Of a DNA stretch of 61,901 nucleotides, positions 1-61,901 are shown one piece after another (position 1 is the stretch's first letter; each line of letters opens with the position of its first letter). A program made the position numbers and the translations under genes. Location of the stretch: the IMG/VR virus record IMGVR_UViG_3300017960_000670, positions 1 through 61,901 of that record, one strand, 5' to 3'. The notes beneath the pieces were generated by a model. That model made no database searches and had not been told where the DNA came from. It was given only the letters and a program-made list of their open reading frames with translations. The DNA is from a virus.

Positions 1-7
1 AGCTCAT
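1..7 (-). CDS. 5' end of a gene that leaves the window
   Basis: An ATG sits at the left edge, with AAGGAGA five bases upstream (bases 13-19 read on the minus strand), a strong ribosome binding site. Only the first two codons (Met-Ser) are visible, so no product can be named. It is the first start after the class B motif at 164-180 and probably heads a new transcription unit. Confidence 0.55.
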
Positions 8-163
8 TAATGTCTCCTTATGCAAGGGAAAGCGCAAACTTAGTAACATCTCAAAACTAATACAGCCCTTTGAAAAATTGAAGGGCCGCACAATTCAAAA
101 ATGTTTTCAATTTGCACTTCATATTTTCAAGGCTTCCTTAAACCTTGCGTTCTATAAGACGGC
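8..163 (-). other. untranslated leader with two hairpins
   Basis: This stretch lies between the class B motif and the gene starting at 7. It holds two inverted repeats: CAAGG/CCTTG at 128-147 and GCCCTT/AAGGGC at 65-86. Neither is followed by a clear T-run, so they look like leader structures rather than terminators. A 21-codon reading frame also lies here, but I do not call it. Confidence 0.4.
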
Positions 164-180
164 GAATATAAAAGAATTTT
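164..180 (-). promoter_or_regulatory. class B promoter-like motif
   Basis: Read on the minus strand this is AAAATTCTTTTATATTC. It matches three other sites (13127, 29237 and 58212) that also sit at the end of one gene block and before the next. It falls four bases after the stop codon of the gene above it. The promoter role is inferred from position and recurrence. Confidence 0.5.
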
Positions 181-183
181 CAC

Positions 184-645
184 TTATTCTTGTAAATCAA
201 TGTCTGGTGGATCGTTGGGCGTTTCATAAAACTCTCCAGTATCAACATCGCAACATGATTTGAACCAATTCTGTTGCTGCTCTGTCGCCGGTTCAATCTC
301 TGGGCAATCATGCCTACAACCATTATTCCGTACAACGCATTTGCATATTGTAAGTTTATCTCCCCTGACATCATTCTGAATATGACGTAGCCATTTCAAA
401 CAACTTTGTCGAATAGAATGTTCTATCTCGTTAGCGATATAAATTTCATGGTACTTTTCGCAAAACGCTAAATAAATTTTGTCTGTCACGCCAAGCTCTT
501 TGCATTTCTCTGTAACTTTTGCAATCATCTCTTCATACGCCTCAGTGATCACTGCTGGCGCTTTCATGCGTTTCACTTTCAAATATCGTATCTCCCGTTC
601 ATAACGTTTGATACAATATTGTTGTTGTTCTTCCGTAAGTTTCAT
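184..645 (-). CDS. hypothetical protein, Cys-rich C-terminal half
   Basis: A soluble 153-residue protein that I do not recognise. Its N-terminal half is charged and helical. The C-terminal half has six cysteines, including CKCVV at about 101-105 and a CRHDCPE group, which suggests a metal site or disulfides. The ATG follows an AAGGAA ribosome binding site. It is the last gene of the shared-leader block but lacks the leader itself. Confidence 0.8.
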   Translation of the reverse strand: MKLTEEQQQYCIKRYEREIRYLKVKRMKAPAVITEAYEEMIAKVTEKCKELGVTDKIYLAFCEKYHEIYIANEIEHSIRQSCLKWLRHIQNDVRGDKLTICKCVVRNNGCRHDCPEIEPATEQQQNWFKSCCDVDTGEFYETPNDPPDIDLQE

Positions 646-654
646 TCTATTTCC

Positions 655-1182
655 TTAATGATGACTGATTTTCAAGTGAAGGACATTATCAAAGATGCCG
701 CCATGCTCCATTACACAAAAGTAGTCACCATCTTCATCTCCATATTCGAAATGGAAAAAATCAAAATTGGGATACTGTTTTCTAAACATCAACATACAAT
801 TCATTCCCCGTTTTTTAACTTCAATTTCATATTGATCCCAATCGCAATATTCCCATCCCCCGTCCTTTTTAGGTTTCTTAAAATCATCATACTTAATCTC
901 TTTTGGAAAAGATACCTTTCCAGTGCAATCCCAACCACCAAAGTGTTCAAGTTCATTTGCTATTTCTGCATCAGTCATCGGCTTGGCTTTTTGCAAATCA
1001 TCCCAAACCGTTTTCGCAGCTTGGTCAGTTTGAATAGTTTTGTCGTAAATGGAAATTTGCTTGTCGTTTCCAAAAAGCAAGTCCTGAATCTTCTCTACTG
1101 ACTTTGGAAGCTTGCCTTTTTCAAAGCCAACAATGAAACCGCTACTTGAACTGTTGCTGACAAATCCAATTCGGACTTTCAT
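655..1182 (-). CDS. shared-leader family protein 1 (VSNSSSSGF)
   Basis: A 175-residue protein beginning MKVRIGFVSNSSSSGF, one of ten proteins here with this N-terminal signature. I start it at the ATG that opens the signature: the frame extends 26 codons upstream, but that part overlaps the neighbour and has no counterpart in the family. The body is rich in Asp, Lys and aromatic residues with no domain I can name. This copy alone has Gly in place of the last Ser of the serine run. Confidence 0.9.
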   Translation of the reverse strand: MKVRIGFVSNSSSSGFIVGFEKGKLPKSVEKIQDLLFGNDKQISIYDKTIQTDQAAKTVWDDLQKAKPMTDAEIANELEHFGGWDCTGKVSFPKEIKYDDFKKPKKDGGWEYCDWDQYEIEVKKRGMNCMLMFRKQYPNFDFFHFEYGDEDGDYFCVMEHGGIFDNVLHLKISHH

Positions 1183-1186
1183 TTTG

Positions 1187-1588
1187 CTATCCTTCTCCCC
1201 ATTCAAATACTTTGTCTTTTTCTTTTCTGAGTTCTTCCTGCCATTTTTCCACCGCATCATAGCCGGTCATCAAGTCGCCATATTCCCCATCTGGCCGTTT
1301 TTGCTTGCCCTTGTTTTCATCGTCGTCATCAAGCTCGCTGTCCCATTTCCCATCAATGGTATCATCAAACTCATCACCCATAGTGATAGGGCCGTACCCT
1401 TGAACGCTCAAATCGCCAAAATAAACGACGTCTTGTCCAAGGAATTTCTCATACTTGATGACTTGGTTTACAACGTCTTGAACATATGGATGAAGAGCCT
1501 TCATCGCACGCTCGTGATTCTCTTTTGACGTCACGATAACAAAACTGCTGGAGCTACTGTTGCTCACAAAACCATTTCTTGTTTTCAT
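1187..1588 (-). CDS. shared-leader family protein 2 (VSNSSSSSF)
   Basis: A 133-residue protein beginning MKTRNGFVSNSSSSSF. The body has an acidic middle stretch (ELDDDDENKG) and a charged helical tail. I see no catalytic motif and no similarity to the neighbouring bodies beyond the leader. The start is set by the leader; five codons upstream are open but unsupported. Four bases separate its stop from the next start. Confidence 0.88.
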   Translation of the reverse strand: MKTRNGFVSNSSSSSFVIVTSKENHERAMKALHPYVQDVVNQVIKYEKFLGQDVVYFGDLSVQGYGPITMGDEFDDTIDGKWDSELDDDDENKGKQKRPDGEYGDLMTGYDAVEKWQEELRKEKDKVFEWGEG

Positions 1589-1589
1589 C

Positions 1590-1976
1590 CTAATGTCCCT
1601 CAAATCTGATTACAAGAGTAGGAGTTTTGACTTCAAACGCGTCCCCGTCACTGTACAAATATTCGTCAAGTGATTCTCCGCTTTCGTTGCTCACCCTGAT
1701 TGTTCTTATCTTACCAAATTTCTTGAACAAATCTGCGTGCGGCAATTCTTCATCATCGTCATAGCAATGATACTTACGATAAGCCTTTTCTGTTTTCCAA
1801 ACATCACCACCAAGAAGCAGCGCAATCACGTTTTCCGCAAAAGAACGCAATGGGCCTTTTTTCGGCGTTTGGAAAACCTTATGAAGTTTTCTCTCCAATG
1901 CCTTATCATCACCCTTCCATGCGATGATAAAACTACTTGAAGAACTGTTGCTCACAAACCCGCTGCGCGTCTTCAT
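1590..1976 (-). CDS. shared-leader family protein 3 (VSNSSSSSF)
   Basis: A 128-residue protein beginning MKTRSGFVSNSSSSSF. The leader runs into a hydrophobic IIAW segment and then a Lys-rich helix. A short hydrophobic patch (VIALLLGG, about residues 50-57) is too short for a membrane span. Function unknown. It is separated from its neighbours by one base on one side and nine on the other, consistent with one operon. Confidence 0.88.
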   Translation of the reverse strand: MKTRSGFVSNSSSSSFIIAWKGDDKALERKLHKVFQTPKKGPLRSFAENVIALLLGGDVWKTEKAYRKYHCYDDDEELPHADLFKKFGKIRTIRVSNESGESLDEYLYSDGDAFEVKTPTLVIRFEGH

Positions 1977-1985
1977 CTTTTTCTC

Positions 1986-2369
1986 CTATCCATTGTACCA
2001 CGATACCTCATGTATTGCAAACGTTTGATTTCCGAGCATTTCTTTAACCACTGTCCGAACATTCTCTTTGAACTGAGCGCCTGTTTCATCGTCTTTAATG
2101 CCCGTCCATGAACGGCCAATGTAAACAGTCTCAAATTCAGGAGGCTGATGCATTGAAAAATCGTCAGGCAATTTGATACCTTCCGATATTTCATAGACGC
2201 CCCAACTTTCTTCAAGCTCTTCTGGCGTCTTTCCTTCTTTGTCAGCCAACTCTTTCAGCGTTTGTTGATACGCTTTTGTCTTCTTGAATTCGCTTGTATC
2301 AAGGGAAACTCCGAAAATGCAAAAGCTACTTGAACTGCTGTTGCTTACAAACCCACTTCTGATCTTCAT
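1986..2369 (-). CDS. shared-leader family protein 4 (VSNSSSSSF)
   Basis: A 127-residue protein beginning MKIRSGFVSNSSSSSF. Its end, a helix then LG and a strand ending in SWYNG, resembles the ends of the family members at 3841 and 8758 (strand then YGE). These may therefore share a C-terminal domain. That similarity is weak and read by eye. No catalytic residues are recognisable. Confidence 0.88.
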   Translation of the reverse strand: MKIRSGFVSNSSSSSFCIFGVSLDTSEFKKTKAYQQTLKELADKEGKTPEELEESWGVYEISEGIKLPDDFSMHQPPEFETVYIGRSWTGIKDDETGAQFKENVRTVVKEMLGNQTFAIHEVSWYNG

Positions 2370-2381
2370 TTGCTTTTCTCC

Positions 2382-2900
2382 TTAACTGGCACAAGTCCCT
2401 ACGAAAAGCTTGATCTGCTCCTCATCTGAAAGGCCAAGCCTGCTGCGCAAATCTTTAAGCTTTCCAAAAATGTCCTCCAAATCACACTCGCATTCCGCGC
2501 TATCGCCGTCGTCGCTCCAGCAAGCAGCTTCAATTCCAACCACTGTCTTGCCGTTTGGCGCTCCGTCATCGTCGTCGTCCCTAATCGTGAAACCGTCGCC
2601 CGTTCCGCGTTTTTCATAATAGTAATCAGAAAGTTCATCAGCGAACTTGTCTTCAGCATGTTTGAAACTATCAACCCAAGTTGGTTTTCCACACTCCGGA
2701 CAAAACCTTGCCCCTTTGGTTTCTGGATGAACACAACCACGCTTTTTCTCGGAAGGCTCCTTTTTTGGGAAATCCGATTCGTTTCCCCAAACCGCTTCCA
2801 TAATTTTTTCCCGCGAGAACATCTTGTTGTCGATTCCGTAACCAACGACGACAAAACTTGACGTGCTTGAATTTGATACCATTCCGAGTCTGATTTTCAT
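2382..2900 (-). CDS. shared-leader family protein 5, zinc-ribbon body
   Basis: A 172-residue protein beginning MKIRLGMVSNSSTSSF, with Met in place of the usual Phe and one Thr in the serine run. The body has a Cys/His cluster, CVHPETKG then FCPECGK, which should bind one zinc. The member at 3841 has the same arrangement (CEHG then YCPQCG), so these two bodies are related. An acidic DDDDD run follows. The first ATG upstream is eight codons earlier; I prefer the ATG that opens the leader. Confidence 0.9.
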   Translation of the reverse strand: MKIRLGMVSNSSTSSFVVVGYGIDNKMFSREKIMEAVWGNESDFPKKEPSEKKRGCVHPETKGARFCPECGKPTWVDSFKHAEDKFADELSDYYYEKRGTGDGFTIRDDDDDGAPNGKTVVGIEAACWSDDGDSAECECDLEDIFGKLKDLRSRLGLSDEEQIKLFVGTCAS

Positions 2901-3313
2901 TTCTTCATCTTCCTTTCTGCCCATTCCTTCAGTTTTTTGAAATGCGCCTTCCCATCAGGCGTTTTGTAAAGCTTCATCATGCGCTCTGCTTTTTCAAACT
3001 CCATCCATTCCTGCGCCATGAAATGTTCCATTCTTCTTTTGCGCTCTGCTTTTGTTTCAGGACTCTTTCCCCGCAAAACCAACTGTGATTTCATGTGCCC
3101 AAACTCATCTACTTCAACGTGCCGAAGTTCAAACCACAATTCTTTGAAAATCTTTTTCTTTTTTGCTTTCTTCACTTCTTTATTCAGCCATTTGCGAAGG
3201 CTTTCAACACTTCCTTCATCCATAGTACAATTACCGTGAAAGTCTTCATCCCAAAAAGTCGCTAAGTCCCTATCGACAACTTCAGACGTTTCATACCACC
3301 ATTTTTTAGCCAT
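2897..3313 (-). CDS. hypothetical basic helical protein
   Basis: A 138-residue protein very rich in Lys, Glu and Trp, predicted mostly helical, with runs such as KKAKKKKIFKE. It has no leader signature and no motif I recognise. Its stop overlaps the start of the preceding family member by four bases (ATGA) and its own start overlaps the HD hydrolase gene by eight, so translation is probably coupled. Confidence 0.82.
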   Translation of the reverse strand: MAKKWWYETSEVVDRDLATFWDEDFHGNCTMDEGSVESLRKWLNKEVKKAKKKKIFKELWFELRHVEVDEFGHMKSQLVLRGKSPETKAERKRRMEHFMAQEWMEFEKAERMMKLYKTPDGKAHFKKLKEWAERKMKK

Positions 3314-3848
3314 TTTCTTTTACCCTCTCTTCTTGTTTTTCGATTTCTTTCATCAGCTCATGGTATAGTTTTTCGTCTGCGTCTCCCAACACATCAGCAA
3401 GCAAACGTGATTCCTCAAGGTACAACTTTACAAAGCCCCTGTCGGTTTCAAGAGCATCGCCAAAGTCAGATATATTGTCAAGCCGATCATGCATCTTAAT
3501 TATCTTTGCTTCGCGAGAAACCGTTCTCAGAAAATCCCTGTCCATTTGTTTTCTTTTTGCTCTGGGCAAATCTGTATGATTTTTAGAAGGATTTGTCAAT
3601 TGAAGCACCAAAGAAGAAACAATCCCTCCAAACTTCTCGCGCAACTGTTTTGACGTTATCTTTGTATCTTCCAAAACGTCATGCAACATAGCAGCCGCAA
3701 TCATCGTTTCGCTCGAATCTGCCCGCTCAGCAACCTTTGCCCCAACGTTCATAGGGTGTCGAGCATACATCTCATTTGTATACTTTCGCCGTTGCCCTTT
3801 ATGAGCAGCATAGACAAAAGCCTCAACCTCTTTCAAAAACTCATCCAT
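3306..3848 (-). CDS. HD-domain (p)ppGpp hydrolase-like protein (MESH1/SpoT type)
   Basis: A compact 180-residue HD phosphohydrolase of the RelA/SpoT hydrolase class. Visible residues are ARHP (His 31), LHDVLEDT (His-Asp 56-57, Glu-Asp 60-61) and KMHDRLDN (Asp 121, Asn 125), the set that binds manganese in SpoT and MESH1. There is no synthetase or regulatory domain. In this family the reaction removes pyrophosphate from ppGpp; MESH1 also acts on NADPH. A phage copy would be expected to blunt the stringent response. An upstream start at 3875 is possible but deepens the overlap with the next gene. Confidence 0.82.
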   Translation of the reverse strand: MDEFLKEVEAFVYAAHKGQRRKYTNEMYARHPMNVGAKVAERADSSETMIAAAMLHDVLEDTKITSKQLREKFGGIVSSLVLQLTNPSKNHTDLPRAKRKQMDRDFLRTVSREAKIIKMHDRLDNISDFGDALETDRGFVKLYLEESRLLADVLGDADEKLYHELMKEIEKQEERVKENG

Positions 3849-4272
3849 TGCCCGCTTCCCCGTAGAAAAATCCAAGCTGCTTTGAAGGAATCTTGACGCC
3901 CAATTTTTTCTCTGCTATTTCCTGAACGTGCTTACAAGCTTGGGGAATAGTCATTTTCTTCAAAAGCTCTTCTGCATCCAAACCCGCATAATCAACGTCC
4001 TCTGAACCATAATAGGAAAATACTTTTCCCTGAGCGCTTCCATAAGCAAGTTCAGGATACGTGAAATCCTCAGCATTGCTAAATTCAAATCCACATTGAG
4101 GACAATACTTCGTTTTCTTGTTTGGTCTTCCGTGCTCGCAAACTTTTTCTTCATAGTGTTCCGTTTTGTAAAGCCCTTCCTTCTTTGCCAGCACTCTTGA
4201 CCAGTTGGAAGTACCAATGATGCAAAAACTTGAACTGGAACTGTTGGAAACAAAACCCGTTCTTGTCTTCAT
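3841..4272 (-). CDS. shared-leader family protein 6, zinc-ribbon body
   Basis: A 143-residue protein beginning MKTRTGFVSNSSSSSF. It has a zinc-ribbon-like cluster CEHG then YCPQCG (about residues 46-63). The C-terminal half has DYAGLDAEELL and ends FFYGEAGNG, which lines up with YYAGL and HYGECSS in the member at 8758. The body is therefore homologous to at least one other family body, not only in the leader. Start and stop overlap both neighbours. Confidence 0.9.
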   Translation of the reverse strand: MKTRTGFVSNSSSSSFCIIGTSNWSRVLAKKEGLYKTEHYEEKVCEHGRPNKKTKYCPQCGFEFSNAEDFTYPELAYGSAQGKVFSYYGSEDVDYAGLDAEELLKKMTIPQACKHVQEIAEKKLGVKIPSKQLGFFYGEAGNG

Positions 4273-4568
4273 GATTCATCCCTCACCACAAAGGCTTCAC
4301 TATTAATTCCAAGCCATTTGAAAAACTTTTCCGTATCTCCGTTGTCGCAACGGATTTCTCCTTTGATCATTGGATAATCATCTTCTACATCGTCCCAGTC
4401 GTCATGAAAGATTCCTTCTTGATCCATCCATTCTGATTTGAAGCCATGTTCCCTTGCATATTCAGTATGATTCAAGATAGCTCGCTTTTGCCGTTCATTG
4501 ATCATCGGAATCCAAACAACAAATGAAGCCGAACTACTATTGGAAACAAACCCTGCTCGCAATTTCAT
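4269..4568 (-). CDS. shared-leader family protein 7 (VSNSSSASF)
   Basis: A 99-residue protein beginning MKLRAGFVSNSSSASF. The body matches the member at 5212: both have Q-x-KAIL or QKRAIL soon after the leader, then DNG-x-x-E-x-F and a closing aromatic strand. These two are true paralogues. The open frame extends 26 codons upstream, but only inside the neighbour. The stop overlaps the next start by ATGA. Confidence 0.88.
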   Translation of the reverse strand: MKLRAGFVSNSSSASFVVWIPMINERQKRAILNHTEYAREHGFKSEWMDQEGIFHDDWDDVEDDYPMIKGEIRCDNGDTEKFFKWLGINSEAFVVRDES

Positions 4569-5203
4569 GTCGACTCCTTGTGAACAATGACTGCCTTCCC
4601 CATGTTCACTAACCTCTCTGCTGCATCTGTAATGCCGACGCCCCAACTATTTTCTTCTTCAAATGAAACCATTTTCCATTTCTTGTCGTTATACGGTTCA
4701 ACAGCTTTCAAACGTTCCCACAACTTCTCAATCTTTTTGCTCAATTCAGTAAGCCCTGAATCATAACGCTCAAGTTCATTCTTGACCAATCTGTTGAAAG
4801 GCTTTCGTCGAGAATCATATTGTTTGAGCGTTACTTCTTGAAGTATTCCTTCCGGACCTTCTTTTTGAAACTCCCGTTGCTTCTTTCTACTTTGCAATTC
4901 CAAAACCAACTCTGCACCACGTCGTGCTTCTTTGTTTTTAATAATCGCTTTGAATTCTTTGAGTTCTTTCTCGCAAACTTCTTTGCTCTTTTGAAGCCCT
5001 TCGAGTTCGCGCATCAATGTCTCGCGGTATTCAGAAATCTTTCCTGCGTGCCACTTTACATTGTCCATTTTTCCATGCGTCAACGATCCAACGACGAATT
5101 CTAATTGTCCAAACCAATCCTCACCCTCGGCACCGCTATTTTTAACGACGATGATAAAGCTACTGGTTGAACTGTTGCTTACAAATCCACTGCGCGCTTT
5201 CAT
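4565..5203 (-). CDS. shared-leader family protein 8, coiled-coil body
   Basis: A 212-residue protein beginning MKARSGFVSNSSTSSF and the longest of the family. Residues about 55-165 are rich in Glu, Lys and Leu with heptad-like spacing and should form a long coiled coil. A short C-terminal segment (VGITDAAERLVNMG) follows. The leader here is attached to a quite different fold from the zinc-ribbon members. No enzyme motif is visible. Confidence 0.88.
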   Translation of the reverse strand: MKARSGFVSNSSTSSFIIVVKNSGAEGEDWFGQLEFVVGSLTHGKMDNVKWHAGKISEYRETLMRELEGLQKSKEVCEKELKEFKAIIKNKEARRGAELVLELQSRKKQREFQKEGPEGILQEVTLKQYDSRRKPFNRLVKNELERYDSGLTELSKKIEKLWERLKAVEPYNDKKWKMVSFEEENSWGVGITDAAERLVNMGKAVIVHKEST

Positions 5204-5211
5204 CCTACACC

Positions 5212-5523
5212 TCAATTGTGATCAATAATCTTGTAAGCCTTTTTCTTGACTCCCAAGGCTTTCAGAAAGATTTCCATTTCTCCGTTATCCATCCACGTAC
5301 TTCCAACAATCCGTTCTCCATTTTTTGTCTCAGACAACTCCCAACTGTCGCCAAATCCAAGACGGCCACCGTTAAAATCTGGAAAAGCGTTCAACCGAAC
5401 AAACTCTTCCCCAAACCGTTTGTAATCCAGAATGGCTTTGACTTGCCAATCAGTGAGCATATCCTTACGCACCCAAAAGGATGCTGAACTCGAATTTGAA
5501 ACGTAGCCCAATCTAATTTTCAT
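5212..5523 (-). CDS. shared-leader family protein 9 (VSNSSSASF)
   Basis: A 103-residue protein beginning MKIRLGYVSNSSSASF, with Tyr in place of Phe at position 7. The body is paralogous to that of the protein at 4269 (KAIL near residue 30, WMDNGEMEIF near 80). Its start overlaps the end of the preceding gene by 11 bases. Function unknown. Confidence 0.88.
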   Translation of the reverse strand: MKIRLGYVSNSSSASFWVRKDMLTDWQVKAILDYKRFGEEFVRLNAFPDFNGGRLGFGDSWELSETKNGERIVGSTWMDNGEMEIFLKALGVKKKAYKIIDHN

Positions 5524-5854
5524 CGTCATCCTCAAAAGCTTCTTTGATTTTGTCCCATATATAATAGTTACCGTTTATATGAACGCCTTGCTCATAGTGT
5601 TGAATCGTGTCAAGAACGTTTCCGGTGCTTGCATCGCCTTGATTAAGGAGTAATTTCAAAACACTGACCGCGAAACGGTCTGGATCAGCATCAAAGTTTT
5701 TTGTGAATTCGTCCTTGCTGTCCCAAAGTTGTGTTGAGTGGTTGAAATCATCATACGTACAGATTCCATAATAACGCCTATCGCCAGACCGTTCTGATAA
5801 GTCATCGCTAAGCTCAATGACTCGTTGAAACTGAATATACGCTCTATTTCCCAT
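5513..5854 (-). CDS. hypothetical protein
   Basis: A 113-residue protein starting MGNRAYIQFQ with an acidic tail (EDDDEN). I start it at the ATG eleven bases inside the preceding gene rather than 28 codons further upstream, which would bury it deep in that gene. The composition is that of a small alpha/beta protein. I do not recognise a family. Confidence 0.78.
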   Translation of the reverse strand: MGNRAYIQFQRVIELSDDLSERSGDRRYYGICTYDDFNHSTQLWDSKDEFTKNFDADPDRFAVSVLKLLLNQGDASTGNVLDTIQHYEQGVHINGNYYIWDKIKEAFEDDDEN

Positions 5855-6335
5855 TTCTTGCAACCCTGTCTTCAGGTTTTCCGAGCAGCACGATAGCCCA
5901 CGTTTTAGTAAGTGGAGGCCATTGAAGCGGTCTGCCAACCGCTTTCATCATTGCTGTAATATCAGCCCCTTGACCTTCAGGCGTAGCATAAATCACCGTA
6001 AACGGTGCTGCTATTGCCTGCTTGAGAAATCCTCTCAACTCTTTTCTCAAAGTGCCCTGCCAATACAAAAGGCAGCGACACTGCCTGTCCGTCCACGAAG
6101 CATGCTTTTTCTTCATCTCAGACGCCCAACGCCCAATATCAAATGCGACGCCGATCATCATAACCGTTGCGCCTTCTTTCATCAAAGGAACGTTTGGCGG
6201 GCACCGTTTCTTCTTTCCAAAGTTTGGACAGCCTTTCTTATGACCGGGATAAGGCAACGCGCACCAAGTCCCGTTTGCTTTCTTGTTGATAATGACCTGT
6301 GTTTCAGCCGTAAATTTATCAATAATGTAATTCAT
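5844..6335 (-). CDS. DUF2284-like cysteine-rich metal-binding protein
   Basis: A 163-residue protein whose N-terminal part carries C-x8-CPNFGKKKRCPPN (about residues 25-48). This resembles the C..CPxYG...CPP signature of DUF2284 predicted metal-binding proteins. The remainder is alpha/beta with two more cysteines (QCRCLLYW). In that family the cysteines are thought to hold a metal or Fe-S cluster; the reaction is unknown. The assignment rests on that signature only. Confidence 0.65.
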   Translation of the reverse strand: MNYIIDKFTAETQVIINKKANGTWCALPYPGHKKGCPNFGKKKRCPPNVPLMKEGATVMMIGVAFDIGRWASEMKKKHASWTDRQCRCLLYWQGTLRKELRGFLKQAIAAPFTVIYATPEGQGADITAMMKAVGRPLQWPPLTKTWAIVLLGKPEDRVARNGK

Positions 6336-6559
6336 CTTGGTTGAACTTTCTCCAAATGCTGAAACGTTTCCTCATCGCCTTTCGCCAATGCAAGTTCCTT
6401 TTCGTATTTCCGCAACGTTGCCTCATAACGCCGAAGCAGTCCTTTTGCATGATCCATATCGGGCACTCTGGGATGCGAATTGTCACCCCAAAGCTCCTTC
6501 CTGTCTTCTTCCGTCAGCACCGATGCATTGATCCACCTATTCGGCCAATCGGGGAGCAT
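6332..6559 (-). CDS. small hypothetical protein
   Basis: A 75-residue protein beginning MLPDWPNRWINASV and ending in a charged helix. The chosen ATG has GGAGAAAG upstream and overlaps the preceding small zinc-ribbon gene by 23 bases. The stop overlaps the next start by ATGA. The WINAS segment resembles phage and bacterial proteins of unknown role, so no function is given. Confidence 0.72.
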   Translation of the reverse strand: MLPDWPNRWINASVLTEEDRKELWGDNSHPRVPDMDHAKGLLRRYEATLRKYEKELALAKGDEETFQHLEKVQPR

Positions 6560-6776
6560 TTTCTTTCTCCAGCAAAGGGTTTGGTATCCGTTTCTTACAA
6601 TCAGCACAAACAACAGATTTTGGAAACGGCTGATGCTTCATCTTGTCCAAGTTGGTGCTTTCAATTTTACCACCCCAATCATACCAAGTTTCCCACCAGC
6701 CACAAACATACTCGTTCATTATGAAACCGGATTTGCCGCCGCACTTCGGACAAGTTGGTTTTTCTTTCTCTTCCAT
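6537..6776 (-). CDS. small zinc-ribbon protein
   Basis: A 79-residue protein with CPKCG at residues 9-13 and CADC near 57-60, a two-knuckle zinc ribbon, joined by a Trp-rich loop (CGWWETWYDWGG). It probably binds one zinc and could contact nucleic acid or protein. It sits in a run of small overlapping genes below the radical SAM gene. Confidence 0.78.
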   Translation of the reverse strand: MEEKEKPTCPKCGGKSGFIMNEYVCGWWETWYDWGGKIESTNLDKMKHQPFPKSVVCADCKKRIPNPLLEKENAPRLAE

Positions 6777-6785
6777 GTTGTAACC

Positions 6786-7250
6786 TCACATAAGACCGAT
6801 TTTGTAAAAGGCTCGATAAGCAGCAATACAACACTGGTACGGCTCAAACAATCTGAAATTGAAACACTCTTCTCCGGAAAACGGTTGGCGCGTGTAATAG
6901 TTGTGAAGCATATTTCTCAATTCTCGAATATACCACCCAACCTTTACATGCCCCGTTGTTTTGATTTTCTTGTCCATTTCAAAAACGTCTTTTTGATTGG
7001 TCAATGGGTCGGGACAATCGTCTACAAAAACCCAGCCCATATCCACTGTCTTGAAAGCATAAACTTCCATACTGTTTCTTTGAAACAACTCTTCCTTGTA
7101 CTTCCATGTTTGCTTTCCAATGCGTTTTGTTTTCACAGCGTCATTTTGAACAATGGTCATATTCCAAAACCAAACCAACAAGATTACACGAAGCTCCCCT
7201 TTTTCTTCGGGAGTCCATTCTTCAAACGGTTGGTCAATGTCAAATTTCAT
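6786..7250 (-). CDS. hypothetical protein
   Basis: A 154-residue soluble protein rich in aromatic residues, with scattered cysteines and no signal or membrane segment. Not recognised. Its ribosome binding site (AAAGGCG) lies inside a perfect small hairpin at 7257-7271, so translation may be controlled by RNA structure. Confidence 0.78.
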   Translation of the reverse strand: MKFDIDQPFEEWTPEEKGELRVILLVWFWNMTIVQNDAVKTKRIGKQTWKYKEELFQRNSMEVYAFKTVDMGWVFVDDCPDPLTNQKDVFEMDKKIKTTGHVKVGWYIRELRNMLHNYYTRQPFSGEECFNFRLFEPYQCCIAAYRAFYKIGLM

Positions 7251-7256
7251 ATTTTC

Positions 7257-7271
7257 GCCTTTGTCAAAGGC
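7257..7271 (-). promoter_or_regulatory. hairpin covering a ribosome binding site
   Basis: The sequence GCCTTTGACAAAGGC is a perfect inverted repeat (6 bp stem, 3-base loop). Its 3' arm supplies the only purine-rich ribosome binding site for the gene starting at 7250. There is no T-run, so translation control is more likely than termination. Confidence 0.4.
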
Positions 7272-7290
7272 GTAGAGGCTTCTAAACTAC

Positions 7291-8433
7291 TTAACCTTTC
7301 AAATCATACGTCACACAATGGCGGCAACCGTCTCTCATCGAGTTTAACACGCGCTGGCGAAATTTAATAACTGCTGGACTGAACCAAACGTCCTTGAGGA
7401 AGTCGTTGCACTCAAGAACGTTCACGCATTCAACATTTGGCTCGTCTTCAGAAAATGAACAGTGCCAATACTCGCCCTTGACGTTGATGTATGCCGAAAA
7501 CAGCGAAGATTCACAAGACTCCGACATCGACAATAGAACTTTCCTGCGCTCTTCACTCATCTCGCGCTCTTTCACAGCTTGTTCGAACTTCGGCGCTGAA
7601 CAAGAATCAAACCCGAACCGCAAATCATTTTCAAAACAGTAGTTGATCAAATCCGCATACTGTTCTGAAGTGAGCGAATGAAATTGTCCCTTGGCTCTGC
7701 CTTTTGGTTTGACCCCGAGAAACACGATAGCATTGAGCTTTTCAAGCCGTGAATCAGTTTTGCTATCGCGCAATACTTCATAAACGAAGTCAAGCGTCTC
7801 TTGGCTGGCCATTAGATGAATGTTGGTCTGCTTCACACCGCGATCTGAGAACATCTTCACAGTGTTGTAGCCGACATTCTTGTCTGTCTTGTAAACGCTG
7901 ACCGCCAAGCCGCCAACCAACGGCGCGATTTCATCAGCCAGTTTCGGCGTCAAGTCAATTCCTGAAAGCGTGAAGTTTGGAATCACACCACGCTTGCGGG
8001 ATTCTTTCAGCATTGGAATGAAATCTGGGTTTGTCTGGACGCCCGTAATCCCAAACGCAATTTGCGTAAGGGTCATCGGCATTTTGTCCATGAGCGTTTT
8101 GAACTGCCCCAGCGTCATATTAGTCGCTGGGACATCCTGATTGCTCTTGTAACAGAATTTGCATGCGTTTGGACATCCATTGACTGAAATTTCCAAGTCG
8201 AGAATTTCAGGCCCAATGGGGCTGAATTCTGGATCATCCTTCGGCGTCTTTCCCCAACGCGCAAAGAAGCCGGTCTTTTTGTCGAAGATGTAATGGTAGT
8301 CACACGGTGACATAATCGTTTTTGCCGTGTTGGTTTCAACGACTGTGTAAGGATCGCCCCCTCTGAACGACACGCCGCCAAGATTGAAGATTTCTTCCCC
8401 TTCGCCAATGAAATACGTTTTTCGCCGTTTCAT
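7291..8433 (-). CDS. radical SAM enzyme with C-terminal cysteine cluster
   Basis: A 380-residue radical SAM protein. The CPNACKFC motif at 87-94 supplies the three cysteines (87, 91, 94) that hold the SAM-binding 4Fe-4S cluster, preceded by an LEISVNG strand. Four or more C-terminal cysteines (CESS, WHCSF, GCRHC) suggest a second, SPASM-like cluster region, as in peptide-modifying members. It overlaps the preceding gene by ATGA. It is embedded in the shared-leader block, so modification of those proteins is possible, but nothing in the sequence shows the substrate. Confidence 0.88.
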   Translation of the reverse strand: MKRRKTYFIGEGEEIFNLGGVSFRGGDPYTVVETNTAKTIMSPCDYHYIFDKKTGFFARWGKTPKDDPEFSPIGPEILDLEISVNGCPNACKFCYKSNQDVPATNMTLGQFKTLMDKMPMTLTQIAFGITGVQTNPDFIPMLKESRKRGVIPNFTLSGIDLTPKLADEIAPLVGGLAVSVYKTDKNVGYNTVKMFSDRGVKQTNIHLMASQETLDFVYEVLRDSKTDSRLEKLNAIVFLGVKPKGRAKGQFHSLTSEQYADLINYCFENDLRFGFDSCSAPKFEQAVKEREMSEERRKVLLSMSESCESSLFSAYINVKGEYWHCSFSEDEPNVECVNVLECNDFLKDVWFSPAVIKFRQRVLNSMRDGCRHCVTYDLKG

Positions 8434-8747
8434 CGTTTCTTCCTTTTCTTTTTGGCTTTCTTCTTTTGTTCGGCTTTACACCACGGTTTTAGTCCACCTG
8501 CTCTGTCAACAATTTGATTTTGTGCTATACTGTAAAATCTTTCAATCTCGTATTCGACGTCTTTTAACCGCTGGCCAAACTTCTCAAGTTCAATGATCGA
8601 AACCACTTGGTCAGCGTCAAACTCTGATTTGTCCCGAAGTATTTCGTTCAACTTTTTGTACAAACGGCAACGCACGCGCCCAACATTTCTTCGCGCAACC
8701 TCAAAACATTTTCGGTCACCTTCCGTCAGTTTCACTCTGGGCAGCAT
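8430..8747 (-). CDS. hypothetical basic protein
   Basis: A 105-residue helical protein with a very basic tail (KKKAKKKRKKR), suggesting nucleic-acid contact. I use the ATG at 8747, which has AAGGGG six bases upstream and leaves a ten-base gap from the preceding stop. An ATG ten codons earlier overlaps that gene and has no ribosome binding site. Its stop overlaps the radical SAM start. Confidence 0.75.
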   Translation of the reverse strand: MLPRVKLTEGDRKCFEVARRNVGRVRCRLYKKLNEILRDKSEFDADQVVSIIELEKFGQRLKDVEYEIERFYSIAQNQIVDRAGGLKPWCKAEQKKKAKKKRKKR

Positions 8748-8757
8748 CGCTTTCCCC

Positions 8758-9138
8758 TTAACTACTGCATTCACCATAGTGCAAAGTCACATGATGTTTC
8801 CGGACATCAAGCGGCACGTTCAAACTGTTTTGACAAATCCTTGCAAACCTTTTTATCAACTGCTGAACTGTCTCCCCGTCGCACAATTCTTCATGACAAC
8901 TCAAGCCAGCATAATACGGTTGGTTGTCGTATCCAAAAAAGTCCAAGTGTACGCCTTCGTGCGTTCCGTAGCTCATATAGAAATCATCGTCCTCGAAAAC
9001 GATCCCATTGTTCGGACTGTATTCACAACCAACGCCTTCTGCATTGAGAAGTTTTGTAATCAGCTCTTGGCTGTCGGTTCCAACAATCAGAAAACTACTT
9101 GACGAACTGTTGCTCACAAAACCAATACGCACCTTCAT
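8758..9138 (-). CDS. shared-leader family protein 10 (VSNSSSSSF)
   Basis: A 126-residue protein beginning MKVRIGFVSNSSSSSF and the first gene of its transcription unit, directly under a class A promoter. The C-terminal half (YYAGLSCHEELC to HYGECSS) matches the member at 3841, so it may represent the ancestral body of the family. Clustered acidic residues (FEDDDFY) follow the leader. Function unknown. Confidence 0.9.
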   Translation of the reverse strand: MKVRIGFVSNSSSSSFLIVGTDSQELITKLLNAEGVGCEYSPNNGIVFEDDDFYMSYGTHEGVHLDFFGYDNQPYYAGLSCHEELCDGETVQQLIKRFARICQNSLNVPLDVRKHHVTLHYGECSS

Positions 9139-9153
9139 CCTTAGTCTCCCTGT

Positions 9154-9212
9154 AAAATCCTGATTTATTATACAACCGAAAAATCAAGATTTTGCGTTGA
9201 ACTCAGGATTTT
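9154..9212. repeat. 10-bp inverted repeat flanking a promoter
   Basis: AAAATCCTGA at 9154-9163 and its exact complement TCAGGATTTT at 9203-9212 bracket the class A promoter at 9166-9196. On the minus strand the second arm ends in TTTT, so it could also form the end of a long-loop terminator for the upstream gene. An operator or attenuator role is inferred from placement only. Confidence 0.45.
9166..9196 (-). promoter_or_regulatory. class A promoter
   Basis: The minus strand reads CGCAAAA, a spacer of 17, then GTTGTATAATA. The TATAAT lies 29 bases above the start of shared-leader protein 10. It is one of eight sites with the same -10 extension and a GCAAA-like upstream box instead of TTGACA. 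It should drive the whole block down to 184. Confidence 0.75.
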
Positions 9213-9217
9213 CCAAA

Positions 9218-9586
9218 TTATTTGTAGAAAGCGGCTGAAAACGAGCAAACGCAGGCTTGCAACATCCCCTGAAGTTCGCCGTCTTCAAAGGGAGGCTGTG
9301 GGGTTTCGCAAATGCATTCGAACTTTACTTCAGTGAAGAATTTGATGAAATGCAAGTCTTCCTTTTCAAAAAGACGCCATTCAAGCTTTGAAATTACGGG
9401 ACACAAAAACGTCTCTTGCTTTTCGGCTTCTTCTTCGATCATAAACAATACCCAACACGAACAAAATCCATTCAGAAACACCTTGAAATCTTTTTCAAAG
9501 GTTTCGTTCACATCATTGACTGAGATGTAAGCGGGAACTTGAAAGTCCATCCCAAGGCTTGCATTGAGTTCAAACACTTGAGTCAC
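9218..9586 (-). CDS. hypothetical protein
   Basis: A 122-residue acidic protein with seven cysteines (CSC, CIC, CVC pairs among them) and no recognised family. I use a GTG start with GGAGC about 11 bases upstream, which overlaps the preceding gene by 17 bases; the alternative is ATG at 9550. Paired cysteines may bind a metal. Confidence 0.65.
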   Translation of the reverse strand: MTQVFELNASLGMDFQVPAYISVNDVNETFEKDFKVFLNGFCSCWVLFMIEEEAEKQETFLCPVISKLEWRLFEKEDLHFIKFFTEVKFECICETPQPPFEDGELQGMLQACVCSFSAAFYK

Positions 9587-9794
9587 TGAGAAAGTGCTCC
9601 AAGTAAAAAGGACATTCTTCTGGCGGATTGGCTGTTATGGGCAGAAAAGGAATGAACATCGGATTTGAACGGTATGATTCAAGCTGCTTGTAGACGCAAA
9701 AAACCCATCCATTGTTCCAGTGAGGTTCATCAGCATGCTCAGTCCAACTGGAATGTTCTTTATGGCATTGTCGGCAAATCTTTTTGCTCAGCAT
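9570..9794 (-). CDS. small Cys-rich protein with CPFYLEH motif
   Basis: A 74-residue protein with CRQCHKEH near the start and CPFYLEHFL near the end. The protein at 10320 has the same plan (CKRCDKQ then CPFSLEHLV), so the two are paralogues and probably bind zinc or iron through the shared cysteines. Function unknown. The ribosome binding site is weak. Confidence 0.72.
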   Translation of the reverse strand: MLSKKICRQCHKEHSSWTEHADEPHWNNGWVFCVYKQLESYRSNPMFIPFLPITANPPEECPFYLEHFLSDSSV

Positions 9795-9868
9795 AAAACA
9801 TCTTTTTCAGTTCTCTATCCATCATTTTGTTTTTGCACCATGAAGTCGCCAAGCAAGTTTTACAAGTC

Positions 9869-9887
9869 AGTTCCCAAAATGAGAACT
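9869..9887 (-). other. hairpin after lipoprotein gene
   Basis: AGTTCTC/GGGAACT with a five-base loop, 12 bases past the lipoprotein stop. No T-run follows, so this is at best a weak attenuator or a processing site. The rest of 9795-9898 shows no gene. Confidence 0.3.
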
Positions 9888-9898
9888 TCCCATAACAA

Positions 9899-10261
9899 TT
9901 ACCTACTGTCTTTCTCCTTTTCATCATCTTTCTCCGACGGTCTTCTGTTCATATAATCATCCAGATTGACCGCATGCGGCAACACCCTTCTATAAGAGCG
10001 CAACATCTTACTTGTCGCTTCGCCAGATTTCGTTGCTGCCTCTTTGTATTTGGATGCCGCCTGTTGCCATTGCCCCTTCCCGAATAATTCATCTGCTTCT
10101 TTCATTCTTTCATCTGCCTCTTTTTGCAGGGGTGGCGCTTCGCCGCAAGCTGTTTGAAGATCAATTCGGGTCAAAGAAGCTTCGCGCTTTATATCTCCGG
10201 GAACAAAATAAGAACAACCCGAAAAAAGCAGAAGCAATAACACCATGATCATCTGTCTCAT
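9899..10261 (-). CDS. small lipoprotein
   Basis: A 120-residue protein with a signal peptide (MRQMIMVLLLLLF) ending in a lipobox-like FSGC, so Cys 16 is the likely lipid anchor. The mature part is charged and helical with a very acidic/basic tail (EKDDEKEKDSR). The AGGAGG ribosome binding site and class A promoter sit directly upstream. In phages such proteins act as outer spanins or superinfection-exclusion lipoproteins; no partner inner spanin is visible next to it, so the role is open. Confidence 0.8.
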   Translation of the reverse strand: MRQMIMVLLLLLFSGCSYFVPGDIKREASLTRIDLQTACGEAPPLQKEADERMKEADELFGKGQWQQAASKYKEAATKSGEATSKMLRSYRRVLPHAVNLDDYMNRRPSEKDDEKEKDSR

Positions 10262-10289
10262 CTGTTCCTCCTAAATTCATTCTATGTTA

Positions 10290-10319
10290 TATTATACAAC
10301 TCGTTTGAAAACATTTGCG
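10290..10319 (-). promoter_or_regulatory. class A promoter
   Basis: CGCAAA, 17 bases, then GTTGTATAATA on the minus strand, with the -10 box 29 bases above the lipoprotein start. This is the copy that best fits the consensus. It sits between the stop of the 65-residue zinc protein and the lipoprotein gene. Confidence 0.75.
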
Positions 10320-10517
10320 TTATTTCTGTCCATGAACAAGATGTTCCAGCGAAAAAGGGCAATCGTTTGGCGGTGGCGCTCCAAACGCTCCTTTGGTACA
10401 ATCTTGCTTATCGCAACGCTTGCAAATCTTGAGACGCATCGCAAACACGTCCGTAGCGCTCATTTTAGGCCCATTTTGATCAACTTTCGGGCCAGATGTA
10501 GGCTTTGAATTGGACAT
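10320..10517 (-). CDS. small Cys-rich protein with CPFSLEH motif
   Basis: A 65-residue protein with CKRCDKQDC then CPFSLEHLV, the same plan as the protein at 9570. The start is uncertain: the ATG used overlaps the preceding gene by 38 bases with a weak GGA site, while the ATG at 10463 removes the overlap and matches the shorter N-terminus of the paralogue. Probably metal-binding; function unknown. Confidence 0.65.
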   Translation of the reverse strand: MSNSKPTSGPKVDQNGPKMSATDVFAMRLKICKRCDKQDCTKGAFGAPPPNDCPFSLEHLVHGQK

Positions 10518-10677
10518 CGCAATCCATGCAAATAAAAGTGCCTATTTCGTATTCACCAGCTGTTCTATGACGAGTCGTATGCGAGCGCAATTTTATCAAA
10601 TCATGTCCACGATGTTTCTTGGCTTCTTCGTTCCGCTCGTCATGCGCTGTCCTTTTGTTCTGATTTAGAATTATCAT
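10480..10677 (-). CDS. small zinc-binding protein
   Basis: A 65-residue protein, His- and Arg-rich in its first half (RSHTTRHR), with a CMDC knuckle near residue 50. The pattern suggests a small zinc ribbon or finger. It overlaps both neighbours by 38 bases, which is unusual, but both frames look coding and both have plausible ribosome binding sites. Confidence 0.62.
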   Translation of the reverse strand: MIILNQNKRTAHDERNEEAKKHRGHDLIKLRSHTTRHRTAGEYEIGTFICMDCDVQFKAYIWPES

Positions 10678-11071
10678 CTTTTGCCTTGATCGCTTCCTTG
10701 GGAATCATTTCAAATACTTTCTTGAACATCGTCGCAACAGCAATACTATGAACAGTTCCATCAGGGTAAATCAATCGTAAACTCTTTAATCGCTCATGAT
10801 GCTTTGGAGCATCGTACGCATTAACGTTTGCAACGATTGCGTATTGCTTCATATCAAACTTGGTATTCTCCCACAACCATCGCCATTGTCGTTTCGCGTC
10901 TTGTTCCGGGCACCTTGCGTCTGAATCGTATTCCGATATCATACTCTGCCACGCAAGAAAAGCATCCCGCAATTCTTTGTTCTTTTCATCCATAAGCACG
11001 ACAACGTTTTGCAACACCGTTTGTTCTTGTTTCTTGAAAGCTGAAATCAGATCAATATATCGCATATCCAT
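10640..11071 (-). CDS. hypothetical protein
   Basis: A 143-residue helical protein starting MDMRYIDLISAF after a strong GAAGGAAGAG ribosome binding site. The first 90 residues are rich in Glu, Gln and Trp; the last 50 look like a strand-helix unit with a charged tail. No family recognised. Confidence 0.78.
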   Translation of the reverse strand: MDMRYIDLISAFKKQEQTVLQNVVVLMDEKNKELRDAFLAWQSMISEYDSDARCPEQDAKRQWRWLWENTKFDMKQYAIVANVNAYDAPKHHERLKSLRLIYPDGTVHSIAVATMFKKVFEMIPKEAIKAKDDNSKSEQKDSA

Positions 11072-11073
11072 AA

Positions 11074-11340
11074 TTACTCTTCCTTCTCTAATAGCTTTGT
11101 AATTTCATTGGCGTTTTCCAAAAGCGTTTTCCACTCTTCAGCGCCAATGCCTGCTTGTTTTCTCATTCTCCATTCTTCATAATTCTTATCGAAATACAAA
11201 CGGCGATATTCTAACGTTGGCTTCTTTGAATTGTCCCATTTTACAACGCGCAAATCAATACGGTTGTTATCGCCAATCTGCTTTGAAAAAATGACTTTGA
11301 GAACGGTATGTTTGAAATCTTCTGGTTTAGCTTTAGCCAT
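11074..11340 (-). CDS. PC4-like ssDNA-binding protein (tentative)
   Basis: An 88-residue protein. The segment from IDLRVVKW through YRRLYFD and QAGIGAEEWKTLLE resembles the PC4/YdbC fold, in which a curved sheet and a helix bind ssDNA as a dimer. That family has a similar end (PGKKGISL, then EQW and a helix). I start at the second of two adjacent ATGs, which has AGGAG at good spacing. The assignment is by pattern only. Confidence 0.6.
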   Translation of the reverse strand: MAKAKPEDFKHTVLKVIFSKQIGDNNRIDLRVVKWDNSKKPTLEYRRLYFDKNYEEWRMRKQAGIGAEEWKTLLENANEITKLLEKEE

Positions 11341-11360
11341 CATATTCTCCTCTGATGAGG

Positions 11361-11852
11361 TCAACTTTCTTTTTTTCCAATACTGATTTTTCTTTTTTCA
11401 GCAGCTGCTTTCTCCTTCCTTGCTTTCAATTCTGCCCTGCGCTTAGGCGTTCTTTTCAACGCACCCTTCATCCATTCCTTTTGTTTTTTACGCGTCTTTT
11501 TCTTGTTAATCTCTTTTTGCGCAGCCATTGCTTCAGGGACCGCACTTCCTTGAGCTTTTATATCACTGTATGTATCCTTGAAAGTTTTTCCTGCCGTGTT
11601 ATTTGCCATTGATATTTTTTCGACACCGTAGTTTGTCTTCAAGTCTTGTTTCATAACTGCTTCTTTTTTTGCATTGTCGTGTGCTCTTTTGAAATCAAGC
11701 GTTGGCCCTTCTTTAACCGAGAAAGAACTCATGATCCGATTTGTATGATGACTCTTACATCTGGAACACAGCACCACCAGCTTTTTCCCGTTACGGGATA
11801 AAAACTCAGTCACGTTTCCACAGTCTTCACACTTGTATTCATACAGTGGCAT
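11361..11852 (-). CDS. FmdB-type zinc-ribbon protein with basic tail
   Basis: A 163-residue protein that opens MPLYEYKCEDCG and has LCSRCKS about 20 residues on. This is the zinc ribbon of the FmdB regulatory family, whose members are usually 70-110 residues. The remainder is a long Lys/Arg-rich helical tail (KKKTRKKQK, KARKEKAAAEKRK) likely to bind nucleic acid. The start is set by the MPxYEYxC signature and a GGGGGAA ribosome binding site. Confidence 0.82.
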   Translation of the reverse strand: MPLYEYKCEDCGNVTEFLSRNGKKLVVLCSRCKSHHTNRIMSSFSVKEGPTLDFKRAHDNAKKEAVMKQDLKTNYGVEKISMANNTAGKTFKDTYSDIKAQGSAVPEAMAAQKEINKKKTRKKQKEWMKGALKRTPKRRAELKARKEKAAAEKRKISIGKKES

Positions 11853-11879
11853 TGTTCCCCCGATCAATATTTCCGCGCC

Positions 11880-13082
11880 TTATTCTAAAAGCGCGTTGGC
11901 AATGTAAATAATCTCTTTCGCAATATACTCATCGCATTCAGATGCGTTCTTTTTCTCGTCTTGTATTTCCTCTACCATTTCTTCCGGCGGCATATAACCG
12001 GAATCTGGCTGAAAACTTTCTCCCAACACTAACAATGCAAAATCAGCTTGCGCCTGACGACGCCGAATCTCTTTCACAAAAGCAACAATCATTCTTGCAC
12101 AAGCTTTTCGTTCCGCAGAGGTTTTTGCCGAAGAAAGTTTTTTGCGCCCTTCTGTATGCAAAAACCGCTCCAATTCAGTAGTAACAGAAAAGTTCTTTTT
12201 CTTAACCAAAAAAGCAACAATAAGCCAAGTCATATAATTGAAGAAGTCTCGCAACCTATCGTTCGAGTATGACTGTCCTTTGTACGCTCCTTCGGTTTGT
12301 TTGAGTCCTTTAACTTCCGGAGATTTAAGTATATACCTAAAAACTTTTTGCGTTGTATCGTGTACCTTTCCGACATATTTCCACCACGAAGACAACATAG
12401 CCTGCATAACACCGCTCTTATCGTCGTTCCTCTTGATGAGGTTATCTATCTCGTTTTTCAATTTCTTGATATCACCAACCCTGACAACTTCCTTGGGTTC
12501 TTCAGAAGGCGTAATTTCTGTCAAAGTGTGACCTTCGTCCAACTCTGGCATCGTCCGTTCTTCTTTCCTTTTGTTGAGCGCTTTCTCCGCGTTGCTGATC
12601 ATATCGTTTCTTGCAGAAAGCACGAACAAAGGCATTATGTCAGAAACCTCAACGTTGTAAAGTTTTTTCTTCCTTCTGAGCAAGTTTTTCAAAAACTCCT
12701 CGTGACCATCTTTCCAAAACCACGTAATAAAAGTCTGGAACAAGTCCCATGCTTCGTCTGGAGCTAATCTAACTTTTCTTCCCTTGATACCCTTGCTTAC
12801 CCTTTCAACCGTTTTTTCCGCTTCCCTAATTGCTATCTTGTCAAATCGCTTTTGTGAAACAGCTTCTTGGATTTCATCTCTTCGGCCCTGAATCTTTTTC
12901 AATTCTTTCTTAGCCTTTTTTGCAGCTCTTTCGTCATCCGCGTTTACTACTTTCAAAAGTTCGTCCGTTTGTTTTTCCATCGCGAGATAGACTTGCTTCA
13001 AAACCGTAAGCAAAACGATTTCTGTTGCGCCATTTCCACTGACGCCAAGCAATTTACGGAAAGCGAGTATCAGCCGAATCAT
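11880..13082 (-). CDS. large hypothetical helical protein
   Basis: A 400-residue, mostly helical protein with charged linkers and no recognised domain. It ends with IAKEIIYIANALLE, a form of the (A/T)xE(L/I)xxIAxxL helix that recurs in proteins at 28276, 28994, 54492 and 57687. It is the first gene after the class B motif at 13127 and has an AGGAGG site. A virion protein would fit, but there is no direct evidence. Confidence 0.85.
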   Translation of the reverse strand: MIRLILAFRKLLGVSGNGATEIVLLTVLKQVYLAMEKQTDELLKVVNADDERAAKKAKKELKKIQGRRDEIQEAVSQKRFDKIAIREAEKTVERVSKGIKGRKVRLAPDEAWDLFQTFITWFWKDGHEEFLKNLLRRKKKLYNVEVSDIMPLFVLSARNDMISNAEKALNKRKEERTMPELDEGHTLTEITPSEEPKEVVRVGDIKKLKNEIDNLIKRNDDKSGVMQAMLSSWWKYVGKVHDTTQKVFRYILKSPEVKGLKQTEGAYKGQSYSNDRLRDFFNYMTWLIVAFLVKKKNFSVTTELERFLHTEGRKKLSSAKTSAERKACARMIVAFVKEIRRRQAQADFALLVLGESFQPDSGYMPPEEMVEEIQDEKKNASECDEYIAKEIIYIANALLE

Positions 13083-13126
13083 TTTCTAACCTCCTAATTT
13101 CAATATGATATGTCTCTACTAACCGT

Positions 13127-13145
13127 AAAATATCAAAAAATTATT
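13127..13145 (-). promoter_or_regulatory. class B promoter-like motif
   Basis: The minus strand reads AATAATTTTTTGATATTTT and overlaps the stop codon of the glycosyltransferase above. It lies 45 bases above the start at 13082, with a clear untranslated leader and AGGAGG between. It separates the glycan cluster from the next block. Confidence 0.5.
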
Positions 13146-14550
13146 CGCCAAGAATGGTTTCTTCCCATTTGTGTATAACTTGCTTGATATCAAACTTTTG
13201 CTCAATTGATTTTTTTGCTGCGCTAACAACGCTTGTGCATATATCAGGAGCGTCAAGGAGATTTGTAATTGCTTGGTACCACTCGTTTTCTGTATTTGCA
13301 AGAAATCCATTTGTCCCATGGACGATGTCTTCCTTGTAGGGACTAACATTACTTGCAATTGTTGGAACGCCTGCCCCTGTGTACTCCAACCACTTGATGT
13401 TTGATTTTGAACTATTGAAAACAGATTCTTGCAATGGAGCAAGTCCGCAATTTGCTCTAAGTTGCTTTGTAGTAAGAACATATGTTTCAACATGCTTGAA
13501 CTTTTCAAACTCAATTCGCTTTTTATACCACGGGCGTCTTGGGTCTCCTACATATTGCTCTAAAGTTTTTGGCATTGAACCAATAATGACCAACCGGACG
13601 TCGCCCCTTTCCCTCATTACCCTGTCGACAGCATCAGCGCATTGTAACCAATCTTGATTGTGTGTCGCGCTGCCCATCCACAAGATGCGCTTGTAGTTGT
13701 CTGGTTGACCAAGATATTTTGCAGGATAACCGTCGTCAAAATCAATTGCGTTTGGAACCACTATTGTCTTGTCGGGACACTTCAGTTGTTCTTTCAAAAT
13801 CTCCGTTGTCGTTGTTACAACATCACAGACGCTCATGATAGCGCGAGCCGCTTCATACTGATCTTTCTTGATTACATAGGCGGCAGGATTATCAAGCGGA
13901 ACATCAAAAATGTTATCGTCAATGTCATAAACGATTCGCTTGTTTTGCCGCTTCAATCTTATGATGGTATAGTATTCTGACCATCGGCAAAGCCGCTGAA
14001 CTACAATCACATCATACTCAAGAAGATAATCATAAATGACCTCAATTTCTGCCATGTCAATATAATATTCCTCTGTGGTCATATATCTCGCTGGAACAAC
14101 CATTCTCCAGTAGCCACAACCTGATTGGTCTTTGATGAAGATAAGCTTCTTTTTCCCTTTACTTTCACCATCAACCATTTTCCTTATATGCCGTGCTGCC
14201 TCGTAATGTAAATCTAACGCTGTTGGAACTGTTGACAATGTGTTGTGAAGATTTTTCTGAACGACTTGTTCTTTGTGTATGCGTTGCGCTACTTCTTTCA
14301 CCATTTTGAAATCTTCACTGTGCAAGATTTCATCTTCGTTATTCCAACGGATGCAGACCAAATCATCGCGCAGCTTATAACGTTCTTGAATTTCCGCATT
14401 GGTCAACAGCTTAATAACAGCGTAAGGCAAAATCTGTTTCTTGAACTCAGGCGGCATTGGAGCAATGCTATGATTGATCTTGTCCTTGTTCCGTTGTTTT
14501 TTTCGTTTCGCTTTTTCTTTGCGTTTCTTTTCTCTGGATTTGTTGCTCAT
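13141..14550 (-). CDS. glycosyltransferase, GT4-like (GT-B fold)
   Basis: A 469-residue protein with a basic N-terminal tail (KSREKKRKEKAKRKKQ). A GT-B body follows: IVVPNAID marks the start of the second Rossmann domain, then ILWMGS and the acceptor/donor region NIKWLEYTGAGVPTIASN, where the EY..AG.P element contacts the nucleotide sugar in GT4 enzymes. It should transfer a sugar from an NDP donor in the cytoplasm. It is the last gene of the glycan cluster and overlaps the GT9-like gene by ATGA. Confidence 0.88.
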   Translation of the reverse strand: MSNKSREKKRKEKAKRKKQRNKDKINHSIAPMPPEFKKQILPYAVIKLLTNAEIQERYKLRDDLVCIRWNNEDEILHSEDFKMVKEVAQRIHKEQVVQKNLHNTLSTVPTALDLHYEAARHIRKMVDGESKGKKKLIFIKDQSGCGYWRMVVPARYMTTEEYYIDMAEIEVIYDYLLEYDVIVVQRLCRWSEYYTIIRLKRQNKRIVYDIDDNIFDVPLDNPAAYVIKKDQYEAARAIMSVCDVVTTTTEILKEQLKCPDKTIVVPNAIDFDDGYPAKYLGQPDNYKRILWMGSATHNQDWLQCADAVDRVMRERGDVRLVIIGSMPKTLEQYVGDPRRPWYKKRIEFEKFKHVETYVLTTKQLRANCGLAPLQESVFNSSKSNIKWLEYTGAGVPTIASNVSPYKEDIVHGTNGFLANTENEWYQAITNLLDAPDICTSVVSAAKKSIEQKFDIKQVIHKWEETILGE

Positions 14551-15440
14551 TGTTGACCTTTCATAATGTCTGCTTTGATTTTGTTGACTTTCTCCAAAAT
14601 CATTTCAGCAGTAATACTCTTTGCACAGGCGTAATCCCTTTTGCACCGCACACCGCCAAAGTCTCCATTTGGACATTTAATCTTATTCCCTTCTGCGCAG
14701 AAAGGGATATTACAACCGCTCATGTCGCCTACAACAGATTCAAAAGGAATTTTCTGTCTGAATGGTTTTCTGAACTCTGGATTCACAAAACCATAACAGC
14801 AAACAATCGGCGTCGTTGTCGTTGCTGCAATATGCATCACGCCTGTATCCGTACCAACAAACATATTGGCTTTTTGGATCAACCAATTCAACTTGTGAAT
14901 GCTCCACTCAGCATCTACCAAGTCCAAAACGCCTTCACGAAATTGTGGGTAATATTCTTTGCTCCGGGTTTTTCTTCCAACAAGAATGACTTTGAATTCT
15001 TTTGTCAAAGCTTGTATCAATTTTTCCATTTCAGCCGATTGTAATTTAACCCATGTAATCCCATAATGAAGGACGACTACGGGCCAAGCGTCTTTTACGT
15101 TTTTATTCCACCACTCATCAACATATAGCCGCTCTTTTTCTGTTGGAAAAAGTTCAAGATTCCACCAATCAAATTCACAATCTCCTACGATTGCTTTTGC
15201 ATAAACATGAGCAGGATGACGGTTGAAGTCCTTTTCATATTCCGCGTCCAGTTTGAGTTTTCTTTCGTTGTTCCTGTCCAAACGCACAGACGCTTCGTCG
15301 ACATAAGGACTGTTTGCAAAAACGTCGGGGAACAACGTTCTGACGCCAATGTACATATTTGGATTCCTGCGCCTCAGTTCTCGGAATGCTGGCGTGGTCA
15401 TCAAAATATCTCCAAGCGCTCCCTTTCGTACGACGATCAT
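14547..15440 (-). CDS. glycosyltransferase, GT9-like (heptosyltransferase family)
   Basis: A 297-residue protein opening IVVRKGALGDILMTTPA, the typical first strand and loop of GT9 ADP-heptose:LPS heptosyltransferases. FVGTDTGVMHIAA is the conserved donor-site segment. The C-terminal part has several cysteines (CNIPFC, KCPNGDFGGVRC) that are not typical of the family. The real donor sugar cannot be read from sequence. Overlaps both neighbours by four bases. Confidence 0.9.
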   Translation of the reverse strand: MIVVRKGALGDILMTTPAFRELRRRNPNMYIGVRTLFPDVFANSPYVDEASVRLDRNNERKLKLDAEYEKDFNRHPAHVYAKAIVGDCEFDWWNLELFPTEKERLYVDEWWNKNVKDAWPVVVLHYGITWVKLQSAEMEKLIQALTKEFKVILVGRKTRSKEYYPQFREGVLDLVDAEWSIHKLNWLIQKANMFVGTDTGVMHIAATTTTPIVCCYGFVNPEFRKPFRQKIPFESVVGDMSGCNIPFCAEGNKIKCPNGDFGGVRCKRDYACAKSITAEMILEKVNKIKADIMKGQQ

Positions 15441-16234
15441 GAGACAGCGTCTCCATATTTTTGAATTGCAAGCGGATGATGCGGTGGGCCGTCGTAAGGA
15501 ATGACCGTATCGTTTGGACTTACAAACGCATCATAGAATGCCTTTTTCGACTCTGGAGTTTTTCTTTTGAAATCAATCAAACGCTGATCTGGCAAACCCG
15601 GAACACCACTATGAAACAATTCTGATTGGAAACGGCTCTCTTTTTCAATCATTATTATCATGTCACGAACAAACCCGTAATGATTAACAACCACAGGTGC
15701 GCTAACGGTTCTGCCACTTCCACCGCCTAATCCACAACCATCCATTCCGCTGCGCCAGCCAAACCCAGCTTTTGCGACGCGGTGAATTTTGTCATACAGT
15801 TTTCCAAGAATCTTGTGTTCCAAGTCGATATATAAATGATTGAAATTCACCATTGCGCACGTGACGCCTATTGGTTGATGACGCAAAAAATGAGCAAGCT
15901 TATTTGCTTCCCCCGTTGGAACAATTTCATCCATGTCAATTGACCAAAACCAATCACAATTAGAAGCATCAATTGCTTTGTTTGCAAGACGCGTCATGTT
16001 GGTATAGTTCTCAGCAGGCGTTTCTCTCCAAACATCCAAAAGGATTTTCAACCTGCCGTTAAACTTCTTTTGAAGTTCAACGCAATACTCATGAGTGTTG
16101 TCTTCTGAGTCTGTACAAACGGTCAAAACAAATTCATCTGCCCCTTCCAAAACAGAAGCGATGCAAGCCTCCAAGGGAAAATCATATTTGACACCGTTAA
16201 AAATCTTCCCTATCCCAGCTAACAATCCGCTCAT
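15437..16234 (-). CDS. glycosyltransferase, GT2-like (GT-A fold)
   Basis: A 265-residue GT-A protein: ACIASVLEGADEFVL opens the fold and WFWSIDMDEIVP carries the D-x-D metal-binding motif. It lacks membrane segments, so it acts in the cytoplasm. The end region (NHYGFVRD) resembles the acceptor side of small GT2-like enzymes. Coupled to both neighbours by ATGA overlaps. Confidence 0.82.
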   Translation of the reverse strand: MSGLLAGIGKIFNGVKYDFPLEACIASVLEGADEFVLTVCTDSEDNTHEYCVELQKKFNGRLKILLDVWRETPAENYTNMTRLANKAIDASNCDWFWSIDMDEIVPTGEANKLAHFLRHQPIGVTCAMVNFNHLYIDLEHKILGKLYDKIHRVAKAGFGWRSGMDGCGLGGGSGRTVSAPVVVNHYGFVRDMIIMIEKESRFQSELFHSGVPGLPDQRLIDFKRKTPESKKAFYDAFVSPNDTVIPYDGPPHHPLAIQKYGDAVS

Positions 16235-16488
16235 TTCTCTTTCTCCATTTTGTCAATCCTTCTTCTGCGTGAAGGTGAGCGGGAAATATGACCTTCTTTG
16301 TCGACGAAATAATTCCAATTCGGTTCTCTCTTGACCCCTACCCCACTTATCACTTTTTCCGGTGGATCAACGGGCACTATTGAGCCTCTGCGGACCATCT
16401 TTGCTCGTGATATATCGCCATCGCTATCAACAAAATACAAATAGCCTTTTTCTTTTTTGACGCCAACTTTTTTAACCAACTCTGACAT
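16231..16488 (-). CDS. two-repeat YFVDxxGxISR protein
   Basis: An 85-residue basic protein made of two tandem copies of one unit, VGVKxExxxxYFVDxxGxISR followed by an Arg-rich turn (first copy about residues 8-35, second about 44-70). The unit looks like a small beta hairpin with a basic end. The ATG used has AAGGG upstream and opens just before the first repeat. It sits inside the glycosyltransferase operon, but its role is unknown. Confidence 0.78.
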   Translation of the reverse strand: MSELVKKVGVKKEKGYLYFVDSDGDISRAKMVRRGSIVPVDPPEKVISGVGVKREPNWNYFVDKEGHISRSPSRRRRIDKMEKEK

Positions 16489-16492
16489 GAGT

Positions 16493-17278
16493 TCACCCTT
16501 GCTGTATCCATGGCCAAGTCTGAACATATGTTTTTAGCTCATCCATCTTCATCCCTAAAATCTTGTTACGTTCTGCTATATTTTTCTTCAAATTAGGATT
16601 TGAGTAATCAGAATTTATATTTCGCCCGTGATGAAAATGATAAAGCTCCCCGCCTGTTATTCGCTTTGGCGGATAGCCCAAAGCCACCATTCTGTGCATC
16701 CTTTCATCATCCTCAAAACCCCATGACACAAAATTCTCATTTTCCATTCCTATTTCAAAGTATGTTTGCTGGTCGCTAAAAACTATACCACCTACTTGTC
16801 CTTGTCCCGTATTTGCACGACGCTCTTTCTTCAACATCTCAAAATCAAACCCGCTATTTATAAATCTTTTCTCAGTACCACCATGATAAAAATGCACGTT
16901 CCTTTCATAAGGAATTGAAAACTTACATTCTCCATTTCTGATTACGTTAGCTGATCGTAAGAGAAATTCCGGCTTACAAGCCAAATCTCCATCTTGGTTC
17001 ACAACAATTGGCGTTGTTGCTGCCTTTGCCATTTCATTCAACCAACGAGTCCGGTGAAACAATTCATTGTCAGTTTTGACAAATATATAATTACAACGAT
17101 CAAGCAAATCTTTTGGTAAGTATTTTGGAACCTTTTGTTCCTTGTCGTCCTCCAAAATGATTATATTTGTATCAAAATAATGTAACAAGCAGCCAACAAC
17201 AACGTGAAGACAAATTCCCCTTTCGCGCATATCTACGCGTATGGGAATAGTAAACGTGACGTCTTTCAAATCATTCAT
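16493..17278 (-). CDS. glycosyltransferase, GT7-like (galactosyltransferase C-terminal type)
   Basis: A 261-residue GT-A enzyme. NQDGDLACKP supplies the D-x-D type metal site and FVSWGFEDDER the WGxEDD acceptor/catalytic element of GT7-related transferases, followed by YHFHHGRN with metal-ligand histidines. The upstream GTG/TTG options are unsupported; I use the ATG eight bases inside the preceding gene. Sugar specificity unknown. Confidence 0.85.
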   Translation of the reverse strand: MNDLKDVTFTIPIRVDMRERGICLHVVVGCLLHYFDTNIIILEDDKEQKVPKYLPKDLLDRCNYIFVKTDNELFHRTRWLNEMAKAATTPIVVNQDGDLACKPEFLLRSANVIRNGECKFSIPYERNVHFYHGGTEKRFINSGFDFEMLKKERRANTGQGQVGGIVFSDQQTYFEIGMENENFVSWGFEDDERMHRMVALGYPPKRITGGELYHFHHGRNINSDYSNPNLKKNIAERNKILGMKMDELKTYVQTWPWIQQG

Positions 17279-18194
17279 TATTCGGCATACCCAAGCAAGC
17301 AGCACAAAGCGAATCAGCCAAATTATTGTTGAGATGTTGCAATCGCAACTTCACGAATTTCGGATGATTCCATGCTTCAAGCAAAGTGAAATCTTTCAAG
17401 TTGGCGATCTCAAACTGCGTATCGTGATCAAAATAGCAAGCAGTCAACCAACCATCCCAAGAAATCTTTGCTGAGTTAAACAACCCCCAGCAGGGAATTG
17501 GTGGAACCATGTTTTCATACCTTCCGGGATTTCCAACGATTTTAGTTGGAAAGCGTTTTCCAACATGTCCTGCTTGATTATACAACGGAAGATAATAAAA
17601 TTCATCAACATACTGAAGAATAAATTTTTTAAGTTGTTCTAACTCATCCCTGAATTGCTCAATAAATATTGCGCTTACACACGTGCGCAACGAATTCGGC
17701 TTGTTCTCACTCAACCACTTTACATTTGAAATCACCTTATCAAAACAATCAACTCCATGTAATTCTTTGTACCGTTCACGATTTCCAGCATTGATAGAAA
17801 TTTTCAAGCTGTCTAAACCGGCATCCATTACAGGAGTAAGCTTTTCAGGCGTACAAAGAGCGCCATTGGTTGTAATGAAAACATAATCTATCTTAGCAAC
17901 TTCCTTTGTATAGCGAATATACTCTGGAAGCTTCTTTAATAGAAATGGTTCTCCCAACAAGAACAACCCAATTTCTTTTACTCCAGCTTGCTTGGCTTCG
18001 AGCAAAATTCTGTAAAGAAAGTCTTCATCCATATCACCTACTGCACGCAAGTCTTTTTTAGTTGCACAATAGGAACAATTGAGATTACATCTCGCCGTAA
18101 CCTCAATTTTGATTGCGTCAGGAAAAGGCGGTTTTGAAACAAGCTTTTCCTTTGGAACATGTGTGTGTTTGTCTACGCGTTCAGTAATTTTCAT
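17271..18194 (-). CDS. radical SAM/SPASM enzyme
   Basis: A 307-residue radical SAM protein with CNLNCSYC (Cys 36, 40, 43) for the 4Fe-4S cluster and the GEPFLLK and SINAGN elements of the barrel. A C-terminal cysteine group (CWGLF, ACYF, CAAC) fits a SPASM auxiliary cluster. Within a glycan operon it may modify a sugar or a carrier peptide, as SPASM enzymes do for sugars such as aminoglycoside precursors. The substrate is not shown. Confidence 0.88.
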   Translation of the reverse strand: MKITERVDKHTHVPKEKLVSKPPFPDAIKIEVTARCNLNCSYCATKKDLRAVGDMDEDFLYRILLEAKQAGVKEIGLFLLGEPFLLKKLPEYIRYTKEVAKIDYVFITTNGALCTPEKLTPVMDAGLDSLKISINAGNRERYKELHGVDCFDKVISNVKWLSENKPNSLRTCVSAIFIEQFRDELEQLKKFILQYVDEFYYLPLYNQAGHVGKRFPTKIVGNPGRYENMVPPIPCWGLFNSAKISWDGWLTACYFDHDTQFEIANLKDFTLLEAWNHPKFVKLRLQHLNNNLADSLCAACLGMPNNE

Positions 18195-18844
18195 GGAAGT
18201 CGCTCAACAAGTTTATTGAAATCACAATACTCGTAAAATTGCAAGGCACCATTTCTCGCACAATTAAACACTTTCAACGATTTTCCTTTTACATACTTCC
18301 GAAAGAAAAGTTTCCAAGCAGGCAAATGATATTCTCCCGGTGGGTTATGTTTCCGCTCATCCCAATAATCGGAACGGAAGTGATTTTCTTTTATTGAGTC
18401 GCTATATCTTGCGTCACATCCCAAAAGAAACACTTTCCTAAACCCGAGGATAGCAACAGACGCTTGTACGCCAAACAAACCACTATTGGCGGTATACAAG
18501 CGCTGAAGGTCTAAATTGACCCTGACTGGATTGCTTTCAACGTTTCCAACTATCGTAACCCTTGGATCAAATTTGAACTCCTCAACTGTCTCGTGATAAG
18601 GAAAGAAAAATTGTTTGATGTTCTGATACTTCCTAATCATCGCAATTATTTCTTCTTTCTTTTCCTTTTGAGATAACATGTCCAAGTTTGCATAATATGT
18701 TGGCTCAAACCCCCAATCATCAAAAGCAATATAAGCACGCTTTATTGCCATCGTGTTACAGTTCTTTAACTTGCTCACATTACATTCTGCGAGCGATGGA
18801 CCACAAGCCAATATGAAAATTGAATCTGGAAAATGCTGTTCCAT
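18191..18844 (-). CDS. DUF115/MptE-like or GT42-like glycan protein
   Basis: A 217-residue protein opening IFILACGPSLAEC, close to the GxGPSL nucleotide-binding loop shared by DUF115/MptE-like proteins and GT42 sialyltransferases. KVFLLGCDARYS is the corresponding second element. NHFRSDYW and the later Trp region fit either family. In bacteria such proteins take part in flagellin or LPS glycan assembly. I cannot separate the two families by eye. Confidence 0.75.
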   Translation of the reverse strand: MEQHFPDSIFILACGPSLAECNVSKLKNCNTMAIKRAYIAFDDWGFEPTYYANLDMLSQKEKKEEIIAMIRKYQNIKQFFFPYHETVEEFKFDPRVTIVGNVESNPVRVNLDLQRLYTANSGLFGVQASVAILGFRKVFLLGCDARYSDSIKENHFRSDYWDERKHNPPGEYHLPAWKLFFRKYVKGKSLKVFNCARNGALQFYEYCDFNKLVERLP

Positions 18845-19707
18845 TAGCCAAAGAACCTATCAAACAAGTCATCGTATTCTTTTGCACGTTTTGACCAACA
18901 CCAACCTTCTTTATCAAATCGTTCCCTGTTCTTTCTCCCGACAAAATGAGCCAACTCTGAATCAGTCATCAACATCATTATCCTTTCATTCATTTGTCTT
19001 ACACATTCCTCTTCTGGATATGGCGGAACAAGCCATTCTTCTTCTATCAGATATTTTGAATCGCCCACGTTTGTAGCTACAACGGGAATACCGCAAGCAA
19101 CTGCTTCCATAATTGATTGACTCATCGCTTCATTCATAGAAGGGTGAACATAACAGTTAAGAGAGCGCAAAAATGCAACTTGATCGTCGCGAGTCCTACC
19201 GCGCTTGAAAAATTCTCTGCTCCAATCTGATTTTTCCTCTACTGGATACCAAAGACACTTCAACAAATGATAACGTTTTGCATGCGTTCTGTTTCCGCTC
19301 CACCCAACTTTGTCTCCAAGTTTTGGGCTGTATGTAAAGATGTTCCCATCAATAGCGCCACGTATATACAAAATCTTTTCTTTGTCGTTAGTGTGTTCCT
19401 TCAAGGTATCTTCTTGAAGTTCTTTTGAATTTGTTACAACTGCAATAAAATCATGAGGCCGCGCTTGTTCCCATTCTTTGAAGGGTGATCGCAACCCGCA
19501 AATTGTCCTGTTCAAAGGCGGTTTGTTGAGACAATTATCATATTGCTTTGAGTTCATCGTGAAAAACGCATCAAACTTTTCCAAAGTTTCTGGACTTACC
19601 TTATCCACTCTCAAATACTCGATCTGATGGCGCGAATAGTCTTTCCATCCACGAGCAAAAAAAGAAAAAGCCCAACCGTATTCATCGACAATGACTAAGA
19701 TTTTCAT
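18844..19707 (-). CDS. glycosyltransferase, GT4 family
   Basis: A 287-residue GT-B enzyme. MNEAMSQSIMEAVACGIPVVATNVG is the conserved second-domain segment, represented here by EAMSQSIMEAVACGIPVVA with the two Glu residues that contact donor sugar. VGWSGN and ILYIRGAID mark the inter-domain region. The ATG overlaps the preceding stop by ATGA, and its own stop shares a base with the next start. Confidence 0.9.
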   Translation of the reverse strand: MKILVIVDEYGWAFSFFARGWKDYSRHQIEYLRVDKVSPETLEKFDAFFTMNSKQYDNCLNKPPLNRTICGLRSPFKEWEQARPHDFIAVVTNSKELQEDTLKEHTNDKEKILYIRGAIDGNIFTYSPKLGDKVGWSGNRTHAKRYHLLKCLWYPVEEKSDWSREFFKRGRTRDDQVAFLRSLNCYVHPSMNEAMSQSIMEAVACGIPVVATNVGDSKYLIEEEWLVPPYPEEECVRQMNERIMMLMTDSELAHFVGRKNRERFDKEGWCWSKRAKEYDDLFDRFFG

Positions 19708-20324
19708 AGCATGTACAACTCGCATTTAGGTACTGGCAGTTTACACCACGTCCATACGTTGTGCTTACGGTAAACATTTTCACACTTTTGGTAGAAAGCC
19801 AAATCGCTCACTTCTGTTCCGCAATGAGCAGACCTTCCATACATACGCTCAAACCCGTTTCCAAACTTTTGATATGGAACCCAATTCATCGGTACGAACA
19901 TGTCCGTCACAAGCACGGGTTTCCCAAGGGTCATCGCCAACTGATGAATCAATACATGGTCAACGTGTCCATACTCGCCCATTGGATTGTGCGTGAAAAT
20001 CATATCACAGTCCACAGCGCTGGCTTCATCCCTTATACACCGCAACGTTTCTGACAACTCTGGTTTGGGTCTTGTGGGCATTCTATAAAAACCCGAATTG
20101 AAATCAAGACAGATATAAGGAATATCTAAAGCATGCATCAATTCGTGAAGTGCCGCGCCTCGATGTTTGCACCACTCTCTTTCGGGATTATTTGCATCAT
20201 TTGAACAGATAAGAACAATTTTCTCAACATCCTTCTGTTGTAACACAGGCCAACCACAAATGATTTCGTCATCTGGATGTGCAAACAGCATGAGAACTTT
20301 CTTGTCACGCACTAACACATTCAT
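19704..20324 (-). CDS. PIG-L/LmbE-type N-acetyl-sugar deacetylase
   Basis: A 206-residue protein with LFAHPDDE (HPDDE at 16-20), the zinc-binding signature of the PIG-L/LmbE/MshB deacetylases, and EYGHVDHVLIH carrying the third zinc ligand. Known members remove acetyl from N-acetylglucosamine linked to a lipid, inositol or antibiotic core. In this operon it probably deacetylates an amino sugar of the phage-made glycan. Confidence 0.9.
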   Translation of the reverse strand: MNVLVRDKKVLMLFAHPDDEIICGWPVLQQKDVEKIVLICSNDANNPEREWCKHRGAALHELMHALDIPYICLDFNSGFYRMPTRPKPELSETLRCIRDEASAVDCDMIFTHNPMGEYGHVDHVLIHQLAMTLGKPVLVTDMFVPMNWVPYQKFGNGFERMYGRSAHCGTEVSDLAFYQKCENVYRKHNVWTWCKLPVPKCELYML

Positions 20325-20923
20325 GCTTGCTTCCTTAACACCATTTCAAAGTTCAAGCCACCGTGTTCGTGAAGATTGAAGTGTTTCGCGACAGAACGCA
20401 AAACGTCGCAATTTGGTAAGCGCTTCGTTACTTCTTCTGGCGATTCGATAATGATTGTCTCGTACTCTCCCATTCCTGCCCTCATACCCAAATTGAATAT
20501 CATTATCCCTTCAGGCTTAAGCACCCTTTCTGCCTCGGACAAAACAGTCTTCAAATCATAGCAATGGTCTAACGAATTGCTATACACCCCATTGAAAGAA
20601 CAGTCATCATATTTGAGATTTTGGAAGTCGCCCACTTCCACCAAATCCGAAAGTGGATGCAAGTCAACGCCAATTGATCTTTCATAACCAAGTTCTCGCA
20701 ACGCCCGAACTTCTCCGCCTAATCTTGCCCCCAAACACAAAACGAATGAATCTGGCGCTGGCGGCATAAATTCCAACAAACCACACGCTTCAAAATATTC
20801 TTTGAATCGCAAGAAGCGGACATCAGCGTCATTCTGAAGTGCTTGTATAACGCTTGGATTGCTCGTCTTTTCAATCTGTTTTGCAATATAGCTTTCGTAA
20901 CTTGTTTGTTCTCTTTTCTGCAT
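20321..20923 (-). CDS. class I SAM-dependent methyltransferase
   Basis: A 200-residue Rossmann methyltransferase: VLCLGARLGGEV is motif I, IGVDLHP the acidic end of strand 2, SNSLDHCYD motif IV and VLKPEGIMIFNLG motif V/VI. The ATG used has AGGAAA upstream; a GTG six codons earlier overlaps the preceding gene. It may methylate a sugar, but no acceptor is evident. Confidence 0.85.
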   Translation of the reverse strand: MQKREQTSYESYIAKQIEKTSNPSVIQALQNDADVRFLRFKEYFEACGLLEFMPPAPDSFVLCLGARLGGEVRALRELGYERSIGVDLHPLSDLVEVGDFQNLKYDDCSFNGVYSNSLDHCYDLKTVLSEAERVLKPEGIMIFNLGMRAGMGEYETIIIESPEEVTKRLPNCDVLRSVAKHFNLHEHGGLNFEMVLRKQA

Positions 20924-20931
20924 CGTATTTC

Positions 20932-22221
20932 CTATGAACACTTGATCATCAAAGAATCAACTTCCTTTGCCGTCAATTTATGCGTTCCCGAAACAAGCAA
21001 CTCACCGTCTTGCCAATCATATTCTACAAGATTACTCGAAATCATCTCCCGATATGTCTCAGAAACTGGAATTCCAACAAAGCGCATTGCTCCCAACTGC
21101 TGAAGGGAATACGGCTTTTTTCCTATCTCCCTCGCATATGTAAGGGTTCTGATAATCTCTTTCTCTCCTTCGTTCAATACGCCCACCATAAAACCGCCAA
21201 GCCAATAAAGACCAACCCGTCCAAATGTATCGATCGCTTCCCTTATATCCTTAGTCCGGAATCCCTTCCTAATATATTCCAATGTCGAATCATTTGCGCT
21301 TTCAAACCCGCAAGTAACGCCAACGCAACCAGAATCTTTCATCATACGCAACATTGTCTCATCAACGCTATCAATGCGCATTTGACAAATCCATTTGATA
21401 TCGAGATGCTTCAATCCAAAACACATATCTATCAAACGTTTTTTGTCAATAACAAAATTATCTTCCCTAAAATGAATCGACCTTGTTCCGTATTGCTCCA
21501 TCATCCCTTTGATTTCTTCTATCACCAAGTCGACAGAACGTTTGTTATGTCTCCGATTCCAAATTGTTTTCGATGAGCAGAATTTACAATCAAACGGACA
21601 CCCGCGAGTTGACATTACAATATCAACAGGCTCTGGAAGCGGCATTGGAGAAAGATCACGCCGATACTTGGTTATGTCTACAAAACTCCGATCTGGTGGG
21701 TTCAACTCATCCAAATTTAATTCGTAAACCGGGGCTTCAATGCTCGACAAATTACCAGCCTTAAAGCAAATACCGGGTATTCCAATTTCTTTATTCCCTT
21801 TGTCTAACTCATCCAAAAGCTGTTGAAACGATTTTTCGGCAAGTCCTCTTGCAACATAATCAAAATGCTTGATATGTTTTTCTGGGCGGACCGTAGCGTT
21901 TGACCCGCCATAAACAGTAACAACTCCTTGATTTCTCAAAACCTGCGAAACCCTTCTCGCTTGAGGCCACTCTGTAAACGTTCCGCCAAAACCAACCACA
22001 TCTGGGCTCTCTTTTGAAAGCCACTTTATCAAGTCTCCATTTGAAAACTTTGCAATGTTGTTATCAAGATATGTAACTCTATGCCCAATAATATTTGAAA
22101 CAAGCGACAACATTCCTAATGAAATATGCGGATTGACGCGATATTCAACGCCAGCATGCGGATGCTTTCTCAACAAGTCGTCCAACTCAGTTTGATTTGG
22201 ATATATCAAAACAACGTTCAT
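20932..22221 (-). CDS. B12-binding-type radical SAM enzyme
   Basis: A 429-residue protein with an N-terminal B12-binding-like Rossmann domain (about 1-140; GFGGTFTEWP, VYGGSNATV) and a radical SAM domain. STRGCPFDCKFC (Cys 208, 212, 215) holds the Fe-S cluster. CGFESANDSTLEYIRKG is typical of the class. Members carry out methylations or rearrangements on unreactive carbons. The usual DxHxxG cobalamin histidine is not clear, so cobalamin binding is uncertain. Confidence 0.88.
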   Translation of the reverse strand: MNVVLIYPNQTELDDLLRKHPHAGVEYRVNPHISLGMLSLVSNIIGHRVTYLDNNIAKFSNGDLIKWLSKESPDVVGFGGTFTEWPQARRVSQVLRNQGVVTVYGGSNATVRPEKHIKHFDYVARGLAEKSFQQLLDELDKGNKEIGIPGICFKAGNLSSIEAPVYELNLDELNPPDRSFVDITKYRRDLSPMPLPEPVDIVMSTRGCPFDCKFCSSKTIWNRRHNKRSVDLVIEEIKGMMEQYGTRSIHFREDNFVIDKKRLIDMCFGLKHLDIKWICQMRIDSVDETMLRMMKDSGCVGVTCGFESANDSTLEYIRKGFRTKDIREAIDTFGRVGLYWLGGFMVGVLNEGEKEIIRTLTYAREIGKKPYSLQQLGAMRFVGIPVSETYREMISSNLVEYDWQDGELLVSGTHKLTAKEVDSLMIKCS

Positions 22222-22949
22222 TCGTTCACCAGTAACACGTCAATGCTGGATATGTTCGGGTCTTTCGCAATCTCAACCAACTGCTCTGCATTTGTAGCCA
22301 GCGCGCCCAATGACTGCGCCTTGATTTCATAACCAAATGAGAAGTAGAAGTCCAGTATTTCTTTCCAGTTGCCCGTATTATCTTGTCGTTCTTTGCTCCA
22401 TGTCTTTTCATCAAAAGCAAACGTGTCAACAGCCAACTCTTGCACAACAACAGGATGATACGAGCCAACACACCGCCTCATTCCGTCAATCACTCTCAAC
22501 TCATCTCCATCAGTATCAATCTTCAGGAAATCAACCCTGCCCTGAATAAAATCATCAAGTGTTATCATTGTGGTATGCACTTGTTCATTCGTATCGCTCT
22601 CTGCATCCCACTTGTATTGAAAATTCGCATGAACTTCTCGGCATTCACTTCCCACAACAAACTGACAAGCCTTATAATTCGTAAACCTATTCAATTCCAT
22701 ATTGCAAATCAAACGCTCAATAATGGGCATTGGTTCAAAACACCACACCTTTTTTCCAAGCGAAGCCATCAATACACTGAAACATCCAAAATTTGCTCCA
22801 ACATCAACACAGGCAGATTCTTTGGTTACATATTGCTTAATCCAATTCCATGTCCAAGGTTCAAAGCACTTCCCCTCCAGCAAGCTATCGTCTATGGAAT
22901 GACCTTCTTGCAAATCGTACTTCAAACCTTCAAACTCATGGACGCTCAC
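22218..22949 (-). CDS. FkbM-family methyltransferase
   Basis: A 243-residue FkbM-type O-methyltransferase: ACVDVGANFGCFSVLMAS is motif I, VWCFEPMP the next element and LDDFIQGRVDFLKIDTDG the family signature. It uses a GTG start that overlaps the preceding stop (GTGA) with GGGAAG upstream. Family members methylate sugar or polyketide hydroxyls, consistent with the glycan operon. Confidence 0.9.
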   Translation of the reverse strand: MSVHEFEGLKYDLQEGHSIDDSLLEGKCFEPWTWNWIKQYVTKESACVDVGANFGCFSVLMASLGKKVWCFEPMPIIERLICNMELNRFTNYKACQFVVGSECREVHANFQYKWDAESDTNEQVHTTMITLDDFIQGRVDFLKIDTDGDELRVIDGMRRCVGSYHPVVVQELAVDTFAFDEKTWSKERQDNTGNWKEILDFYFSFGYEIKAQSLGALATNAEQLVEIAKDPNISSIDVLLVNE

Positions 22950-23680
22950 AGCAGCTTCCCTCTAAACTCTTGATTGAATCTCTCCATTGCAGGAACATGA
23001 CCCACATGCAAAGACAGAGGACGCTTTATATCGGCCACAGCGCCACAAGCAAGCCAATTCATCGGCAAACAATAAGGCATCTTTTTTGTTTTCCAAATCG
23101 TTCTATAAAGCCCAGCTTGTCCACGAGAGGGATGATCTTTTTGTTCCTCTATCATCGCATCTAAAAACCAACTCCATTTTGAAAAATGGTTGAATATCAC
23201 TCCCATATTCATTGCTGTCATATACGAAGGCATTTCGTTGATAAACTGTTTGTCATAATCCAAGACATCCTCGCCAATATCAGCATCGCCCATGTCGCCT
23301 TCAAACGTTTTGATAAACGCCCGCTCGTTTTGTACCATGCAAATTCCATAGTGTTCGGCAATCTTGAAACCCTCAAAAAAACCTTCGTGAACCACATAGA
23401 CATCATTGTCGATGTAGAGTGTTGTATCAAATGTCGATTTTTTCAAGGCCATTAACCGCCACAAGCTGCTGTTCCTGTTTTCCTCTCGGTGTGGATAACT
23501 GATTCGCGTATACTTCTTGAATTCCACATCGTGCGACATTATCCCAAGTCGCTCCTTGGGAATATCGTGATAAACTACAACAGGCAAATCGGGTTTGAAA
23601 TGCCTCAATAGTCTAAGCGATGTATGAAAATGCGCTACATCCCGTTCGCCCACGATAACATAAACAACGCCATCCATCAT
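22946..23680 (-). CDS. glycosyltransferase-like protein (GT-A fold)
   Basis: A 244-residue protein with VYVIVGERD at the start and TTLYIDNDVYV carrying the D-x-D metal site, followed by a helix and MNMGVIFN, an order typical of GT8-like nucleotide-diphospho-sugar transferases. ALKKSTFDTTLYID is the usual strand before the motif. Donor and acceptor unknown. Both ends overlap neighbours by ATGA. Confidence 0.8.
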   Translation of the reverse strand: MMDGVVYVIVGERDVAHFHTSLRLLRHFKPDLPVVVYHDIPKERLGIMSHDVEFKKYTRISYPHREENRNSSLWRLMALKKSTFDTTLYIDNDVYVVHEGFFEGFKIAEHYGICMVQNERAFIKTFEGDMGDADIGEDVLDYDKQFINEMPSYMTAMNMGVIFNHFSKWSWFLDAMIEEQKDHPSRGQAGLYRTIWKTKKMPYCLPMNWLACGAVADIKRPLSLHVGHVPAMERFNQEFRGKLL

Positions 23681-24252
23681 TTTTCCTTGGGTGTAATGTA
23701 AACAATGCCACGCCTGTTGCCTTCAGCGACTTCATTGTAATGGTAATCGTAACCATCCTCGTATATCAAAGGCAACAAGTCTTGCACATACTCGATGTTG
23801 AGGATTTGACCGTTGTACTCGTCAAACCCGAAGTCTTTCCCCGGCACTTGGCAATCGTGAATGCAGATTACAGAACGGTCCATCTTACGCTCTGCTATTA
23901 CCTTCAACTCGTCTCTCAAAGGCCAATAAGAAGGCCAATGAGCATCAAGATAAAAGAGTACACCGTCAAGGACGTGCGTTAAAATCTGTTTCAGAATTTC
24001 AGGAGAGCTACCAATAAACGGAAAAATTCTTGGGTGTTCGTCTAAATGCCGGTTCTCCTTTGCCGCTTTTTCATTTATTTCTATCGTGCAGACTGTATCA
24101 ACCATTTCAGCAAGTACGACGGTGCTGGCTCCGCGATTTGTCCCCGTCTCGACAACAATAGTTATGCCATACTTTGAGACAAGTCGTTGAATCTCGTCAC
24201 GGATACGCCAATCACCTGCAAATGCTTTGAAATTTTTCTCTTGCAAACTCAC
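23677..24252 (-). CDS. class I methyltransferase-like protein
   Basis: A 191-residue protein with ITIVVETGTNRGASTVVLA as motif I and DGVLFYLDAHW plus ICIHDC further on. This matches the Methyltransf_24/cephalosporin-hydroxylase-like group, which has D-x-HW and HD elements. No ATG is available. I use a GTG at 24252 with GAGG seven bases upstream; a GTG at 24267 is the alternative. Either choice overlaps the preceding gene by over 40 bases. Confidence 0.75.
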   Translation of the reverse strand: MSLQEKNFKAFAGDWRIRDEIQRLVSKYGITIVVETGTNRGASTVVLAEMVDTVCTIEINEKAAKENRHLDEHPRIFPFIGSSPEILKQILTHVLDGVLFYLDAHWPSYWPLRDELKVIAERKMDRSVICIHDCQVPGKDFGFDEYNGQILNIEYVQDLLPLIYEDGYDYHYNEVAEGNRRGIVYITPKEK

Positions 24253-25093
24253 GTATTTGCCTCGCACGCTTTTCCACCGTATGACGTTCTCGAATCATCT
24301 GTTGCGCGTTTCTCCCAATCGCTTGATACTGATCTGTTTTCAGAATCCGTCCGATATCCTCTATACTTGTAAGTTTCAAATACGTTTCCCCGTCAACAAA
24401 ACCGCATCTTTCCATAAAAGGCATTTCGAAGCTTGCCAAACATGCTCCATATGCGCAAACTTCGTAATATTTTGGCGGTATATACAAGTCATAAATCCCT
24501 CCGCTAAAATAATATTTTGTCCTCCTTACTGCTTCTTCATACCCTTCTCTTGAAAGGCGATAATTGCCGAAATCATCAGAACAAGATAAAACAAAATCAG
24601 AACGGTTCATCGAAACAAGATGATCATATATTTGAGTTCGGGAAGGGTAAGCTGACCCCACACACCCTGAACACATAGCTGTAATTGTTTTTTCGAAACG
24701 GTCAGGGACTTCCAAAACAAACCACGGCACAAGTTCGATCCTGCATCCAACAGCTTTCCCAAAATCAATCAATTCTTCGGGACAAGTTTGTAAACAACAA
24801 AGCAGATCAGGCTGGACGATTTTTATCCATTCTCTTATTTTGGTTTCATTGTTAACATAGTCGCTCAGAAAAGAATAGACAAACTCTGCTGGTCTTTTTT
24901 TTGGGACCGCCCAAGTATGACAAAACGCAATATCATAATCGCCTTCTACTACATCATATGATATAGTATCAGGGGGCAACGGAACCAAAGTTGCATCACC
25001 GATTGCTTTTGGCAAGGCAATTCCTATTCCTTCAGTCCAAAAGGTCCAATAATCTGTTGGCCTTTTTTGACCATAATAAGAAACCACTTTCAT
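24212..25093 (-). CDS. glycosyltransferase, CgeB-like
   Basis: A 293-residue protein whose C-terminal half, with GIYDLYIPPKYYEVCAYGA then VDGETYLKLTSIEDIGR and NAQQMIRERHT, matches the second domain of CgeB-type GT-B glycosyltransferases. The N-terminal half is a divergent Rossmann domain with several cysteines. Its stop lies inside the following gene. Sugar specificity unknown. Confidence 0.8.
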   Translation of the reverse strand: MKVVSYYGQKRPTDYWTFWTEGIGIALPKAIGDATLVPLPPDTISYDVVEGDYDIAFCHTWAVPKKRPAEFVYSFLSDYVNNETKIREWIKIVQPDLLCCLQTCPEELIDFGKAVGCRIELVPWFVLEVPDRFEKTITAMCSGCVGSAYPSRTQIYDHLVSMNRSDFVLSCSDDFGNYRLSREGYEEAVRRTKYYFSGGIYDLYIPPKYYEVCAYGACLASFEMPFMERCGFVDGETYLKLTSIEDIGRILKTDQYQAIGRNAQQMIRERHTVEKRARQIREFAREKFQSICR

Positions 25094-25818
25094 ACTTCTT
25101 TCTCCAACACTTCTTTTAACTTCCCTTTGAAATGAAGTATTTTGTATTCGGGCCTTCCAATAGCTTCAAGAATTTCTTTACGTGCTTTATCAAATGAGTC
25201 AGGGATATTAAACTCTACGCTTGGACAAAAATTATATTTTGGGCCAAGATCAGTTACGTGACATTCAAACGGGAGCAAATTTTCATGAACAGTGCAAAGC
25301 ATATCCTGATCACACCACCAATCGAAACCTCTCCCACGATCAAATTTTTTGCGAAATTTAACATAAGGAGTCCATGTTGGATTCAAGCCTTGTTCAAATC
25401 GGAAATCAATGAATTGTTTTGATCGCTTATTGTAATTGAATCCAACCGTTCCTCCGTTGATCGGGTACCAATAAGGATAATGTCTGCTTGTTATGTACAC
25501 ATCTCCTTTTGGAAGGTCTTCAAAAATATCTGCTTGAACAAGCATATCAGTATCCAATACAAATACTTTATCGCCAGCCGAAAACTTTGTTCCAGCTAAA
25601 CATTCTATTCTACAAAGCATCCTTCTATCATCCCACTTGCTTTGAATCACGTCATAAAATTCAATCCTGTTATTCCATTTTTCAACAGTTGCCTTGTCTT
25701 TATCAGAAAAAGAAATTGCATGAAACAAAATCTTACAATCACAATGTTGCAAAACCGAATGAATCATCTTATCAACAACAAGCGTCAATTCGTCTGAAAG
25801 TACAAGCACATAGTTCAT
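25090..25818 (-). CDS. glycosyltransferase-like protein (GT8-type, GT-A fold)
   Basis: A 242-residue protein with VFVLDTDMLVQ (D-x-D metal site near residue 90), NGGTVGFNYN, and WWCDQDMLCTV. The C-terminal ILHFKGK supplies the conserved His/Lys-Gly of GT8 enzymes. I use the ATG that overlaps the preceding stop by ATGA rather than a longer frame. Acts in the cytoplasm on an unknown acceptor. Confidence 0.83.
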   Translation of the reverse strand: MNYVLVLSDELTLVVDKMIHSVLQHCDCKILFHAISFSDKDKATVEKWNNRIEFYDVIQSKWDDRRMLCRIECLAGTKFSAGDKVFVLDTDMLVQADIFEDLPKGDVYITSRHYPYWYPINGGTVGFNYNKRSKQFIDFRFEQGLNPTWTPYVKFRKKFDRGRGFDWWCDQDMLCTVHENLLPFECHVTDLGPKYNFCPSVEFNIPDSFDKARKEILEAIGRPEYKILHFKGKLKEVLEKEV

Positions 25819-26603
25819 AGCGGCACAACTTTCTCCCCTTCCCAAACATAACCCATTTTACGGTACTTTTCAATATTATCTCGTACGTATGCAGGATAGC
25901 TACCATCTATATTCACTACACTTGTAAACTCCGTATTCAAATCACAAAAGGAACGTTTCTTAGCAATTGCAGTTTTGATAGTAGCAAGCGTTTCGGGAGT
26001 GTTAAATTCCTGATGAGCAAAAGCTTTAATCTTCTTACATACCTGCTCGGTACCCCCCAAATAAGAAAAGTGCCAGCCTCCTTTCACTTTGCGATTGCAA
26101 CCAAGATGTCGGAAATGAGTAAGCGTAGGATTGTGATGCGCTTTGAATTCTCTCCACGGCATTACGTACGCATGCGTCCAATCCCAATTTGCAACAAGGT
26201 TGAAATAATAGTAATAGCAAACATGACTTATTCGCACGCGAGACCTTTTCTTCAACGCTCTTAAAATGGCCACCGGAGAAGAAATTTCATCCGCATCAGA
26301 AACATGAACAGAGTCGCCGTCCTTGATATTGTCAAGCCCACGGATCATTTCGTTGCGTTGATAACGTTCTCTTTCCCAATGGTCTTCGCCTTGTGGCATA
26401 TCATCAATTACAACGTGAATAATTTTGTGCTCAAACTTCTCCCAACGATTTCTATTTTCATGAAAGTATAAGGGTTTTGACTCATTGCTGTGCGTTCGCG
26501 TACTCTCGCTGATTACGAACTTATCGACAACGTTGTTCAACGTGTTCAAACGAATATCAAGGATTTCAAGCTCGTTGAAAAACGGGAAGCAATCATAAAT
26601 CAT
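25815..26603 (-). CDS. glycosyltransferase family 17-like protein
   Basis: A 262-residue protein matching GT17 (beta-1,4 N-acetylglucosaminyltransferase family): YDCFPFFNELEILDIRLN at the start, VDKFVISEST, KPLYFHE and VSDADEI, then GWHFSYLGG. GT17 is best known from the eukaryotic bisecting-GlcNAc enzyme, but short bacterial and viral forms of about this length exist. The D-A-D replaces the classic D-x-D. Confidence 0.88.
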   Translation of the reverse strand: MIYDCFPFFNELEILDIRLNTLNNVVDKFVISESTRTHSNESKPLYFHENRNRWEKFEHKIIHVVIDDMPQGEDHWERERYQRNEMIRGLDNIKDGDSVHVSDADEISSPVAILRALKKRSRVRISHVCYYYYFNLVANWDWTHAYVMPWREFKAHHNPTLTHFRHLGCNRKVKGGWHFSYLGGTEQVCKKIKAFAHQEFNTPETLATIKTAIAKKRSFCDLNTEFTSVVNIDGSYPAYVRDNIEKYRKMGYVWEGEKVVPL

Positions 26604-27091
26604 TCGCTTGTTCTCTTTTTAGCCGCAATGAAAAAACTGTAATCTTCATGTTTTGCTATGTTCTCGACCACTTCCAAGCAATCGGGAAGCAAATTCAAAA
26701 ACTCATCTAATGTCCACATGTGTTTGTGCTCTGAATTTGGTTGTGTGTACAATAAACGATCGGGCAAATAAACAACTACATGACCACCGGGACAGGTCAC
26801 ACGCGTCATTTCTTTTAACATCAATTCTGGATCAGCAAGATGTTCTAAAAAGTGACTACTGTAAACATAGCTAAAACTGTTTGATTCAAACAGGTTTAGG
26901 TTAACAATTTTGTGTTTGATATTTACAACAGACAAATCACGCCATTCTTTTATCCCGCTATGAATCACATCCATCCCAGCGTCAATTCCAATCGCCTCTG
27001 GGCGAATCTTTTCGTCGCCGCAACCAAGATCGATTCCGCAACCCTCACAATACTTTATTGCCAATGGTCGTATCTTTGTTGTCTCGTTCAT
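26600..27091 (-). CDS. class I SAM-dependent methyltransferase
   Basis: A 163-residue Methyltransf_11-type protein: GIDLGCGDEKIRPEAIGID is motif I with strand 2, SSHFLEHLADPELMLKEM is motif IV, CPGGHVVVYLPD motif V. The ATG overlaps the preceding stop (ATGA). Probably acts on a sugar or carrier within the glycan pathway. Confidence 0.87.
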   Translation of the reverse strand: MNETTKIRPLAIKYCEGCGIDLGCGDEKIRPEAIGIDAGMDVIHSGIKEWRDLSVVNIKHKIVNLNLFESNSFSYVYSSHFLEHLADPELMLKEMTRVTCPGGHVVVYLPDRLLYTQPNSEHKHMWTLDEFLNLLPDCLEVVENIAKHEDYSFFIAAKKRTSE

Positions 27092-28245
27092 TTGGCCCAT
27101 TTCTTTCTGAGAAAATTCTTGTTGCGAATTTCGCACCTATCGGTGAATTCCTTCATTTCATTTCCTGATGATTTGCTTGTTTGATGCCGAATATGGACGA
27201 TGTTTGCTTTCACTTCACGAATCTTGTAACCATGATGAATCAAGTTTGTTGAAAAATCTGAATCTTCGCAATAGGCAAAATCAATTTCTGGATCAAACAA
27301 CCCCAACTTTTCATAAATACACCTTGGGACAACGAAACACCAACCCTCAATATAAGGGCGACTTGTTTTACGGTTTACAAAACTGAAATCTGATTTCAGA
27401 TGACCCATTGAAGGACCGACTTGTGCCAATTTTGGATCGGCCTTCAACGCTGCCATCATATGTATCAACCAATCCTTTTGAACGATAACGTCGTCGTTCA
27501 AGATACAAAGATACTTTCCTTTTGAAATAGCAGCACCCATATTACAAGGAACAACATACCCTGCATAATTTGGAATTTCGATCATGGTGTGATTAGGATA
27601 AAGATTGAGTAACTTTACAACGCTGATTGTAAAAGCTGTTTCAGGCGTGTTGACTATCACTATCAATTCATAATTTTTTGTGTGCGCCCGCAAGCTGTCA
27701 AGACAATTCTTGAGATGATCAAGACGTTTTGCCGTTGGAATAATAATACTGAGTTCCGGCTTTTCCTTTGAAGCAAATTCTGGAGTTGTTTTAACGGCAG
27801 GTAAAATTTCAATTTCATTGTCTTTGTCTTTCCCGTAATGCAACAAACAAGCCAACTCGCCAGATTGAAGAGCGCCATTGAATTTTAATTGAAGGTCTCT
27901 GTGAAGCGGTGCGCCATGTTTTACAGTAAGCGCATTTCCATTTGCTCCATCTGGCGAATAAATTTTAATCTCATAGAGCTGCCCTTTTTCCAGTTCTAAG
28001 TCAACGACGAATTTTTTGTAAACATTGTCTTCAAAATAATCTGCTTTCACAGAGTGGGTTTTAATGTTTTTATCGTCTCTCCAAATCTCAATTTTCATCA
28101 AACAAGCATTGCGGCGTTGAAACGTTGCAAACTCAACAGAAACGGCATGCAAAAAATCGCCCTTTGCCAAAAATGGTTGCTGGACGATTTTGCCTTTTAT
28201 GAGTTCGCCTGAAAGATATGTAACATCGCCAAATCGTTCAATCAT
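27088..28245 (-). CDS. two-domain glycosyltransferase: beta-sandwich plus GT2
   Basis: A 385-residue protein. Residues 1-135 look like an all-beta, carbohydrate-binding-like domain (QPFLAKGDFLHAVSVEFATF). Residues about 165-385 are a GT2 domain: LSIIIPTAKRLDHLKNCL, ILNDDVIVQ (metal site), RCIYEKLGLFDPEIDFAYCEDSDF, with the EDSD catalytic element. It is the first glycosyltransferase of the cluster. The N-terminal fold is inferred from strand pattern only. Confidence 0.87.
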   Translation of the reverse strand: MIERFGDVTYLSGELIKGKIVQQPFLAKGDFLHAVSVEFATFQRRNACLMKIEIWRDDKNIKTHSVKADYFEDNVYKKFVVDLELEKGQLYEIKIYSPDGANGNALTVKHGAPLHRDLQLKFNGALQSGELACLLHYGKDKDNEIEILPAVKTTPEFASKEKPELSIIIPTAKRLDHLKNCLDSLRAHTKNYELIVIVNTPETAFTISVVKLLNLYPNHTMIEIPNYAGYVVPCNMGAAISKGKYLCILNDDVIVQKDWLIHMMAALKADPKLAQVGPSMGHLKSDFSFVNRKTSRPYIEGWCFVVPRCIYEKLGLFDPEIDFAYCEDSDFSTNLIHHGYKIREVKANIVHIRHQTSKSSGNEMKEFTDRCEIRNKNFLRKKWAK

Positions 28246-28275
28246 AATTTCAGCTTTCCAAAATTGAATAAGCTG

Positions 28276-28614
28276 CTACGAAGTTATTGCTTTTCGCCTG
28301 CGCAATCTTTTGTCCAGCTTGATAAAGTCGCCACGTCCCCATCCTCTGAATTGCCCCGCTTGAGAAAGGCCGACTGAATCTTTCCCACGATAAGCAATTT
28401 CTCCAATTTGGTTATAAAGGACCGCACGTTGCGGCACGGGGAGTGGATTCCTTTTCAACTGTTTAACTACGCGACTGATTTCCGAGTCTGAAACGTTTGA
28501 ACCAGAACACAAAATTCCAGAAAGCAGCTTTGCAATTCTCAAAAGCTCAAGCGCAATGGCCTTCCGCTCCACTTCAGAAAAAGCAATCCTTCTAATCAGC
28601 TCATTCGTTCTCAA
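28276..28614 (-). CDS. hypothetical protein with ELLRIA helix
   Basis: A 112-residue basic protein. Residues about 16-30 contain AIALELLRIAKLLSG, the helix motif shared with proteins at 54492, 57687, 28994 and 11880. I start it at a TTG that overlaps the preceding stop (TTGA) with TGGAG seven bases upstream, because no in-frame ATG exists. The C-terminal half (GRGDFIKLDKRLRRRK) is basic. Function unknown. Confidence 0.72.
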   Translation of the reverse strand: MRTNELIRRIAFSEVERKAIALELLRIAKLLSGILCSGSNVSDSEISRVVKQLKRNPLPVPQRAVLYNQIGEIAYRGKDSVGLSQAGQFRGWGRGDFIKLDKRLRRRKAITS

Positions 28615-28997
28615 TAGAATACTCCATAACAAGTCATTTTAATACGATACAAACCATTTATGATTTGAAAACTATCAACGTTCTCCGGCGATAAATGCGC
28701 CGTAAATACAAACTTTCTTTTCCTGCTTTTCTTCCCTTTGTTTTTAAGCTTAACTTCTTTCCCTATATCTGGTCCACCCAGATCGTTCTTCAAAACTTCT
28801 TTGCGCAATTCCTTGCAAGTAACTTTGTCCAATCCTGTATCCGGCAAATCAGTAGGCGCTTCGATGATCGCGTCAAACTTGTAAACTTTGTCCTTTGCTT
28901 CGTTCTTCTCGGAGCCTTTTCTTTTTACATAAGCAATCTTACATGTCTCAGGGACAAGTTTGAAAACGTTTAGATATGCTCGCTTGGCCAAATTCAT
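28611..28997 (-). CDS. hypothetical protein
   Basis: A 128-residue protein, Lys-rich in the middle (KLKNKGKKSRKRK) with strands at both ends. It overlaps both neighbours by four bases. No family recognised. It belongs to the three-gene group between the class B motif at 29237 and the glycan genes. Confidence 0.78.
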   Translation of the reverse strand: MNLAKRAYLNVFKLVPETCKIAYVKRKGSEKNEAKDKVYKFDAIIEAPTDLPDTGLDKVTCKELRKEVLKNDLGGPDIGKEVKLKNKGKKSRKRKFVFTAHLSPENVDSFQIINGLYRIKMTCYGVFY

Positions 28998-29200
28998 TTT
29001 AACATCTGCACGATACTCAACAATTCTTTCGCTACCATCTGATTCAATTCCATCTCTTCGCTTGGATTGTAAAGATGTACTGGATCAGGGGTCGTCATTG
29101 GTCCCAAAGCTACGCACTCTTCTTCGCCTAAAACAACTTCGTCTTCGTCCGGGTCTCCCGGAACATATAGCTCTTCTGCGATTCTTTGTCCACGTCTCAT
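28994..29200 (-). CDS. small acidic protein with C-terminal AKELLSI helix
   Basis: A 68-residue protein with a GGAGGAG ribosome binding site. The first half is acidic (DPDEDEVVLGEEE); the end, MVAKELLSIVQMLK, is a variant of the recurring (A/T)xE(L/I)xxIAxxL helix. It is the first gene after a class B motif. Function unknown. Confidence 0.75.
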   Translation of the reverse strand: MRRGQRIAEELYVPGDPDEDEVVLGEEECVALGPMTTPDPVHLYNPSEEMELNQMVAKELLSIVQMLK

Positions 29201-29236
29201 TGCAGCTCCTCCTGCAAAAGTCTGTTACTTAATAGT

Positions 29237-29253
29237 GAATATAAAAGAATTAT
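29237..29253 (-). promoter_or_regulatory. class B promoter-like motif
   Basis: The minus strand reads ATAATTCTTTTATATTC and includes the stop codon of the RuvC-like gene. It ends 37 bases above the start at 29200. No other promoter-like site is visible between here and 13145, so the glycan cluster may depend on it. Confidence 0.52.
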
Positions 29254-29852
29254 GCACCTGATTGAAGGAGGCTGTCACAATTGTATTTTGGGCGGTCGTT
29301 TATGACTTTTGAAATAACTTCTTCTTGAAACTTTGGGAAGGCTTTATCGCTGGTCAATTTTTCAATAATAGCTAAGGACAGTTTCGCTAACGTACAAGCG
29401 TCAGCTTGATTATCATCCTTTGCGTCAACGCTCCACCGTTTGAAAACTTCTCTGAGAACCAAATTTTTGTTTGCGTTTCCTTTCCCAACAACAAACTTCT
29501 TCAATTGGCTTGGCGCTACTACCGCGAACGGCAAACCAGACTCATAAAGTTTGATTCGCATCAACGTTCCCAACCCGACCAAATTGATTGCCGCTCCAAA
29601 CTGTTGCCTTGACGCCGGGACATAAAAATCCTCAATGCAAATCAATTTCGTTTCTGGAGGAATCATCGTCAACACTTTATCTGTAATATACATCAGCCGA
29701 TCAAGGTCTGAAGCATATTCCCTTGGCTTTGTTTTTATCGTTTCCAAAGTGATCAATGGACCAGTCAACTTGCAAAATCCAGTCCCGCTCAAAGACATAT
29801 CCAATCCAATGGTATGAAAACGTATCGGTTCTCTTTGAATTTCAGCTCCCAT
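29250..29852 (-). CDS. RuvC-like Holliday-junction resolvase
   Basis: A 200-residue RNase H-fold nuclease. Asp 18 (GLDMSLSGTG), Glu 74 (CIEDFY) and the Asp 146/147 and 151 group (KDDNQADA) match the four-acid site of RuvC, and LGTLMRIKLYE follows the usual helix. It should cut four-way junctions during recombination or before packaging. The gene follows the half-Rad50, Sm-like and coiled-coil genes in the same unit. Confidence 0.88.
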   Translation of the reverse strand: MGAEIQREPIRFHTIGLDMSLSGTGFCKLTGPLITLETIKTKPREYASDLDRLMYITDKVLTMIPPETKLICIEDFYVPASRQQFGAAINLVGLGTLMRIKLYESGLPFAVVAPSQLKKFVVGKGNANKNLVLREVFKRWSVDAKDDNQADACTLAKLSLAIIEKLTSDKAFPKFQEEVISKVINDRPKYNCDSLLQSGA

Positions 29853-30097
29853 TACTCCCCTTTCAATGATTCCTCAACTTCAGAAATCAAAGCATCTGCT
29901 TCTGCTTCAAGTTTTGCAGTCAACGCTGGCAATTCAGAAATTTCACAATCAAACTTTTCACGACATTCCTTTTCCATCTCGGCCAACGCTTTTTCTTGAA
30001 TTTCAATACTACCTTCTAAGCGGTCTTTTTCCGCAGTCAATTCAGATACTTTTTCTCGCAACTCATTAATGCGTTCAAGTTTGTCTTCACTCGCCAT
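29852..30097 (-). CDS. small coiled-coil protein
   Basis: An 81-residue protein that is almost entirely heptad-patterned (LREKVSELTAEKDRLEGSI), so a dimeric coiled coil is likely. It shares a TAATG overlap with the resolvase start. Position after the Rad50-like gene suggests a structural role in recombination, but this is inference. Confidence 0.78.
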   Translation of the reverse strand: MASEDKLERINELREKVSELTAEKDRLEGSIEIQEKALAEMEKECREKFDCEISELPALTAKLEAEADALISEVEESLKGE

Positions 30098-30497
30098 TTT
30101 CAAGTTCTCCAAAGATCATTCCGCCAAGAATTTTCTTCAACTTTGACTGTTCGACAGAAAATAGATCACCCAAGTTTTCAATCTTGTTTGCTGGCCCAAG
30201 CCCTACGGCTTTGCGGAAAAGCTCAATATTCTTTTTCAACGACGTTCCATCTGTCACATAATATACTTCCATTTCTTTTCCAAATCCATCAACGACTGAC
30301 AAAACGTCCAACCCTGATTTGGACACGACGCAAGAACGTCCGCGTACCATGAAAAATCCAATGTGCTTTTTAGCTATCGTGATTATGTTTTCATCTTCTT
30401 GAACAATTATTCTATCGCGTTGATCTGCAATCAACTTCCCTTGAACTGAGTCTCCTTGAACGCGGATTAAAACGTTTTTCCCGATATGATCCTTCAT
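30087..30497 (-). CDS. Sm-like small barrel protein (tentative)
   Basis: A 136-residue protein whose first 55 residues, IGKNVLIRVQGDSVQGKLI through ENIITIAKKHIGFF, look like a five-stranded Sm/Hfq barrel. The rest is helical. The ATG overlaps the preceding stop (ATGA). Sm-like folds bind RNA, but there is no direct evidence of that here. Confidence 0.6.
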   Translation of the reverse strand: MKDHIGKNVLIRVQGDSVQGKLIADQRDRIIVQEDENIITIAKKHIGFFMVRGRSCVVSKSGLDVLSVVDGFGKEMEVYYVTDGTSLKKNIELFRKAVGLGPANKIENLGDLFSVEQSKLKKILGGMIFGELENGE

Positions 30498-31798
30498 TCT
30501 TGTTCTCCAGAGCAGTATGCGTCGCACCCTTCGTGTACTGGTTTCAAACAAATGGGACACAAATCAATTTCCTTCATTGCTTCATTCTTTTGTCTTTCTG
30601 CTCCTGAAAGTTTTTCTTGAATTGCCTCTTGAGCTTCTATATTTCCGTTCAAAGAAACCAACAAGGTTTCACGCCGTTGAATAAAGCTACTTGTCTCTAT
30701 AACAGCTTGTAAAGCTTTGCGAGCTAATGAAATGGATTCCTCAGATTCAGAGACTTCCCCAATGGCGGATTGACGAGTCTGCATTTCCTCCAAACCTCGA
30801 CTCTTTTCCGTGTGTAATTCAACGATTTTGAGCGCTTCTATACGCTTCTCGCGCTTTTCTGAGGCTTTGATAAGCTTTTCGTCTGCAACGCTCAAATTGG
30901 GTAGTTTTTGAAGTCTGAGAATGCTTTGACTCAATTCTGTATCCGCAGTTTTCCAATCCCGTATGAACCCATTTTGCTTAGCCGTTTTTTCACGCTTCTC
31001 TTCAGCCTGCTCCAGTTTATCCGCTGCAACGTCCAGCCCTTCATAATGCTCGATCTGCTTCAAACACTTGCTCAAATTTTCACTTACTTTTACTGCTTCA
31101 GAACTCATCTCATATGCTTTAGACGCTGACTCCGTTTTCTTTTTTGCCGTTATCAACTTTTGCTCTATCGAATTCAAAAGCGTTTTCTCTTTTTCTAACT
31201 GCGCTTCATCATTCTTCTGTTTTTCGAGGTCTTTAACTGACGTCTCAAGCTGTTTTACCGAACGCGAATTCCTGATGTTGTCAAGACCAACTTGCCGGAC
31301 AAGCTCTTCCATTCCAGCTAAGCCACTAATTTCATCAATTATCTGAGCACGACTCGAACCTGAAACTTTCTCCCCATCAACTTCAGCCAAAAAGAAATGC
31401 CCTTCCAGCTGATCCATGATATTTGGCTGAATCGAATACGATCCCAACTCAATGGCGTTGAGACCCATCACTTCAGCAGCTTCTGGAATGACGTTTTTTC
31501 CGGGACGAGAGAAACAGATTGTCTTCCCGTTCAACGGCGTGATTTCCCAATTGTTGATATTCTTTCCACGCTCTACCTTGACGGTTCCCTTGTCTGTTCT
31601 TGCAATCACCGTGCTCTTTTTAGTTCCTAACCGCAAACACTCAGGGTCCCATTCGTTATAAGCTACCAATCGCAAAGCGCGGACGGCTGACGTTTTTCCT
31701 GTATTACTCGGGCCGAACAGAACATTGAAGCCTTCTCCAAATTCAAGACGCGTATGTTTGTGATTTTCAAAATTGATCATCTCCAAGCCCAATAACAT
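30494..31798 (-). CDS. half-length Rad50/SMC-like ATPase
   Basis: A 434-residue protein. GFNVLFGPSNTGKTS (Walker A, about 24-37) opens an ABC/SMC head lobe, residues about 175-405 form a long coiled coil, and CPICLKPVHEGC with a further Cys lies at residues 414-429, the zinc hook region. It then stops. The second coil, signature motif and Walker B of a full SbcC/Rad50 are absent, and no frame nearby supplies them. Start: ATG with GGAGG six bases upstream. Confidence 0.85.
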   Translation of the reverse strand: MLLGLEMINFENHKHTRLEFGEGFNVLFGPSNTGKTSAVRALRLVAYNEWDPECLRLGTKKSTVIARTDKGTVKVERGKNINNWEITPLNGKTICFSRPGKNVIPEAAEVMGLNAIELGSYSIQPNIMDQLEGHFFLAEVDGEKVSGSSRAQIIDEISGLAGMEELVRQVGLDNIRNSRSVKQLETSVKDLEKQKNDEAQLEKEKTLLNSIEQKLITAKKKTESASKAYEMSSEAVKVSENLSKCLKQIEHYEGLDVAADKLEQAEEKREKTAKQNGFIRDWKTADTELSQSILRLQKLPNLSVADEKLIKASEKREKRIEALKIVELHTEKSRGLEEMQTRQSAIGEVSESEESISLARKALQAVIETSSFIQRRETLLVSLNGNIEAQEAIQEKLSGAERQKNEAMKEIDLCPICLKPVHEGCDAYCSGEQE

Positions 31799-31816
31799 CA
31801 ACTATCCTCCTTCTAT

Positions 31817-31851
31817 AATTATACAACGCTGAAATCTGTTTTTCAGATTTC
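31817..31851 (-). promoter_or_regulatory. class A promoter with spacer hairpin
   Basis: CTGAAA, 17 bases, then CGTTGTATAATTA on the minus strand, about 20 bases above the Rad50-like start. A perfect inverted repeat, GAAATCTG/CAGATTTC with a TTTTT loop, overlaps the upstream box and spacer (31831-31851), so an operator is possible. The remaining 31852-31928 holds no visible gene or terminator. Confidence 0.65.
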
Positions 31852-31928
31852 TGTTGAACTTTATGAATTTTCTTGCCGCTGGTGTGCTTGCGCGATTGAT
31901 CTAACTTATTGAGATGATTTGAGATATG

Positions 31929-32633
31929 CTATATACGCGGGAACTCTTTCAATGTCTTTACAGATTTCAAACCATGTCCTTCAATGGTAGCATCTGTGTC
32001 CTTTGCGGCTTTTTGTAGCATCGTACAAATTGCTGCAATCCCTTTGTTGTTGAGTTCAAAATTGTCCAACAGTTTTGTGAAATCTTCGTCTTCCCAATAA
32101 TGACCCTCATCATAAACGCTTTTGAGTAAACCTGTCTGTTGAATAAATTTCAAAAGAGCGCAAACGGCAACGTGCGCCTTGACAAAATCTACAGCCCACT
32201 GCGTTTTTGTAAATGAACTTCCGCGCCAAACTTTTCCATTTCTTCCACGATGGACGAGGCCAATATTCGTCGGCTCACAACCTTCGCCCCACCACGTGTG
32301 AAGAACGTAACCTTCGAAATTCTTCGCCCCAGCTTCCCATTTTTCAATTTTGTGTTCTTTCCTGACTCTTTGGCTTGGCGTATCGCTGGAAGAAAACATC
32401 ACAGGTGCTCTTTGTTGATATTGAATCTTAGCCCAAGCATATGCTTCACGCATATCTTCTGGAATGTCTGAATCATCAATAGTTTTCAGATCAGTTGCAT
32501 AGCTCACGTACCACGGCTTTTTGGCAACTTGAAAACCCATCCCTTCTGCAATCTTGCCAATGTACTTCAAGCACTCAATGGCTTTTTGTTTTGTGCTTCT
32601 GTATTCAAGATCAAAGTGGATCGTAATTCCCAT
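31929..32633 (-). CDS. hypothetical protein
   Basis: A 234-residue protein opening MGITIHFDLEYRST with a helix IECLKYIGKIAEGMGF. Similar N-termini occur in bacterial proteins of unknown role that start with a short His strand. The C-terminal half is helical. The ATG used lies 23 bases inside the preceding gene; a longer frame would overlap far more. Confidence 0.75.
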   Translation of the reverse strand: MGITIHFDLEYRSTKQKAIECLKYIGKIAEGMGFQVAKKPWYVSYATDLKTIDDSDIPEDMREAYAWAKIQYQQRAPVMFSSSDTPSQRVRKEHKIEKWEAGAKNFEGYVLHTWWGEGCEPTNIGLVHRGRNGKVWRGSSFTKTQWAVDFVKAHVAVCALLKFIQQTGLLKSVYDEGHYWEDEDFTKLLDNFELNNKGIAAICTMLQKAAKDTDATIEGHGLKSVKTLKEFPRI

Positions 32634-32880
32634 GCTCAACACCCGCTGACATTTCAAACGTTCCAGCGCTTTCAAGTATAGACGTGTAGTTGTCAAATCT
32701 CTTTTTTACTTCTCCCGGCAGTTTGTCTTTATGTTCCCGCAAAGCCTCGATCAACTCGCCACTACTCTCCTTGATATGCGCGTCCATGTGCATCGCCGCG
32801 CCTTCTTTTGGGGACAACCCTATCAAACTCCAAGCAGGAGCAAGATCGCGCTTGCAAATTGGACAAATATATTCAGGCAT
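32611..32880 (-). CDS. small zinc-finger-type protein
   Basis: An 89-residue protein with MPEYICPICKRDL at the start and HMDAH further on, a C2H2-type metal pattern (C-x2-C then H-x3-H). A helix and acidic tail follow. The ATG used overlaps the preceding gene by eight bases and opens just before the cysteines. Function unknown. Confidence 0.72.
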   Translation of the reverse strand: MPEYICPICKRDLAPAWSLIGLSPKEGAAMHMDAHIKESSGELIEALREHKDKLPGEVKKRFDNYTSILESAGTFEMSAGVEHGNYDPL

Positions 32881-33205
32881 CCTTCGTCTCCAACCGCCAA
32901 GTCCCTTTCCCGTTGAAACCTTCGACAGTTTGAAGCTGGTGAAACCAAGAAACCAACCGCATGCGCGGGTCATCTTTTGTCAATTCCGTATTCGTCATAA
33001 TGTATTTGGTCAGTTCGCAAAAGTCTTCAAAGGGCATTTCAACTGAAATCCATTCGTTCTTTTTCCCATTTTGATGCGTAGCAGATTCAACGTCTTTCTT
33101 TCGGATAGGAACGCTGATTTTCAAATCAGGAAAATCAGGAAACATTTTTCCAAGCGATTTTGCTTCTGTCCCTTCTGGCTGTGTCTTGGAAAGAATCAAG
33201 CTCAT
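32873..33205 (-). CDS. hypothetical protein
   Basis: A 110-residue protein with alternating strand and helix segments (ISVPIRKKDVE, FEDFCELTKYIM). No motif recognised. Overlaps both neighbours, so it is translated as part of the chain below the ParB-like gene at 34487. Confidence 0.78.
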   Translation of the reverse strand: MSLILSKTQPEGTEAKSLGKMFPDFPDLKISVPIRKKDVESATHQNGKKNEWISVEMPFEDFCELTKYIMTNTELTKDDPRMRLVSWFHQLQTVEGFNGKGTWRLETKDA

Positions 33206-33636
33206 TCTTCATCATCCTCGTTGTCTTTTTTGATTGCTGCTTTGGTCAACGGCTTCAATGATTTTTGCCAATTCCTGAAAAACCATTTTCCATCCTTGAA
33301 CAAGTACGTGTAATCTTCATCACACTTGCTCAAAAATTCGTCTTCTGAGCTGAACAACTTGGAATCAGTTTCTTCCTCGCCACGATCACGTCCGTAAGCT
33401 AAACACCAATTCTTTGCTTTCTTGTTATCATTGTGATCGTTGAAGCCGTGCTTCTCTCCGAGTTCACTTCCCAAACAAGACAGATCACCAAGATCAAGCA
33501 GTTCATGAATCTTTTCTGGCGTGTTGAAAGCTTCGAGCAGAATCTTCCCGTTGTGAGTTGGATAACCGTCCCAATGCGTGTAAATTGCGCGTACCTTTTT
33601 GCCTTCCACGATTCCAATGAAGCTTCTTGTGCCCAT
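33202..33636 (-). CDS. hypothetical phage protein (MGTRSFIG family)
   Basis: A 144-residue protein opening MGTRSFIGIVEG with YTHWDGYPTHNGKIL. I recall similar openings in several phage and bacterial proteins of unknown function. The ATG has GGAGG nine bases upstream and leaves a gap to the preceding gene, which favours it over a longer frame. An acidic tail closes the protein. Confidence 0.8.
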   Translation of the reverse strand: MGTRSFIGIVEGKKVRAIYTHWDGYPTHNGKILLEAFNTPEKIHELLDLGDLSCLGSELGEKHGFNDHNDNKKAKNWCLAYGRDRGEEETDSKLFSSEDEFLSKCDEDYTYLFKDGKWFFRNWQKSLKPLTKAAIKKDNEDDEE

Positions 33637-33652
33637 TTCTAATTCCTCCGAT

Positions 33653-34477
33653 TTATATAGGCGAATACACTCTGTCGCCAACTCCGGGAATCCTCAATAT
33701 CACTTGATGGTTGTGCGAATATGCATGTACTTTTGCCCCGTTTGTCGTAGACCCATCCAACCCCCAACTCTTGAACATCACCGCATAAAATACATCAACT
33801 TTAATTTTCAAAGGAGTGGGCGAAGATATTAGTGCTAATGCTTTTTTCTTTGGATACATATAAAAGCACCCTCTTGAATTGGATAAATTTGACCGGGGAA
33901 AGACACCCCGTTCTATTGTGGTCAAAAATTCATTGCGTTGCCTTTGCGTAATTTTACGGTAACTGTCAAAAGTCAAAAAATCGCAGCTTCTGGAAATAGT
34001 AGAAATGGTTGCGCCTCTTGGAATGGACTTTTTCCTAATCGGAATTCGCAGGCTGCTTATACAACAAGCAAAAAGATCATCCTTCATGCCGTTATAAAGT
34101 TTTCCTTGATTGCGCCTTCCTATGCTGGCCCTAATTACAGCGTCAATTTCTTTTGGGAAAGGCTGCTTTGCTAAACGATAAAGCCTGTTGAGCGCAGGAA
34201 CAATCGAAATACATCTGAAAATATCTGATTCTGAATACTCGCCATCTACAACCATCATTGCTGCATCATAATATTCTGGAAAATCTATTGCTGTAGTTTT
34301 GAACCTCACCAATGCTCTTGTTTTGTCAGAACAACGATCGCTTTCGATAACCTCCCGATAAAATTCTACGACACGATGAAAGTCTGAAGCACTACTCTTC
34401 TTCGAGTTTTTAAGCCTTTTCCGGAGGGCCGTCAGCTTTTTCTGAAGCGGGTTAATTGTTTTCGTCGTCGTTGCCAT
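33653..34477 (-). CDS. hypothetical protein
   Basis: A 274-residue basic protein. The N-terminal third is helical and Lys-rich; the C-terminal half has strand segments (VDVFYAVMFKSWGLDG, HQVILRIPG). No family recognised. It has a clear AGGAGAG ribosome binding site and follows the ParB-like gene with a nine-base gap. Confidence 0.8.
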   Translation of the reverse strand: MATTTKTINPLQKKLTALRKRLKNSKKSSASDFHRVVEFYREVIESDRCSDKTRALVRFKTTAIDFPEYYDAAMMVVDGEYSESDIFRCISIVPALNRLYRLAKQPFPKEIDAVIRASIGRRNQGKLYNGMKDDLFACCISSLRIPIRKKSIPRGATISTISRSCDFLTFDSYRKITQRQRNEFLTTIERGVFPRSNLSNSRGCFYMYPKKKALALISSPTPLKIKVDVFYAVMFKSWGLDGSTTNGAKVHAYSHNHQVILRIPGVGDRVYSPI

Positions 34478-34486
34478 TTTTCTCTC

Positions 34487-35983
34487 CTATAATTCTGTCA
34501 CGAATTTTCTCAACGCTATTCCCCTGTTTTCTTCTTTAATAGCTTCGCCAAGCCACCCGTTTAACTCTGGATCGTCCACCAAAACATCTTCATACAAATG
34601 CCTTAATCTTTTCTTCTTATCTTTTGCTCCAGAACCTTTAATTGACAGCACCTCATAAAACAACCGGCTCATAAGCTTTGATCTGTTTTTCTTGTCCTTC
34701 ACCAATTGGTCTTCAAAACACATATCAAAATAGGAACGCGCTAATGTTTCCGCAGCTTCAACAAGGACGTTATGATGTTCCGAAAAAAGTTCCCAACCGA
34801 ATTTTTCTTCAAGCGCCTCGCTACAATTTGACGTAAGGCGAAGCCCCAAAAGAAAAAATGCTATTGCTCTTCCTGAACTGCCCAAAAACTTCCCCCAATT
34901 TCTCCCCATTTTTCCGATAGTCATTCCAGCCATCACGTTTCTGAATTCCTCTTCTGTATACTTCCCTTTAAGCTCACCTTGAAGTTTTGTCTTAAAATTC
35001 TCAAACAAAGAATTCAGAATTTCCGCAAAATTTTCCGCAAATGCTTCACAACGATAAGCACGTTCCTTAAAAAGATCAATCTTTTCCTTCTTCCTCTCGT
35101 TGCTTTTTATGTTTTTTGTCCAAGACCGATCATGACAAGAGCCAGATAAACAATGGAAAAAATCCTCAAAAAAACTGATGCTAATGTTTGTCTTTCTCTT
35201 ATCAATTTGTCTTGGGCGTTCCCCAGTAAAATCATCCCAGATTTGTAAGTGTTTCCAAGCGTTTCGTTCGAAGCCGATCTCTTCTCCATCCACGCCACCA
35301 CGCGCACGGAAAAAACATTTTTTGCCTCTTGAAGATGAAAGCAATTCAAAATTCCGTTCTATGTCTGAAGAGCCTTTCATTCTTTCATCGAGTTCGTTCA
35401 CAAAAACGGTTGAACTTTCCGCTTTTGAAACCCTTCTTCCTTTGTTTGCCTTCAAAACCATATTATCAAATTCAGATTGCGAAACGGCTTCCTTGCTAAC
35501 GTCACTCGGAACGATAACGTCTGGACCAAATAAGATAAATAACGCCATACAACGATTCCGTCCTGTCCAAACTTCATCGGATTTGCTTTTCCCAACTCTT
35601 GCAACCCCTATCTTCATTAGTAATTTTTTGTCCCTCAAAATAGTATTCAAAAGATCCCTTACCCCTGAAAATTTCAAAGGCGCATTGGGATGCGCCTTTC
35701 CTCTTGCCATCTTGCCGCCTATTTCCCCTACAGCAGCCAACAGTTGTTTTGTATTTTCGTCAAAATCAATATCATCGAAAAAAGTTGAATTGAAGACGCC
35801 GAGTTTGGATAGCTTTACTTTAGTTGCGCCGTTTGAGAAATGATGGCCCAAAAGCAATTTTTCAAGTTGCTTTGGGGTTAAGCCGCATGACTCATAAGCT
35901 GAATCATGTAGTTTTGCTAAGGCAGAATATTTCTCAAGTTTTTCCCGAAAACTTTTTGTTTTTTCTCTCGTTTCAGTTTTCAT
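34487..35983 (-). CDS. ParB-fold-like protein, large
   Basis: A 498-residue protein. The segment VWTGRNRCMALFILFGPD, then KANKGRRVSKAES, parallels CWSGRHRLAFLALLYGPD and ANSSRKVLGLEQAE in the protein at 50852. Both follow the ParB/Srx-fold order (GxxR, hydrophobic helix, G-x-D, then an Asn-Arg loop). The rest is helical and unassigned. I prefer the ATG at 35983 (GGGGG upstream); an ATG at 36034 would lie almost on the transcription start expected from the class A promoter. Confidence 0.7.
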   Translation of the reverse strand: MKTETREKTKSFREKLEKYSALAKLHDSAYESCGLTPKQLEKLLLGHHFSNGATKVKLSKLGVFNSTFFDDIDFDENTKQLLAAVGEIGGKMARGKAHPNAPLKFSGVRDLLNTILRDKKLLMKIGVARVGKSKSDEVWTGRNRCMALFILFGPDVIVPSDVSKEAVSQSEFDNMVLKANKGRRVSKAESSTVFVNELDERMKGSSDIERNFELLSSSRGKKCFFRARGGVDGEEIGFERNAWKHLQIWDDFTGERPRQIDKRKTNISISFFEDFFHCLSGSCHDRSWTKNIKSNERKKEKIDLFKERAYRCEAFAENFAEILNSLFENFKTKLQGELKGKYTEEEFRNVMAGMTIGKMGRNWGKFLGSSGRAIAFFLLGLRLTSNCSEALEEKFGWELFSEHHNVLVEAAETLARSYFDMCFEDQLVKDKKNRSKLMSRLFYEVLSIKGSGAKDKKKRLRHLYEDVLVDDPELNGWLGEAIKEENRGIALRKFVTEL

Positions 35984-36045
35984 AAAAACCCCCACAAAAC
36001 CTAACAGCTGAAGACAAAAGCGTTTACAACCCATCACACACTTCT

Positions 36046-36075
36046 AATTATACAAAGCACAAAAATTCATTTGGT
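36046..36075 (-). promoter_or_regulatory. class A promoter
   Basis: ACCAAA, 17 bases, then CTTTGTATAATTA on the minus strand, above the ParB-like gene. It differs from consensus in having TTTG in place of GTTG before the -10 box. The rest of 35984-36089 shows no gene. Confidence 0.65.
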
Positions 36076-36089
36076 AAAAATCTTCATTT

Positions 36090-36374
36090 TTAATCATTTT
36101 CTGGCTCAATCGTGGCTCCCAAACTGAACGACCTGAGCGCATCTCGATGCCATTCAGCATGTTCAAGATACTCAACCTTGCAAAGCGCAACCCCGCTGTT
36201 GTGCGCTTCATACATAATCCTCACTGCCTTCATAGCGTCAAATTTGAATGTCTCTTGCAACGCACGAACAACATGTTCCATTGAGTTGTTGTCGTCGTTG
36301 TGAAGCAATACCTTCCACATTGGCGCAAGGCGTGTTTTGCTTTCACTATCCGTCTTTTTCTGTTCTTTCTCCAT
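36090..36374 (-). CDS. clpS: ClpS-like adaptor of Clp protease
   Basis: A 94-residue protein matching ClpS: WKVLLHNDDNNSMEHVV carries the NDD motif that binds the N-terminal residue of substrates, followed by RIMYEAHNSGVAL with the Met and His of the pocket. ClpS hands proteins with N-terminal Leu, Phe, Trp or Tyr to ClpAP. I start at the ATG with GGGGAAA upstream, 29 bases inside the preceding gene. The ClpA and ClpP partners are not in the window and would be the host's. Confidence 0.88.
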   Translation of the reverse strand: MEKEQKKTDSESKTRLAPMWKVLLHNDDNNSMEHVVRALQETFKFDAMKAVRIMYEAHNSGVALCKVEYLEHAEWHRDALRSFSLGATIEPEND

Positions 36375-36591
36375 CGGTTTTCCCCGTAGCACAAGCCCAG
36401 TGAACTTCCTTCGCAATGGCGTTATATGGCCTACCCTCGCGACACCTTTTTTGGGCCTCGGGATCGTCTCCCGGCCCAAGCGCAATCAATGTCGTGTAGT
36501 CTCCCGGTTTGAATGGCTTGGCACAAGCCGGGCACACGTTCTCGATGTCACAATCCTCTTCTCGCTTTGGACCAAACCTGCGCAAATCCAT
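36346..36591 (-). CDS. small Cys-rich hypothetical protein
   Basis: An 81-residue protein with CPACAKPFKPGDY and a later HWAC, which should form a zinc site, and a Gly-Pro-Gly-Asp-Asp turn between them. I recall similar short proteins of unknown role in phages and bacteria. The ATG overlaps the preceding stop (TAATG) and has GGAGG seven bases upstream. Confidence 0.78.
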   Translation of the reverse strand: MDLRRFGPKREEDCDIENVCPACAKPFKPGDYTTLIALGPGDDPEAQKRCREGRPYNAIAKEVHWACATGKTDGERTEKDG

Positions 36592-37043
36592 TACCATCCC
36601 TCCGGGGCAGCCTTATGTCCTTTTGCAATGTCGACTGCTTCCCAATGCCCTTTTTTGGCTTCAACAAGCGTGTGATACCTGACTTGATATTTATCGTATT
36701 CACCGCCAAAGATCATCGTCTCAAAAAGTATCGGGCGCTTGTCTTCTGCTTTTACGCCTTCCCACGGCTCTGCAAAACACAAGAAGTTGTGATCAATGCA
36801 AAGGAAGGTGGTACTGACCCACACTTCGTCATTTATCGTCGTCTTGTCGACGCTTCTGGCTGCGGGGTTTTGCTCAAACCACTTCGCCATTTCAATAAGG
36901 CCAGCCCTTTTGATCTTCCCTTTTTCAAGGATGTAGTGGAAGATTTCCGGTGTATTGAACCCGTTGACATGACTTTCTTGAAATTCAATCCATGCCTTGA
37001 GTTCTTCGGGAACATCGAATTCAAAAGAGTCAGCGTCAGACAT
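36591..37043 (-). CDS. hypothetical protein
   Basis: A 150-residue acidic protein (start MSDADSFEFD) with strand-helix pattern and TTFLCIDHNFLCFAEPW in the middle. No family recognised. It follows ligA with a three-base gap and shares a base with the next gene, so it belongs to the topoisomerase/ligase unit. Confidence 0.78.
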   Translation of the reverse strand: MSDADSFEFDVPEELKAWIEFQESHVNGFNTPEIFHYILEKGKIKRAGLIEMAKWFEQNPAARSVDKTTINDEVWVSTTFLCIDHNFLCFAEPWEGVKAEDKRPILFETMIFGGEYDKYQVRYHTLVEAKKGHWEAVDIAKGHKAAPEGW

Positions 37044-37046
37044 GAA

Positions 37047-39026
37047 CTATCCTTTCATCATTTCGTCAAGCTGCTCTTCGCTGATACACTCCGTTCCAAG
37101 CTTGCGTGCTTTCTTTGCTTTGCCCGAAGTGCTTGTTGGATCGGCCATGACCAAGAAATCCAGACCCTTTCCAACGCCGCTCTTGACCTCGCCACCTGCC
37201 GCTTCAATTTCAGCGGCCATTTCGTTGCGTTTCTTCCCGCTGGGAAGCGCACCCGTCATGCAAAAGCTTTTTCCAACCAATGGACCTGTAGACATTTCTA
37301 CCTCCTTCACATCAACACAATTCAAAAGTTCATCAATCATCTTTGCACAGTTATCAATGCCAATTACAAAATCTTTCGCTGTTTTAGAACCCAACCCTTC
37401 AATTTTGCTCACTTGAGAAGTATTTGCCTTACGAATTGCATCGAGTGTTTTGAATTCTTTTGCCAAAGCTTTCCCCATTGTTTTTCCGATATTCTGAATT
37501 CCAAGACTTGCAACGAACTGCCAAAGCGGTACTTCACCCTTCTCCAAAATACATTGAATAGTCTGCTGAGCTGATTTATCGCCCCAATTTGGAAGCTGAA
37601 CCAAATCCTCATAGCGCAGATAATACAAGCCGGGAATGTCTTTGATTAGTCCTGCCTTCAAAAGCGTACGCACGATCTCCGGCCCAATACCCTTAATTTC
37701 AAGAGTATTGATGTAATGAATGATTTCACGTTCAATTTTCGCTGGGCACGTTATATTCATACAAAGAAGGAAAATCGAACGAGCATCAAGCGTCGTTTCT
37801 TTTCCACATGAAGGGCAATGTTTTGGGAAATTGATGTCATCATCTTCAATGTGCTTATTTTCTCGCCGTCCGTGCCGATCAGTTACCCGAACTACTTGAG
37901 GGATAACGTCACCAGCTTTTTCAAACAGAATCTCATCGCCAATCTGAAGTTTGAGCGATTGGATATTTCCATAGTTGTGCAAAGTGATATTGCGAATAGT
38001 GCTTCCCGCAAGACGTGTCGGAATGATATCAGCAACAGGCGTGATTCTACCCGAACGCCCAGCTTGCCAATGAATGCCTTTGACAACGGAATTCTTTTGT
38101 TCGGCCTTGAACTTGAATGCCATCATCGCAACCGGACGCTTACCGACAATTCCCAGCGAAGCAATTTCATCTACACTGTTTGATGCAAAAACAATCCCGT
38201 CAATTTCATAATCGAGCCCCGCACGGTCGCTTTCCCATTGCTCGATTGCTTCGGAAAATTCTTCATAGGTATTGAAAGCGCGAAGAATCAACGGTTCAAC
38301 AAACTCAATGCCCTTGCATTCTGCTTCTACAAATGTGGACATCTCAGAAATTCTGTCAAAGTCTTTTTCCTCTCGAATGGCGTTGTAACAACGGAATGAA
38401 AGTTTCCGCTTGGCTGTTTTCTTCGCATCCTTTTGCATCAATGATCCCGCTGATGCGTTTCTTGGATTAGCAAAATCAAACGTACCGCTCTCAGTCAATT
38501 GTTCAAATACGGACTTTTTCATGTAAATCTCGCCGCGCAATTCAACCGACTTTTTGTAGGGAATGATATTTGGAATTGACTTCAATGCCCGCACGTTGGC
38601 CGTCACGTCTTGGCCTACTGTTCCGTTTCCGCGTGTTGCGGCTTGCCAAAGTCGACCTTTATCATACATCAATCGGATAGCACAACCGTCCATCTTGGGC
38701 ATCGCAACTACCATTGATGACTTGCTCAACTTCGTTCTCCAATTGAGCATTGCTTCAATAGTGTTTTCCTTCGCAAGACTGCCCATCAAGGAAGGATGTT
38801 CCACTTTGCTTCCGTAAGCTGCGATTGCTCCAACGCTATCAAACACTTCAAATGCTGCCGCTATAACTGGATCATCAGGATCAATTCCCAACGCCAAGTT
38901 TTGTGCTTCTTGAATAAGCTCGTCGTATTCTGTATCGCTGATTTCCGGTTTGTTCTTGTTGAAGTACAAATCGTTATGATGAACGATTTGCTCAACCAAC
39001 TCTTTCAGCCGTTCTGAACTACTCAT
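37047..39026 (-). CDS. ligA: NAD+-dependent DNA ligase
   Basis: A full-length 659-residue LigA. Domain order: Ia (YFNKNKPEISDTEYDEL), adenylation with Lys 111 in KMDG, OB fold, the four-Cys zinc finger (CPSCGKE then CMNITCPAK), helix-hairpin-helix repeats and a C-terminal BRCT (GKSFCMTGALPSGKK). It joins nicks using NAD+. Most phages carry ATP ligases, so this bacterial type is notable though not unique. It shares a TAATG overlap with the Cys-rich gene upstream. Confidence 0.96.
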   Translation of the reverse strand: MSSSERLKELVEQIVHHNDLYFNKNKPEISDTEYDELIQEAQNLALGIDPDDPVIAAAFEVFDSVGAIAAYGSKVEHPSLMGSLAKENTIEAMLNWRTKLSKSSMVVAMPKMDGCAIRLMYDKGRLWQAATRGNGTVGQDVTANVRALKSIPNIIPYKKSVELRGEIYMKKSVFEQLTESGTFDFANPRNASAGSLMQKDAKKTAKRKLSFRCYNAIREEKDFDRISEMSTFVEAECKGIEFVEPLILRAFNTYEEFSEAIEQWESDRAGLDYEIDGIVFASNSVDEIASLGIVGKRPVAMMAFKFKAEQKNSVVKGIHWQAGRSGRITPVADIIPTRLAGSTIRNITLHNYGNIQSLKLQIGDEILFEKAGDVIPQVVRVTDRHGRRENKHIEDDDINFPKHCPSCGKETTLDARSIFLLCMNITCPAKIEREIIHYINTLEIKGIGPEIVRTLLKAGLIKDIPGLYYLRYEDLVQLPNWGDKSAQQTIQCILEKGEVPLWQFVASLGIQNIGKTMGKALAKEFKTLDAIRKANTSQVSKIEGLGSKTAKDFVIGIDNCAKMIDELLNCVDVKEVEMSTGPLVGKSFCMTGALPSGKKRNEMAAEIEAAGGEVKSGVGKGLDFLVMADPTSTSGKAKKARKLGTECISEEQLDEMMKG

Positions 39027-39553
39027 TATGCTTTCTCCTTGAGCCTGTGATCAAATGCGCCGTTCTTTGTGTTCCACCAATCAACTACGCCATCGGCATC
39101 TTCAAAACCCCATCTTGCTGGGTCTTCTTCAGCGCAATCCAAACACACACGTGTTTTTCGCTTTGCGTATTCGTCTGGAAGGACGAAAGAACATTTTGCA
39201 CAAACCGGCAATCCGCACGTGTAACAATCGTATCTTGCAGACGCAAACTCCAAGTTGGCTGGCGCGTCACAGAAGTCTGACGAAATGACACAAGGTTCCC
39301 GTCGTCTTTGTTTTATGTCTCTCAATCCATTGATGAGGCCCAATTTATCACGGTAATGCTTTGCTGCGTCTTCATGCTCCTGAATGCATTTCTTCAACTT
39401 CTCCGCTTCTTTGGACAAAAGGACTTTGGGAATGTGGTGTCTGCAAAACCACATTGATGCAACCTGAACTGAGCCTTTGTTTTTGCAAGAACGCGTACGA
39501 TGAAATTTCATTCCCTTACACCGCACCTTAGCACTACATCTTCCTTTTTTCAT
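39026..39553 (-). CDS. cysteine-rich hypothetical protein
   Basis: A 175-residue protein with about a dozen cysteines in pairs: CSAKVRC at the start, FCRHH, and YTCGLPVCAKCSF then VCLDC. Two or three zinc sites are likely, in a B-box or ribbon-like arrangement. Function unknown. It sits between gyrA and ligA in the same unit. Confidence 0.8.
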   Translation of the reverse strand: MKKGRCSAKVRCKGMKFHRTRSCKNKGSVQVASMWFCRHHIPKVLLSKEAEKLKKCIQEHEDAAKHYRDKLGLINGLRDIKQRRREPCVISSDFCDAPANLEFASARYDCYTCGLPVCAKCSFVLPDEYAKRKTRVCLDCAEEDPARWGFEDADGVVDWWNTKNGAFDHRLKEKA

Positions 39554-39561
39554 TCTTCACC

Positions 39562-41994
39562 TCATTCCACTGCTACAGAAGCAATAACTTCATCATCCTC
39601 AAGCTTTTTTACGGCAGTTCCTCTTGCCGTCCGACCTTGACTTGGAACGCTATTGAATCTCAAACGAATAGCAACATTCTTGTTTGTAATGATGAACAAG
39701 CTTGCTTCGGTTTCCGTTGCCATTATTGCCTGTCCGAACAACAACTCATCGCCATCTGTCAATTTGATTCCTTTTGAACCTTTTCTTCCCCTACCTTTCG
39801 CGATATAATGTTTCAAGTCGGTACGTTTTCCAAAACCGCTTTTGCTGACAGTGAGAAGATGCCCTTCCTTTGGCACTACTGAAACTGACAAAGCCTCATC
39901 ACCGCTTTTAAGTTTGATTCCTCTTGAACCGACTGATTTTCTCGAAGCAACTTCTCGAATGTTAGTCAATGACGTTCTAAGAACCATTCCAATCTTTGAA
40001 AGCATGATAATCTCGTCATCGCTTTTCGCTACAATGGCAGACACTACGCGCCCACCAGCGCTCACTGGATAGAATTCCGTTGTTTTGTCTTGCGTTTTAT
40101 TAACTACTTTTGCTTTCAGTTTGCGAAGCTTGCCTTGAGAGCCAAGCATTACCAAGCACTCATCGTCGTTCAGCTTTTCCTTTGTAACGGAAACCACACG
40201 TTCCCCCGGTTGAAACAAAGGAATGTAATTCTGAAGCGGTTGCGGCTTTTTCCCACGACCCAGCGCCGGAATTAAATGAACGCCCAAGCGATAGCGGTGA
40301 CCCTGATCTGTGAAGACCATCACATTATCGTGGGTACTTGCCTGACCGACATAATCTGGCACTACGCCGTCAGGAACCTTCACGCCACTGACTCCCTGAC
40401 CCCGACGCTTTTGAAGGCGATAATCGTCAATGGGCGTCGATTTCACCGTTCCATCCGACAGGAAAATCAAGGAAACCCGTTGTTCCTTGATCGTATCCTT
40501 TGCTTCAATAGAGGAAAAGTCAGAAGTGACTTGCGTCCTTCTCGTCACCCCGAACTTGTCCTGAATTTCTTTGATCTCTTTGCGGATTACGCCATCAAGT
40601 TTTGACTTGTCTTTCAAGATGTCTTGCTGCTCTTGAATATAAGGCGTAATTTCCGCCAACTCATCTTTCAGCTTCTTTTCGTCCTGCGCAGACAACCGGC
40701 GTAACGGCATATTGTAAACATGCTCCGCTTGTCGCCTACTGAGACTGTGTTTCATCAATTCTACAAGCGTTTTTTCCGTATCTGTACCAGCACGAACAAT
40801 CTTGATCAGTTGATCTGCTTTGGAAAGGAAAATCAAGATTCCATCAATGATTTCCTTGCGCTGCTCTGCCTTCTGCTTGCGGAAAATCGTACGCCTCCGG
40901 ACTACATCTCGCCGGAAAGTCACAAAAGCGTCCAAGATGTTTTTCAACCCAACAACCCTTGGCTGTTTCCCACAAATAGCGACCATATTGGCTTTGATAT
41001 TTGACTGCAATCTTGTGTGCTTGAAAATGCTATTCAAAACCGCATTGGAATCAGACCGTGCCGCAACTTCAACACAAATCCTGATCCCATGTTTTGTCGA
41101 TTCATCGCGAACTTCTTTGATCCCAGAAATCTTGTCCTCATTCACGGCCATCGCAATTTCACGCACGATGTCGTCTTTGCAAGACGAATAAGGAATGGAT
41201 TTTATGACGATACTCTTTTGATTACCCTCAGATTCAAACTCTGCAACTACGCGGTAAGGAAACGAACCGTGGCCCGTTTCATAAGCGTCTTTGCAACCGT
41301 CAATCCTGATCAAACCGCCCAGCGGAACGTCAGGGCTTTGAATGAAAGCGAGGAGACTTTTGACATCAATGTTTGGATCGGACAAATATGCCAGCGTCGC
41401 ATCGCAAACTTCATTCAAATTGTGCGGTGGAATATCTGTAGCCATTCCAACTGCAATTCCGCTTGGCGCAGTCAAAAGGATCATCGGAATTCGCGTTGGG
41501 AGAACTGACGGTTCTTTTTCAAGACCGTCATAGTTGTCAATAAAATCTATGGTACTTTCTTCAATGTCCGCGAAATAGACGGCTTCAGAAAACTTTGAAA
41601 GACGGGCTTCGGTATACCTGTAAGCAGCAGGAGTCGGATTATCTACGCTGCCAAAATTGCCCTGCCCGTCAACAAGAATTTGGTTTAACGAAAACGGCTG
41701 CGCCAACCGCGCCATTGCGCTGTAAATTGAACTATCTCCGTGCGGATGATACTTACCCATGCAATCGCCAACAACTCTCGCGCTTTTTCGGTAAGGCGAA
41801 GTGCTTTTGTAACCGCCTTCCCACATAGCCCAGAGAATTCGGCGGTGAACAGGCTTCAAACCATCACGCACGTCAGGGATAGCCCGTTCCCGAATGACGT
41901 ATTCTGCATACGTCAAATAGTTATTCTTCATTTCATCCACAAGGTCTGTGATCTTAACGTTGGGCATTTGCGGTTGCTGTTGCGTTTGCGTCAT
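39562..41994 (-). CDS. gyrA: type II topoisomerase subunit A (gyrase-like)
   Basis: An 810-residue subunit. RYTEAR holds the catalytic Tyr 127 that forms the DNA-protein bond, within a winged-helix domain ([11 protein letters not shown]). Residues about 490-810 are the beta-pinwheel tail, with [11 protein letters not shown] close to the GyrA box (QRRGxxG), so gyrase activity is more likely than topoisomerase IV. It pairs with the subunit at 41994 and acts ahead of replication forks. Starts in a TAATG overlap with gyrB. Confidence 0.95.
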
Positions 41995-43892
41995 TATTCA
42001 TCATCCTCAAAGCGAAGCGACTTCTTAAGAAATAATTTCCTTGCCTGAACGTCGCTACCCATCAAACAATCTACAATTTCATGCGCCTGAACTTGATCTT
42101 CGATTTTCACTTGGCGCAAAACACGCGTGTTTGGGTTTGTTGCCGTTTCTTCAAGGTCTTCAACTCTCATTTCTCCTAAACCTTTGAAACGGCTGACTTC
42201 AATTTTTTCACCGGGATGTTCTGATTTGAACTCATCCAACGCAGCGGCATCTTTGATGTAACTACCTTTGCCCTTATATCGTACTCGGTACAAGGGCATT
42301 TCACAAACATACAGGTGTCCTGCTTCGATAAGCTTGCGCATGAATTCGTGAAACATCGTCATCAAAAGACAAGTGATGTGACCACCATCAGGATCGGCGT
42401 CCGCAAGAAGAATGATTTTATGATAACGCAAGTCATCAATCAAAACTTCCCGTTTTGTAATTGTAACGCCCAACGCAGAAACAATCGAAGCAATTTCCTT
42501 GTTTCCTAAGCATCGACCCAATGGTTTGCCGTGAATATTCAACGGCTTTCCGCGTAGCGGCAGGACAGCTTGAAATTGCCGGTCTCGCGCTTGAACCGTT
42601 GGGCCTTCGGCGCTATCTCCTTCAACCAAAAACAGTTCACACAGCTCAGGGTCTTTGCTCGTGCAATCCTTGAGCTTTCCAGTCAATGCGGACATCTCCA
42701 TGACGCTCTTTTTTCTCTGAACTTCTTTTGCTTTTCTGGCAGCGTCCCTGACCTTGACCGCATCGATGATTTTTGAAACAATCGCATCGCCGTGCTGACG
42801 GTGCTTTTTGAGCAATTTGAGAACTTTACCCTGAATCCATTCTCCCAACGGACGGCGCAAATCATCATTCCCAAGCTTCGTCTTTGTCTGACCGCCAAAT
42901 TGCGGGTCTTCAATACGCACGCTGACGATCATCGTCAAACCTTCCATCACGTCGCTTTTGTTAATACGAAGCCGCAACTTCTTGATTTGCGGGGCAGCGT
43001 AATCTTCAACCGCTTTGCAAAGCGCATCTAACGAAGCATTGTAATGAACTCCACCTTCGTGTGTCGCTATGTTGTTCGCAAAGGAGTGAATCTGCGAGTC
43101 ATATTTTTTGTCATAGACGAAAGCAATATCGAGTTCGCTTCCTTCAATATCGCCAGAATGCATTCTCACTGGGCCATGAATCAACTCTTTACTTTTTGTA
43201 AGATAATTCACGTAGCCCACGAGACCGTCGCTGGAGCAAAATTCTTCCTCTGTTCCATCAAGCGCCCAGAACAGCTTGATCCTCAAACCGGCATTCAAAA
43301 AAGCCAATTCTCTCAGCCTTCGCTGAATGATTTCTTTATCAAATTCGCACCGCTTGAAAATCGACTTATCTGGCTTGAAAATGATTTCTGTCCCTGTTTC
43401 GCGTTTTCCGCACTTACCAACTACATCAACTTCTTTCTTCGTGGGCTTCGCTTGCTCATATTCTCGCAGGTAAATTTTCCCATCACGCTTAATTGTGACG
43501 GTCATGCGTTCTGAAAGCGCATTGACTACTGCGGCACCTACACCATGAAGGCCACCCGACGTTCGGTATTTTGTGTCGGTCCCGCCAAATTTTCCACCAG
43601 CATGAAGCATTGTAAGCACAACATCGACGGTGGGAATTTTTTCAGTGGGGTGTTTTTCAACAGGAATTCCGCGTCCATCATCGTTAATCTGAACACGACC
43701 ATCATCTGCGAATTTGATCGCAATGTTCTTGCAAAATCCCGCTACCGCTTCATCGATGGAATTATCAAGGATTTCCCAGACCAAATGATGATAACCGGAC
43801 TTGCCTGTATCGCCAATATACATAGCAGGACGCTTGCGAACGCCCGCCAACCCTTTCAAAACTCGAATACTTGAAGCATCATAATCAGCCAT
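41994..43892 (-). CDS. gyrB: type II topoisomerase subunit B (gyrase-like)
   Basis: A 632-residue ATPase subunit, the length of GyrB/ParE without the long insertion found in E. coli GyrB. Visible motifs: [10 protein letters not shown] and [10 protein letters not shown] (ATP site), [25 protein letters not shown] and [12 protein letters not shown] (TOPRIM metal site). The ATG used has GGAGAG upstream and opens [15 protein letters not shown]. It is the first gene under the class A promoter at 43928. Confidence 0.95.
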
Positions 43893-43927
43893 TTTTCTCT
43901 CCGTCAAATCAGCCTTGTTTCACAATA

Positions 43928-43957
43928 TATTATACAACCGGGGAAGGTTTTTTTGCT
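43928..43957 (-). promoter_or_regulatory. class A promoter
   Basis: AGCAAA, 17 bases, then GGTTGTATAATA on the minus strand. The -10 box is about 37 bases above the gyrB ATG, leaving a short leader. The remainder of 43893-44003 has no visible gene. Confidence 0.75.
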
Positions 43958-44003
43958 TGGAAAAGTGAAAAAAGGGTAGTTTTATTGCGGTTTGAGTAGG
44001 GTG

Positions 44004-44423
44004 TTATGACTTTGGTGGCGAGGCATCCGAAACCGACTCAGAACCACCATAAATTTGCCTTTTCCCTTCTTTGAATTCAATGAAACGCAAACGGGGATGG
44101 TTGGTTTGAGTGATTTTCAAGATGGCGAGGTTATTCTGTTTCAAAATCATGCAATCACGCTTAGCAACAACCAAAAGAAGCAATTCATCATTTTCAAGAA
44201 GTGCATGAAGAGTAACAGTCAAATCGCCAAGCGATTTCTCGACATGAAGTCTCAAATCGTCGGACAATGAAAACTTCAAGCCTGTCGGAATTACCTCAAC
44301 GTGGCCCTGCTTCAAAATTATGTCAGCAATGGCCCGAACGGTAAACGGGTTGTGTACTACAACTTGAGCAAATTCAGAAGTACGCTCATATTTGATCGTT
44401 CTCATTGGTAGTTTTTCGACCAT
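44004..44423 (-). CDS. dUTPase-fold-like protein lacking active-site motifs (tentative)
   Basis: A 139-residue beta-rich protein. VEVIPTGLKFSLSDDLRLHV and ELLLLVVAKRDCMILKQNNLAILKI follow the strand order of the trimeric dUTPase barrel (IPTG then the barrel and a late G-D-x-I-AQ strand). The catalytic YxGE-type and Asp motifs are not there, so it is probably not an active dUTPase. Start: ATG with GGAGTG upstream. Confidence 0.55.
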   Translation of the reverse strand: MVEKLPMRTIKYERTSEFAQVVVHNPFTVRAIADIILKQGHVEVIPTGLKFSLSDDLRLHVEKSLGDLTVTLHALLENDELLLLVVAKRDCMILKQNNLAILKITQTNHPRLRFIEFKEGKRQIYGGSESVSDASPPKS

Positions 44424-44426
44424 TCT

Positions 44427-44933
44427 TCACTCCATAATCAACTGTTCACGAAGGTTGTGTTCCAACATCATCTTCGCACTCTTGATAAGTTGTTCCCCGT
44501 TGCCGCGTATTTCAATTACGTCTGCTGCTGTCGGACCATGATTGGAATAAGTCATCATGGGCGAAACTTTACGTTCATCCTTTTCAAAAAGAATCGCTAC
44601 AGAAATACAAACCCTATATTTTTGGTCTGTTGTTGGAAGTGGTTGCAGATCACTTTTTGCAAGAATCTCTTCGACGCGTGGATCGGTTTTGCAATCATAC
44701 TCCCGACACGTCTTTGGCCGCTGATCCCAAATCTTACACTTTCGTGTAAATGGGTTGAAATAATAACACAATCCATTTTCATGCGCGACAATGTGAATGT
44801 CTTTACGTTCTTTGATTGCTGTCTCGCATTTGTACTTCTCTACTTCGTCCGGTTCCAATTGAACCCGTAACGTATGCCGACAACAAAGAAAACGTTTATC
44901 ACACTTCTCGCAATCAACGATAACATCAGACAT
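44427..44933 (-). CDS. YkgJ-type Cys-cluster (metal/Fe-S) protein
   Basis: A 168-residue protein with CEKCDKRFLCC near the start and CKIWDQRPKTCREYDC about 60 residues on, the eight-cysteine pattern of the YkgJ family (zinc/iron-chelating cluster). Such proteins are often linked to tRNA or protein modification, but their reaction is unsettled. The long open frame upstream lies within the neighbouring gene; I use the ATG eight bases inside it. Confidence 0.8.
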   Translation of the reverse strand: MSDVIVDCEKCDKRFLCCRHTLRVQLEPDEVEKYKCETAIKERKDIHIVAHENGLCYYFNPFTRKCKIWDQRPKTCREYDCKTDPRVEEILAKSDLQPLPTTDQKYRVCISVAILFEKDERKVSPMMTYSNHGPTAADVIEIRGNGEQLIKSAKMMLEHNLREQLIME

Positions 44934-45276
44934 CGATTTCAAACGCTCCTGTTCCAGAGTGTTGTTTATCAAAAGCGTCTTTCTGAGAAGCATAATGTGC
45001 TTCAGCTTTTTTTGCTTCCTCTTCTGAAATGATTTCCGTAATACCATTTTTGATATTCTGTTCAAGTATTTCCCAAGTATCCCAAACTGGAATACCAGAA
45101 CGCGCAGCCGGTCCGCTCCCGCCAAGCATGACACATTTCACTTTGATTATTTTTTGCCCGCCTAATTCTGCTTCTTCTTCTGGGCCTTCAATTTTGTAAA
45201 CACATGTTCCAAATTTGTCTTCCAACGTTTTTGTCTTCACTCTGATATACGTACCGATGTTTAATCCTTCAATCAT
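44926..45276 (-). CDS. hypothetical protein
   Basis: A 116-residue protein with a beta-rich first half (GTYIRVKTKTLE, IIKVKCVMLGGSG) and a helical tail. Not recognised. It overlaps the DHH phosphoesterase start by four bases and the YkgJ-like gene by eight. Confidence 0.78.
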   Translation of the reverse strand: MIEGLNIGTYIRVKTKTLEDKFGTCVYKIEGPEEEAELGGQKIIKVKCVMLGGSGPAARSGIPVWDTWEILEQNIKNGITEIISEEEAKKAEAHYASQKDAFDKQHSGTGAFEIDV

Positions 45277-46154
45277 TTTTCAATACCTCCCTTTTTCTTG
45301 AATGGAAGTTCCTTGATTTGAAACCCTGATGCGCCCTTATGACCGCCACCGCCATTCTTTTTAGCAATGGCTGCGCAATCAACGTCATCCTTCTCTGAAT
45401 ACAAACTTATTATGTATTCATTGCCGTTGAAGACGAATGGAATCATCAAGTCATAGCTTGGGCCATCTTTGCTCTCGAAGAAATCACTTCCGCAATGAGC
45501 AACATTACAAGCAATTGCCTTATGACCCTCAAACTCTACTTCAAACCCATATGATTCAAGATACTCTGCGTTGACGTTCTTCTTGAAATCCTGAACGACT
45601 TTTCCCCGTTTGAGAATTACGTCCAACTCTGTTTCTGTTTCTCCAGCAACCGCTTGACCAATCGCGTCAGGCCGTTCTGTGTCCAAAAGCTTTTTCCAAA
45701 CATCTGAATTTGGAAGCGAATTTACCGAAGACATTCCTGCCTCAAACACTCTACTTTCAGGAAACTTATGCGTCCATGTGTCAAAATCAGAAGTGTACTG
45801 AACTGCCATTGGGACATCTTTACCAGAAAAGAAATATTCCCACGTTAACATTGCCGCTGATGGATTTGTATCGCCTCGCCTTCCTGAAACATAATCAAAC
45901 TCTGGGAGAAACTTGTCAATATTGACTTTGTGATGATCAATCCAAATCAAGTGTTTGGAATCGACAAGCTTTTTGAAATCTTTTAATTCGGAAGGCGTGA
46001 AGTCGACAAGAACGACTTCATCATCTGACCTTATTTGATCAAATGGAATTGGTTTTTCGTAAGATACCTCAAAACATCTTGTCTTTGAGTTGTATTTTCT
46101 AACGATAGCAGCAGAACACTTTCCATCTAAGTCACCGTGATAGAAACAAATCAT
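45273..46154 (-). CDS. DHH/DHHA1 phosphoesterase
   Basis: A 293-residue protein of the NrnA/RecJ superfamily: HGDLDG (about 6-11), VDFTP, WIDHHK (DHH 73-75) hold two metal ions, and GGGGHKGASGF (268-278) is the DHHA1 substrate-binding loop. NrnA-type members degrade nanoRNA or pAp; the phage member may recycle short oligonucleotides. A strong AAAGGAG site precedes the ATG. Confidence 0.9.
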   Translation of the reverse strand: MICFYHGDLDGKCSAAIVRKYNSKTRCFEVSYEKPIPFDQIRSDDEVVLVDFTPSELKDFKKLVDSKHLIWIDHHKVNIDKFLPEFDYVSGRRGDTNPSAAMLTWEYFFSGKDVPMAVQYTSDFDTWTHKFPESRVFEAGMSSVNSLPNSDVWKKLLDTERPDAIGQAVAGETETELDVILKRGKVVQDFKKNVNAEYLESYGFEVEFEGHKAIACNVAHCGSDFFESKDGPSYDLMIPFVFNGNEYIISLYSEKDDVDCAAIAKKNGGGGHKGASGFQIKELPFKKKGGIEK

Positions 46155-46188
46155 TTATTTGCTCCTTTGATTTTCAAGAATGTATAAT

Positions 46189-46350
46189 TCACCAAGCGTC
46201 GCAATAATCGTAGTTCTCAATCGTTTCGTGTCTGTTATAGTAACCTTTCGGTTTGCGCGTGTAGCGTCTTTCCCGATACGTTTTCATACTGCAACAGATA
46301 GGGCAGTAGTAATGAGTGAAGCGAATCCAATATTTCTTTTTCTTTGCCAT
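46189..46350 (-). CDS. small zinc-ribbon-like protein, 53 residues
   Basis: A short open frame fills the otherwise empty space between dnaE and the DHH gene. It starts MAKKKKYWIRFTHYYCPICC and ends ENYDYCDAW, with four cysteines that could form a zinc knuckle and a basic middle (RERRYTRKPKG). The ATG follows the dnaE stop by three bases; the ribosome binding site is weak (AAGCAAG). Its length is below common gene-finding cut-offs. Confidence 0.65.
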   Translation of the reverse strand: MAKKKKYWIRFTHYYCPICCSMKTYRERRYTRKPKGYYNRHETIENYDYCDAW

Positions 46351-46353
46351 AAA

Positions 46354-49300
46354 TCACTTGCTTACAACAATTATATCCTTCCCTATATCCAGATAACGCG
46401 CATCGCCATCTTCAAATTTCTTCAAAGGTGCTCCAATGATGTATCCTTTTTTAACAAGCCTCGTAAACATCATAAAAGCACTGCTCCAGACGTAAAACTT
46501 CATCGAATCAATATCGTCGCTCAGCGTAACAACGAGCATCTCATTTCCGTTCTTGGAAGTCTTCCGAATGATATTTGTAATTCGCCCAAAAATCATCGTA
46601 GACGTTCCGCGATTACTTGCTTCCCCAATAGTACTCCAACGGTTTTGTTTTATCTTGCTCTTGTATTGTAAGAGAATTGGCTTTCTTGTCAAGCAAATTC
46701 CGAGCACTTCAGATTCTTTTTCCTGCCACTGTTCATCTGTCAACGGGTCAGGATATGTCTTTTCTTTCCTCAATCTGAAATAGTTTTCTTGAACTTCGTT
46801 TCTGCTTCCGAACTCATCAAACGCTCCTGCGCCAACCAAACTCATAAACACGCGCTTGTTTACTTGTCGCTTTGGAATGCGGCTGAAAAAATCATCTACT
46901 CCTGAAAACGGCTGCATTTCTTCAATCAATGCGGCAGACTTTCCAACTTGTTTGATATGGCTTAAAGCAAACACGATGTTTCCACTATTGATACGGAATT
47001 GACTTCCGCTTTTGTTTACAGATGGCCCCTCAACGTTAAGGCCGATTTTCCGCGCATAGTTGATATACTTCACATGACCGGGTAATGCGTTTTTTCCTCC
47101 CGTAGTTGAAGCGTTATTCATCAGCGCCGTCAAAAACTCTGTTGGGAAGTAATATTTGAGCCAAAACTCGGCACCACTTACAGCAGCATATTCAAATGCG
47201 TGGGCTTTGCAAAACCCATATCCAGCAAACGCCTTGCACAACTCCCACCAATCTTCAATTTCTTGCTGGCTGACTTCTCCGTTGCGAACTCTTTTTTGTG
47301 CGCCCTGAACAAACTTTATGCGCATTTTTTCAAGAATTTCTGGGTTCTTTTCCTTCACCAAAACTTTCCTGAAACGATTTGCCTCTTCTGGCTCGAAATA
47401 AGAAAGCTGCTCCGAAACTTTCATGACTTGTTCTTGATAAACAATGATTCCGTAAGTTTCAGACAACACAGATTTCAAACAATCAAGCAATTTGTAATTC
47501 TTGATTCCATGTTTGCGCTCTGAATATTGTTTATCCATCCCCATGTCGCGTGGGCCGGGACGAATCAAAGACGTTACAGCACCAATATCAAAAATGCTTT
47601 CCATACGAACAGCGTCCGAAATTGGCTTGGTTGCCGGATTCTCAAATTGGAAAATCCCAACCAAATCCTGCTTTGAACTCGTTCGGATAGCTTTCTTATC
47701 GTTTATATCAATATCCTGTTTGCGTAACCGTTTTCCACGAGTCTTTTCGATGTAGTTTACTGTGTCTTGAATAATGTCAAGATTCTTCAACCCTAACAAA
47801 TCAAACTTGATTAATCCTACAGCTGATAATTCGTGCGTTGCCAAACCCTCAGTCCATGTTGAAACTCTTTCTCCACCTTTGTCTCGATAAACTGGAACGT
47901 AATTTTGCAATGACAAGTCGCTGATAATAACGCCACCAGCGTGTTTTCCCATATTCTTGACTTGATTCCGCAAAACCATTGCGTGTTGATAAACGTCCGG
48001 GTATTGCTCAAAGTATTGCTCCAGTTCGGGATAGTGCCGGAACAAATCTTCAAATTCCATTTGGTCAACGGACATAGCCTCAGCATCACCACTCTGATCA
48101 AGCTCAAACGTCGTCAAACCGTGAAACTTTTTTGTAACTTCCATCGCTTCCCAAACGTTCAAACCCAAGGCACGAGCGCAATCAATGATAACAGATGCAG
48201 TTTTGTATGTTTGATATGTTCCAATGGCGCAAACATGCTCTTCGCCAAATTCCTCAATCACGTGTTGCTTAACCCACTCACGAGCGTGTCGCTGAAAATC
48301 CAAATCAATATCCGGGCAATCATCTTTTCTTCCCGGATCAAGGAAGCGTTCAAACAACAATCCATATTTGATTGGATCAAGGTCTGTAACGTTCAGAGCA
48401 TAAGAAACTAAGCTACCTCCCGCAGAGCCACGCCCGTAACCTACAGACCATTCTCCAAACTTTTCTTTGGTGTCTTTGACAATTTTTTCAACGACGAGAA
48501 AATAGCCAGCAAAACCAAGTTTGGTAATAACTTCCAACTCATATTCCAAACGCTCATTGTATTTGGGAATAGAATTCAACGCAAGGCGTTTCAAGCCCTC
48601 ACGAGCATGCGCTTTTAACTCCTCGTCTGCGTTTTTATACAGCTTTGGCAACTTGAACGCCGAGTCCAGTTTGATGTTATCAATCTTTACTGCAATCCGA
48701 CGGGTGTTTTCAATCGCATCAGTCAAAATATCTTTCGTAAAAACCGCATCCTTGTATTTCTCTTCCCAAAGTTGCCACACGTCTTTTTCTTCTCGGTAAT
48801 ACAAATTGCGAACGTCAAACTGCCAAACCTCCTCTGGCTTTTCAACCTTGTCCAAAACCGTTTTGCCATCCCTGATTAACAAAAGAATATCGTGCGTGTC
48901 TGCAAACTCTGGATACAGGTAATGACTATCCAAGGTTACAATCAATGGCGCTCCGACTTGCTTTGCAAATTGAATGAGTTTACGGTTCATTTCAACCTGA
49001 TCATCCCATTCAATCATCGTCAATTCAATATAAAATTCATCAAATGCTTCCTTGTAAAGCTCATAAATTTCTTTTGCCTTTGCGAAATCATCTTTCAAAA
49101 GTGCTTGAGGAATCTCCCCAGAAAAGCAAGCAGAAGTCCCTATAATCCCCTTGCCGTTTTCAGTTATTGTTTTATGATTACACCGTGGCCTATAATAAAA
49201 GCCATTCAGTTGTGCTTCGTTATGAATCTTGATGATGTTGTAAAAGCCTTCAAGATTCCGCGCCAACATCACCAAATGAAAGTTGCTCCGGTGGAGTTTT

Positions 49301-49866
49301 CTTTCCTCTGGATCATCACCGCGATAATTGTTTATATACGCCTCAATTCCGAACAGCGGTTTAATGCCTGCTTTTCGACATTGATTATATTGTTTAATCC
49401 ACCCACCAATTGCGCCATGATTAGTTACAGCACAAATAGTCTGATCGCGGCTTTGAAGAAGCTTTACCAAATCTTCAATTTTCCCAAGACCGTCTCGAAT
49501 CGAAAATTCATCATGATGGTGAAGGTTCACAAACAGCTGCCCACGGACTCTATTGATCTTTTCCGTCAAACCCGGACTACAACTTCCATCTGCTTTGCAC
49601 CAAGAAAGCTTCTTGGTAAACTTGCAATTCAACTGAAGGATCAATTCAGCCCCGCTGAATTTACACTCTTCCATCAAAATATCATAGGCAACCGTTGAAT
49701 CTTTTGACTTGGGCCAAGTAATTTCATATTGCGTTTCATCGAACAAAAATTCGTCAATGGCGCTGGAAATATCATAGCCTTTTTCTGGACAAACTAAAAG
49801 GATTTTCTTCCCGCCTTTTAACTTGTCCTCAACACCATGCTTCTCGTATAACATTGCCAATTGCAT
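46354..49866 (-). CDS. dnaE: DNA polymerase III alpha subunit (DnaE-type)
   Basis: A 1170-residue C-family replicative polymerase. Residues 1-105 are an extra N-terminal segment not seen in bacterial DnaE. The PHP domain follows (LHHHDEFSIRDG near 115-126), then GRGSAGGSL (478-486) and PDIDLDF (518-524), the catalytic Asp pair, and a C-terminal OB-like region. The PHP histidine pattern is altered (HHHD for HLHS-type), so proofreading by PHP is uncertain. Start: ATG with GAGGG upstream; its promoter lies inside the gene above. Confidence 0.95.
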   Translation of the reverse strand: MQLAMLYEKHGVEDKLKGGKKILLVCPEKGYDISSAIDEFLFDETQYEITWPKSKDSTVAYDILMEECKFSGAELILQLNCKFTKKLSWCKADGSCSPGLTEKINRVRGQLFVNLHHHDEFSIRDGLGKIEDLVKLLQSRDQTICAVTNHGAIGGWIKQYNQCRKAGIKPLFGIEAYINNYRGDDPEERKLHRSNFHLVMLARNLEGFYNIIKIHNEAQLNGFYYRPRCNHKTITENGKGIIGTSACFSGEIPQALLKDDFAKAKEIYELYKEAFDEFYIELTMIEWDDQVEMNRKLIQFAKQVGAPLIVTLDSHYLYPEFADTHDILLLIRDGKTVLDKVEKPEEVWQFDVRNLYYREEKDVWQLWEEKYKDAVFTKDILTDAIENTRRIAVKIDNIKLDSAFKLPKLYKNADEELKAHAREGLKRLALNSIPKYNERLEYELEVITKLGFAGYFLVVEKIVKDTKEKFGEWSVGYGRGSAGGSLVSYALNVTDLDPIKYGLLFERFLDPGRKDDCPDIDLDFQRHAREWVKQHVIEEFGEEHVCAIGTYQTYKTASVIIDCARALGLNVWEAMEVTKKFHGLTTFELDQSGDAEAMSVDQMEFEDLFRHYPELEQYFEQYPDVYQHAMVLRNQVKNMGKHAGGVIISDLSLQNYVPVYRDKGGERVSTWTEGLATHELSAVGLIKFDLLGLKNLDIIQDTVNYIEKTRGKRLRKQDIDINDKKAIRTSSKQDLVGIFQFENPATKPISDAVRMESIFDIGAVTSLIRPGPRDMGMDKQYSERKHGIKNYKLLDCLKSVLSETYGIIVYQEQVMKVSEQLSYFEPEEANRFRKVLVKEKNPEILEKMRIKFVQGAQKRVRNGEVSQQEIEDWWELCKAFAGYGFCKAHAFEYAAVSGAEFWLKYYFPTEFLTALMNNASTTGGKNALPGHVKYINYARKIGLNVEGPSVNKSGSQFRINSGNIVFALSHIKQVGKSAALIEEMQPFSGVDDFFSRIPKRQVNKRVFMSLVGAGAFDEFGSRNEVQENYFRLRKEKTYPDPLTDEQWQEKESEVLGICLTRKPILLQYKSKIKQNRWSTIGEASNRGTSTMIFGRITNIIRKTSKNGNEMLVVTLSDDIDSMKFYVWSSAFMMFTRLVKKGYIIGAPLKKFEDGDARYLDIGKDIIVVSK

Positions 49867-50794
49867 TTTTTCCCTCAATTACGCAATAATCAAAATAGTG
49901 AAACAGCGCCATCCTATTATACAATTTAGGAAGGTATTGTTTATGAGAAAAAGCAACCAATTTCCCACCTGTGATTATGTTCCAAAACTGCATAAATGCC
50001 GTTATATCTTCGCTATCGTTGGCGCTGACGACCCGAAGCGTTATGCGTTTTGAATCAATTCCTGTTGCCTTCTCAAAAGGTTCTTCATTATCAATTCTCA
50101 TTGGGCTACACATAGCCGCATATCGCCAAGAAATAGACAGCCGTGGTAAAAGTGTTTCAACGTTCTGCGCTTCAACCAAACAAATCGTGTCTTTCCCTGC
50201 ATATTCAGGAAGTAAAAAATTCCCATCAAATCCATTGTCCCTGACAACAGAATATCTCCGGTTCAATGCTGGCGTTCCGGTAGCGCAACAGTGAGCAATT
50301 TTCCCGGCTGCATCTCCTTGCAACAAACGTTCATATCCGAAACCATACGGATTTCGATGTTCAAATGGTTTGAGAAACCAATAATGTTTTGGAACAGTTG
50401 TGGGATGCTTGCGCAAAACCTTGTAGAACAAAAAACCAAGAGCATCATGAGCGTCGCCGATGTTCAACGCATAAGCTTTTGCGTTTGGATAGCGATCCAA
50501 AACGTCAGGCTTTGGCTTTTTAACAAAAGCAACATACTCCAAGTTTTTTGGTGGGGTGGCCTTTTCGTAAACGTATTTTCCAGACCAATGAAAAACTTTG
50601 TAACACTCATCCGAAAGGAAAACGTACAGTGGTTCACAAGGAAAAGTACACGTCATCCGCGTTGCAAGCATTTCTGCTTCAAACCAAGGACATGGCTGTT
50701 TGTCTTCAAGGTTTTTTTGCCGCCCTTCATAAACAGGTTTTTTATCACGGAATGTAAAAGTGTGTCCGGTGCGCTCATCGTAACCACGGATCAT
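49829..50794 (-). CDS. hypothetical protein
   Basis: A 321-residue alpha/beta protein with scattered cysteines (CCATG, CPW, CTFPC) that I do not recognise. Its last 38 bases overlap the dnaE start and also contain the class A promoter for dnaE. It begins just below a strong GC-rich hairpin, with only a weak AGGT ribosome binding site. Confidence 0.82.
   Translation of the reverse strand: MIRGYDERTGHTFTFRDKKPVYEGRQKNLEDKQPCPWFEAEMLATRMTCTFPCEPLYVFLSDECYKVFHWSGKYVYEKATPPKNLEYVAFVKKPKPDVLDRYPNAKAYALNIGDAHDALGFLFYKVLRKHPTTVPKHYWFLKPFEHRNPYGFGYERLLQGDAAGKIAHCCATGTPALNRRYSVVRDNGFDGNFLLPEYAGKDTICLVEAQNVETLLPRLSISWRYAAMCSPMRIDNEEPFEKATGIDSKRITLRVVSANDSEDITAFMQFWNIITGGKLVAFSHKQYLPKLYNRMALFHYFDYCVIEGKNAIGNVIREAWC
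49915..49945 (-). promoter_or_regulatory. class A promoter inside a gene
   Basis: CATAAA, 18 bases, then ATTGTATAATA on the minus strand, within the 3' part of the hypothetical gene at 49829 and about 50 bases above the dnaE ATG. The -10 box is intact; the upstream box is the CATAAA variant also seen at 52068. Confidence 0.65.
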
Positions 50795-50807
50795 CTTAAC
50801 CTACCTA

Positions 50808-50839
50808 ATGGCGGGGGAGTTTTGACGCTCCCCCGCCAT
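50808..50839 (-). terminator. strong hairpin, possible terminator
   Basis: ATGGCGGGGGAG/CTCCCCCGCCAT forms a perfect 12 bp, GC-rich stem with an eight-base loop, twelve bases after the ParB-like stop. There is no T-run on the minus strand, so termination is unproven; it could instead be an RNA stability element. The following start is only 14 bases away. Confidence 0.45.
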
Positions 50840-50851
50840 CCCCTTCAGTTA

Positions 50852-52030
50852 CTATTCTTTAGTGGTGGCCTCTTTGAGCTTTTGGACCAACTGCTTCAAC
50901 GTTTCGCCTGCTTTGTGTCTCCCGATTTGGCCAAGACCAATCAAGATTTCCGCAATCATCTCGCCATATTCGTGCGGCTTTGCGCTGGAAGCGCCAAATT
51001 TGTTGAACAGTTTTCCAAGCGCGGAAAGCGGCTTTGCCGCCAATTGCTGAGTAGGATCAAACCCTTCAAGCGTCTTAAGCGCTTCAACAATTGCATTAAG
51101 ATACGCCACAGCTTCCGAAAGCGTTTCATCATACTCTTTCCGCGTTGTCGTCTTCGTCCACTCTTCCATTGCAGTGTTGATAAATCCCCGAATGTTTTTC
51201 ACCGTGGTCAAACAATTACCTTCGGCACGGCTTGCAGATTTTGAAATATCAAATTTCAGTTTCAATCCCTTGACTTTCAAATCCATCAATGTGATCAATC
51301 CGAAATCGACGGCTCCCTTTTTCGCCCTTGCCATCTTCGCGTACAACTCATCACGCTCAATGTCTTCCATTGGCGCACCTTCTGTTGCTTTCATTGCGCA
51401 ATGTTCTGCCTGTTCAAGTCCAAGCACCTTGCGACTGCTGTTTGCGTAAACGACAGCGTCTCTGGCTTCTTGAGTTGTCATAGAGCAAATTTCGACCGGG
51501 ATTTCCGCATCGGGTCCATAAAGGAGAGCAAGAAAAGCAAGACGATGACGGCCAGACCAGCATTCGTGATTCTTCGAACCGTCCTTCAGCTTTGCAACTT
51601 CAATGGACATCCAAACTTTTCCCGCTTCAAGAATCTGGATGCCTACTTTCTTTACTTGCTTGAGATCAACTTCTGTTGAAAGATTGACCGTGTTTGGAAT
51701 GGAAAGCTGTTCCGCCAACTCGTCGAGAATTTCATCGCCCGGTTTGTTGCTCAAGAAAACGGCAATTTTCTTGATCTTCATTTTATCACCCGAACGCTTG
51801 CTGAACAACTCGTCGACAGTCGGAATGCTTTGAACCTTGGCGTTCTTCAGGACGTTTTTGATAAGCTTTTCCCGCTTAGTTGCCTTCGGTTTGCGTTCTT
51901 TCGGGGGTTTTGAACCTTTTGGTTTCTTACGGGATTTTTCCTCCTTTTTTTCTGCTTTCTTTGCTTTCCTCGGAGCTGTCGTTGTCTGCACTACTTCTTC
52001 GGCAATCTCAGCAAATTCATCTTCTGGCAT
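50852..52030 (-). CDS. ParB-fold-like protein
   Basis: A 392-residue protein. The first 60 residues are very Lys-rich (KAKKAEKKEEKSRKKPKG). The core, CWSGRHRLAFLALLYGPD then VYANSSRKVLGLEQAEH, follows the ParB/sulfiredoxin-like order and is closely paralleled by the protein at 34487. The C-terminal part is helical. ParB-fold phage proteins can be CTPases, nucleases or kinases; which applies is not visible. Confidence 0.75.
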   Translation of the reverse strand: MPEDEFAEIAEEVVQTTTAPRKAKKAEKKEEKSRKKPKGSKPPKERKPKATKREKLIKNVLKNAKVQSIPTVDELFSKRSGDKMKIKKIAVFLSNKPGDEILDELAEQLSIPNTVNLSTEVDLKQVKKVGIQILEAGKVWMSIEVAKLKDGSKNHECWSGRHRLAFLALLYGPDAEIPVEICSMTTQEARDAVVYANSSRKVLGLEQAEHCAMKATEGAPMEDIERDELYAKMARAKKGAVDFGLITLMDLKVKGLKLKFDISKSASRAEGNCLTTVKNIRGFINTAMEEWTKTTTRKEYDETLSEAVAYLNAIVEALKTLEGFDPTQQLAAKPLSALGKLFNKFGASSAKPHEYGEMIAEILIGLGQIGRHKAGETLKQLVQKLKEATTKE

Positions 52031-52067
52031 TTTGTACCTCCTGAACGAAAGACGTTTGATAACTTTT

Positions 52068-52096
52068 AACTATACAACCCGCTGAAAGCATTTATG
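52068..52096 (-). promoter_or_regulatory. class A promoter
   Basis: CATAAA, 16 bases, then GGTTGTATAGTTA on the minus strand (TATAGT in place of TATAAT). The upstream box lies in AGCATAAATGCT, a short palindrome that overlaps the stop of the SbcD-like gene. A clear leader with AGGAGG follows before the ATG at 52030. Confidence 0.65.
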
Positions 52097-53012
52097 CTCT
52101 TTTTTTCAAAATATAGTCAATAACTTCCTTCCGGATGCCCTTTTGCTTTGCTGCCTTTTCAATCATATCAAAGACGTCAGTAGATTCGGCTTCGAGTTCG
52201 CGAATCCGTTGGACGAATCCTGATGCGTCTACCATCTCCGGTTGTTCTCGCACGCCTTCTAAGATTGATGTTCCGAAAACTTCCTCTCCCGACAGCGCAG
52301 ACTTCAACTCGATTTCTTCAACTTCAACCGGCTTGCCCGGAACTGCTGTCAATATTCCTACCTTAACCTTACGGCCTTTTTCGTTGATCGCAAGTCGCGC
52401 CAATGCGCCGGGAGACCAAACTAACGTCTTGTCGTCACCGCTGGGTTTCATTCCTAAATGATAATCACCAAACACAACAGCGCTGTAGTTGCAGGGCAGA
52501 AAATCCTGAATTAAGTACGTTTTGAAAGGCTTGCTCGAATCCGTGATAAGATGATGCGCGGCAAGAATTGCCTTCTTTTTTCTCGATACAGGCCGTTCGA
52601 ATGCTTGCAAAAAATTATCATAGCAATGGCAAGGGTACAAAATCGCATCGCCAACATCTGTCGGAGTGCGGATCGTTTTAAGTTGACAGCAATGTCTCTC
52701 CATAAAATTCAACGTTGACGAAGCATAACTGCCCTCGTTGTATCCAACTAAATCGTGTTGCCCAATGATTGCGTAAGTCGTCACCCTCGCATCACAAATA
52801 ATATCCATCACGTCATTGAGGATTTCGTAACTAAAAATGCGATGATTATTGAAAAAATCGCCCAGAAAAAGCGCGCAGTCGACTGCGGCGTCATCCGCAA
52901 TCTGATAAACCTCAAGTAACTTTGCTATCAGGTTGTTAGAAAATTTATCAATGCGGTGGATGGGGCGTTTTCCAGTGACGTGGAAATCCGCGTAGACAAT
53001 AATTTTGGTCAT
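52092..53012 (-). CDS. SbcD/Mre11-like metallophosphoesterase
   Basis: A 306-residue nuclease with the five phosphoesterase motifs: DFH (Asp 9, His 11), GDF (51-53), GQHD (84-87), AAHH and GDYH. Two metal ions would sit among these. SbcD/Mre11 partners with SbcC/Rad50; the only Rad50-like gene here is the half-length one at 30494, 20 kb away. The class A -10 box ends five bases above the ATG, so the mRNA may be leaderless. Confidence 0.88.
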   Translation of the reverse strand: MTKIIVYADFHVTGKRPIHRIDKFSNNLIAKLLEVYQIADDAAVDCALFLGDFFNNHRIFSYEILNDVMDIICDARVTTYAIIGQHDLVGYNEGSYASSTLNFMERHCCQLKTIRTPTDVGDAILYPCHCYDNFLQAFERPVSRKKKAILAAHHLITDSSKPFKTYLIQDFLPCNYSAVVFGDYHLGMKPSGDDKTLVWSPGALARLAINEKGRKVKVGILTAVPGKPVEVEEIELKSALSGEEVFGTSILEGVREQPEMVDASGFVQRIRELEAESTDVFDMIEKAAKQKGIRKEVIDYILKKRA

Positions 53013-53016
53013 GCTA

Positions 53017-53048
53017 TATTATACAACCGACGGCGAGAAAATTTTCAC
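53017..53048 (-). promoter_or_regulatory. class A promoter next to its start codon
   Basis: GTGAAA, 19 bases (or TGAAAA, 18), then GGTTGTATAATA. The -10 box is only five bases from the ATG of the SbcD-like gene, placing the expected transcription start at or inside the start codon. No ribosome binding site is present. Confidence 0.65.
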
Positions 53049-53410
53049 TTTTTCTGATTTTTAGCCCATTCAGTCGCTTCTTCAATGACATCAAGGGCTT
53101 TGTTCCCAACGTAGGCTGGGATGCTCGAAACGGCGTGCTTTCTGGCGTATTCCACCCTATTTTGACCGTCTAACACGATGTACTTCGAAGTGAAACGGCT
53201 GAATCGCCTCTCGACAATAATTGGAGCATTTGGGGTACGTGAAAATCCTGATTTTGAAGCGATGTGGATACCGGGAAAACGCGGGTCGATTTTTGTCAAA
53301 TAGAATGTATCACTAACAAACCATGAGGGCGCAATATGATACGCAAATTCGTCAGACGCAAGCGAACGACGCATAATCTCTATGATTTGTTCTACGGAAA
53401 ATTCTTTCAT
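53045..53410 (-). CDS. small ParB-like domain protein
   Basis: A 121-residue protein whose second half, KYIVLDGQNRVEYARKH then SSIPAYVG, is the core of the ParB N-terminal domain (DGxxR, helix, then IPxxV). It may be a nuclease- or CTP-binding-type remnant. It is the third protein in the window with this fold, and the smallest. Confidence 0.72.
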   Translation of the reverse strand: MKEFSVEQIIEIMRRSLASDEFAYHIAPSWFVSDTFYLTKIDPRFPGIHIASKSGFSRTPNAPIIVERRFSRFTSKYIVLDGQNRVEYARKHAVSSIPAYVGNKALDVIEEATEWAKNQKK

Positions 53411-53428
53411 AGTTCACAGCAGAAAAGT

Positions 53429-53824
53429 TTATCTTACGTTAAAAACGGCTGCGCCCTCAATTATTTTCTTCAATTTGAATTTGGGGCTATATTTCTGCTG
53501 CAAATAAGCAAGCAATTCTTGCACGCGTGGGTCGTCTGGCCCCGAAAAAGGCGGCGTGGGTTGAGTGATGATCTTTGAAGAAGTGACAAACGGATGTCCT
53601 TTGAACCGGCCCAACTTAATATCAGCCGTTCCCTTCAAACCTCGTTTCGCTAAATCTGCTTTCAATGTATTAGACAAATGAGCAATGGCTTTAGTTGATT
53701 GCTCTTTGATATATTCTTTCGCACGTTCTTTTATGTCAAAGAAAACGCCTTTGAACATATCAGGCGGGCGTTGCTTTGAAAAGTATGAACGCGCGATCCT
53801 ATTTGCTATCTGTTGTTCTTTCAT
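53429..53824 (-). CDS. hypothetical protein
   Basis: A 131-residue basic protein, helical at the start (QQIANRIARSYFSK) and Pro-rich in the middle (QPTPPFSGPDDPR). It starts in a TGATG overlap with the membrane protein upstream. Function unknown. Confidence 0.76.
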   Translation of the reverse strand: MKEQQIANRIARSYFSKQRPPDMFKGVFFDIKERAKEYIKEQSTKAIAHLSNTLKADLAKRGLKGTADIKLGRFKGHPFVTSSKIITQPTPPFSGPDDPRVQELLAYLQQKYSPKFKLKKIIEGAAVFNVR

Positions 53825-54063
53825 CAATCAAACAACTTTTCCTTGACAAGAAGGATCAAGGCTTCAACTGGAATACCTAACCACAACGGACTACAAGTCC
53901 AAAGCCAACTCCAAGAAACTATGCTTGTCAATTTCAAAATCAGAAAGGCGACAAAAACAAGGATGGGAAGAAAAACAGCCAATACAATACCAAGTAAAAT
54001 GAATAAACCTCCTATTGGCATTACACCGTGTCGATCTTTTTGCTCTGGAATTTGTTCAGCCAT
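53824..54063 (-). CDS. small membrane protein, two predicted spans
   Basis: A 79-residue protein with two hydrophobic segments, about residues 18-43 (LFILLGIVLAVFLPILVFV) and 45-66 (Trp-rich), joined by a very short loop. A helical hairpin in the inner membrane is likely. Its short length recalls lysis or superinfection proteins, but no such family is recognisable. Confidence 0.75.
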   Translation of the reverse strand: MAEQIPEQKDRHGVMPIGGLFILLGIVLAVFLPILVFVAFLILKLTSIVSWSWLWTCSPLWLGIPVEALILLVKEKLFD

Positions 54064-54072
54064 AGATCACCC

Positions 54073-54492
54073 TTAAATGTAAATGCGCTCCGCGCCTGTT
54101 TTGCGCTCTTGTTCGCCGTCGTTGTTTTGCGTATCTGTTTTTGTGTAGACGTATGTTCCAGAATAACCCGGACCCGTTTCACTGCGCACTTGCGTTCCAT
54201 GCGTAAATGGAACCATCGATGGAATTGTTTGATCACAAACGATCTGACGATCTGTCTTTTCAACACGGATGTGTTCCAAGCCATGTCCCAAGCCTGCATT
54301 GTCAACTGCCGGAACGCCTGTCTTCACGGGAAATTCACGCGGCCAATTTTGTTCCAACTTCTGTGACTCATTGATTGTCGCTGGCGCAGCTTTTCCGGGA
54401 GTGTACCAATCACGACTTGCTTGCGCTGGTGCGTCTTGCAAGTAATATTCTTTGTCATCAAATTCAAATTCAAGTCTGGTATTAGCAGCCAT
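54073..54492 (-). CDS. hypothetical protein
   Basis: A 139-residue beta-rich soluble protein with no recognised motif. It starts in a TAATG overlap with the aldo/keto reductase gene. Composition and position would allow a virion or accessory role, but there is no evidence either way. Confidence 0.76.
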   Translation of the reverse strand: MAANTRLEFEFDDKEYYLQDAPAQASRDWYTPGKAAPATINESQKLEQNWPREFPVKTGVPAVDNAGLGHGLEHIRVEKTDRQIVCDQTIPSMVPFTHGTQVRSETGPGYSGTYVYTKTDTQNNDGEQERKTGAERIYI

Positions 54493-55445
54493 TATAGCCT
54501 CCCTCGCCTTTGAACCATGAGCCGTTTGAATTTCTTCCCTGAATCATAACCACCAAACTCTTTACGGAAAAAAGCTCCCCGTTCTTTATGATCTGACGCC
54601 CTGCCTATAATTTCCTTTTGTTGTTTATCGCTTAATTTGTGAAACGCTTTTGCAATAGCTACATTTTCTTCAAGTTGTTCCGGCGTGTCGTGCCCTACGA
54701 TGATCGTACTGACTGGTTGAGACAAAGCGAACGAAACGGTCTCCCACGGAGTTGTAACGCTTTCAGGATGAAAAATACGTCCTTGGGCAAATACTTTCAT
54801 TCCAACAATGCCCATCCCGCGACTGTCTGCTTTTGGAATAAGCATTTCTTCAAAAGAATCGCCCATTGCCGCATCCGCAGGATTACAAGGGCAAAGTACC
54901 GAATCAAAATCAAATCGACTCATCAATTCAAGCAATGGCTCTGGATGCGAATGCCCAGTAATTCCAAGATGCTTCACAACGCCTTGTTCGCGCATCTCAA
55001 TCAAAGCTTTTAATGAACCGTCTTTTGCAGTGACTTGATTTACTTCGTCGATGTTTCCAATGTTATGAATCTGCCAAAGATCAATGTAATCTGTTTTGAG
55101 CGTCTTCAATGAATCTTCAAGTTGCTCAAGCGACTTATCTCTTGTGCGCTCGTTTGTTTTTGTCGCGAGAAAAATCTCGTCTCTGAAATCAGGAATCACC
55201 TCACCATAAAACTTTTGCGACGGCCCGTAAGCCGGTGCTGTGTCGAAATAATTGATCCCCAAATCAAACGCGCGTCTAATAATATCGCGGCAATTTTTCT
55301 CGCCACCTTGAGTTTCCAAAGAACCTTGACCGCCCAATGAGAAAATCCCAACATCAAATCCAGTTTTCCCAAATGGGCGCTTGGGCATTTCTGGCCCAAG
55401 TATTTCATTTGCAATGCGGACAAGTTCTTTTGTAAGTTTGCTCAT
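54492..55445 (-). CDS. aldo/keto reductase with N-terminal ELVRIA helix
   Basis: A 317-residue AKR barrel: FDTAPAYGPS carries the catalytic Asp and Tyr, ATKTNE the Lys and DLWQIHNI the His, and TIIVGHDTPEQL the NADP-binding end. The first 20 residues, MSKLTKELVRIANEILG, precede the barrel and match the recurring helix motif rather than any AKR element. The substrate is unknown. It follows the tubulin-like gene with an ATGA overlap. Confidence 0.88.
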   Translation of the reverse strand: MSKLTKELVRIANEILGPEMPKRPFGKTGFDVGIFSLGGQGSLETQGGEKNCRDIIRRAFDLGINYFDTAPAYGPSQKFYGEVIPDFRDEIFLATKTNERTRDKSLEQLEDSLKTLKTDYIDLWQIHNIGNIDEVNQVTAKDGSLKALIEMREQGVVKHLGITGHSHPEPLLELMSRFDFDSVLCPCNPADAAMGDSFEEMLIPKADSRGMGIVGMKVFAQGRIFHPESVTTPWETVSFALSQPVSTIIVGHDTPEQLEENVAIAKAFHKLSDKQQKEIIGRASDHKERGAFFRKEFGGYDSGKKFKRLMVQRRGRL

Positions 55446-56857
55446 CTCAAACGCATTCTGTTTTGTTGATCGACTGCGCCAAGACGTTGAATTTCTTCCA
55501 TTCTTGCGTCTGGCTTTCCGAGTTCTCCAAATGCTGTGTAAACGACTAAATCCGGCTGTTCTTTTACGTTATCCATCGCTTCTCCCAACTTATAGATTCC
55601 ACGATGGACAACGCTATTTGTTTTCATGATCCGTCCAAGCATTTCAAATCCATGGTTCAAATAATCTTGCGGGACAGAATTCAAAATTTTGTCCTTGCCA
55701 ATTACAACGCCTGCTGCAACAGCCGCAGAGCCTAAATCAATATCAGCAACAAGAATGTTATGCTTCAAATTCTCTCTGATTGCAAAACTGATATCCGTTT
55801 CGTTCTGCCATTTGATCAATGGTGTTGCTCCAAATGTAATTACGCCACTCTTGAGGACATCTGCGAAATCTGCACGGTCAAACGTCGCAATTGTATTTTC
55901 GCCTTTCGCAGCCGCAATGTTGTTAAACAAGTGGAATAGCCCACTGATGCTTTGATTTGCGACGCTCCAAAACTGCGTAACTGGCAACCCCGGATATAGT
56001 TTGCTGATTCTGTCATTGTCGACAACTATCAATGGCGACATCGTCCTTTGAGACAATCTTCCACCTTTGTCTTTTCCAACACGTCCAAAAAGAACCTCAA
56101 GAACTTTTGAAGCGTTAGCGTTTACTTTCTGACTCTCATTGGACATCGGCATTGAAACCAACGCGCCAACAGCCGGTACCTGTTCCGGTCCGCCTTCCAG
56201 TTTGAAAGACTCTGCAATGTCGTGAGCAATATCGATCAATGTTTCAATTGATCCACTACCCGTTCCTCCCCCAGCGCCGATACAAACAATAATCCGTTCG
56301 AAGTCTTTTCCAAAACTCCGACGCATCAGATCATAAACGTTCTCATAATGCTTTTTGACTGCCTGTTCGCCCTTCTCTGGTTCCTTGCCTGCGCCGCCTT
56401 CCCCAATGTCCATAACAAACTTGTTTTCATCTGGGATATCAATTGCAACAAGGTCTTGACTGGTTGTGTTTACAGCACAAACGCGGCGATAACCAAGTTT
56501 GTAGAACGCTTCAACCATCCTCGCGCCAGCTTGACCTGCACCAACAAAAGCAATCTTGAACGCTACTTCGCACTGGTCCTTAATTATTTCCTTGCTTTCC
56601 TCTGCCGTTACAGGCATTGGAATATTTGGAACAAACAGTCCTGCTGCTGGCGCTTCTACAATTTCCTCCGTTGGTTTTTCTTCGCTCTTTGGCATATTTT
56701 GCTCCTGCGATTCGTCTCCAAAATTCGGATCAAGCTTTAAGTCTTTCTTGTCCTTTGCCATTTTCATATTCTCCTTATTGGCAGAATCAATATTGTCATC
56801 AGGCTTGATTTCATGACCGCCGATGATACCTTTACGTTCCCAAAGATTCTTTTCCAT
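55442..56857 (-). CDS. tubulin/FtsZ-superfamily GTPase
   Basis: A 471-residue protein. Residues 1-98 are a charged extension. The GTPase domain has GAGQAGARM (106-114), AVNTTSQDL (128-136) and GAGGGTGSG (194-202), the tubulin signature loop, followed by NDRI and an NQ..SG-type T7 region. It looks nearer FtsZ/CetZ than PhuZ. Phage tubulins can position DNA or replication sites. A second ATG at 56767 or 56761 has its own AAGGAG site, so two forms may be made. Confidence 0.9.
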   Translation of the reverse strand: MEKNLWERKGIIGGHEIKPDDNIDSANKENMKMAKDKKDLKLDPNFGDESQEQNMPKSEEKPTEEIVEAPAAGLFVPNIPMPVTAEESKEIIKDQCEVAFKIAFVGAGQAGARMVEAFYKLGYRRVCAVNTTSQDLVAIDIPDENKFVMDIGEGGAGKEPEKGEQAVKKHYENVYDLMRRSFGKDFERIIVCIGAGGGTGSGSIETLIDIAHDIAESFKLEGGPEQVPAVGALVSMPMSNESQKVNANASKVLEVLFGRVGKDKGGRLSQRTMSPLIVVDNDRISKLYPGLPVTQFWSVANQSISGLFHLFNNIAAAKGENTIATFDRADFADVLKSGVITFGATPLIKWQNETDISFAIRENLKHNILVADIDLGSAAVAAGVVIGKDKILNSVPQDYLNHGFEMLGRIMKTNSVVHRGIYKLGEAMDNVKEQPDLVVYTAFGELGKPDARMEEIQRLGAVDQQNRMRLR

Positions 56858-56886
56858 TTATATTCTCCGCCAAAAAAGACGGTGGA

Positions 56887-57309
56887 TTATTCAGCAATTC
56901 TGAGTGCATCAAGAACGGCAGAAGCTTTAATCGCTTTTATGTTGTTCTTGCGCATTTTCTCTGCACAAGATTTGCAAACTTCTTCCATTGCATTTGCTGT
57001 CATCATGCAATCAGGACACTCATCGACAATCCTCTCGAATGCGATTTTCATGGCTGTTTTTTCCATGGCTTTTTTCGTCCTTTTTTTGCGGGGTTCATGA
57101 CGCCAAGCCGTTCCCTCAATCTTATCCGCAAGAGAAGCACAAAATGCACCGGCATCAGTAATTCCTGAATCCGATTCTTCTATTTTCTTGATACACTTTG
57201 TAACTTTGTGCTTTACATCGCCCGTAAGGGTTTCCCAATACTTTTTCATGCTTTCTTTATTCCAACCCTCTGGCTTCTTTTCCCACTGCGCTCTCATCCT
57301 TCTTGACAT
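56887..57309 (-). CDS. hypothetical protein (YWETLTGDVKH family)
   Basis: A 140-residue protein with WNKESMKKYWETLTGDVKH, then VTKCIKKIE and GAFCASLADKIEGTAW. I recall this sequence pattern in unrelated phage and metagenomic proteins of unknown function. The C-terminal part has CPDC and CKSC, a possible zinc site, and ends LDALRIAE. It sits between the WGR block and the tubulin gene. Confidence 0.8.
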   Translation of the reverse strand: MSRRMRAQWEKKPEGWNKESMKKYWETLTGDVKHKVTKCIKKIEESDSGITDAGAFCASLADKIEGTAWRHEPRKKRTKKAMEKTAMKIAFERIVDECPDCMMTANAMEEVCKSCAEKMRKNNIKAIKASAVLDALRIAE

Positions 57310-57318
57310 CGTAATACC

Positions 57319-57687
57319 TCATTCAAATTCTACTTTGAACATCCATTTGCCAATCCGCTTTTTAGTTTGGAAGACTCTTTGGATAGCGTTCCAGCCGCCA
57401 TCGATTCCGTATTCGTCCTCGTCGTTTGCGAGAGCGTTGTAAAAAGCTTCCTTGATGTTCTTTCCTTTTCCAGCTATAATCCTAACCTCGCGTTTTGTCT
57501 TTACAATCCGTTCTGAGAAAAAGGATTCAAAAACAGATTTCGCAATTCTCGTTTCATGCTTTGGGTCTGCAATTTTCTGATGAATTTCTGCATCCAAAGT
57601 GTTGCACAAAACATCATCTTCATCTGCGTCTTCCGGCAGACCATAATCGCGTTGCATTCGCAATGGTTGTAATAATCTTCGCCGCAT
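57319..57687 (-). CDS. hypothetical protein
   Basis: A 122-residue basic alpha/beta protein (start MRRRLLQPLR) with IVKTKREVRIIAGKG in the middle. The ATG lies in a TAATG overlap with the WGR gene. No family recognised. Confidence 0.76.
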   Translation of the reverse strand: MRRRLLQPLRMQRDYGLPEDADEDDVLCNTLDAEIHQKIADPKHETRIAKSVFESFFSERIVKTKREVRIIAGKGKNIKEAFYNALANDEDEYGIDGGWNAIQRVFQTKKRIGKWMFKVEFE

Positions 57688-58142
57688 TAAAAACCCCAAG
57701 GCATAAACTTGGTCTTTTTGTATTTTCTCTTGGCGTTAATCTTTTTATTTGCCGCAGCAATTGCGTCACGTTTGTCTGGGCCTTTATACAGAATTGATTG
57801 ACGATGTTGTCCGGAGATGTATTTCTTTCCAATACGCCCCCAACTTGCGGCTGTGACGTAGTGCTCGCTTCTTTCCATATCGTCAAAAACAACTACGTAA
57901 TAGTACTTGTTATGGTCTGGTCCTTTTTTCAAAACACCACGCTGCTCTTTAACGTTTCTTTCACTCACGACGGTTCCATACCACTCATCAACTATTTTTG
58001 CTGATCCCAAATGAAACGCGCTTTGAATCTTGTCACGAATGCTTCTGAGTTGAGATGGATTCGCATCAACGACGGCCATCGGAATAGACACAAGTCGCTT
58101 TGCAATTTTGACAAGCTCGCGAGCCAGCTTTATACGATCCAT
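57687..58142 (-). CDS. WGR-domain protein with N-terminal ELVKIA helix
   Basis: A 151-residue protein. Residues 1-20 (IKLARELVKIAKRL) hold the recurring helix motif. Residues about 55-148 look like a WGR domain, the nucleic-acid-binding module of PARPs and bacterial DNA-binding proteins: YYYVVVFDD strand pair, SWGRIGKK at 100-107 and a helix with Lys-rich end. No catalytic domain follows. First gene under the class B motif at 58212. Confidence 0.8.
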   Translation of the reverse strand: MDRIKLARELVKIAKRLVSIPMAVVDANPSQLRSIRDKIQSAFHLGSAKIVDEWYGTVVSERNVKEQRGVLKKGPDHNKYYYVVVFDDMERSEHYVTAASWGRIGKKYISGQHRQSILYKGPDKRDAIAAANKKINAKRKYKKTKFMPWGF

Positions 58143-58175
58143 TTCTCAATCTCCTTTAGCGTTCGTCGAATACAT

Positions 58176-58211
58176 AAAAAAACCCTTTTACAGAATGTCT
58201 CTATAAAAAGG
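58176..58211 (-). terminator. rho-independent terminator or attenuator
   Basis: CCTTTTTATAG pairs with CTGTAAAAGGG (two G-U pairs) across a seven-base loop, followed by seven Ts on the minus strand. It lies just below the class B motif and above the WGR gene, so transcripts started there would meet it in the leader: an attenuator if class B is a promoter. Confidence 0.6.
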
Positions 58212-58230
58212 CAAATATAAAAAAATTATT
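58212..58230 (-). promoter_or_regulatory. class B promoter-like motif
   Basis: The minus strand reads AATAATTTTTTTATATTTG, eight bases past the stop of the kinase-like gene. It runs directly into the hairpin at 58176-58211. It matches the copies at 164, 13127 and 29237. Confidence 0.5.
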
Positions 58231-58238
58231 GTATTAAG

Positions 58239-58790
58239 TTAAGAGACGTAACTCAAAACATCATCGATGCGGCTGGTCCCTGTCCCGCTTACAATCTTGA
58301 AAGGGACGTCCCATTCCATCAAGATTCCCATCATAACGCTATGTACTGCAAACTGATACCACGGATTTATAGTCCTTACTTTATTGTCTTCAATTGGTAC
58401 AATCCCCCACGGACAAAAAATCAAATGTGTGTAAGTATTTGCGTGAGAACGACATGCGTTAATTATCTCGTCTACTATCTCGACTTCTTTTTGCAATTCA
58501 AGAATTGCGTATGCTGCAAGGTCGATACTTGTTCTATCTGTAACAAACGACGAATACTCGCTTTGTGTCTCTACTGTCTTTGCAAGGATTTCCTTTTGAC
58601 ATACTTCCAAAGCTAAGAATTTTTCGACAAAAATTTCACTGGACCAATCATAACCTTTTTTCTCAAGAATAGGGCGTGTAATGTCTTTTGCTGCAAGAAA
58701 TTGAATATCCAACTTTTTTGCAACGCTCAAACCAAGCCCTGACTTACCCGTTCCTGCTGACCCGATGATACCTAAACGAACATCCGTCAT
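58239..58790 (-). CDS. P-loop kinase-like protein
   Basis: A 183-residue P-loop protein with GIIGSAGTGKS (Walker A, about 7-17) and FVTDRTSIDLAAYA (Asp/Arg of the Walker B-like region). Its size and layout match the AAA_28/NadR-type or nucleotide-kinase group. No substrate-specific residues are clear. The ATG overlaps the preceding stop (ATGA) with GGAG upstream. Confidence 0.8.
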   Translation of the reverse strand: MTDVRLGIIGSAGTGKSGLGLSVAKKLDIQFLAAKDITRPILEKKGYDWSSEIFVEKFLALEVCQKEILAKTVETQSEYSSFVTDRTSIDLAAYAILELQKEVEIVDEIINACRSHANTYTHLIFCPWGIVPIEDNKVRTINPWYQFAVHSVMMGILMEWDVPFKIVSGTGTSRIDDVLSYVS

Positions 58791-59677
58791 AGTAATCTCC
58801 ACGCATCAGGCTTCAACGTTTCAAACCTGAATTGATCAAACCATTGAAGCAACGGCTCAGCTTTCCGTGGCGCACATTTCAAACCCGGTAACGCGTCAAT
58901 CTTATCCATTTTCTTCAACGACCGAGCAACGCGCAACCGTTTTTCGTTGTCCAAAACGGCCTGTTCTTTTTTCTTGCGCTTCTCTTTGCAACTCAAACCA
59001 CTTAAGACGCAATCAACATCTCCATATTCCTTCACAAACTTTACAGCCCACTTTTCCCCAACGCCGGGCACTCCGTGAATGTTATCAGAACTGTCGCCAG
59101 CAAGCGCCCCTACGTCAACCCAAAGCGCTGGTTCAAATCCAAAGTTTTCAATGAAAACCTTGCGCGTCCAATAATTAGTTTTCATTGCGTCATAGACGTG
59201 AGTGTTTTCAGAAAGCACTTGATAGTAATCTTGATCAGAAGTCACAATAACATTCAGTCCGCCGTTTTCATCATTGTATTTTGCGTACGTATAAATAATA
59301 TCATCGGCTTCAACGCCTTTCCTCGTAACCTGCATTACTCGTGCAAATTTCAAACCTTCCTTCAGCACGGGCAGCTGTTCAAACATACATTGAATATCCG
59401 GCGGCAGTGCTTCGTCTGGTTCCCGTTTTCGATTGGCCTTGTATTCGGAAGGGATCAAACCTTCTTCAACTGCTATTTTTGATTCAGCTAACCGCCGATC
59501 ATATCCGCCATCCCAAGCTACAACAGGAAAATAGTTTGGAAACTTTTTCCGCAAAGCAACCAAGCTTCTGAAAAATCCATAGAGCAAAGAAACTGGGACG
59601 CCTTTTGATGTTAGTTTTTTGTGCGTCCAATGAACTCGAAAGGCAAGATTATTTCCATCAATCAAAAGTAGATTCAT
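58787..59677 (-). CDS. 5'-3' exonuclease / flap endonuclease
   Basis: A 296-residue FEN-type nuclease: LLLIDGNNLAFR (first metal Asp), VVAWDGG, EADDIIYTYA and TSDQDYYQ hold the acid cluster, and GDSSDNIHGVPGVGEKWA is the helix-three-turn-helix that binds DNA. It matches phage RNase H and Pol I 5' nuclease domains, which remove RNA primers and flaps. Overlaps recA by ATGA. Confidence 0.92.
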   Translation of the reverse strand: MNLLLIDGNNLAFRVHWTHKKLTSKGVPVSLLYGFFRSLVALRKKFPNYFPVVAWDGGYDRRLAESKIAVEEGLIPSEYKANRKREPDEALPPDIQCMFEQLPVLKEGLKFARVMQVTRKGVEADDIIYTYAKYNDENGGLNVIVTSDQDYYQVLSENTHVYDAMKTNYWTRKVFIENFGFEPALWVDVGALAGDSSDNIHGVPGVGEKWAVKFVKEYGDVDCVLSGLSCKEKRKKKEQAVLDNEKRLRVARSLKKMDKIDALPGLKCAPRKAEPLLQWFDQFRFETLKPDAWRLL

Positions 59678-60837
59678 TCAACTGGCTCCACGGTGACTTC
59701 TCCTTCATCATCATTACTTTCATCATCAAAAGGGACTGTAGGAAGCTTCCGGGCTTTTTTCTCTGGCTGCTCTGAATCAGTTTCTTCTGTCTTTTCTTTT
59801 GGGGCTTCTGTAGCTGCGGCCTTTTCTACTATTTCTTTCAAAATGTTTTCATCTGCACGCATCAAGTCAAGCACCTTGCCTCGCCCTTGACCAAGCGGTT
59901 TCCCGCCTTTTCCAAGGCTGAACCACGCTCCCTTTTTAACAACAATCTTCTTGTTAATAGCATCGTCAAGAATTGCAGCGATTTGATCAATCCCGTGTCC
60001 AAACGTTATTACAAATTGGGCAACGCGGAATGGTGGCGCAACTTTGTTTTTTGTTACTGTCGCCTTGATGCGGTTTGAAACTACTTCTTCGCCTTCTTTG
60101 TCTTTCCCAATTGCGACAATCTCAACGCGGCAAGAAGAGTAAAACTTCAAAGCACGACCGCCCGGTTCTGTCGTTTTCTTCCCCCATTTGACTCCAATCT
60201 TTTCTCGCACCTGATTTGTAAATAAAATCAAACTTTTTGACCTGTTTACTTTTCCAACCAATCGTTTCAAACTTTGCGACATCAACCGTGCTTGTGTTGC
60301 GACATGAGCAGCCCCATAATCACCTTCCAATTCGGCTTCGGTTGTCATTGCTGCAACACTATCGACAATAATCAGACGTGTGCCTTTATCGATCAATTCA
60401 TCAATTACGTTCATCGCCTGATTGCCCGACTCTGGTTGGTGAATCATAAGCAACTCGACATCTACGCCAAGGTTCTTTGCATAGTCCACGTCAAAGCTGA
60501 ACTCAGTATCAACAATCGCGACTTCATCCTCTGTATATTTCTTTTGAAACTCCGCAATTGCATGAAGACACAGGGTCGATTTCCCACCGCTCTCGGGTCC
60601 GTATACTGCACAAACGCGGCCCATAGGCCAACCACCGCCCAAAGCCCAATCCAACGTCTTTGCGCCCGTGGGGAGCCACTCAATTCCAGATTCAATATCT
60701 TCGTCGCCAAAGAACAAAACAGCGTCTTTGTTATCACCCCCAAAATCACCACCGTTGATACTATCACAGATGCCTTTAAGTTTTTTGATGCGTTCTCTGC
60801 GCTTTTTATCACGCTTTTTATCCTTGTCCTTAGCCAT
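59674..60837 (-). CDS. recA: RecA recombinase
   Basis: A 387-residue RecA. GPESGGKST (80-88) is Walker A, LIIVDSVAAM Walker B, and GGRALKFYSSCRVEI the DNA-binding/L2 vicinity. It has a long basic N-terminus (KKRDKKRRERIKK) and an acidic C-terminal tail (DDEGEVTVEPVE). It pairs homologous DNA in ATP-dependent filaments. Start: ATG with GGAGGAAGG upstream. Terminator just above, so it likely has its own promoter not identified here. Confidence 0.95.
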   Translation of the reverse strand: MAKDKDKKRDKKRRERIKKLKGICDSINGGDFGGDNKDAVLFFGDEDIESGIEWLPTGAKTLDWALGGGWPMGRVCAVYGPESGGKSTLCLHAIAEFQKKYTEDEVAIVDTEFSFDVDYAKNLGVDVELLMIHQPESGNQAMNVIDELIDKGTRLIIVDSVAAMTTEAELEGDYGAAHVATQARLMSQSLKRLVGKVNRSKSLILFTNQVREKIGVKWGKKTTEPGGRALKFYSSCRVEIVAIGKDKEGEEVVSNRIKATVTKNKVAPPFRVAQFVITFGHGIDQIAAILDDAINKKIVVKKGAWFSLGKGGKPLGQGRGKVLDLMRADENILKEIVEKAAATEAPKEKTEETDSEQPEKKARKLPTVPFDDESNDDEGEVTVEPVE

Positions 60838-60858
60838 CCCTTCCTCCCATAAATAAAA

Positions 60859-60885
60859 GGGAAGGCTCAGAAACTGAGCCTTCCC
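60859..60885 (-). terminator. rho-independent terminator
   Basis: GGGAAGGCTCAG/CTGAGCCTTCCC is a perfect 12 bp stem with a three-base AAA/TTT loop, and TTTTATTT follows on the minus strand. It separates the ssDNA-binding-protein candidate from recA and is the clearest terminator in the window. Confidence 0.85.
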
Positions 60886-60893
60886 AGTTTTCC

Positions 60894-61901
60894 TTATTCC
60901 TTGCTTGCGCGTTTCTTTGCTTCAATGATGCAATCCGCAAGGCTGTCACACTTTGCGCACTCGTCGTGGCTTGGATCATCAACCGTTCCAAAACAATCCC
61001 AAGTCGGCTTTTCTTTGTCCTTTTCTTTATCGTCGGAAAAGTCATCGCCAAAACCTTCACTCAGCGGCGGCATTCTCTTTTTCTCCGGCTTTTCTTTCTC
61101 TTCTTCCGGCGTACTTTCTTCCTGAGATTCTGGTTCGCTCGTAACCGCGCTTTCACTTGCGGGAGCTTCTTCGCTTGAAGGCGTTGTCTCTCCCTCTGCG
61201 CTTTCAAGAATTTCCCGCAAGTCATCATGTAAACCGTCAACGATTTTTTGAGGTTCAACCATGCGACCCGCGATGCGACGCAAGTCATGAAGCGTCATTT
61301 TCTTTTCTTCATCAGTCAATGGCGTTTGTTTCACGCTCATTCCCTGTGTAACGGCAACAGCAGAATAGCAAACACGAGCGCCGTTGTGTCCTTTGATAAT
61401 ATTGATATCAACGCCTTCTTTAGCGTCACTAATATCAACTTTTAGCTGCTTGAAAATCCCGTCAACATCGTTCCACGCTTCCATTCCTATGTTCGCAACC
61501 TTGTACCCCAAAACCTGTTTTTCAACGCCAGCATCATCAACTTCTGTAACGTTGGGGCTTCGACGATCAATAACGTTCCACTTCAACGCCGTGGTAACGC
61601 TTGCGTCGCTTACAAGGTTTTCAAGAAACTGCTTGTCCTGCGGTTCAATTTCTTGTCCTGCTTCTTTGAGCGCGTTTTTCGCAACGCGCCAAAGCTTGCA
61701 AATAGGGCACGTTTTCTCCTCTTTTGCCTTTTCATTTTCAATGTCCCAATTCGGGCAATTGATCATTTTTGGCAATCTGCCTTCTCCTTTGAACGCTTCC
61801 GAAATGCAAAGGCCACGATCACCCCGTTGATGGTTTGGAGAAATAAAATGCGTCTTTACTTCCAAGAATTCTCCCACCAGACGAATGATGTTGTCGCCAT
61901 C
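60894..61901 (-). CDS. ssDNA-binding-protein candidate (5' end outside window)
   Basis: At least 335 residues, open to the right edge, so the N-terminus is missing. The visible start, DGDNIIRLVGEFLEV then HFISPNHQRGDRG, and CPNWD with CPICKLW resemble the zinc-containing core of T4 gp32-type ssDNA-binding proteins. The C-terminal third is highly acidic (EKEKPEKK, DDFSDDKEKDKE), as in that family's partner-binding tail, with an extra Cys group (CFGTV, CAKCDSLADC). A terminator follows directly. Confidence 0.75.
   Translation of the reverse strand, partial: DGDNIIRLVGEFLEVKTHFISPNHQRGDRGLCISEAFKGEGRLPKMINCPNWDIENEKAKEEKTCPICKLWRVAKNALKEAGQEIEPQDKQFLENLVSDASVTTALKWNVIDRRSPNVTEVDDAGVEKQVLGYKVANIGMEAWNDVDGIFKQLKVDISDAKEGVDINIIKGHNGARVCYSAVAVTQGMSVKQTPLTDEEKKMTLHDLRRIAGRMVEPQKIVDGLHDDLREILESAEGETTPSSEEAPASESAVTSEPESQEESTPEEEKEKPEKKRMPPLSEGFGDDFSDDKEKDKEKPTWDCFGTVDDPSHDECAKCDSLADCIIEAKKRASKE

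Follow-up and report, generated by a model that had tools for sequence, protein, structure and literature searches.

A 16-residue N-terminal tag on mostly unrelated phage proteins, a likely substrate site of a dedicated radical-SAM enzyme

A dedicated enzyme is associated with a short conserved protein segment in RiPP maturase/precursor pairs in the style of Haft and Basu (SCIFF/ranthipeptide, mycofactocin, Nif11-class and WgkB). Here a linked CX3CX2C plus SPASM/twitch enzyme is likewise paired with a ribosomal substrate that carries a family-wide conserved N-terminal segment, as in the tag system described below, and several of these maturases are weakly similar to the tag enzyme by HMM, with scores far under the family cut-offs. 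The anaerobic sulfatase-maturating enzymes (anSMEs), including the Ser-type, are also radical-SAM/SPASM proteins; they act on larger folded proteins, where they alter a serine or cysteine within a short motif. Prochlorosin-type lanthipeptide systems resemble the tag system in having one enzyme, a conserved leader, diverse downstream sequence and many substrate genes, while the capsid-targeting sequence of T4 is a short N-terminal sequence common to unrelated phage proteins.

The tag system differs from each of these. RiPP precursors are short and consist of a leader and a peptide core. The presumed substrates of the tag system are instead folded proteins, 80-300 aa in length (median 133 aa; two bodies are confidently folded in models); a phage has about ten of them, they fall into dozens of body families, and neither a transporter nor a peptidase is a recurrent neighbour of tag loci. 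The C/S-x-P/A-x-R motif of anSME substrates is absent from leader positions 1-16 and there is no sulfatase; the tag motif is moreover N-terminal and sits on many unrelated bodies. Compared with the prochlorosin-type systems the enzyme class is different, the bodies are globular, and the conserved part resembles the reactive site itself. The T4 sequence is cleaved after the Glu that ends a roughly 10-residue N-terminal stretch; the tag has a different sequence, is linked to a radical-SAM gene and occurs in chromosomes too.

Table 1. Leader-bearing genes and the radical-SAM gene of the window, the 61,901-nucleotide stretch of viral DNA analysed here (IMG/VR record IMGVR_UViG_3300017960_000670). 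Genes start at the higher coordinate.
Feature	Coordinates	Strand	Length (aa)	Leader	Remarks
leader protein 1	655..1182	-	175	MKVRIGFVSNSSSSGF	phrog_7397 family, E 3.4e-12 over full length; AF2 model
leader protein 2	1187..1588	-	133	MKTRNGFVSNSSSSSF	body cluster 8 (10 members)
leader protein 3	1590..1976	-	128	MKTRSGFVSNSSSSSF	no body relative found
leader protein 4	1986..2369	-	127	MKIRSGFVSNSSSSSF	largest body family (48 members); AF2 model
leader protein 5	2382..2900	-	172	MKIRLGMVSNSSTSSF	zinc-ribbon-like knuckle; Zn_Ribbon_1 E 0.0066 (below cut-off)
leader protein 6	3841..4272	-	143	MKTRTGFVSNSSSSSF	paralogue of 8758-9138 (BLASTP 5.6e-6)
leader protein 7	4269..4568	-	99	MKLRAGFVSNSSSASF	paralogue of 5212-5523 (BLASTP 1.7e-6)
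leader protein 8	4565..5203	-	212	MKARSGFVSNSSTSSF	coiled coil probable
leader protein 9	5212..5523	-	103	MKIRLGYVSNSSSASF	paralogue of 4269-4568
radical-SAM protein	7291..8433	-	380		twitch/SPASM-type C-terminus; phrog_7293 E 1.6e-82; proposed leader-modifying enzyme
leader protein 10	8758..9138	-	126	MKVRIGFVSNSSSSSF	5' of radical-SAM gene; paralogue of 3841-4272

An earlier note, made from the sequence alone, had described one 16-residue leader at the starts of ten genes. All ten are present where it placed them (Table 1), and the residues it listed as fixed (M1, K2, R4, G6, V8, S9, N10, S11, S12 and F16) are indeed invariant in all ten. The consensus in the window is MKxRxG(F/M/Y)VSNSS(S/T)xxF, always N-terminal, with a mean pairwise identity of 81% between the ten 16-mers; every tagged gene starts with ATG, and most are closely preceded by a purine-rich, Shine-Dalgarno-like stretch. 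Beyond the window G6 is replaced by S, C, N, K or D, F7 by L, H, Y or W, and S9 by T or A. The leader does not arise by chance, since its regular expression has no match in 120 unrelated viral loci (1.06 Mb), and it is conserved at the protein level: across 443 distinct DNA sequences of the leader, positions S11 and S12 make use of all six serine codons (TCN and AGY). The note's statement that the string occurs in other phage and bacterial proteins also proved right: the tag is widespread, with occurrences in at least 119 IMG/VR stretches and in 31 GTDB contigs, Asgard archaea among them. Within families the leaders retain 79-92% identity and the bodies only 20-39%, so that near-invariance of the tag on drifting bodies is a computed result. 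A sequence search of the PDB with both leader strings, the FVSNSSS type and the FETNSSS type of a sister system discussed below, returned no match.

The bodies behind the leader are diverse. Two paralogous pairs among the ten proteins (4269/5212, which the note had seen, and 3841/8758, which it had not) leave eight body families, and across the whole collection there are about 134 body clusters, with profile links between the larger ones limited to two pairs. Searches of Pfam, NCBIfam and PHROGs with the ten proteins gave only phrog_7397 and weak zinc-ribbon matches. The zinc ribbons that the note had proposed for leader proteins 5 and 6 are accordingly weak, both Pfam matches lying below the cut-offs (E 0.24 for the latter) with CPxCG knuckles visible, and its coiled coil in leader protein 8 rests solely on weak SMC-like matches. 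A few body relatives occur without a leader (at loci L052, L145 and L222).

The note had named the case that would refute its reading, in which the leader is merely the first strand of one fold common to all bodies. In favour of this, AlphaFold models of leader proteins 1 and 4, whose bodies are unrelated, both place the first strand at residues 13-21, so that residues 13-16 do fall at its start, and a distant alpha/beta relationship among many of the bodies is possible. Against it, residues 1-12 fall outside the domain in the two families modelled, residues 1-10 being predicted to be disordered (mean pLDDT 49 and 53) ahead of confidently folded domains of about 130 aa (pLDDT 89). In addition, body profiles are unlinked except for the two pairs, Cys-rich families begin directly after the tag, and the linkage to an enzyme would be left unexplained. 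A common fold thus finds no support in sequence or in the two models and can be all but excluded, with the proviso that modelling covered two body families only. Foldseek comparison of both modelled bodies with the PDB, and of one with BFVD, gave nothing at E <= 0.001, and body functions are unassigned for this reason.

Within the very interval covered by the note lies a gene that it overlooked. Its product meets the radical SAM superfamily criterion by motif and profile alignment: the cluster motif C87-X3-C91-X2-C94 is invariant across 41 relatives, and PF04055 aligns with E 3e-6 and 28.0 bits, under its cut-off of 29.5, so that membership rests on motif and alignment rather than on a curated cut-off. 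By motif it also meets the SPASM/twitch criterion, CX9-15GX4C in the C-terminal half, with C307-X12-G320-X4-C325 and the likewise invariant C278 and C373 (PF13186 E 0.003, below cut-off); bacterial relatives additionally carry the full-SPASM CX2CX5CX3C. This architecture is typical of, albeit not exclusive to, peptide-modifying radical-SAM enzymes. No named NCBIfam radical-SAM maturase family was reached, either by the window enzyme (best TIGR04317, 28.6 bits against a cut-off of 380) or by the bacterial form (best score 71.8 against 265), and a sequence search of the PDB with the enzyme gave no match.

The linkage between enzyme and tag is near obligate and confined to one strand. The search pattern introduces a bias into the leader-first sets from which the enzyme-first sets are free; IMG/VR loci were not deduplicated. 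Among 80 viral loci picked by the radical-SAM profile alone, 76 contain leaders, all of the V-type and all on the strand of the enzyme (336/336). Nine of these enzyme loci have no strict leader; in six cases the record carries a leader at another place, and the remaining three loci are short fragments. Starting from the leader, the enzyme lies within 6 kb in 59 leader loci, with 8 for the next neighbour family, and half of the leader records without a local copy (25/50) hold one elsewhere at E < 1e-100. Controls were empty, with a leader in 0/120 loci and the enzyme in 0/50 records. The enzyme family went unmatched in five leader records longer than 100 kb (G010, G027, G029, G044, which has nine leaders, and G050); it is possible that these are incomplete or use another enzyme. 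The cultured phages RB16, RB43 and KP15 each have the enzyme and two tagged proteins (in RB16, RB16p156 as the enzyme and RB16p106 and RB16p111 as the tagged proteins); in RB16 and KP15 the enzyme gene is about 20 kb away from the tagged genes, on the same strand. Phage Lw1 has the enzyme.

This linkage bears on the nature of the signal, for which the note had offered targeting, processing or modification. A signal function is supported, and modification, itself inferred, is favoured over targeting because the leader has a dedicated radical-SAM partner family. A targeting or packaging signal like that of T4, with incidental enzyme linkage, has a precedent in the T4 internal proteins, unrelated phage proteins with a short common N-terminal sequence. 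It is all but excluded by the near-obligate linkage, which extends to bacterial chromosomes, and by the lack of any Glu for gp21-type cleavage in the ten window leaders. A Sec export signal was rejected on sequence, the leader having no hydrophobic core.

A sister system shows the same arrangement. The tag VFETNSSSTHS pairs only with a second enzyme family (family 2), which is present in 97 of 120 FETNSSS loci and is homologous to the first (hhalign 99.2%, E 1.4e-19); Ma-LMM01 gp128 is an enzyme of this second kind. Of 80 loci picked by the family-2 enzyme, 75 contain leaders, exclusively FETN-type and on the enzyme strand (171/171), and no crossing between the two systems was seen in the enzyme-first sets; the pairing is orthogonal. 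Auxiliary-cluster cysteines are missing from family 2, and the chemistry of the two systems may therefore not be the same.

Taken as a mechanism, the 16 residues are likely to be the substrate site of a dedicated protein-modifying enzyme; no complex was modelled, and both the substrate role and the modification are inferred. The radical-SAM enzyme would recognise the tail MKxRxGFVSNSS, whose disorder is predicted by the two models, and would most likely modify the invariant FVSNSSSS stretch itself, so that a single enzyme could serve many small, otherwise unrelated proteins through a portable N-terminal modification tag. The tag is not known to carry any observed modification. Chemistry on the N-S-S-S core is inferred. 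It could be an oxidation of serine, an epimerisation or a C-C/C-O cross-link with F7 or F16 as the partner; a thioether to Cys is unlikely, given that the leader is nearly devoid of cysteine.

Two rivals accept the interaction and dispute its target. In the first, the tag serves for recognition only, in the manner of a RiPP leader, and the enzyme docks there before modifying variable body positions. Consistent with this, a single enzyme has as many as ten different bodies to serve in one genome, these bodies diverge fast, and RiPP enzymes are able to accept many cores behind one leader. We nevertheless consider it unlikely: the bodies are folded domains rather than short cores, comparison of body profiles found no residue motif common to different families, and conservation is highest in a small stretch rich in Ser and Asn, which sets it apart from typical leaders. 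In the second, the tagged proteins are unmodified partners or adaptors that bring the enzyme to other substrates, be it nucleic acid, a small molecule or a host protein. Tight linkage shows interaction and leaves substrate identity undecided, and MoaA-like enzymes are among the NCBIfam matches; small molecules are the substrates of twitch-type enzymes such as MoaA. This appears very unlikely, as mere binding would not require a disordered tail with six nearly invariant Ser/Asn positions, and it would be less economical for a genome to supply a single enzyme with many diverse adaptors.

The pairing of tag and enzyme extends to bacteria. In 250 Lachnospiraceae genomes there are five enzymes of the family, all with an adjacent leader gene (5/5), among which the variant DFVTNSSSSSF occurs. 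Bacterial tag-enzyme pairs at six loci (L009, L020, L015, L027, L026 and L012) adjoin STAND/NACHT proteins, beside which several loci have an Avs1a-like MBL protein, a setting shared with Avs (AVAST) anti-phage operons; a further tagged gene in STAND/NACHT context (L033) is truncated by the locus end. The Avs models matched include neither a radical-SAM component nor a tagged protein, and the surroundings of the window's array showed no Avs genes. Separately, L009:3437-3865 is a suspected leaderless paralogue of an Avs-associated tagged protein, a weak profile match (47%, E 1.9e-4) and a lead only. A role of the products in phage-host conflict is inferred from the rapid divergence of the proteins in the phage arrays and from the Avs-like character of the bacterial operons. 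The open-access literature yielded nothing on the strings, nor on tag systems with a radical-SAM enzyme in phages or in Avs operons.

A bolder reading, as likely to be wrong as right, is that of a post-translational barcode, in which the enzyme, by converting one N-terminal tag, would give a fast-evolving set of otherwise unrelated proteins one shared non-canonical chemical group in phages, some bacteria and archaea, with at least two orthogonal codes (FVSNSSS and FETNSSS) that phages and hosts alike would use in their conflict. Should the modification reading prove correct, a hidden chemistry would be common to thousands of 'hypothetical proteins' encoded by phages, megaphages and the defence loci of bacteria, the 16-residue string would be a reliable marker of it, and PHROGs 7293 and 7397, both of unknown function, would gain a joint, testable role. 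It would also represent a portable, genetically encoded radical-SAM tag that works on folded proteins, not peptides. As the cultured E. coli phages RB16 and RB43 carry the system, the question is within reach of ordinary proteomics.

The earlier note had claimed that ten genes of the window encode proteins with a common 16-residue N-terminal leader, MKxRxG(F/M/Y)VSNSS(S/T)xxF, and this claim held, start positions included: all ten lie on the - strand with the leader at the ATG, most are immediately preceded by a purine-rich Shine-Dalgarno-like stretch, and the ten 16-mers share a mean identity of 81%. Stripped of this tag, the bodies match one another in two paralogous pairs only, 4269/5212 (1.7e-6) and 3841/8758 (5.6e-6), and no Pfam or NCBIfam model names any of them. 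The family phrog_7397, of unknown function, matches protein 1 (655-1182) end to end; most other leader proteins were matched via the leader. The record, a viral contig of 61.9 kb from IMG/VR, is assigned to a large tailed phage on the strength of its genes for DNA polymerase, topoisomerase II, ligase and UvsX.

The tag is widespread. A degenerate leader DNA pattern was found in at least 119 viral contig stretches and in 31 GTDB genome stretches spanning Bacillota, Spirochaetes, Verrucomicrobia, Deltaproteobacteria, Sulfuricurvum, Loki- and Heimdallarchaeota and Thermoplasmata. The start codon directly precedes the leader. The 455 distinct leader proteins collected have a median length of 133 aa, and their bodies form about 134 BLAST clusters; profile comparison of the 20 clusters with at least four members linked two pairs only, and 82 of 100 loci with two or more tagged genes hold all-different bodies. 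Within families, leaders are 79-92% identical and bodies only 20-39%. All six serine codons are used at S11 and S12, and the constraint therefore acts on the protein rather than the DNA. Of the relatives retrieved by leader-independent body-HMM searches, almost all have the leader in its usual or a variant form (G6 to S/C/N/K, S9 to A); a few are leaderless.

A rival reading, that the leader is merely the first strand of the body, is not supported in the two body families modelled (AlphaFold2 with family alignments). In both models residues 1-10, with a mean pLDDT of 49 and 53, lie unstructured outside a confidently modelled body, and residue 13 opens the first strand; MKxRxGFVSNSS is therefore predicted, for these two families only, to be a flexible tail, with S13-F16 running into the body. 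Foldseek returned no match with E <= 0.001 for either body.

Clustering the other genes found up to 6 kb from a leader gene revealed a single dominant neighbour family (59 loci, against 8 for the next), the radical-SAM family of enzyme 1, whose window gene sits inside the interval set by the earlier note. Its cysteine motifs are kept among its relatives; it corresponds to phrog_7293, of unknown function (E 1.6e-82), and scores far under the cut-offs of all named NCBIfam maturases. In many loci the enzyme and leader genes overlap by a few bases.

Features of the tag-enzyme loci and their neighbours
Feature	Record	Coordinates	Remarks
Tagged protein 1	window	655-1182	Confident body model, pLDDT 89.3, pTM 0.82
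Tagged protein	window	1986-2369	Confident body model, pLDDT 88.9, pTM 0.77
HD_4 (RelA/SpoT-like hydrolase) gene	window	3306-3875	Amid tagged genes; may encode a phage (p)ppGpp-type nucleotide hydrolase
Short DUF2284-like predicted metal-binding protein	window	5844-6335	Within array; Pfam score exactly at cut-off
Radical-SAM protein (enzyme 1)	window	7291-8433	C87-X3-C91-X2-C94; twitch/SPASM-type C-terminus C307-X12-G320-X4-C325, plus C278, C373
Tagged 691-aa Dehalococcoidia protein	L034	2376-4451	Hydrophobic segment directly after tag; radical-SAM gene adjoining; conceivably a membrane or surface protein
RB43 enzyme gene, split in two	G041 (IMG record)	92778-93816	Frameshift-like

The linkage of enzyme and tag holds from either side, although contigs were not deduplicated in these counts. 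Among 80 viral loci fetched by the enzyme 1 profile alone, 71 contain strict leaders, which always share the enzyme's strand, and six of the other nine have a leader elsewhere in the same record; a looser pattern raises the count to 76/80, with 336/336 leaders on the enzyme's strand. Conversely, 25 of 50 leader records without a nearby enzyme hold one elsewhere (E < 1e-100), RB43 and RB16 included. Among the controls, 120 unrelated loci (1.06 Mb) were free of leaders, and 50 of their records were free of the enzyme. In 250 Lachnospiraceae genomes, five family enzymes occur in four genomes, each with an adjoining leader gene (mostly the variant MKxRxDFVTNSSSSSF), and the leader string was matched in two of these four genomes and in no other. 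No family enzyme was found in five leader records above 100 kb; the large tag-bearing phage records without one include G044 (132 kb, nine tagged genes), G010 and G050.

The lead to a second code was FETNSSSAHSI next to a distant radical-SAM match in one record. Scanning for VFETNSSSTHS recovered at least 120 viral stretches, whose E-type proteins begin M..xIRxxVFETNSSSTHS[IL]; a second radical-SAM family (enzyme 2) is present in 97/120 of these loci, with enzyme and leader sharing a strand in all 171 pairs, at a median gap of 23 bp. An hhalign comparison shows the two enzyme families to be homologous (99.2%, E 1.4e-19), although family 2 is without the auxiliary-cluster cysteines. Loci fetched by enzyme 2 alone contain E-type leaders in 75/80 cases and the window's V-type in none, and enzyme 1 loci contain V-type leaders only. 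Within family 1, FVTN is the main or only tag found with the bacterial SPASM-type and CYQ-type enzymes, and FVSN goes with the phage type. The tag sequence thus co-varies with the enzyme type, as predicted were the enzyme reading the tag. The E-type class (viral contigs L399-L518 and L540-L618) is absent from the window but abundant in phages, Lak megaphages among them.

The system occurs in cultured phages. Enzyme 1 is found in 172 INPHARED records; most are phages of Klebsiella, Enterobacter, Cronobacter, Citrobacter or Escherichia, and the annotation reads 'radical SAM' or 'hypothetical'. Tagged genes and enzyme lie about 20 kb apart in RB16 (RB16p106/p111 and RB16p156) and KP15 (KP15_97/_102 and KP15_135). 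Lak megaphages carry enzyme 2, as does Microcystis phage Ma-LMM01 (gp128, close to tagged gp130; L521). In several large phages (G003, G012, G026, G028, G032) the radical-SAM match is interrupted by one in-frame stop (TAA, TAG or TGA), for which recoding, a frame end or error could each account. The frameshift-like split of the enzyme gene in RB43 record G041 recurs in Citrobacter phage IME-CF2 (H84), and RB43 record HE858210 has the gene in one piece; sequencing differences probably explain the two forms.

In the mechanism we propose, the flexible leader tail would be bound by the radical-SAM enzyme, which would modify the Asn-Ser-Ser-Ser core that the two codes share. This is likely but inferred, no modification having been observed. 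What the analysis shows is the tag, its predicted disorder, its linkage to the enzyme, the co-variation of the two and the enzyme's motifs; substrate relation, modification site, chemistry and role are all inferences. The system resembles radical-SAM protein and peptide maturation in its way of working, but the tagged proteins match RiPP precursors in neither size nor core, they lack the motif of anSME substrates, and the enzyme is under every cut-off of the named maturases. Searches of the open-access literature found no account of the leader strings or the tag-enzyme system, and to our knowledge nobody has described a tag that dozens of body families share and that exists in two orthogonal enzyme-tag codes.

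The bacterial family-1b pair adjoins a STAND/NACHT protein in Acetatifactor, Lachnobacterium, Sulfuricurvum and Verrucomicrobia loci, several of which also encode an Avs1a-like MBL protein (E 9.3e-68), and a Veillonella tagged gene has a STAND/NACHT context as well. Operons in which genes for a tagged protein, the radical-SAM enzyme and an Avs-like STAND/NACHT protein stand together with a small gene (L009, L015, L020, L026, L027, L012, L033; several with the MBL protein) might represent an undescribed Avs-type system with a protein-modifying enzyme. Though unproven, a role for the tag-enzyme system in phage-host conflict is suggested by this context.
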